In this document: one piece after another, positions 1 through 22,232 of the stretch
Layout of the letters: every line of letters begins with the position of its first letter
How positions within the stretch are numbered: position 1 is the first letter of the stretch
Source of the DNA: a virus
Virus record (IMG/VR): IMGVR_UViG_3300033571_003999
Span: 1-22,232 of that record
DNA: 22,232 bases
Reading direction: 5' to 3' (one strand)
Program-made: the position numbers and the translations under genes
The notes under the pieces: generated by a model
Seen by the model: the letters and a program-made list of their open reading frames with translations, nothing else
Told to the model about the DNA's origin: nothing
The model's database searches: none

Positions 1-144
1 CGGTGGCACATGCACCGTCAGACATTGATCCGTTGGCGCCGGCAATCAACCGGGCCAGCTTATGTGCGCATCGAGGGGCGCGTGCTCTACCCATTGGCCG
101 GGGTTGAGCAATACGAACAGGCCAACACCATCACTCACGATTGA
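1..144 (+). CDS. Helix-turn-helix (excisionase/MerR-type) protein, 3' fragment
   Basis: The gene enters from outside the window in frame 1 and stops at TGA 142-144, leaving 47 residues. The visible part (TLIRWRRQSTGPAYVRIEGR, then VLYPLAGVEQYEQ) has the recognition helix, wing and YPLAGVE-type end of HTH_17/excisionase-like winged-helix proteins. In phages such small proteins act as recombination directionality factors or early repressors, by binding DNA. The start and N-terminus are not visible, so size and exact role are unknown. The next gene begins 2 nt after the stop, which suggests co-transcription. Similarity is judged by eye from the motif pattern only. Confidence 0.7.
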   Translation, partial: RWHMHRQTLIRWRRQSTGPAYVRIEGRVLYPLAGVEQYEQANTITHD

Positions 145-146
145 TC

Positions 147-524
147 ATGACCTTCAAGATCAAAGGCGCCATCTTCAAGAACACGCCGGAGAAGCTGCAG
201 CAGCGGCTCGGCGATCGCTATGACGCCAGCAAGAAGTATCCCGACATTGATGGCGTATTCGGGATCAAGGAAGAGGACCGGATGGCGTTCGCGAGCTACA
301 TCATGAACGCTGACCCGAACGACAAAGGTGAGATCCCGGTGCGGATCACGGGCTACAACAACACCAGCCAGTCGGGGGTGAAGTACCTCGGGATCACGAT
401 CGAGCCTGACTTCAAAACCCAAAAAGCGATCGACGAGAAGATGGCAGCCGCTGGCGCTGCTCAGAGCCTCGCCCACGCCACCGGCGGCACGGTGGTCGAC
501 GTGACCGATGGCGACCTGTTCTAG
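147..524 (+). CDS. Possible ssDNA-binding / DUF736-like protein
   Basis: A 125-residue protein starting at ATG 147; a TTG two codons upstream is less likely. The N-terminal half looks beta-rich (MTFKIKGAIF; IPVRITGYNNTSQSGVKYLG), resembling the OB-like or DUF736-like small proteins found near phage replication genes. The C-terminus ends in an acidic tip closing with phenylalanine (VDVTDGDLF), reminiscent of the acidic tail of bacterial SSB proteins that recruits partners. Family assignment is inference: I do not recognise a definite family. It follows the HTH fragment at 2 nt and probably shares its transcript. Confidence 0.8.
   Translation: MTFKIKGAIFKNTPEKLQQRLGDRYDASKKYPDIDGVFGIKEEDRMAFASYIMNADPNDKGEIPVRITGYNNTSQSGVKYLGITIEPDFKTQKAIDEKMAAAGAAQSLAHATGGTVVDVTDGDLF
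211..218. repeat. HIP1 octamer GCGATCGC
   Basis: The palindrome GCGATCGC, highly iterated in many cyanobacterial genomes, occurs here in the ssDNA-binding-like gene. Confidence 0.9.
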
Positions 525-525
525 G

Positions 526-723
526 TCACATCAGCTGCAGCTCCAAGCGGGCGATCTCATTGACGGCCGCTTGGAGCAGCTCCTGTTGGTAGGAGGCCTG
601 GCGCAACAGGGCGGCTGCAAGCTTGCCGGTTTCGCCAGTAGCCTGCAGCGCCCGGCACTGGGCCTCTAGTTGGAAGGCTTTCTCTGGCGGGATCTTGACC
701 GCCATCCATTGACCGAAGTTCAT
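526..723 (-). CDS. Small helical protein, unknown function
   Basis: A 65-residue reading frame on the minus strand between two plus-strand genes, with ATG at 723 and an alternative ATG at 705 (MAVKIPPEK). The sequence is almost wholly helix-forming and rich in Ala, Gln, Leu and Glu (for example LLQAAVNEIARLELQ), consistent with a short coiled coil. It fills a 220-nt gap that has no plus-strand gene, and its start lies 21 nt from the divergent zinc-ribbon gene. No Shine-Dalgarno sequence is obvious. I do not recognise the family. It may be real but is less certain than its neighbours. Confidence 0.5.
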   Translation of the reverse strand: MNFGQWMAVKIPPEKAFQLEAQCRALQATGETGKLAAALLRQASYQQELLQAAVNEIARLELQLM

Positions 724-744
724 CTATCCGGGGCAGGTTGTCCC

Positions 745-1071
745 ATGTTGCCCATGATCTGCCCACAGTGCAGCCACAACGATCACCGAGCCACCGCCAC
801 GAACAGCAAGCTGGACGACCAGATCGTGCGGCGACGGGTCTGCCAGAGCTGCGGCCATGCCTGGTTCACCGTTGAGGTGCCGGTGCCGAACTATGCGGTG
901 GGATGGAGCAAGGGACACCTAAGAAAGCCGGTGCTGCGGGTGCCGCTGGAGCTGCAGGCTGCGCACACGCGGCTGCGGGTGGGGCACGTCGAGGCGAAGG
1001 ATCAGCTGGCAGCACTGCGTGAGGCAAGCGAGCGCCGCAGCGCCGAGGCGGACGAACGTCACAGAATGTGA
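745..1071 (+). CDS. NrdR-like zinc-ribbon protein
   Basis: A 108-residue protein from ATG 745; ATG 754 would give the more usual NrdR-like start MICPQC. It has two CxxC knuckles, CPQC (C6, C9) and CQSC (C33, C36), separated by a basic stretch (VRRRVCQSCGHAWFTVE) that closely matches the zinc ribbon of the ribonucleotide-reductase repressor NrdR. The ATP-cone that follows in NrdR is absent; instead the rest is charged and helical (AKDQLAALREASERR). This is therefore a stand-alone nucleic-acid-binding zinc ribbon, not a true NrdR. A role in early gene regulation is inference. Confidence 0.82.
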   Translation: MLPMICPQCSHNDHRATATNSKLDDQIVRRRVCQSCGHAWFTVEVPVPNYAVGWSKGHLRKPVLRVPLELQAAHTRLRVGHVEAKDQLAALREASERRSAEADERHRM

Positions 1072-1099
1072 CAGCCCCGCTGCGGTGTGCGCCGCCGGT

Positions 1100-1109
1100 G
1101 GTGTATTCT
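1100..1109 (+). promoter_or_regulatory. Candidate extended -10 (GGTGTATTCT)
   Basis: GGTGTATTCT lies 22 nt upstream of the ATG at 1132 in the only non-coding gap before the long overlapping operon. TG one base before TATTCT resembles an extended -10. No convincing -35 is present. Similar GGTGTAT motifs precede the genes at 7026 and, on the minus strand, 7988. Confidence 0.35.
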
Positions 1110-1131
1110 TGGCCAGTCCACCCACACCACC

Positions 1132-1275
1132 ATGATCACCAACCCTTGGGTCAACCGCATCAGCGCCCTGCTGCTGCTGTGCGTCATCTACGCCGCGGGC
1201 TACTCCGGCGGTCGCGATGCCGCCACGCTGGCGCACCACAACCATCCCGCTTGCCATCCGAATCTGAAGCCATGA
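1132..1275 (+). CDS. Small single-pass membrane protein
   Basis: A 47-residue protein (ATG 1132), the first gene of the overlapping operon. After a short N-terminus it has one hydrophobic segment (ISALLLLCVIYAAGY, about residues 10-24), then a soluble His-rich tail (LAHHNHPACHPN) that might bind metal. Its stop overlaps the next start as ATGA (1272-1275), implying coupled translation. I do not recognise a family; a membrane-located small phage protein is the most the sequence supports. Confidence 0.65.
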   Translation: MITNPWVNRISALLLLCVIYAAGYSGGRDAATLAHHNHPACHPNLKP

Positions 1276-1541
1276 AATATCCGATCACTACGCTGAATGG
1301 CGTCAAATGTGCTCTACGCGATTGTGATGGGCATCTTGAACAGTATTTCCGAGATGGAAACAAAGAATGGTGTCCTTGGGTTCCAAACCCAGAATACCCA
1401 GGGACCAAGGAATGGATCATCGATTTCGACGGAACGCCAATCGATCCGCCGATAGTTTGGAAGCATCAAAAACTTATTCCGCAAGGTATTCACGAATTAG
1501 ATTCACTTCTTAAATGGGCCAATCATTATTTCAAGCCATGA
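1272..1541 (+). CDS. Hypothetical phage protein, 89 aa
   Basis: An 89-residue protein, start ATG 1272 overlapping the previous stop. It is rich in Trp, Tyr and Pro (YFRDGNKEWCPWVPNPEYPG) with a central acidic beta-like part (IIDFDGTPIDPP). Base composition drops here: 28 of 60 bases at 1261-1320 are G or C, against 43 of 60 at 5101-5160, suggesting a separate origin from the GC-rich neighbours. No family is recognised. A GTG 204 nt upstream is in frame, but that stretch encodes His/Pro/Arg-rich shadow sequence and overlaps the small membrane gene, so I rejected it. Confidence 0.7.
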   Translation: MKYPITTLNGVKCALRDCDGHLEQYFRDGNKEWCPWVPNPEYPGTKEWIIDFDGTPIDPPIVWKHQKLIPQGIHELDSLLKWANHYFKP

Positions 1542-1714
1542 CCAAGATGCGCCGCTTCTACTTCCAGATCCGATCCGCCAACGTGATCGAGTGCATCTGG
1601 GCTCACAGCCTGACTGATGCCAAAGCCAAGGCCGCCCTCGACTGGATGCCGTGGTGGCAAGAGCTGGAATGGCTCAACCCTGCAACTGTTACCGACCCGT
1701 CCATCCATGCCTGA
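1538..1714 (+). CDS. Hypothetical small protein, 58 aa
   Basis: A 58-residue protein from ATG 1538, which overlaps the preceding stop by 4 nt (ATGA). The pattern is a beta strand, then a short helix with alanines (SLTDAKAKAALDWMPWWQEL) and a Trp-rich end, like small phage proteins that handle one RNA or protein partner. An upstream in-frame ATG at 1514 lies inside the previous gene and is not needed. I do not recognise the family. It is embedded in the tight operon and very likely translated by coupling. Confidence 0.65.
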   Translation: MTKMRRFYFQIRSANVIECIWAHSLTDAKAKAALDWMPWWQELEWLNPATVTDPSIHA

Positions 1715-1928
1715 AATCACCGCTTTTGTATGGCAAGAGGAGGAGAAAGGCCGCTTTGGCGAAGGCATTAGCCGGCCGCGTCCCAAAGCCTCCGTCAGGC
1801 CCTACACCTTGATCATCTGCCAGCCCGGGGCCAAGCCCATGACATGGAGCACCAAGGCTGAGAGCAAAAAGCGCGCGCTGCAATACGCCCGCAACCGCTG
1901 GCCTAGTGCCGCCGTGGAGGTGGCATGA
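1707..1928 (+). CDS. Hypothetical protein, 73 aa, directly upstream of the PP-loop gene
   Basis: A 73-residue basic protein starting at ATG 1707 inside the end of the previous gene (8-nt overlap). It has a strand-like centre (VRPYTLIICQPGAKPMTW) followed by a helix with many Lys and Arg (AESKKRALQYARNRW), a layout seen in small nucleic-acid-binding proteins, though I recognise no specific family. Its TGA overlaps the ATG of the IbrA-like gene (ATGA at 1925-1928), so the two are coupled. It could be an accessory part of the cassette or simply an operon neighbour. Confidence 0.65.
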   Translation: MPEITAFVWQEEEKGRFGEGISRPRPKASVRPYTLIICQPGAKPMTWSTKAESKKRALQYARNRWPSAAVEVA

Positions 1929-3247
1929 CAAGCAGAGCCTATCTTGAGCAATCCGTTTACGACGCCGCCATAGAGCGACTGGATTTCGTCTTTGCTCACT
2001 TCAGCCGGGTTTACGTTTCGTTCTCGGGCGGCAAAGACAGCGGCGTTCTCCTGAATCTGGTTTGCGACTACATACGAGAGAGGCAACTGGCGGTCAAGGT
2101 TGGCGTCCAAATCATGGACAACGAAGCCAACTACAACCACAGCGAAGAGTTTATGCATCGCATACTCGAAGCCAACCGCGACATCCTTGACATTTACTGG
2201 TGCTGCCTACCGATCACGCTGCCCTGTACCGTCAGCTCTTACGAGATCGATTGGCAATGCTGGGGCGAGGCGGACCGCCATAGATGGATTCGGCCGATGC
2301 CTGGGCAAGATTACATTGTCAACCTGCAAAACCATCCGTTTGGCGACTTGTTCATTGAGAACATGGACTACGCCACATTTTGGGACATGTTCGCGGAGTG
2401 GTACAGCCAAGGCGAACCCTGCGCCAACCTCATCGGCATTCGCACGGTTGAATCACTCAATCGGTTTCGAGCCATCATGAACCAAGACAAAGAGACCATG
2501 CTTGGCCGCATGTGGACCAAGAAGAATACGGCTCACACTTACAACTGTTACCCAATCTACGATTGGCGCACGGAGGACATCTGGACTGCTAACGCCAAGT
2601 TTGGGTGGGACTACAACAAGCTCTATGACGTGTTTTATATGGCCGGCATCCCTATTAAAAAGATGCGTGTTGCCTCGCCATTTATGTCAGAGTCCAAATC
2701 CAGCTTGGCCATGTATCGGGTGATTGATCCGCAGATCTGGGCCAGGCTTTGCGCGCGTGTTGCAGGTGCCAACTTTATGGCTACATACGGCAAGCAGCTT
2801 GATTACAAGTCCTTCAAGTTGCCTGCCGGCCACACATGGAAGTCCTTCGTAAAGTTTTTGTTGGCTACGCTGCCCGATCAGTCAAGCGCAAATTTTAAAC
2901 AGCGCTTCATTCAGTCAATCCGTTACTGGGGACGGGTGGGGCGCGGTCTTCCTGAGTTGATTATTGAAGCCCTTGGCCGGATCGGCGTTCGCTTTTACAT
3001 CAATGGCACCACGCGCCACGGAGGCAACAATTTGCGCCGCGTCGTGATCAAGGTGCCACCTGATCACCTTGATGGCCTACCCTGCCACAACAGCATGGTC
3101 ACCTCATGGAAACGGTTTGCCATCACCGTTCTCAAGAATGACCACACTTGCAAGTACCTAGGCCTTGCTCCAACGCAAGAGCAGCAACGCCGCCAACGCT
3201 CAATTCAACGCAAGTACAGCCAAGTCCTTAACCGCTCTGCCAAATGA
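1925..3247 (+). CDS. IbrA-like PP-loop protein (PAPS reductase family, DUF3440)
   Basis: A 440-residue protein. The N-terminal PAPS-reductase-type domain carries the ATP-pyrophosphatase PP-loop SFSGGKDSG (residues 32-40), then DNEANYNHSEEF (65-76), GIRTVESLNR (171-180) and YPIYDWRTEDIW (209-220). This order fits the DUF3440/COG3969 family, which includes Escherichia coli IbrA and YbdN. The ECGLH-type catalytic cysteine motif of assimilatory PAPS reductase is absent, so sulfate assimilation is unlikely; ATP-dependent activation of an unknown substrate is more probable. The C-terminal third is basic and aromatic. The next gene, overlapping by 4 nt, encodes an IbrB-type ParB domain, the usual partner of this family. 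GC content is lower than in the flanking genes (30 of 60 bases at 2641-2700). Confidence 0.9.
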   Translation: MTSRAYLEQSVYDAAIERLDFVFAHFSRVYVSFSGGKDSGVLLNLVCDYIRERQLAVKVGVQIMDNEANYNHSEEFMHRILEANRDILDIYWCCLPITLPCTVSSYEIDWQCWGEADRHRWIRPMPGQDYIVNLQNHPFGDLFIENMDYATFWDMFAEWYSQGEPCANLIGIRTVESLNRFRAIMNQDKETMLGRMWTKKNTAHTYNCYPIYDWRTEDIWTANAKFGWDYNKLYDVFYMAGIPIKKMRVASPFMSESKSSLAMYRVIDPQIWARLCARVAGANFMATYGKQLDYKSFKLPAGHTWKSFVKFLLATLPDQSSANFKQRFIQSIRYWGRVGRGLPELIIEALGRIGVRFYINGTTRHGGNNLRRVVIKVPPDHLDGLPCHNSMVTSWKRFAITVLKNDHTCKYLGLAPTQEQQRRQRSIQRKYSQVLNRSAK

Positions 3248-4185
3248 AGATCCTGAACGCCGCTCAACTGCCAGACGACCGCGTTGTGCAATGCCCCCGC
3301 GGTGGCTTTACCAGCCATCGATTAGTCGTTGAGACTGACGGCATGGGCTACAGCATGACCAAAACCGTCGTGCATCCTGGCACCCCTCACCGCTGGCACT
3401 ATCAGCACCATCTAGAAACTTGCTACTGCGTCAGCGGCAAGGGGCTGTTGATCAATGAAGCAACGCAAGAAATTGTTGCTGTCGGCCCTGACGTAACCTA
3501 CGTCTTGGACAAGCACGATGCACACACGTTTGAAGCCTTAGAGCCCACAACTCTTATATGCGTTTTTAATCCACCCCTAAAAGGAGATGAACTGCACGAT
3601 GCGAACGACTCTTACCCTTGGCGATCCCCGGTCTACTCTGTTCGCAGCATTCCTATCGAGAAAGTTACCGCCAACGATTACAACCCCAACTCGGTGGCCC
3701 CGCCTGAGATGGCACTACTCGAAACATCGATTTGGGAAGATGGTTACACGCAGCCTGTTGTTGTGGTGCATGATGCCGAACGCGACCTATATGTGGTCGT
3801 TGACGGTTTTCACCGCTATCTGACACTCAAGAACAGTCAGCGGATCCGCGAACGTGAAGGCGGGCGCCTGCCGGTGGTAGTGCTGCGCAAGGAGTTGCAC
3901 GACCGCATGGCTTCAACCATCCGTCACAACCGTGCCCGTGGCTCGCACAACATCGAGCTAATGAGCGTGATCGTTGCTGAGCTTATCGAGATGGGCAAAG
4001 GTGACGCATGGATCTGCAGGCACATCGGCATGAGCCCTGATGAGCTGCTGCGCCTTAAGCAGGTGACGGGTCTTGCCTCGCTGTTCCTTGGCAAGGATTT
4101 CAGCAAGGCATGGGATGTAGAGCAGATCGACAACGTAACCGAGGACCTTGAACGTGAAGCTGAAGAGGATCTGGTTGCCTATTGA
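3244..4185 (+). CDS. Fusion of ectoine-synthase-like cupin and IbrB-type ParB domain
   Basis: A 313-residue two-domain protein. Residues 1-125 match ectoine synthase (EctC, cupin fold): DGMGYSM (32-38), HYQHHLETCYCVSGKG (52-67), VTYVLDKHDAH (84-94) and ICVFNPPLKGDELHD (105-119). E58, Y86 and H94 align with the iron ligands I recall for EctC (E57, Y85, H93). Residues 128-313 match the ParB/sulfiredoxin-fold IbrB/YbdM family: IPIEKVTANDYNPN, VVDGFHRY, RMASTIRHNRARGSHNIELM and LLRLKQVTGLASLF. IbrA-IbrB pairs are known as transcription activators in E. coli; their biochemistry is unclear. No ectA or ectB lies nearby, so ectoine synthesis is improbable. The cupin may sense or modify a small molecule, or act on the substrate activated by the PP-loop partner; this is inference. 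Confidence 0.9.
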   Translation: MKILNAAQLPDDRVVQCPRGGFTSHRLVVETDGMGYSMTKTVVHPGTPHRWHYQHHLETCYCVSGKGLLINEATQEIVAVGPDVTYVLDKHDAHTFEALEPTTLICVFNPPLKGDELHDANDSYPWRSPVYSVRSIPIEKVTANDYNPNSVAPPEMALLETSIWEDGYTQPVVVVHDAERDLYVVVDGFHRYLTLKNSQRIREREGGRLPVVVLRKELHDRMASTIRHNRARGSHNIELMSVIVAELIEMGKGDAWICRHIGMSPDELLRLKQVTGLASLFLGKDFSKAWDVEQIDNVTEDLEREAEEDLVAY

Positions 4186-4579
4186 CGCTTGGGAAGAGAT
4201 CAGCTGCAACATGTGGGGCGAGGTGGCCAATCGCCGCCTCTACCTGCAACGGGCAATCATCTTCACGGGCAATCACCGGCTGTATGGTCGATATATGCAA
4301 CGGGTCATTGTGGAATGGCCCAACAGTTGCATTAACGCCTTGACTGATTACAACTTAAACCGCAAGGCGTGGATCGGCCATGCGGCTACAGCGTTAGCAC
4401 TGCGCTGCCCTGAAGACATCACACGACAAGCATGGGGACTTTTGACAGATGAGCAACGGGTTTTGGCGAACCGACAAGCAGACAGAGCCATTCAAGCCTG
4501 GGAGTTGCGCTACCGAGAGAGTCTCGGAATATGTGCAGACCTGGAAACGCCGCTGTTATTCGCACGGAATACCAGATGA
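4154..4579 (+). CDS. Conserved-looking unknown in the IbrAB-like cassette
   Basis: A 141-residue protein. GTG 4154 is preferred because GAGGA at 4141-4145 gives an 8-nt Shine-Dalgarno spacing; TTG 4148 is the alternative. It overlaps the end of the cupin-ParB gene by 32 nt and the next gene by 131 nt. The sequence is compact and Trp/Tyr-rich (AWEEISCNMWGEVANRR; VIVEWPNSCINALTDYNL), then helical (TDEQRVLANRQADRAIQAW). I do not recognise a Pfam family. Its tight coupling to the IbrB-like gene suggests it belongs to the same system. The C-terminal 40 residues lie in the overlap and could be less constrained. Confidence 0.75.
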   Translation: MKLKRIWLPIDAWEEISCNMWGEVANRRLYLQRAIIFTGNHRLYGRYMQRVIVEWPNSCINALTDYNLNRKAWIGHAATALALRCPEDITRQAWGLLTDEQRVLANRQADRAIQAWELRYRESLGICADLETPLLFARNTR

Positions 4580-4781
4580 AGTGCCGCCCAAGGTGGCCGC
4601 ATCGGGTCGCGCGCCATCATGGCGGGCTGTAGCCGTGGCACTGCTGCAAAACGATTTGCATCTGTATCAGCTGGGCTTTGCTCGGCCTGCCTACGATCGC
4701 CAGCAGCAAATTATTGCTTTGGGTCAGATCGCAGTTCATGGCGCGCCATTGGCGCCAACGCAACTTTCCTTGGGTATTTGA
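4449..4781 (+). CDS. Conserved-looking unknown, last gene of the IbrAB-like cassette
   Basis: A 110-residue protein from ATG 4449, beginning MSNGFWRTDKQTEPFKPGSC and continuing with a basic helix (TERVSEYVQTWKRRCYSHG), a proline-containing linker and SGRAPSWRAVAVALLQNDL. It has an intact protein-like composition throughout, including the first 44 codons that overlap the previous gene in another frame. No catalytic motif or named family is recognised. Its stop overlaps the next start as TGATG (4779-4783). The position suggests a fourth component of the IbrA/cupin-ParB cassette; this is inference from gene order. Confidence 0.78.
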   Translation: MSNGFWRTDKQTEPFKPGSCATERVSEYVQTWKRRCYSHGIPDEVPPKVAASGRAPSWRAVAVALLQNDLHLYQLGFARPAYDRQQQIIALGQIAVHGAPLAPTQLSLGI

Positions 4782-4984
4782 TGACTGACTACATCCGCGC
4801 CAAACTGGAAGCCCTGATCAGCGATTCCGGCATGTTCGGCGCCGGCCAGCAGGAAGAACGCCTGCGGCTGGCCAACCTGCTGCGGGTCCGCCTTGATCAG
4901 CTGGCCAACCTGCCAAGCCATCCGCACATCTCCGCGCGCCGCGAGGAGCTGCTCAACATCCTGCAAGCCTTGAGCCATCCATGA
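4781..4984 (+). CDS. Small helical protein, 67 aa
   Basis: A 67-residue protein whose ATG 4781 shares its A with the previous stop. The sequence is nearly all alpha-helical with leucine repeats (EERLRLANLLRVRLDQLANL and REELLNILQAL), suggesting a helical hairpin or small coiled coil. GC content returns here to the high level of the flanking phage genes, marking the right edge of the lower-GC cassette. Function unknown. The stop overlaps the following start by 4 nt (ATGA, 4981-4984). Confidence 0.68.
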   Translation: MTDYIRAKLEALISDSGMFGAGQQEERLRLANLLRVRLDQLANLPSHPHISARREELLNILQALSHP

Positions 4985-5244
4985 AATCACACCAGCTTGA
5001 TCTGCAACGCGCCCACATGATGGACGCGATCTACGAAGCCAGCGGCCGGAGTTGCGGCACCTACACCGGCCTGTGGGAGGAGTTTTGCCGTGATGTGGCA
5101 GCGAACTTCCGCGACGCCGACTATGCCGACCTGCACGCCGCCTGCGTCACCGCGATCGGCGAGACTGACAGCCACCTGGCCGAGAAGCACGCGCAGCAGT
5201 GCATCGCCGTGTGCCGCGCCAAGCTGCTCGGGAGGTGGGCGTGA
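4981..5244 (+). CDS. Hypothetical protein, 87 aa
   Basis: An 87-residue protein from ATG 4981, coupled to its upstream neighbour by ATGA. It is helical and contains five cysteines (C45, C54, C68 and C73 plus N-terminal RSCGTYTG) spread through HMMDAIYEASGRSC and HAQQCIAVCRAKLLG, but not in a CxxC pattern, so no zinc ribbon is claimed. No family is recognised. The end of the gene contains GGAGGT (5231-5236), which serves as ribosome-binding site for the next gene. Confidence 0.65.
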   Translation: MKSHQLDLQRAHMMDAIYEASGRSCGTYTGLWEEFCRDVAANFRDADYADLHAACVTAIGETDSHLAEKHAQQCIAVCRAKLLGRWA

Positions 5245-5468
5245 ACCCAGGACGCAGCGCTAGGGGCAAAGGCCGCAACTTCACCGTCAACCTGCGGATC
5301 AGCCAGGAGGAGATCGACGCCGCCCGCGAGCTGGGCAATGGCAACATCTCCATGGGCGTGCGTTGGGCGATTCGCTACGCCAGCGAGCGCAAGATGCGAC
5401 CGGTCACGCTAAGCACGCTGCTGCGATCGGCAGCGGTGCTGGCCGGCGATCTGGAGGCCAGGCGATGA
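5241..5468 (+). CDS. Ribbon-helix-helix-like DNA-binding protein
   Basis: A 75-residue basic protein starting with GTG 5241, supported by GGAGGT at 5231-5236. Residues 13-45 fit the ribbon-helix-helix pattern: a strand (NFTVNLRIS), helix A (QEEIDAARELG) and helix B (NISMGVRWAIRYAS). Such proteins bind DNA as dimers and usually act as repressors or antitoxins. No toxin-like partner is visible next to it, so a phage transcription regulator is more likely. The basic N-terminus (RSARGKGR) may add non-specific DNA contacts. The upstream overlap is 4 nt (GTGA). Confidence 0.72.
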   Translation: MNPGRSARGKGRNFTVNLRISQEEIDAARELGNGNISMGVRWAIRYASERKMRPVTLSTLLRSAAVLAGDLEARR

Positions 5469-5689
5469 GCGACCCGGTTAACCATCCGCCGCACTACACC
5501 GCTGGCCGGTTTGAGGCGATCGACGTGATCGAGGACGCGGTGCAGCACGCGCCTGATCCGGTGCTCGGCGCGCTGCAGTGGCAGGCGCTGAAGTATCTGC
5601 TGCGGATGTGGAGCAAGGGCAACCCTGCTCAGGATGCAGCTAAGGCCCAGTGGTATCTGTCCCGACTTCTCGCCAAACTGGAACGATGA
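5465..5689 (+). CDS. DUF3310 family protein
   Basis: A 74-residue protein (ATG 5465) with the DUF3310 signature from end to end: an N-terminal VNHPPHYTAGRFEAIDVIE, a middle GALQWQALKYLLRMWSKGN and a C-terminal AKAQWYLSRLL. This family is common in phages of many hosts, where it is often fused or next to nucleotide-kinase or replication genes; its molecular function is not established. The length matches stand-alone members. It overlaps both neighbours by 4 nt and is probably expressed with the early operon. Confidence 0.88.
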   Translation: MSDPVNHPPHYTAGRFEAIDVIEDAVQHAPDPVLGALQWQALKYLLRMWSKGNPAQDAAKAQWYLSRLLAKLER

Positions 5690-5922
5690 ACATCCTGCCC
5701 AACATTTCGCTGCTGGAGCGCCTAGCTGTCTGGGTGTTGCACCGCAGCCCGCGGGTGAGCCTGTTGGTGGTGAAGGATCGGTTCTGGCCGGACGTGCTGC
5801 TGTCAGCTGATACCACCGATCCGGCGGCAGCCTTTGTTGCGGCCAACATGGATGAGCAAGATCCCCCCAGCATGATGCTTGAGCGGCTGTATCACTTGCC
5901 ATCACACGGCGAGCAGCAATGA
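5686..5922 (+). CDS. Hypothetical protein, 78 aa
   Basis: A 78-residue protein from ATG 5686 overlapping the previous stop. The first 30 residues are a helix and a strand with hydrophobic faces (LLERLAVWVLHRSPRVSLLV), followed by an acidic Ala/Pro-rich region (DPAAAFVAANMDEQDPP) and a short helix. There is no signal peptide or clear membrane span. I recognise no family. The stop overlaps the next start by 4 nt (ATGA at 5919-5922). Confidence 0.6.
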   Translation: MNILPNISLLERLAVWVLHRSPRVSLLVVKDRFWPDVLLSADTTDPAAAFVAANMDEQDPPSMMLERLYHLPSHGEQQ

Positions 5923-6263
5923 TCTCCCTCCACGCTGGCCGCTTGCTGTTGATCTGCGAGCGGGCGAGCCAGACGTGGCACGCGCACATCATCCTCGGCC
6001 CCAAGCCCGAGCACCAGCTGGTAGCCGACACCGGCACCGTGGACCTGCGCCAGGCGATGCTGCGGGGGCAGAACCTTTACACCGCGTTTCGTGCCAAGGC
6101 GCGGCCAGTCGAGGCCGAGGCGAAGGTGATGTGCTGGGACTGCATCCATTGGACACCTGGCGGCCGCGGCAAATGCGAGCTGGACATCCCAGAGTGCCGC
6201 CAGACTGGGGGAAGATTTGCGGCCACCTGCGCGGTGTTCACGCCATGCAAGAGCCCACAGTGA
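5919..6263 (+). CDS. Cysteine-cluster protein, possible metal binding
   Basis: A 114-residue protein from ATG 5919. Residues 1-60 look like a compact beta-rich domain (GRLLLICERASQTWHAHIIL). The C-terminal 45 residues hold a cysteine cluster with the order CWDC, CELDIPEC, TCAVF and PC, a pattern that resembles small zinc- or iron-sulfur-binding modules. Metal binding is inferred from the spacing only. An overlapping longer reading frame (5879-6245) in another phase lacks the cysteine pattern and is poorer in composition, so this frame was chosen. The downstream gene begins 19 nt before its stop. Confidence 0.7.
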   Translation: MISLHAGRLLLICERASQTWHAHIILGPKPEHQLVADTGTVDLRQAMLRGQNLYTAFRAKARPVEAEAKVMCWDCIHWTPGGRGKCELDIPECRQTGGRFAATCAVFTPCKSPQ

Positions 6264-6421
6264 TCAGCAGCACCGAGCCCCATCCTGGGGTGACGGTGGA
6301 GACGTTGGAGCCAGCTGACGGCGGGGAGCTGTATTACCGCACCTGCACAGCCGGCACCTGCCGCTACAGCTCAGACCTGTGGCAGGCGCTGATGTATGCC
6401 GACCAGATGGTGGGCCGTTAG
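6245..6421 (+). CDS. Hypothetical small protein, last gene of the + operon
   Basis: A 58-residue acidic protein from ATG 6245, overlapping the previous gene by 19 nt. It has the form of a small beta domain (PGVTVETLEPADGGELYYR) with two cysteines (TCTAGTC) and a short C-terminal helix (SDLWQALMYADQM). Its TAG (6419-6421) interlocks with the TAA of the convergent HNH gene on the other strand within the four bases TTAG. No family is recognised. Confidence 0.6.
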   Translation: MQEPTVISSTEPHPGVTVETLEPADGGELYYRTCTAGTCRYSSDLWQALMYADQMVGR

Positions 6422-6723
6422 CAGCAGCCGCCAAGCCACTGAACGATTGACCACTCGCGTTCGGCCGACCAGAACGGCTGCTGCCGATACCAGTCCACCC
6501 AGTTGGCCTTGCCCTTCGCGGAATTGCATCCGAGACAGCAGCTGATCAGGTTCTCGCGTACCGTCAGACCGCCGTGGACCTTGGGCACCACATGGTCAAG
6601 TGTTGGGGAACGGCCGAGCGGGTCGTTGCAATAGGCGCATTGGTAGTTCCACGCGAGGTGGATCTGATCACGCGCTGAGCGTCGGGTGATCAGGCGCGTT
6701 TCGTCAATGTGCGTCTGATCCAC
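6418..6723 (-). CDS. HNH endonuclease
   Basis: A 101-residue protein with a complete HNH/McrA-type fold. It has zinc knuckles CAYC (C29, C32) and CLGC (C63, C66), the catalytic LDHVVPKVHGG (D43, H44, H50) and the conserved NLISC asparagine (N58), then N67. The short helical tail is Trp-rich. Such small nucleases in phages can be packaging-associated, homing or DNA-processing enzymes. This copy is not next to a terminase in the window and is on the opposite strand to the operon it touches, so a free-standing homing-type or accessory nuclease is possible. It is transcribed after the 61-aa acidic gene, which it overlaps by 20 nt. Confidence 0.9.
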   Translation of the reverse strand: MDQTHIDETRLITRRSARDQIHLAWNYQCAYCNDPLGRSPTLDHVVPKVHGGLTVRENLISCCLGCNSAKGKANWVDWYRQQPFWSAEREWSIVQWLGGCC

Positions 6724-6889
6724 TGTCTAGGCCAGGCAGGGCGAAGGCTGAGACGTCGAGATCAACGATGTCGTCATCGTTGCGAATGAACTCGGTGAGC
6801 TGCGCGTAGATGTCGGCGGGGAGTTCTTCGGGCTCGGTGTCAGACCTGATGATCAGCTTGGCGTTGATCTCGACCAAGTAGGCCTGCAT
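6704..6889 (-). CDS. Small acidic protein upstream of the HNH gene
   Basis: A 61-residue strongly acidic protein (ATG 6889). The N-terminal strand (QAYLVEINAKLIIRSD) is followed by a helix (PADIYAQLTEFIRNDDD) and a loose Asp-rich tail. It overlaps the start of the HNH gene by 20 nt, so the two form a two-gene unit read leftward. The acidic character would suit an inhibitor or DNA mimic, but that is speculation; no family is recognised. Confidence 0.6.
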   Translation of the reverse strand: MQAYLVEINAKLIIRSDTEPEELPADIYAQLTEFIRNDDDIVDLDVSAFALPGLDSGSDAH

Positions 6890-6991
6890 GGGGCAAGGCC
6901 CGGCTGGCCTTACGGTAACGGACGCGACCTGATCGCCCGGTGTTACGGATTGTCAACTGGCCGCGCGATCGGGGGAAGGTGCGCTGTCTGC

Positions 6992-7001
6992 GGTGTATAG
7001 T
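6992..7001 (+). promoter_or_regulatory. Candidate extended -10 (GGTGTATAGT)
   Basis: GGTGTATAGT lies 24 nt upstream of ATG 7026 in the 136-nt divergent gap between the leftward HNH unit and the rightward 83-aa gene. TATAGT matches the -10 consensus at four of six bases and has the extended TG. No good -35 is seen. I found nothing else in this gap. Confidence 0.4.
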
Positions 7002-7025
7002 TCACACATCAACCGCACCGGACCG

Positions 7026-7277
7026 ATGACCCGCACCGCCGCCGAGATCGCCGCCTTCAAAGCTCAGAACCTCGCCCAGCCCGCCAAGGTGGTCGTGCTC
7101 TGGCCCGCCGCCAAGCCTGCCCGCAAATCCCAGCGCCAAGAGTGGCAGGAGTTCCGCGCCGAAACCCTGAACATGATCGAAGCCGCCAAGCGCGAGCGCC
7201 ACTTTCACATCCTGCCTCAGCTGATGCAGCGTCTGACTACCGCCGACACCATGCTCGCTAACCGGGCACTGGCCTGA
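7026..7277 (+). CDS. Hypothetical basic protein, 83 aa
   Basis: An 83-residue basic protein from ATG 7026, 24 nt after a candidate -10 element. It starts with an alanine-rich helix (TRTAAEIAAFKAQNLAQPAK), continues with a Lys/Arg-rich linker (AAKPARKSQRQEW) and ends in helices (RHFHILPQLMQRLTTADTML). A DNA-binding role would fit the charge, but no known fold is recognised. An in-frame ATG at 6993 falls within the candidate promoter and was rejected as the start. A GC-rich hairpin follows the stop. Confidence 0.65.
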   Translation: MTRTAAEIAAFKAQNLAQPAKVVVLWPAAKPARKSQRQEWQEFRAETLNMIEAAKRERHFHILPQLMQRLTTADTMLANRALA

Positions 7278-7285
7278 CCCTCGCC

Positions 7286-7303
7286 GGGCCGCTCCGGCGG
7301 CCC
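7286..7303 (+). terminator. Hairpin after the 83-aa gene
   Basis: A perfect inverted repeat, GGGCCGC-TCCG-GCGGCCC (7-bp stem, 4-nt loop), begins 8 nt after the stop at 7277. It is followed by TATTCTCC, which is only weakly T-rich. It could be an intrinsic terminator or a structure just before the start at 7316. Cyanobacterial terminators often lack a strong T-run. Confidence 0.4.
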
Positions 7304-7315
7304 TATTCTCCATCC

Positions 7316-7486
7316 ATGACCTACATCCTCAACCTCGGCCCGTGGCACGTCGGGCCGTTTCCCACCCACATCGCCGCGCAGCATTGGGCAGAGACGCATG
7401 GCGTTGATGACTACCAGATGATCCCCCTAGATGACCCGGCCGAGGCGCCGGCAAGGATCAGCCGGCTGCAAATCACCCGCGGCTAG
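7316..7486 (+). CDS. Hypothetical small protein, 56 aa
   Basis: A 56-residue protein from ATG 7316 to TAG 7484-7486. It begins MTYILNLGPWHVGPFPTHIA and continues through AQHWAETHGVDDYQMIPLDD to a basic end (ARISRLQITRG). The pattern resembles small phage proteins made of one strand, one helix and one strand. It ends inside the convergent dCTP deaminase gene, overlapping it by 14 nt. No Shine-Dalgarno sequence is seen; the hairpin and TATTCT (7304-7309) lie directly upstream. Confidence 0.6.
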   Translation: MTYILNLGPWHVGPFPTHIAAQHWAETHGVDDYQMIPLDDPAEAPARISRLQITRG

Positions 7487-7988
7487 CCGTTACCTGCTCG
7501 TCATTGTTGTAGCGGCCCGTCATCGCGTAGGTGCGCTCAGGCGTGCCTGCGATCACATGGAACACCATCTGGCCGATCTTCATGCCGGGCCAGAGCGCGA
7601 TGTTGTGGAAGCGGCGGCTGTTGTGCAGCTCCAGCGTCAACCGGCTGCCGTGCCACCCTGGGTCGCAGTAGCCGGCCATCAAGTGCTCGAGGCCCTCGCG
7701 GGCGCGGCTGGACTTGAGCACGAACTGCGCGGCGATGTGATCGGGCAGGTTGAAGATCTCTTGCGTTTCAGCTAGGCAGAACTCACCCGGCGCCAGCCAG
7801 TAGGGGTTCTCCTGCGTGTGGTGGCTGATGCCGAGGATCTGCAGCTCCGGCCGATCTTCCACCTCGATCATCAGTCGATCGCCGAGCAGCACATCAAGGC
7901 TGGCGGGGTTCTGCAGGTCGGCGTTGTAAGGCACCACCATCGCCGCCTGACGACAGAGGCGGGCGATCTCGTGGTCTGGAATGATCAT
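7473..7988 (-). CDS. dcd: dCTP deaminase (Dcd/dUTPase superfamily)
   Basis: A 171-residue protein. It shows the trimeric dCTP deaminase pattern: NPASLDVLLGDRLMIE (27-42), LAPGEFCLAETQE (65-77), KSSRAREGL (92-100), AGYCDPGWHGSRLTLELHN (105-123) with the expected catalytic Glu at E120, and GRYNND near the end. The enzyme converts dCTP to dUTP, feeding dTTP synthesis. Start ATG 7988 gives the usual family N-terminus; a longer frame upstream is shadow sequence within the endolysin gene. It lies 7 nt after the endolysin stop, at the end of the late operon, which is an unusual place for a nucleotide enzyme. A bifunctional deaminase-dUTPase cannot be excluded by eye. Confidence 0.92.
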   Translation of the reverse strand: MIIPDHEIARLCRQAAMVVPYNADLQNPASLDVLLGDRLMIEVEDRPELQILGISHHTQENPYWLAPGEFCLAETQEIFNLPDHIAAQFVLKSSRAREGLEHLMAGYCDPGWHGSRLTLELHNSRRFHNIALWPGMKIGQMVFHVIAGTPERTYAMTGRYNNDEQVTASRG

Positions 7989-7995
7989 GCTGGCT

Positions 7996-8005
7996 CTAAT
8001 ACACC
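7996..8005 (-). promoter_or_regulatory. Candidate GGTGTATTAG element before dcd
   Basis: Read on the minus strand, GGTGTATTAG ends 7 nt before the dcd start at 7988 and overlaps the endolysin stop codon. It shares GGTGTAT with the elements at 1100 and 6992. If it is a -10, the transcript would be nearly leaderless. This is positional evidence only. Confidence 0.2.
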
Positions 8006-9072
8006 CATCTGATGCGAGGCCGGCCCTGGCGGATCCCACAATGGACAAACCCTTTGGGCGCGCCGTAGCCGAGGCTGAACGGCCAGTTTTTATCGCACCA
8101 GGCCTGCACCGCGTTGATGTCGGCGCCGTCAACGTAGAAGTCCACTGCACCGACGCTGGGCGCGTCGTAAAGGTGCTCAGATCCGCTGGCGCCGCCAACT
8201 GAGCGGTTGATCGCCGGCGGCCGATAGCCGGATGTGATCGTGATGCGTTTGCCGCCAAAAGCCACCCGCACGCGCTCCAGAAAGGCCGCCAGTTCGGCCG
8301 CGGTATCCACCTGGTGCTGATGCTGGAAACGCCGCACCTCCTGGCCCAGCGCAAACTCACCGAGCGTGAAGTGCGCCGACAGCCTGGTGCTGAACGGATC
8401 GGATGGCTTGACCTTGTAGGGACTGGCCTGCGGCTGCTGCGGCAGCCCTTGGCGCCAGAGTGCGCCCTCGGCCTCGCGGCGGCGCTTGAGGCCCGCCTCG
8501 AAGCTGCTGCCGGGGTTGCGGTAGAGCAGCATCGCCTCAGGCACGCGCGCCCAGTCCTTTTCCTTCAGCCGCTTGCTGATCGTCTCGAATCCTTCGGCGC
8601 CGTAGAAGCCAGCGCCGAGGTTGTAGGCAAATGACACCAGCGCACAGCGCTGCTCATCGGCCATCTCGCGCCAGCCCGGCACGTCCTTAGCCAGCTTGGC
8701 GGCGATGCGGTCCACCTCCTGGCGGAGCAACATGTCCGCTTCAATGCGGTTGATTTTGTCGCCTTGCTTGACCGGCCGGCCGTCTTGATAGCGTGTGTTG
8801 CCCCAGCCGATTGTCCACACACCGGCGGGGCATTTGTAGGCATCGAGATGGCAGCCCTCAAACCGCTGGATCAGCTTGAGCGCCGCGCCAAGATCCTGCT
8901 GCTTCCCGTCTTGACTCCAGGTAGCGAACCATGCGCGATCGCGCCGCATTGCTGCCGTGTAACCGTTCAGCGCCAGATCCTTCTCCAGCGTTTGAATGGC
9001 GGCCATCTGATGCGGCAGCCCGCGATAGAACCGGAAGAGCTGCTCCAGCGTGATCGAGGCGGTGTTGGTCAT
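7996..9072 (-). CDS. Two-domain endolysin: GH24 lysozyme plus M15 peptidase
   Basis: A 358-residue lysis enzyme. Residues 1-60 form a helical region of unknown role. Residues about 61-205 are a GH24 (T4-type) lysozyme: RFEGCHLDAYKCPAGVWTIG gives a catalytic triad E72-C81-T87 with the family spacing of 9 and 6. Most members have Asp at the second position; Cys occurs in phage P1 Lyz. Residues about 220-350 resemble a peptidase M15A/VanY-like domain: ITITSGYRPPAINRSVGG, SEHLYDAP, GAVDFYVDG and GFVHCGI provide His, Asp and His for zinc. Together these could cut both glycan and peptide bonds of peptidoglycan. There is no signal peptide, so export through a holin is expected. A 50-aa membrane protein lies 3 nt upstream. 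Confidence 0.93.
   Translation of the reverse strand: MTNTASITLEQLFRFYRGLPHQMAAIQTLEKDLALNGYTAAMRRDRAWFATWSQDGKQQDLGAALKLIQRFEGCHLDAYKCPAGVWTIGWGNTRYQDGRPVKQGDKINRIEADMLLRQEVDRIAAKLAKDVPGWREMADEQRCALVSFAYNLGAGFYGAEGFETISKRLKEKDWARVPEAMLLYRNPGSSFEAGLKRRREAEGALWRQGLPQQPQASPYKVKPSDPFSTRLSAHFTLGEFALGQEVRRFQHQHQVDTAAELAAFLERVRVAFGGKRITITSGYRPPAINRSVGGASGSEHLYDAPSVGAVDFYVDGADINAVQAWCDKNWPFSLGYGAPKGFVHCGIRQGRPRIRWVY
8935..8942. repeat. HIP1 octamer GCGATCGC
   Basis: Second copy of the cyanobacterial HIP1 palindrome, within the endolysin gene. Confidence 0.9.
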
Positions 9073-9075
9073 TGA

Positions 9076-9228
9076 TCAGCGGCGCTGCTTGGGGAACATG
9101 ATCCGGCCAGCCTGAAGCAACAGCTGCAGCCAGCTGTTGGATTTGAGGGGAGTAAGGGCAATGATCTCGCTGCCAGCAGCGACAACGATTGCAACGACGG
9201 CGATAGTTTCGGGGCTCATGGCATCCAT
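9076..9228 (-). CDS. Small membrane protein, candidate holin
   Basis: A 50-residue protein (ATG 9228; ATG 9219 also possible). It has one hydrophobic segment (PETIAVVAIVVAAGSEIIAL, residues 6-25) and a positively charged end (GRIMFPKQRR). Size, single span, basic tail and position 3 nt before the endolysin fit a small holin or pinholin-like protein, but no family signature is visible, so the lysis role is inference from context. Confidence 0.65.
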   Translation of the reverse strand: MDAMSPETIAVVAIVVAAGSEIIALTPLKSNSWLQLLLQAGRIMFPKQRR

Positions 9229-9243
9229 GTCGGTGGCCTCAGG

Positions 9244-9501
9244 TTACTTGCGGATCTCCAGCACGCGCACGCGCTTGTCGAGTTCCGATAGCTGGATTTT
9301 GTAGTCGTTCTTCAGCTCGTCTACTGAGGCTGCCATCTGCGTGAGCGTGGCCTCAATGCGCGCTGATTGAATCTGCATGTTGACCAGCAGAGCGCCGATG
9401 GCAAACATGCCTGCCGCGATCGCCGCGGGGAGGGACGCTACGAACACGCCGCCGACTGTTTTAGGGTCGTCCGTCACCGGCTGTTCCTGGTCTGACCCCA
9501 T
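9244..9501 (-). CDS. Membrane protein with coiled coil, spanin- or XhlA-like
   Basis: An 85-residue protein from ATG 9501; ATG 9543 is in frame but lies deeper in the overlapping 58-aa gene. The order is a short polar N-terminus (GSDQEQPVTDDPK), a membrane span (FVASLPAAIAAGMFAIGALL, about residues 20-39), then a heptad-like helix (ARIEATLTQMAASVDEL and IQLSELDKRVRVLEI) ending in basic residues. This N-in, span, coiled-coil layout matches inner-membrane spanins and XhlA-type lysis proteins. No outer-membrane lipoprotein partner was found. It sits 15 nt upstream of the candidate holin gene. Confidence 0.75.
   Translation of the reverse strand: MGSDQEQPVTDDPKTVGGVFVASLPAAIAAGMFAIGALLVNMQIQSARIEATLTQMAASVDELKNDYKIQLSELDKRVRVLEIRK
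9416..9423. repeat. HIP1 octamer GCGATCGC
   Basis: Third copy of HIP1, within the membrane/coiled-coil lysis gene. Confidence 0.9.
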
Positions 9502-9637
9502 CGTAGCGATCGAAAGGGTCAGGCCTGCCGGCGAGGATCGCAAGAGCGCGTCTGTAGTAGTGGTTGTCAGTCTTCCCCGCCGTTTCCAGCGTGTCGCGGA
9601 TGCGTCGCCAGTTCTCGCGGGTCTGCGGATCCATCAT
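9461..9637 (-). CDS. Hypothetical small protein, 58 aa
   Basis: A 58-residue charged protein (ATG 9637 or 9634 to TAA 9461-9463). It begins MMDPQTRENWRRIRDTLE, then ETAGKTDNHYYRRALAILAG, then a Pro/Gly-rich end. The first 40 residues form a convincing helical hairpin with the TRENW...AGKTD...YYRRA pattern that I associate with small proteins in cyanobacterial phages, though I cannot name the family. It overlaps the coiled-coil membrane gene by 41 nt and its start overlaps the preceding Arg-rich gene by 4 nt. Confidence 0.65.
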   Translation of the reverse strand: MMDPQTRENWRRIRDTLETAGKTDNHYYRRALAILAGRPDPFDRYDGVRPGTAGDGRP

Positions 9638-9771
9638 CGGCCTGGCCCGCGGTAACGCTTGCGGCCACGGCGCCGAGGGCGAGACCGCAGCCCGTGCCCG
9701 ATGCTGGTGGTCTTAGGCACCGGTTCCTTGCGAATGGTGCCAGATAATCCGGCTTTGGCTTTGACGGCCAT
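9634..9771 (-). CDS. Arginine-rich small protein, 45 aa
   Basis: A 45-residue very basic protein (ATG 9771, TGA 9634-9636). The N-terminal half (AVKAKAGLSGTIRKEPVPK) leads to a C-terminal cluster SRPRRRGRKRYRGPGR with ten arginines in sixteen residues. Such tails bind nucleic acid or acidic partners. It is linked to both neighbours by stop-start overlaps (TGATG upstream, ATGA downstream). Function unknown; its place between fibre-assembly and lysis genes does not settle the role. Confidence 0.6.
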   Translation of the reverse strand: MAVKAKAGLSGTIRKEPVPKTTSIGHGLRSRPRRRGRKRYRGPGR

Positions 9772-10001
9772 CAGTCTTCAGCGAGCAGTGCCTTGAGTTC
9801 CGCCACCGTCAGCCCAGCCGCTTCCAGCTTTTGCTCGGTGGTCAGCACAGGAGCGGGCTCGGGCTCGGGGGCTGGGTCGGGGGTGTTGCCTTCCTCCAGC
9901 CACGCCAGGTAGGCGGCATAGTCAGTGTTGGCTGGGTCGGGTGGGATGCCGGTCAAGTCCGACAGCCGAATAACACAATCAGAGTTTGTTAGTTGATACA
10001 T
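9771..10001 (-). CDS. Tail fibre assembly-like (XkdW-like) protein
   Basis: A 76-residue protein starting at ATG 10001, directly after a tail fibre gene. The middle contains the short motif [20 protein letters not shown], typical of small XkdW-like or fibre-assembly-associated proteins that follow phage tail fibre genes. The C-terminus ([19 protein letters not shown]) forms a small helix-turn-helix-like pair often found at their ends. A longer frame starting at 10043 begins inside the fibre gene and is not supported. Likely a chaperone or accessory for fibre assembly. Confidence 0.72.
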
Positions 10002-10002
10002 C

Positions 10003-11019
10003 TTAAAGTTCCGCTGAAAAAAGAAGGCCGTTGCCTCCGGCATCGCAACAAATATGGGTCAAATTGCCAATGGTAAAGTTTGATGGTGACCACGACGATG
10101 CTGTGAGTTCATAATAAGCGCCATCAGGGGTGCTTGGACTGAGTGATGGGGCTGAGGGTGATGACGCTGTTCTAGTTGTAGTTCCTGAATTGTCCCTGTA
10201 TTTCAGTGTTCCCAGAACCGCAGCGGACGGTGCAGTTCGCATGGTCACAGGAAACTTAACAGAGTTGTTTGTTTTAGCTATTGTTTCAGCCCTTCCCGTA
10301 TCACCTTGCTGATTTACATACGCATACCTCTGACACAACGCCAGCTCCTGCCCGTAGCTCCTGCGCTCAAACGGGGTGGCAACGGTGCCGCGCTCCAGTT
10401 GAACATCACCGATTGTCCAAGTGCCGGAGGTTTGCGCTCCAACGGTGAAGACAATCTCAATGCCGGTAGTGGCTGCAGCCGGGACGCTGATGTTCGTTGA
10501 GTAGCGGGTGACGGTGCTGTTGACCGCGAAGGTGCCAGTGGCGATCTGGGTGCGGGTTGGGCTGGCAAGGGTGCCGAAAGTGTCGGCAGTGTTGGCGTAA
10601 AACGCCGTCCAGGTCACCGTGGTGAGCAGGCTGTTGGCTAGATCTACGCTCAGGGTTGCCGTGGTGCCTGCTAGGTCGGCGCTGTTGAGCTGTTCGATGC
10701 GCTGGCCGAAGCCGATGGCGGTAACGGATGTTGCCCCGGTGAAGCGGTAGTAGAACTGGCCGACTGTTGCACCTTGGATGCGCTGGCCGGTGACGTTGGC
10801 TCCGGTGCAGTAGCCGTACCAGCGGTCTACGCCGTAGGCCAATGCCGCGGCTGCGGTGAAGGTCTGGGATGCGCCAGCGTTGCGCTGATCCGCTGCCATC
10901 GCGCCATTGATGATGCGGTTCCTAGCGCCCGATATTGGGCCGCCATTAACTGAACTGAGGACTGCTGCTGTGCCGGTGTTAGATGGTCCGGCGATGTTTG
11001 AGACGTTAAGTGTGCTCAT
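10003..11019 (-). CDS. Tail fibre / receptor-binding-type protein
   Basis: A 338-residue protein. The N-terminus ([20 protein letters not shown]) is a fibre attachment-like segment. It is followed by the widespread phage structural module [18 protein letters not shown] (about residues 32-49), a beta-sandwich-like region ending in [20 protein letters not shown] and then LCQRYAYV. This module is a putative carbohydrate-binding domain in many fibre proteins. The variable C-terminus ([15 protein letters not shown]) is the likely host-contact region. It is the most downstream of the large fibre genes and is followed by the small XkdW-like gene. Confidence 0.85.
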
Positions 11020-11021
11020 GA

Positions 11022-11642
11022 TCAGCCCTCGTACAGGATGTTGATCGACCCCGCGTCAAAGGTGTCGGTGCCGTTCACGGTGGTGATGCGGACGCGGTCT
11101 AGGGTAGCTGACAAGGATTTGGAACCTGCGCCAATAAAAGCATTTGCCGAGCTACTCCAACCTATGTTTATCGTCGAAGCCCACACGTTTCCAGTAATGT
11201 TGGTTAGCGTAACAGCTCCATGTCTTACGCTTGCTGCTGAGCCAGTACTAGCGTCAGTTAAAAAACCAGAAGAATGTGCTTGGGCGGCTGAGGATGTTTG
11301 GGTTGCGCCAAGATATGAAGCTGTCTCAACGCCGCCAGCATCACCAAGTTGTATTTGTACATAGGAAGTCCCATTCGTACTAACCCCGTCAAACATCACC
11401 GTAATCTTCTTCACCCAACTGGGAATCCCGGTGAAGTCCACTGAGGTGCCACTGGTGGATGCCTTGGCGGTTTCCAGCACCATGCGGCCATTGACCCAGC
11501 TCAGGTTGCCCGCACCATCGGTGCCGAGGATGTTGCCGTTGCTGCCATTCCCGCCGGGCAGCACCAGCGTGTTTGAGCCAGCGACTGCTGGTGCGTCGAT
11601 TTCGGTGAAGCCCGAGGTGGCGCCGTTGAGACGTAAGGTCAT
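11022..11642 (-). CDS. Tail fibre-associated structural protein
   Basis: A 206-residue protein rich in Ser, Thr, Gly and Asn, as in phage fibres. The N-terminus MTLRLNGATSGFTEIDAPAV and the segment GNILGTDGAGNLSWVNG are short beta repeats common in fibre shafts; the remainder (SWVKKITVMFDGVSTNGTS to the end) looks like a beta-sandwich tip domain. It lies between a 137-aa protein (4-nt overlap) and the [10 protein letters not shown]-type fibre gene (2-nt gap). Exact role in attachment is inference. Confidence 0.8.
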   Translation of the reverse strand: MTLRLNGATSGFTEIDAPAVAGSNTLVLPGGNGSNGNILGTDGAGNLSWVNGRMVLETAKASTSGTSVDFTGIPSWVKKITVMFDGVSTNGTSYVQIQLGDAGGVETASYLGATQTSSAAQAHSSGFLTDASTGSAASVRHGAVTLTNITGNVWASTINIGWSSSANAFIGAGSKSLSATLDRVRITTVNGTDTFDAGSINILYEG

Positions 11643-12052
11643 GGTGTTACCTCCAGTGCAGCTTTGATGTCATCGGGGGTTTCGGCTGCGTCGATCGCAT
11701 CCTGAACGTCGCTGTATTTCTCGCGGATGGCTTGACGGGCTTCTTCTGCTACAGCAGCGTCAGCACCTGGAATCTGTTTCATAATCACTTCGTCAAAGGG
11801 CTTGAACTCCTCAGCACGCTGGGTGCGGCGGATGTCGTGGCCGATCTCCTTGCACTTATCGAGGTCTTGCTCGATGCAGCAGTCGCCCATTGTCCAAGCA
11901 TTGCGGAAGAAACGGTCGGTAGGGATGTCGGTTTCGTCCACGATCTCGTAGGCAACGCCTTCGGGCACATCCTTCAGCGCCAGTTCGACAGACTCGGCGG
12001 GGATGATTACCGCGACGCCGCCGGATTCGGTTTGGTAGATGATTCGTTTCAT
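11639..12052 (-). CDS. Hypothetical protein among tail fibre genes, 137 aa
   Basis: A 137-residue acidic protein. It begins MKRIIYQTESGGVAVIIPAE and contains VPEGVAYEIVDETDIPTDRF and RNAWTMGD, a pattern I recognise from small phage proteins encoded next to tail fibres, followed by a helical tail (AAVAEEARQAIREKYSDVQ). It may be a fibre assembly factor or a virion component; no enzyme motif is present. It overlaps the next gene by 4 nt. Confidence 0.75.
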   Translation of the reverse strand: MKRIIYQTESGGVAVIIPAESVELALKDVPEGVAYEIVDETDIPTDRFFRNAWTMGDCCIEQDLDKCKEIGHDIRRTQRAEEFKPFDEVIMKQIPGADAAVAEEARQAIREKYSDVQDAIDAAETPDDIKAALEVTP

Positions 12053-12058
12053 GATGGG

Positions 12059-12517
12059 TTACCGAAAGATGGCGACGGTTACGACTTGAACATCTTCTAA
12101 GCTACCATTTGCAAAAGTTGTTCCCAAGCGAACAGAAGATGTTGTCATTGCAGCTGCCAGAGTGCCTGTTGAAGCAATCGAAATTACTCTCATTGCACTT
12201 GTAGCGCTTCCGTCCGCATATCTACACGCTCCAGCTACAACATAATTAGCATCCGCCAACGCCGTCGTGAAGTTCACCGTATAGTCCCCCGTCCCGTTAT
12301 CCGTAATGCTGCTCACATTGAAGCTGGCGCGGATCGCCACGGTGCTGGTGCCGTTGAAGTTCACCCACGCTTTTGCCAGGCCCGATGCCTCGCTGGTGCC
12401 AAGCTTGGCGGTGGTGACGGCATTGGCTGCAATGTCAGCCGTGGTGATGCAGTCATCAGGAAGACCACCTGCGCTGATGCCGGTGATTGTTCCAGAGCCG
12501 TTGATTCCGATTGGCAT
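12059..12517 (-). CDS. Short tail fibre-like protein
   Basis: A 152-residue protein. It opens with a glycine-rich repeat (MPIGINGSGTITGISAGGLP), continues with TTADIAANAVTTAKLGTSEA, a spacer pattern very common in phage fibres, and ends in a beta-rich domain (DGTGDYTVNFTTAL-like and VVAGACRYADGSATSAMRV). The length suggests a tip or short fibre that assembles with the larger fibre encoded 4 nt upstream. Host contact is inference. Confidence 0.8.
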   Translation of the reverse strand: MPIGINGSGTITGISAGGLPDDCITTADIAANAVTTAKLGTSEASGLAKAWVNFNGTSTVAIRASFNVSSITDNGTGDYTVNFTTALADANYVVAGACRYADGSATSAMRVISIASTGTLAAAMTTSSVRLGTTFANGSLEDVQVVTVAIFR

Positions 12518-12520
12518 GAC

Positions 12521-14092
12521 TTACACCACCACCCAAGAGGCGCCACTGGGGACCGTGACGGTTACCCCAGAGTTTATCGTGATTGGTCCAGCGCTCATGG
12601 CGTTTTTGCTGGCAGTCAAAGTGTAGTTGGTCGTCACGGTTTGGCTGTTTTCGTAGAACACGTCATCGGTCCCACCACCCGTAGCGCCGCCTGCAGTACC
12701 CCAAGAGAGCGTTCCAGCGGCATTGCTTTTAAGCGCATGGCCGGCAACCGTGGCATCCGTAGCCGGCAGCGTCCAGGTGACGTTAGCTGCAATGCTCGCC
12801 GCACCTTGAAACGCCACCCAGTTGCTGCCGTTAGCAGTGGCTTCGCCAAACCGCACATCAGACTGGTTGTCCATCAACAGGTCGCCAGTCAGCGTGCCGC
12901 CGGTAGTTGGCAAGCCACCACTGACTGTTGATGCAATCGTGACACTACCGGAACCGTTGGTGATCGAGATGCCAGTGCCAGCCGTGAGCGTGGATTTGCT
13001 CAGCGTGTTGCCGGTGCTGTTGCCAATCAGCAATTGGCCATCGGTATAAGTCGTCTGGCCGGTGCCGCCATCAGCCACACCCAGAGTGCCGGTGATGCTG
13101 CTAGCGCTGAGATCAACAGCCAGCTCAGTGGATTCAATTACCAAGCCGCCATTAGCTTTCAGGTCAGCCGAGAAGCTATTGCCAGCCAGATCGAGGCCAT
13201 CGCCAGCGGTGTAGGTGGTATCAGTGCTGGCGATGCTGATGCTGCCATTGCCGTTGGTGATCGTGACGTTGCTGCCAGCGGTCAGCGTTGCTTTTGCCAA
13301 CGTGCCATCGGTTTTGCCGATCAGCAATTGGCCGTCGGTATAGGTGGTCTGGCCGGTGCCGCCGTAGGCCGTGCCGATTGTGGTGCCATTCCAGACGCCA
13401 GTGGCGATCGTGCCGACGCTGGTAAGGCTAGAGCCAGTGACACCAGAGCCCAGGCTGGTGGCATCCAGAACCTTGGTGCCAGCGATGCGGTACTCCTTGG
13501 TGCTGGCGATGTTGACGTGTTCGCTCAGCGTCCAGGCATCGGTGGCATCAATCCAGTTGATCGTCTTATCGGTTGTGCCCTTCAGCGTGATGCCGCCGCC
13601 GTCGGCTGTGATGTCGCTCGGTGTTACGACCTTACCGATGACGATGTTCTTATCTTCAACATCTAGCGTCTGGGTGTTGATGATTGTCTCGGTGCCGTTA
13701 ACGGTCAGGTCGCCTTGGATTATGACGTTGTTGTCGAACGTCGCAGCACCTGTAACATCCAGCGTGCCAGGGATGTCGATGTTGCTGGCCCACTCAACGC
13801 CCGTGCCAGCCGCATCAGTCTGCAGCAGCTGCCGTGGGGTGCCATCAGCCAGCTTGCTGACCGCGATCTCCGCATTGCTGGCGATGTCGGCATTGACCAG
13901 CGGATAGGCGCTGATCGACAGCCCTGGGATGTACCCCAAGCTGTTCCATGCGGTGGCGCCGGTGCCTAGCTTCCATTTCTTGGTGTCTGACTCAATGCCG
14001 ATCTCACCCGCCAGCAGCGTCGGGTTGGCAGCGGTCCAGTTGGCAGCGGTGTCATACCGCTGCTTCATCAATGCCGTGAGTGTGATGCTCAT
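12521..14092 (-). CDS. Large tail fibre protein with internal repeats
   Basis: A 523-residue fibre. The N-terminal domain (LTALMKQRYDTAANWTAANP, LLAGEIGIESDTKKWKLGTG) is the attachment module seen in many phage fibres. Then come IPGTLDVTGAATFDNNVIIQ and ADGGGITLKGTTDKTINWID repeats, and two long near-copies starting at GGTGQTTYTDGQLLIG (about residues 243 and 341). The C-terminus (LTASKNAMSAGPITINSGVT) is a known fibre end motif. It overlaps the duplicated tail-tip gene by 4 nt. Repeats of this sort usually form a trimeric beta shaft. Confidence 0.9.
   Translation of the reverse strand: MSITLTALMKQRYDTAANWTAANPTLLAGEIGIESDTKKWKLGTGATAWNSLGYIPGLSISAYPLVNADIASNAEIAVSKLADGTPRQLLQTDAAGTGVEWASNIDIPGTLDVTGAATFDNNVIIQGDLTVNGTETIINTQTLDVEDKNIVIGKVVTPSDITADGGGITLKGTTDKTINWIDATDAWTLSEHVNIASTKEYRIAGTKVLDATSLGSGVTGSSLTSVGTIATGVWNGTTIGTAYGGTGQTTYTDGQLLIGKTDGTLAKATLTAGSNVTITNGNGSISIASTDTTYTAGDGLDLAGNSFSADLKANGGLVIESTELAVDLSASSITGTLGVADGGTGQTTYTDGQLLIGNSTGNTLSKSTLTAGTGISITNGSGSVTIASTVSGGLPTTGGTLTGDLLMDNQSDVRFGEATANGSNWVAFQGAASIAANVTWTLPATDATVAGHALKSNAAGTLSWGTAGGATGGGTDDVFYENSQTVTTNYTLTASKNAMSAGPITINSGVTVTVPSGASWVVV
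13027..13363 (-). repeat. Direct repeat in the large fibre gene
   Basis: Two 43-nt copies, 13027-13069 and 13321-13363, differ at three positions and lie 294 nt apart. They encode the two GGTGQTTYTDGQLLI segments in the same frame. This could allow in-frame deletion or expansion of one shaft unit by recombination. Confidence 0.85.
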
Positions 14093-14592
14093 GCCGCGCC
14101 TATGGGACTGATGATGTAGTCTCGCGCAGGCGCTGCAGCGGCGCCGCCTGCATCTAGGATATACGCCCTTGCCGGGCTGGCTGCCGCTTGCTGGGCGTCA
14201 AACACCAAGTCGCTTAAGTCAATCGGGATCGTTTGCAGGCCAACCTCAACCTCCCACCTGCCGCACGAGCTGTCGGTGATGCTGGGCGGGCCTGCATACT
14301 GCCAAGCAAAATCACTAAGCAACGGCACTGGCGGCGTGGTATATCCGCTCCACACCTCAGGCGACAGAAAGAAAATGTCGAAACTGCCCTGTCGATCAAC
14401 GTAGTGCGCCGTGATCAAATCCAGCTGCACCTGCGTCAGTCGCTGGAATGACAGCGACAGGCTTTGACCAATGCGGCGGTTGCCACGCCTAAACCCACCC
14501 GTAACGCCTGAAAGCGCCACCTGCTTGACGTTTGGCACATCACCTGGCGTGAACGTGCGAGTCGATGGAACCAGGGCTGGAAAGGTGCTCAT
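14089..14592 (-). CDS. Tail-tip protein, duplicated paralog (longer copy)
   Basis: A 167-residue protein. Its first 130 residues align from end to end with the 123-aa product of the upstream gene: MSTFPALVPSTRTFTPGDVP matches MATFPAIEPSTRALTFGDYP, and the blocks IGQSLSLSFQRLT, ITAHYVDRQGSFDIF and WSGYTTPPVP have counterparts there. The C-terminal 37 residues (AAASPARAYILDAGGAAAAP) are a Pro/Ala-rich extension absent from the paralog. The family appears to be a minor tail component placed between the tail hub and fibres; the exact protein is not named with confidence. Confidence 0.8.
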   Translation of the reverse strand: MSTFPALVPSTRTFTPGDVPNVKQVALSGVTGGFRRGNRRIGQSLSLSFQRLTQVQLDLITAHYVDRQGSFDIFFLSPEVWSGYTTPPVPLLSDFAWQYAGPPSITDSSCGRWEVEVGLQTIPIDLSDLVFDAQQAAASPARAYILDAGGAAAAPARDYIISPIGAA

Positions 14593-14963
14593 CAGATCGG
14601 CGCTGCTACCAGCTCGATGCTCATGTTGTATCGGAGCGGCGTTGGGATGGCCACCTCAAATGGTCTGGCGTATCGCCACTCATAATCAATCGAGTTGATC
14701 GGTGGGCTGCTGTACCCAGCCCAGATCGCTAGCGGCAGGTCAAAGGCCAGCAGCGTGCCCTCCTGGCCGCTGTAATGGTCAAGGATCAGCGTCGCATCTG
14801 CTTCGGTGAGGTACTGGTAGCCCAGCGACAGGATCTGATTGACCCGGTTGCTGCCTTGCAGAAATCTGACATTGCCACCGCTGACGCCTTGATAGGTGAG
14901 CTGTGGGTAGTCGCCAAAGGTCAGCGCTCGGGTCGATGGTTCAATGGCGGGGAAGGTGGCCAT
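14592..14963 (-). CDS. Tail-tip protein, duplicated paralog (shorter copy)
   Basis: A 123-residue protein, paralogous to the following gene (TFPAIEPSTR, NRVNQILSLGYQYLT, DHYSGQEGTLLAF, WAGYSSPP). It directly follows the J-like hub gene, with its ATG overlapping the hub TGA, and its stop overlaps the paralog start as TGATG. The tandem arrangement implies duplication followed by divergence; the two may form a mixed ring or connector at the tail tip. Function is inferred from position. Confidence 0.8.
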   Translation of the reverse strand: MATFPAIEPSTRALTFGDYPQLTYQGVSGGNVRFLQGSNRVNQILSLGYQYLTEADATLILDHYSGQEGTLLAFDLPLAIWAGYSSPPINSIDYEWRYARPFEVAIPTPLRYNMSIELVAAPI

Positions 14964-16969
14964 CAGAGCACACGGAAGGAGCCGTTGACGATTGAGTTGC
15001 TGATCTCCGCGATGTCGCTACCGCTCACCGGGAAATGGTCTGCCTCAATCGTACTGCCGCCATTGGTGCCATAGGTGATATCAGTGATTTGATACCACTC
15101 GATTTCGGTGCGGTTGTCGCCGCGTGATGAGATCCGCTGACGCTGGATTTTGATAATGTCAGTTGGCTTGAGACCAGTGGTGATCAGCGCCGTTTCAAAG
15201 CTGACGGTATGCGTTGAAAACCTGCGCCTTGCCAGTTCGTATTTGGCGTACATCGCCGCATGATCAGGGCTTGCGCAAAAATCCGTCATGTCGAATTGCT
15301 CTACTGGCGCATCTAGTGCCGTGGTGCTGTAGGCCACTTGCTTGGTGCGTTGAATGCCGATCTCGCTTGGGTTGACTTCGCGGTAAAGCATCACTGCAAT
15401 GAAGTCCTGCCGATCTGACACCGTGCGGAATGACTTGCTAAAGCTGTCAGGCAGGATCTCGTCTTCAGTGAACGTAGCCGCTGGCGTCAATGCCGTCAGC
15501 TTGATTGCGTTTCCGGTTAGCGGCAGCAGTGGCTCGAACCGATATTGCCCGCCAAACGACAGGAATGACAGCAAGAAATACGGCGCCAGCGTTGCCGCGA
15601 TGTCGATGATGTTGACGGTCTCATCCAGCACGCCATTGAAGAACAGGTTGTATTGGCTACAGAAAGCCGCAATGCTGGTCAGGTTGCCGATGAAGATCGG
15701 CGATGCAATGTCAGCCGTTGCCGCGCCATTGGCTTGCTTGTAGATGGTGAAGAGGTACATCACCAGATCGACCAGCTGGTTGCTGGCACCACGCGGGTAC
15801 ACGCCGGCCACAAGCCCGCCGCTGTACAGATCAACCTTGACGCCTTGCTCGTAATAGATGAAGATCTGTTTGGTGGTTGTGGGGAACGAACCCTCGCTCG
15901 GTGGATCGTAGATGTTGCCATTGATGCGCAGAAAGGTGATGTCTGCGTATGCGGAATTGTTCGCTGTTGGCGTGCTCGATGGATTAGAGTAAGGGCTGAT
16001 TACAAACTCACGCTGAACACCTGTAAATGTGCCGGTGCTGGGTGGATTTGACGTATTGACTTGATTGTTGACCTCTGTAACCTCATAGACAAAAACCGCA
16101 TTGGCTCCAGAGGGGAGCCCTAGCGCTGTCTTGAATGCAGGGTCGGGCGCGACAAAACCAAAGTCTTCTATGGTCCCAACCGTCTTGCCGCCAATAATCG
16201 TGCCGCTTCCATTAAGGATTGCGTTCCATACAAACTTAACCGATGGGCTTGGCGTGATACCAGCGTAAGTCAGAAATGCTGCTGTTACATCCGCACCGCT
16301 GTTTGAATTAAAAACTTGGAAGGAATCGGTGGCAACAAAAAACACTGAATTGCTGGTGCTTCCAGTGCCCCTGGTGATTTCCTTGGTTCCAATGTAAACA
16401 TCAACTGGTGTAACTTCGATGAACGTGCTATTGACCTGCGCTGGATATAGCGCGCTGATGTACGAGTACGTTTCAACGCCGCAAAACAAACTACTGCCGC
16501 CAATTGGGCAAACGCTCGGCGCCGCCGCAAGACTTGCAGCAGTTGCGTAGTCATGTGCCAGTGTGATTGTTTGATCCGGCAAAAATGCAACAGTTCGCAG
16601 CCCGACCCATGTGCGGTATTTAACGGGCAGGCTAACAATCTCGCCTTGGCTTATCGGATACAGAAAGCTACCTACAAAATTACTCGTGCCCGACTTGACC
16701 AACGGCGGTTGAACCCAAGCCCCACCAATGTTGTTAACCCTCTTGCCAAATACAATTGGAATCGTTTCGCCTGGTGTGCCAATTCGTTGCGCTTTGTCAA
16801 TATCTGCTGACGGTTTTTTGCCGGTCAGCAGTGAATCATCCAACTTCTTGCCAGCGCGTGCTGGCTTGGCTTTTTCCTGTGAGTCGGTTTGGAACTTGCC
16901 AGGTGTCGGGTATGTACGCGAGATTCTTGCGTTAACGTGGCCGAGCTTTATTTGGCGAAAATTACTCAT
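14963..16969 (-). CDS. Tail hub / tip attachment protein (gpJ-like)
   Basis: A 668-residue structural protein located after the tape measure and two minor tail genes, where siphophages encode the central tail hub. Features include IGTPGETIPIVFGKRVNNIG (about residues 62-81) near the N-terminus and a long central beta region. A C-terminal gp27-like section follows, with EDEILPDSFSKSFRTVSDRQ and then LKPTDIIKIQRQRISSRGDN. These correspond to the hub domains of J-like proteins that anchor fibres and plug the tail tube. It is shorter than lambda J (1132 residues), lacking the long C-terminal receptor part, which here may be supplied by separate fibre genes. Confidence 0.85.
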   Translation of the reverse strand: MSNFRQIKLGHVNARISRTYPTPGKFQTDSQEKAKPARAGKKLDDSLLTGKKPSADIDKAQRIGTPGETIPIVFGKRVNNIGGAWVQPPLVKSGTSNFVGSFLYPISQGEIVSLPVKYRTWVGLRTVAFLPDQTITLAHDYATAASLAAAPSVCPIGGSSLFCGVETYSYISALYPAQVNSTFIEVTPVDVYIGTKEITRGTGSTSNSVFFVATDSFQVFNSNSGADVTAAFLTYAGITPSPSVKFVWNAILNGSGTIIGGKTVGTIEDFGFVAPDPAFKTALGLPSGANAVFVYEVTEVNNQVNTSNPPSTGTFTGVQREFVISPYSNPSSTPTANNSAYADITFLRINGNIYDPPSEGSFPTTTKQIFIYYEQGVKVDLYSGGLVAGVYPRGASNQLVDLVMYLFTIYKQANGAATADIASPIFIGNLTSIAAFCSQYNLFFNGVLDETVNIIDIAATLAPYFLLSFLSFGGQYRFEPLLPLTGNAIKLTALTPAATFTEDEILPDSFSKSFRTVSDRQDFIAVMLYREVNPSEIGIQRTKQVAYSTTALDAPVEQFDMTDFCASPDHAAMYAKYELARRRFSTHTVSFETALITTGLKPTDIIKIQRQRISSRGDNRTEIEWYQITDITYGTNGGSTIEADHFPVSGSDIAEISNSIVNGSFRVL

Positions 16970-16970
16970 A

Positions 16971-17186
16971 TCAATCCACCTCCATGGGGCAATTTCTGAT
17001 GGTTGTTGCGTAAACGATCAAGGGCACATTGAAAGTGCCTGACGTGATCAGCTCAACGCATAGCTTGCGACCATCAGGTGCTCTGTAAATGCGCTTGCCA
17101 TCGTTTAGCCACAGCTCTACACCTTCGTGGATGCTTCCATCGCTGCATGTCACAGTCAAATCTTTGGCGACCACCCCTTCCATCAT
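16971..17186 (-). CDS. Small minor tail protein, 71 aa
   Basis: A 71-residue protein (ATG 17186, with a second ATG at 17183). It is a compact beta-rich sequence (DLTVTCSDGSIHEGVELWLN, KRIYRAPDGRKLCVEL) between the L-like minor tail gene, which it overlaps by 4 nt, and the hub gene. Position suggests a tail-tip component or assembly factor. No family is recognised with certainty. Confidence 0.72.
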   Translation of the reverse strand: MMEGVVAKDLTVTCSDGSIHEGVELWLNDGKRIYRAPDGRKLCVELITSGTFNVPLIVYATTIRNCPMEVD

Positions 17187-17689
17187 TGTCCCACAAACCT
17201 CCCGATCAAGTCTGACGCAATCTTACGGCTGGGCACTTGACCTTTTTGCTTGTCAATTGCTGGATTGACCGACCATGCAATGGCGGCATCGGTTATCGCC
17301 GCAGATTCAATGCTGCCAATGTAGCGGCTGATAAGCTGCGCGCTGCTGGCATCAAATGAATCCTCGCCGGGGTCCTGCACGATCAGGCTTGCGATGATCA
17401 AGGACCCACCGCCTACAGCCTGCTCGGTCAGATCAACCACATCGCCAACCGCAGCAATGTCTACGTTGAGCTGGTTGATCGACCCAGCATCAACAGAGCT
17501 GAATCCGTCAACATCAAACGCCAAATACAGGTAGCTGCCTGCCACATCGGTGTCAATGCTGAATGTTTGCGCCACTTGATAGAAGTTCTGCCATTGCCGC
17601 GTTGGCGCACGTTTGCCGCTGATCGGATCACGCACGTTTGTGCGATCTGCGTAGTACTCAAGGAAACACATGATGTCGTAGTCGTTCAT
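17183..17689 (-). CDS. Minor tail protein, 168 aa (L-like position)
   Basis: A 168-residue protein beginning MNDYDIMCFLEYYADRTN, directly after the tape measure gene (1-nt overlap). Beta-rich body segments such as AGSYLYLAFDVDGFSSVDAG and GSLIIASLIVQDPGEDSFDA fit a small tail-tip structural protein. In lambda-like gene order the gene after the tape measure encodes gpM or gpL-type minor tail proteins. The lambda gpL iron-sulfur cysteines are not apparent. Role assigned by synteny. Confidence 0.72.
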   Translation of the reverse strand: MNDYDIMCFLEYYADRTNVRDPISGKRAPTRQWQNFYQVAQTFSIDTDVAGSYLYLAFDVDGFSSVDAGSINQLNVDIAAVGDVVDLTEQAVGGGSLIIASLIVQDPGEDSFDASSAQLISRYIGSIESAAITDAAIAWSVNPAIDKQKGQVPSRKIASDLIGRFVGQ

Positions 17690-20142
17690 CAGGCCAGCCC
17701 CACTGCGCGACGTGTGCTGCGATCATTGCGCATCAGGTCGAGGGTCTGCTGCACGCCAGCCTGCACGGCACGGCTTAGGTCTTGCGTGGTCACATAATTG
17801 GCGCCGTTCATTTGTGTAACAGGCCCCGTCTGGATGCTGACCTGGGCATTGCTTGGCACCACCACGCCGCCCTCAGCAAACCGCGGAATCGCAGCAGCAC
17901 CACGGCGGCCGGCCATCCAGTTGGCGGCAAATCCGGCAGCCTTGGACTGCGGCACGATGTACTCCGGCTCGCCGCCCTCTCCAACCATTGCCACGGTTGG
18001 GCCGCTAACCACGCCACCTTCAGCGAAGCGAGGCAGGGAAACGGTCGGGATCGTCGGTATGCCTGGCAACCGGAGCCGTGACAATGCCGCGTTAGCACCA
18101 GCGATCATGCGGTTGAGTGCCGAAATGGCGCCGTTGATGCCGCGCTCGATGCCGCCGATGATGTTGTTCACCACGCCCTTGATCATGTTGGCCGCGGCCG
18201 TGAAGGGTGCCGCCAGCGCCTGAGCCAGGCCGGAGAACAGCGATTTGATCCCATCCACCATCGCCTTGAGCGCATTGGCTACCGGGTCGATAAAGACGAT
18301 CTTGAACCCAGCAGCTCCTGCTTGCAGGATCCCGCCAATAGCATTGAACACATCACCAATCTGATCGCGGAAGGCATAGATCGCTACGCCAGCAGCCACC
18401 AGTAATGCCACCCAGCCCACGGGGCCGCTGAAGATCGCAAGCAGCAGCTGGCCAAGCGGAGCCAATGCCGCCATCAGCGGCGCGATCGCACCAGCCCAGC
18501 CAGCAATCAAAGCGGGGATGCTCACCAGTGCGGCAGCAATGCCCGTGAACAATGGCCCCACCAGCGTCAGCACAGAAACCAACGCCGTGATCGCAGGCGC
18601 AAAGGCAATAAACGCAGCGGTCAAGCCTGTCATGATTCCAAGGATTGTCTGCACAGGTCCCGGCAAACTAGAGAACCAAGTTGCTAGGCCCGCGATCCCT
18701 TGTCCAAGCTGAATAGCCAGAGGAAGCAATGAAACGATTGCATTGCCTACAGCCTGTATAGCGCTAGGCAATACAGCTGCAAACTTCTGAGCAAATTCAG
18801 TGATATAAGGCAAAGCGGCTGTTAGGGCCTGATTAAATGGCCCAGCAATCGTTCTGCCAATTCCAGCAAGTGTGTCATTGAACTGGTCAGCCGCTGCGGC
18901 CATCTCAGTGCTAATTGTTGATTGATATTTCTCTAATCCGGCGCGGCCCTGATCCAGCATTGGGATCAAATTAACCCCTGCTTTGCCAAATAACTCTTGA
19001 GCTAGGGCAGCCTTCTTGGCTGGATCTTCCATCTTACTAAACTTATCGGCTATATCCAGCATTACCTGATCGACTGGACGCAGCTTGCCGGCCGAGTCAG
19101 TTGCTGAGATGCCAAGCTCAGCCAAGGCGTTACTAGCGCTTTTGCTGTTATTTTCCAAGGCATCAGCGGCGTCTTTGTATTGCGCTTTTATAGCTTCCAA
19201 CTGAGCAGCGGTAGCTGACTCAATCATCTTGGCCTGCGACTGTTGGTTGTTTTTTATGATTGACTCTTCCGACATTTTTCTTTCTTCAAGCGCATCTTCT
19301 TCTGCCCTTCTCCTGTCACGAAGCTGGCGACCGCGCATTTTCTGGCTAGCCTGATGCCTTTTGTTTAGAGCATGAAGCTCATCCTCTTCTTGCAGCTTTA
19401 GATTGTTCAGCTGATTCTCTCGGTCTGCATCGGCAAGGCCTTCGTTTGCGTCTATTGACCTGCGCATTTTGTCGTATCTTTGGTTGATGGCTCGCTCTGT
19501 CTTGCGCAACGACTCATCTGCCAATTCTCGATCAGCATCAGCTTGATCGTCATAGCGATCATCCAACAGCCCCTGCTCGCGTCTATATCTTTTGTTTAGC
19601 TCTCTCAACCGTGCATCGGTTTCATTTTCAAGTGCATCGAGCCTATCTCGACCCTGCTCTTTAACCAAATCGGTTTGCTCGCGCTCTCCTCTCTTGATTG
19701 CTTCTAGCGCATCATCACTGGCAGATTTGACTTTAGTTGCATAGTCATTCGCACCGGCTCCAGCAGCCACCATGCCCTTGCTAAGGCGTGCCATGCCTTT
19801 AGCAACTTCGTCAACGCTACTTCCACTATCGGCAGCGGCATTGCCAAACTTACTTAGCGTTTCAACAGCAACGCCAGTGCGCTGGCTGAGATCATAAAGA
19901 TGATCCGCGGCGTCGATTGAACGCTTGGCAAAGGCAGCTAAGCCAGCCAATGCAGCTGCCGGAATCAAAGCACCCAGCAGGCCACCGATGCCGCTAGCGG
20001 CACCCTTAAGGCGACCAAGCGCGCCGGCGGTTTCTTTTGCTTCGCCCTGAGTGCCCTGCAGGGCTCTGTTCAATGCAACGATATTATTGACGCCATCGAC
20101 ATCAGCCTTGATCCTGACGGCAGCCTCCATGTTTAACGCCAT
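17689..20142 (-). CDS. Tape measure protein
   Basis: An 817-residue protein, the longest in the window. The N-terminus (AAVRIKADVDGVNNIVALNR) is the typical tape measure start. Residues about 145-335 form a highly charged coiled coil (for example REQTDLVKEQGRDRLDALEN, RRRAEEDALEERKMSEESII). The middle has several hydrophobic spans (LPLAIQLGQGIAGLATWFSS, FSGPVGWVALLVAAGVAIYA) for membrane insertion during DNA entry. The C-terminus has the paired motif RFAEGGVV and MVGEGGEPEYIVPQ common in phage tape measures. The long charged insert is larger than usual. It follows the G/G-T chaperones as expected. Confidence 0.95.
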   Translation of the reverse strand: MALNMEAAVRIKADVDGVNNIVALNRALQGTQGEAKETAGALGRLKGAASGIGGLLGALIPAAALAGLAAFAKRSIDAADHLYDLSQRTGVAVETLSKFGNAAADSGSSVDEVAKGMARLSKGMVAAGAGANDYATKVKSASDDALEAIKRGEREQTDLVKEQGRDRLDALENETDARLRELNKRYRREQGLLDDRYDDQADADRELADESLRKTERAINQRYDKMRRSIDANEGLADADRENQLNNLKLQEEDELHALNKRHQASQKMRGRQLRDRRRAEEDALEERKMSEESIIKNNQQSQAKMIESATAAQLEAIKAQYKDAADALENNSKSASNALAELGISATDSAGKLRPVDQVMLDIADKFSKMEDPAKKAALAQELFGKAGVNLIPMLDQGRAGLEKYQSTISTEMAAAADQFNDTLAGIGRTIAGPFNQALTAALPYITEFAQKFAAVLPSAIQAVGNAIVSLLPLAIQLGQGIAGLATWFSSLPGPVQTILGIMTGLTAAFIAFAPAITALVSVLTLVGPLFTGIAAALVSIPALIAGWAGAIAPLMAALAPLGQLLLAIFSGPVGWVALLVAAGVAIYAFRDQIGDVFNAIGGILQAGAAGFKIVFIDPVANALKAMVDGIKSLFSGLAQALAAPFTAAANMIKGVVNNIIGGIERGINGAISALNRMIAGANAALSRLRLPGIPTIPTVSLPRFAEGGVVSGPTVAMVGEGGEPEYIVPQSKAAGFAANWMAGRRGAAAIPRFAEGGVVVPSNAQVSIQTGPVTQMNGANYVTTQDLSRAVQAGVQQTLDLMRNDRSTRRAVGLA
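18482..18489. repeat. HIP1 octamer GCGATCGC
   Basis: Fourth copy of HIP1, within the tape measure gene. Confidence 0.9.
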
Positions 20143-20144
20143 AG

Positions 20145-20468
20145 CTACTTGCCCTTCTCGTGAACGGCCTGCAAGATCTCGCCCTCAATTACCTGGATGT
20201 CTTCCAGCATCGCGGCAGAGTCCTCAACTCCGTACAGTCTAAACGCCATGTCGAGCGCCAGGTAATCGAGCCCGATCAAACCAGCTGGGCCGCTGCGCCA
20301 TTGCGTCTGGCAGCGCAGGAACATCAGAACAGCAGACCACGCATCAGGTTCCACCTCGAAAAAGTCTGGCGTTTTCGGCAGATCAATGTCAAGGCCAAAG
20401 GCTGCAGCGTCTTGAGCGGTCTGGTCGATTACGCCACCTCTTATCCAGTAACGCGCAGCCTCGATCAG
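20145..20468 (-). CDS. Tail assembly chaperone T-part (DUF1799-like), read by -1 frameshift
   Basis: A 107-residue segment with no canonical start at its beginning; it is expected only as the C-terminal part of a G-T fusion. From the slip site it reads LIEAARYWIRGGVIDQ, then FGLDIDLPKTPDFFEV and EPDAWSAVLMFLRCQTQWR, SGPAGLIGLDYLAL and a final helix. The WSAV...QWR...GLDY pattern is that of DUF1799 (lambda gpT-like). The frame is open through the slip site with no ATG, GTG or TTG until GTG 20354, and a start there would lose 38 family-like residues. Fused to the 126-aa G part, the product would be about 233 residues, close in layout to lambda gpGT. It would bind the tape measure during tail assembly. 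Confidence 0.85.
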   Translation of the reverse strand: MIEAARYWIRGGVIDQTAQDAAAFGLDIDLPKTPDFFEVEPDAWSAVLMFLRCQTQWRSGPAGLIGLDYLALDMAFRLYGVEDSAAMLEDIQVIEGEILQAVHEKGK

Positions 20469-20845
20469 TTTTTTGTTTTCTTGCCCCCGATACTCTCGAA
20501 ATAAGCCTCGATGATCGAGCCGGCCAAGCTAGGCACATTCAGCAGTTCAGCCTTGGTCGTTTTGCTGAACACCACCTCTTCGCCTTCGTCGTCCACGATG
20601 CCGGACCAACCTGCCAGCACCTCATCGGCAATCGAGATGTCGGAGATGTCGCCCTCATACTGGCGGCCAAGATCCGCAGCCCTTAGACGCGCTTGAACCT
20701 CAGTCTGGATTTCATTGATCCGAGACTGAGGCAAGCGACAGAAGTCTGCCTCGAATGACTGCCGCTCATACTTGCCGCCATCGGTCGGTACGCGAAAGCT
20801 TACCGGCCACCTGTAGGTGGCAGATTGATTAAGGACAAACGCCAT
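20465..20845 (-). CDS. Tail assembly chaperone (gpG-like)
   Basis: A 126-residue acidic protein lying between tail tube and tape measure genes, the place of lambda gene G. Features include PVSFRVPTDGGKYERQSFEA near the start, a helical middle (INEIQTEVQARLRAADLGRQ) and a C-terminus FESIGGKKTKN that ends right at a slippery A_AAA_AAC followed by TGA. The body (VLAGWSGIVDDEGEEVVFSK) matches the conserved WxGI/V-D motif of phage tail chaperones. It is expected in excess over the frameshifted G-T form. Confidence 0.88.
   Translation of the reverse strand: MAFVLNQSATYRWPVSFRVPTDGGKYERQSFEADFCRLPQSRINEIQTEVQARLRAADLGRQYEGDISDISIADEVLAGWSGIVDDEGEEVVFSKTTKAELLNVPSLAGSIIEAYFESIGGKKTKN
20468..20474 (-). 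promoter_or_regulatory. Programmed -1 ribosomal frameshift site A_AAA_AAC
   Basis: On the minus strand the last G codons are ACA AAA AAC TGA. The heptamer A_AAA_AAC fits the X_XXY_YYZ rule and is a known strong slippery sequence (for example mouse mammary tumour virus gag-pro). Slipping back one base continues as CTG ATC GAG into the DUF1799-like frame. A possible stem pairs CTGATCGA (20461-20468) with TCGACCAG (20421-20428) with one mismatch. Confidence 0.85.
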
Positions 20846-20851
20846 GCAGGA

Positions 20852-21787
20852 TCAGGTGAAGACGATGCTCACCTCATCATTGCCCGAACTGCTGGGAATT
20901 GCAACAACGGGGATCGACAGCATCGTGATGCCGTCCTGGTCGTCGTAGCTGACATCACCGATGTCAACCGTGCTGCTGCTCACCGTGACGATGTTGCCGG
21001 CGGTGATGCCGTGCGTAAACTGCAAATTCCCCAAGGTGCTGTCAGACAGGGCAGCCGTGAAGTAGTTCTTAGTGGCAAGCGCCACGGCTTCGATCATCAC
21101 GTTGCCGCTCACCTTGCGATCAGTGATCAGCACCTCCTTAGTGCAGCCAACCAGCTCGCGGTAGGCAACCTCATTGCCCATGTCCATCTCGATGGACTGA
21201 AGACAGCCGGCATAGCTCAGCAGTTGGAAGCTGCTGGTGTTGCCATCCTTGAACACCAGCGGCACAGCTTGGTTGGTGTAGGTGGCGGAGGGCAGCGCCG
21301 TGTCGGTCGGTGCGTTGTAGATGCCCGTCATCGTGAACTCGATGTAGGGAATCTCGCCCACGGTTCCGTTGAGCGTGAAGGTGCCCCGGCAGCCGGTCAG
21401 TTTGTGGCGCACACCGTCCACGTTGTAGTAGAGGGTGACCGAGCTGAAGCTGCTGCTCACCGGCGCATAGGTGACGCTGGTGCTGCTCACAACGGTTTCG
21501 CTGAAACCGCAAGCCTTCAGGATCGAGCCGAATCGAGGCGCGGTTCCTGCAGCGCCAGAGCCGGCAAGCTCAACTTGAAAGGTGATCTCGACGCGAGTAT
21601 TGGCCAGCAGCGTTTGAGAAGCGCCAAGGTAGGGGCGGATTAGCTCACGCTCTACCGTGTCGCTCTGCAGCGGGGTGATTTCCAACTCGCGCACCAACAC
21701 CGCATCAGTGCCAGCAGGGGAGCTGTCGGTGCCGTATGTCGCTTCTGCCTTAGCCAGCAGGAGGCGTTTCCGGGTCAGCAGAGCCAT
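20852..21787 (-). CDS. Major tail tube protein
   Basis: A 311-residue beta-rich protein, start ATG 21787 with GAGGA (21796-21800 on the minus strand) as ribosome-binding site. The N-terminus (RKRLLLAKAEATYGTDSSPA, then LVRELEITPLQSDTVERELI) has the known signature of siphophage tail tube proteins of the phage tail protein superfamily. A second part (GCRGTFTLNGTVGEIPYIEF, TMTGIYNAPTD) repeats tube-like strands. Position after a terminator-like gene and before G/T agrees. The strong ribosome site is consistent with the high copy number needed for a tube protein. Confidence 0.9.
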   Translation of the reverse strand: MALLTRKRLLLAKAEATYGTDSSPAGTDAVLVRELEITPLQSDTVERELIRPYLGASQTLLANTRVEITFQVELAGSGAAGTAPRFGSILKACGFSETVVSSTSVTYAPVSSSFSSVTLYYNVDGVRHKLTGCRGTFTLNGTVGEIPYIEFTMTGIYNAPTDTALPSATYTNQAVPLVFKDGNTSSFQLLSYAGCLQSIEMDMGNEVAYRELVGCTKEVLITDRKVSGNVMIEAVALATKNYFTAALSDSTLGNLQFTHGITAGNIVTVSSSTVDIGDVSYDDQDGITMLSIPVVAIPSSSGNDEVSIVFT

Positions 21788-21923
21788 CGCTTAATTCCTC
21801 GACTTGAGGGTTGAGTGGTTGCGCCGGCTCGGTTCGCTCGATGAGCTTGCGCTTGCCGGTTTTCGGGTTCAGCAGATACGAGCCGCCTTGCCCTTGGTAT
21901 TCATCAATCATCATAGCCCTCAT
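21750..21923 (-). CDS. Hypothetical small protein between tail terminator and tail tube, 57 aa
   Basis: A 57-residue protein (ATG 21923, alternatives 21914 or 21911). Its first half (MMIDEYQGQGGSYLLNPKTG, then KRKLIERTEP) is conserved-looking; the second half is Pro/Glu-rich and overlaps the tail tube start by 38 nt. The ATG overlaps the terminator stop (ATGA), so the three genes are coupled. The pattern GGSYLLNPKTGKRKL resembles a small protein that often precedes cyanophage tail tube genes, but I cannot name it. Confidence 0.62.
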   Translation of the reverse strand: MRAMMIDEYQGQGGSYLLNPKTGKRKLIERTEPAQPLNPQVEELSDGSADPETPPAG

Positions 21924-22232
21924 GCTGTTGTCAGATTACTCACGCTGGTGCGATAGCGCACCAGATAATCGCAAGCGATCACGCCGGCAGGCTGATCAGC
22001 TTCCATCAGGTCAAAACTGACCGATTGCGGCTGCACATCAATGGCATAACCGCCCAGCGTCAGGTCGGCCATGATCTTGCTGTGCAGGCTTTCCACGATT
22101 GGGTCCGCCACCTGGTCAGGGATATCGCCGCGCACGATCACAGCAACGCGCACCGTCAGACTCCAATCCAGTGTGGGCAGGCTGGTGTTCTGTTCAGCTG
22201 TGTCGCTGACTGGCTCCACAACAATCGCCGGA
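21920..22232 (-). CDS. Tail terminator / completion protein, 5'-truncated
   Basis: The gene enters from the right edge; 103 residues are visible and the true start lies outside. The visible part begins PAIVVEPVSDTAEQNTS and continues with LTVRVAVIVRGDIPDQVADP, IVESLHSKIMADLTLGGYAI and GVIACDYLVRYRTSVSNL. This is the pattern of gpU/minor-tail-Z-type tail terminators that cap the tail tube and join the head. A GTG at 22219 is an internal valine, not the start. Gene order (terminator, small gene, tube, G/T, tape measure) supports the assignment. Confidence 0.82.
   Translation of the reverse strand, partial: PAIVVEPVSDTAEQNTSLPTLDWSLTVRVAVIVRGDIPDQVADPIVESLHSKIMADLTLGGYAIDVQPQSVSFDLMEADQPAGVIACDYLVRYRTSVSNLTTA

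Follow-up and report, generated by a model that had tools for sequence, protein, structure and literature searches.

The tail module of a 22,232-base stand-alone viral record, analysed whole and referred to below as the window, very probably contains a lambda G/GT-type programmed -1 ribosomal frameshift, judging from its sequence and that of its relatives, by which a G-like tail assembly chaperone would be joined to a DUF1799 protein, T. Support for this reading comes from the anatomy of the locus, its conservation, coding selection in the -1 frame, the absent start codon of T, gene order and family assignment. The points that count against it are that the heptamer is of low efficiency in E. 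coli, that the stem predicted in the window is not significant by itself, that an abutting stop reduced -1 shifting when another element was tested in published work, and that most Webervirus relatives have no canonical heptamer, though they keep the frame relation between the two genes.

The tail module is of siphophage type and lies on the minus strand, where it includes a tail terminator (22231-21920), a tail tube (major tail) protein that is the upstream neighbour of G (20852..21787; PF18906 Phage_tube_2, E 2.7e-25) and a tape measure protein that is the downstream neighbour of T (17689..20142; phrog_3981, tail length tape measure, E 2.1e-59; PF10145, E 4.2e-9). The 126 aa G-like ORF (20465..20845, minus strand) runs from an ATG at 20845 to a TGA at 20467-20465, and this zero-frame stop directly abuts the slippery heptamer A_AAA_AAC (20468..20474, minus strand), bearing out the initial sequence-only reading, in which G was described as ending ACA AAA AAC TGA with the slip site right before the stop. 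The surrounding sequence, 5' to 3' on the minus strand, is GGC AAG AAA ACA AAA AAC TGA TCG AGG CTG. The 107 aa DUF1799 ORF in the -1 frame (20145..20468, minus strand; stop at 20147-20145) has as its first codon the CTG at 20468-20466, from which it reads LIEAARYWIRGGVIDQTAQDAAAFGLDIDLPKTPDFFEVE..., the same continuation being given as LIEAARYWIRGGVIDQ..., with ...KKTKN-LIEAAR... as the predicted fusion junction. Ahead of the slip site, the -1 frame of the window contains no ATG, GTG or TTG back to its preceding stop, and the earliest start codon within T is the GTG at 20354, at codon index 38; the earlier statements that this frame runs startless into the DUF1799 protein, and that initiation at the GTG would miss residues, are thus both correct. 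Slippage of -1 at 20468-20474 would generate a fused GT protein of about 233 aa (126 + 107), encoded by 20145..20845 of the minus strand. The interval first singled out, 20421-20474, takes in only the slip site plus the junction peptide; the functional unit is the longer 20845-20145. AAAAAAC itself is present five times on the two strands of the window (1.35 expected), whereas AAAAAACTRA occurs once, at the end of G, against 0.01 expected in shuffled sequence; given its conservation, the slip-site arrangement is far beyond chance.

The same arrangement recurs throughout the relatives. Among the 80 viral loci found with G as the query, which reach down to about 55% identity, 79 have an AAA AAC that runs straight into TGA or TAA and a -1 frame that opens into T. 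The sole exception is L031, in which the frame of G is broken inside the gene; its slip site is kept when the locus is viewed from T (as L121). The break, near codon 26 of an otherwise intact relative, is probably an assembly error. Both slip site and stop are also kept in loci that T retrieved at 37-48% identity; in one group of these the stop is delayed by a codon (AAC TTC TAG), and another group has A_AAA_AAT. Wider sampling brought the related loci scored to 447, and in 444 of them the frame of T is -1 relative to G; the G ORF of one locus, L160, was mis-chosen by the automated frame scoring and reads GAA AAA AAC TGA by eye. When T proteins were grouped at 70% identity, giving 62 clusters, a canonical heptamer (A_AAA_AAC, G_GGA_AAC or A_AAA_AAT) was found in at least one member of about 60. 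The gene order is tail tube, G/T, tape measure, and GenBank phages of cyanobacteria, Rhodobacterales, Vibrio and enterobacteria follow the same plan, most of them with A_AAA_AAC or G_GGA_AAC abutting the stop. With slip site, frame, startless T and gene order conserved over hundreds of relatives, the proposal that a programmed -1 frameshift joins G to the DUF1799 protein is strongly supported.

Some loci depart from this plan. In those of the Klebsiella Webervirus type (L395-L405, L407 and L171), G ends GCA AAA GTT/GTC TAA, which does not fit X_XXY_YYZ, and T is still in the -1 frame; slippage here may perhaps take place on a weak A_AAA tetramer. L406, close kin of these, retains GCA AAA AAC TAA. 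L443 carries nine consecutive A at its slip site and has T shifted +1 (or -2) with respect to the G ORF, reflecting either a homopolymer assembly error or a different shift.

The stop codon is itself a conserved part of the site. It abuts the heptamer in 56 of the 62 cluster representatives (55 clusters by majority), as compared with the approximately 16% expected from the codon usage of T, a comparison uncorrected for shared ancestry. Residue 2 of T changes across relatives (I/T/K/R/E/S) while the zero-frame stop persists. Separate selection seems to act on the abutting stop. A few lineages (the L420/L422 and L351/L106 groups) no longer have it in that place, their stop lying 24 nt or 3 nt past the heptamer through loss or displacement, and these are useful natural contrasts.

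Selection on the slip codons and on the beginning of T was assessed in the same family. Across 29 distinct close relatives, the slip codons have zero synonymous difference, versus 0.3-0.5 in most flanking codon blocks. The codon preceding AAA varies (GCA, AGA, CGA, GAA, ACA and others), yet it invariably ends in A, or in G if GGA follows, as pairing under X_XXY_YYZ demands and the encoded protein does not. Between the slip site and the first start codon of T, pN/pS is 0.39 in the -1 frame, compared with 1.38 and 1.44 in the other frames; this stretch evolves as protein in the -1 frame only. In 50 of 58 representatives, there is no T-frame start codon from the upstream stop to the slip site.

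These data bear on the possibility that T is an independent gene, translated from an internal start (GTG 20354) or through termination-reinitiation after the stop of G, with the slip site being incidental. Such a GTG is indeed present, and T is annotated as a separate, truncated ORF in several GenBank records. However, the 38 residues of T that would be left untranslated are conserved and under purifying selection in the -1 frame, the slip codons show no synonymous change and the window sequence has nothing resembling a Shine-Dalgarno motif at the usual spacing ahead of GTG 20354. Furthermore, the first start codon inside T occupies no consistent place, ranging from codon 4 to codon 72 across the representatives, with 5 of 58 having none ahead of the conserved T core. 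An independent T gene is therefore very improbable. Comparably improbable is that the fusion arises through transcriptional slippage, RNA polymerase adding or dropping an A on the run at the slip site. This run consists of six A, and extends to nine in L443, the relative with T in another frame; yet six is short for polymerase slippage, some lineages have G_GGA_AAC at the same place and thus no long homopolymer, and the base before the AAA or GGA codon obeys the X_XXY_YYZ rule. Least credible by some distance is that one continuous GT gene has been split by a sequencing or assembly indel: a one-base change would join G and T into one protein, and the frame break inside G of L031 is probably of that kind, but a frame relation shared by 444 of 447 loci, finished GenBank phages among them, already refutes this by its conservation.

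A programmed -1 frameshift may be aided by RNA structure downstream of the slip site, typically a stem-loop some 5-9 nt past the heptamer. In the window, a possible stimulatory stem (20398..20462, minus strand) begins 5 nt past the heptamer, with a 5' arm at 20462-20450 (GAGGCUGCGCGUU) and a 3' arm at 20411-20398; the predicted long stem, GAGGCUGC.../...GCAGCCUU, is common to the nearest relatives of the window. Taken alone, this stem is no better than those of shuffled sequences, with z of -1.27 for dinucleotide and 0.2 for codon shuffles. Across the family, folding windows starting 0-6 nt past the heptamer beat shuffles with a mean z of about -1.3, as against -0.4 at 9 nt. The hairpins of different lineages share the region of the 5' arm and differ in their 3' arms and registers, so covariation in a single alignment is not meaningful, and a null was used instead in which synonymous codons were permuted within each T gene. 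Relative to this codon-shuffle null, the first 32 nt have a mean z of -1.40 +/- 0.20, with half of the 58 representatives at p <= 0.05, whereas control windows deeper in T have z of -0.02 to -0.22; structure in excess of the null is found only beside the slip site. Within the window's own cluster, the mean synonymous variability of the stem codons is not clearly below that of neighbouring codons, hence conservation alone is no proof of the long stem. The family data accordingly support a stimulatory hairpin, and in many of its members one that starts about 5-8 nt downstream probably promotes shifting; for the window such a hairpin is no more than suggested.

The assignment of both proteins rests on profile matches. 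G of the window matches phrog_569 (E 9e-17) and the tail assembly chaperone family phrog_313 (E 6e-4), and its own Pfam profile search returned no match; PF08748 Phage_TAC_4 is matched by 31 of 42 aligned members of the G family, with a best E of 1.7e-43. T of the window matches PF08809 DUF1799 (E 2.1e-15; 57.1 bits, with a cut-off of 26) and phrog_680 (E 3.6e-26), and all 48 aligned T family members match the DUF1799 profile. Both phrog_569 (256 positions) and phrog_17368 (213 positions) exceed the length of either G or T alone. The predicted model of G aligned to the HK97 gp13-type fold 2OB9 with a VIA Z of 3.1 (rmsd 5.3 over 83 residues), a score tied by unrelated chains; Foldseek matched G among viral models to annotated tape measure chaperones (Scapp, E 2.2e-4), and against the PDB it returned no significant match for G or T. 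A sequence search of solved structures gave no convincing relative of either protein, and a scan of genome contigs with T no confirmed relative. Matches of T to bL20 (E about 0.01) were taken as chance.

Under the proposed mechanism, the majority of ribosomes would translate G and terminate at the UGA, while a minority would slip back by one base on A_AAA_AAC, where tRNA-Lys and tRNA-Asn would pair anew with AAA AAA, and continue through the DUF1799 frame to produce the fused GT protein (about 233 aa). If the parallel with lambda holds, the tape measure protein would then be coated by G and by the G part of GT, while the T part would bring in tail tube protein, allowing the tail to polymerise to its measured length. 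We infer the slippage itself, its level and its role in assembly. The heptamer, originally called canonical, merits that description in eukaryotes; in E. coli it is of low efficiency (PMC4066793), which fits a minority fusion product, and the expected level of shifting is low, a few per cent.

The suggestion that a stop immediately after the slip site could enhance shifting is unsupported. In published tests of an HIV-1 element, a stop at the position after the heptamer lowered -1 shifting, and overproduction of RF2 abolished it in bacteria (PMC4373837). The first result, though obtained with another element, means that efficiency at the present site could be very low, and it favours a role for the stop in G termination and low shifting: most likely, it ends G precisely and holds shifting low via release-factor competition. 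A further idea, to which we give rather little credence, is that in DUF1799-type phages the low-efficiency heptamer, the abutting stop and the close hairpin might make up one signal unit, in which the zero-frame stop occupies the ribosomal A site during slippage and release-factor competition sets a host-responsive GT:G ratio. If so, this ratio could follow the termination capacity of the host (RF2 for the common UGA).

These results provide an annotation fix for a large group of phages in which T is often shortened, missed or mislabelled as a tape measure, and the rule is a simple one: A_AAA_AAC or G_GGA_AAC, directly followed by the stop of G, then DUF1799 in the -1 frame. For instance, many records call T a 'tail length tape measure protein' (phrog_680), and G of phage S-LBS1 (gene A18; L157, 1501-1881) carries the label ABC-type cobalamin transporter ATPase; both look misannotated. 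The family also supplies many natural comparisons for the question of why phages retain a stop right after a slippery heptamer, where published tests show lower -1 shifting.

Frameshifting in the tail chaperone genes of long-tailed phages is textbook knowledge. In the lambda case, G/GT (Levin 1993; Xu, Hendrix and Duda 2004), both G and GT serve as chaperones of the tape measure, and the arrangement is conserved across many long-tailed phages, according to the summary in PMC5009743. As in lambda, the window has overlapping chaperone genes between those for the tail tube and tape measure, with a -1 shift near the end of G predicted to yield a G-T fusion; unlike lambda, T is a DUF1799 protein and the heptamer is A_AAA_AAC instead of G_GGA_AAG. 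This difference in slip sequence had been pointed out at the outset; it is real but not unusual for phage tail chaperones, as phiCbK, Loki, HCTV-2 and possibly Dragolir attest. A tail chaperone -1 shift is placed at AAAAAAC in Caulobacter phage phiCbK and at GGGAAAC in Colossus (PMC3556154), and at A_AAA_AAC in the halovirus HCTV-2 (PMC5009743); on these accounts, the heptamers are exactly the two found across the family of the window, although the hosts differ. Acinetobacter phage Loki gp12/gp13, described together with IME_AB3 (PMC5313236), has AAAAAAC immediately beside the chaperone stop, a likeness in site layout to the window, the frameshift in Loki being itself predicted. By contrast, the mean distance from slip site to stop in the sets analysed with PRFect is 26 nt (SEA-PHAGES) and 36 nt (Xu set) (PMC10885494), as opposed to a heptamer that abuts the stop in the window. 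The same low-efficiency heptamer is used for a low-abundance fusion in IS1 insA-insB, a proven A_AAA_AAC frameshift with no established stimulator (PMC4066793), whose transposase products are unrelated to the tail chaperone proteins of the window. Another parallel is gp49/gp50 of the Rhodobacter phage RcapMu, where a G-like protein 32% identical to that of the window is followed by a DUF1799 T in the -1 frame; its heptamer, G_GGA_AAC rather than A_AAA_AAC, likewise abuts a TGA, and its GenBank record carries a 'potential -1 frameshift' ahead of a DUF1799 gene. A statement that the heptamer abuts the stop family-wide, and that this stop is maintained, was not found in the open-licence literature and may exist elsewhere. 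The G/T frameshift of the window is ordinary in kind, with the selected abutting stop as its mildly new part.
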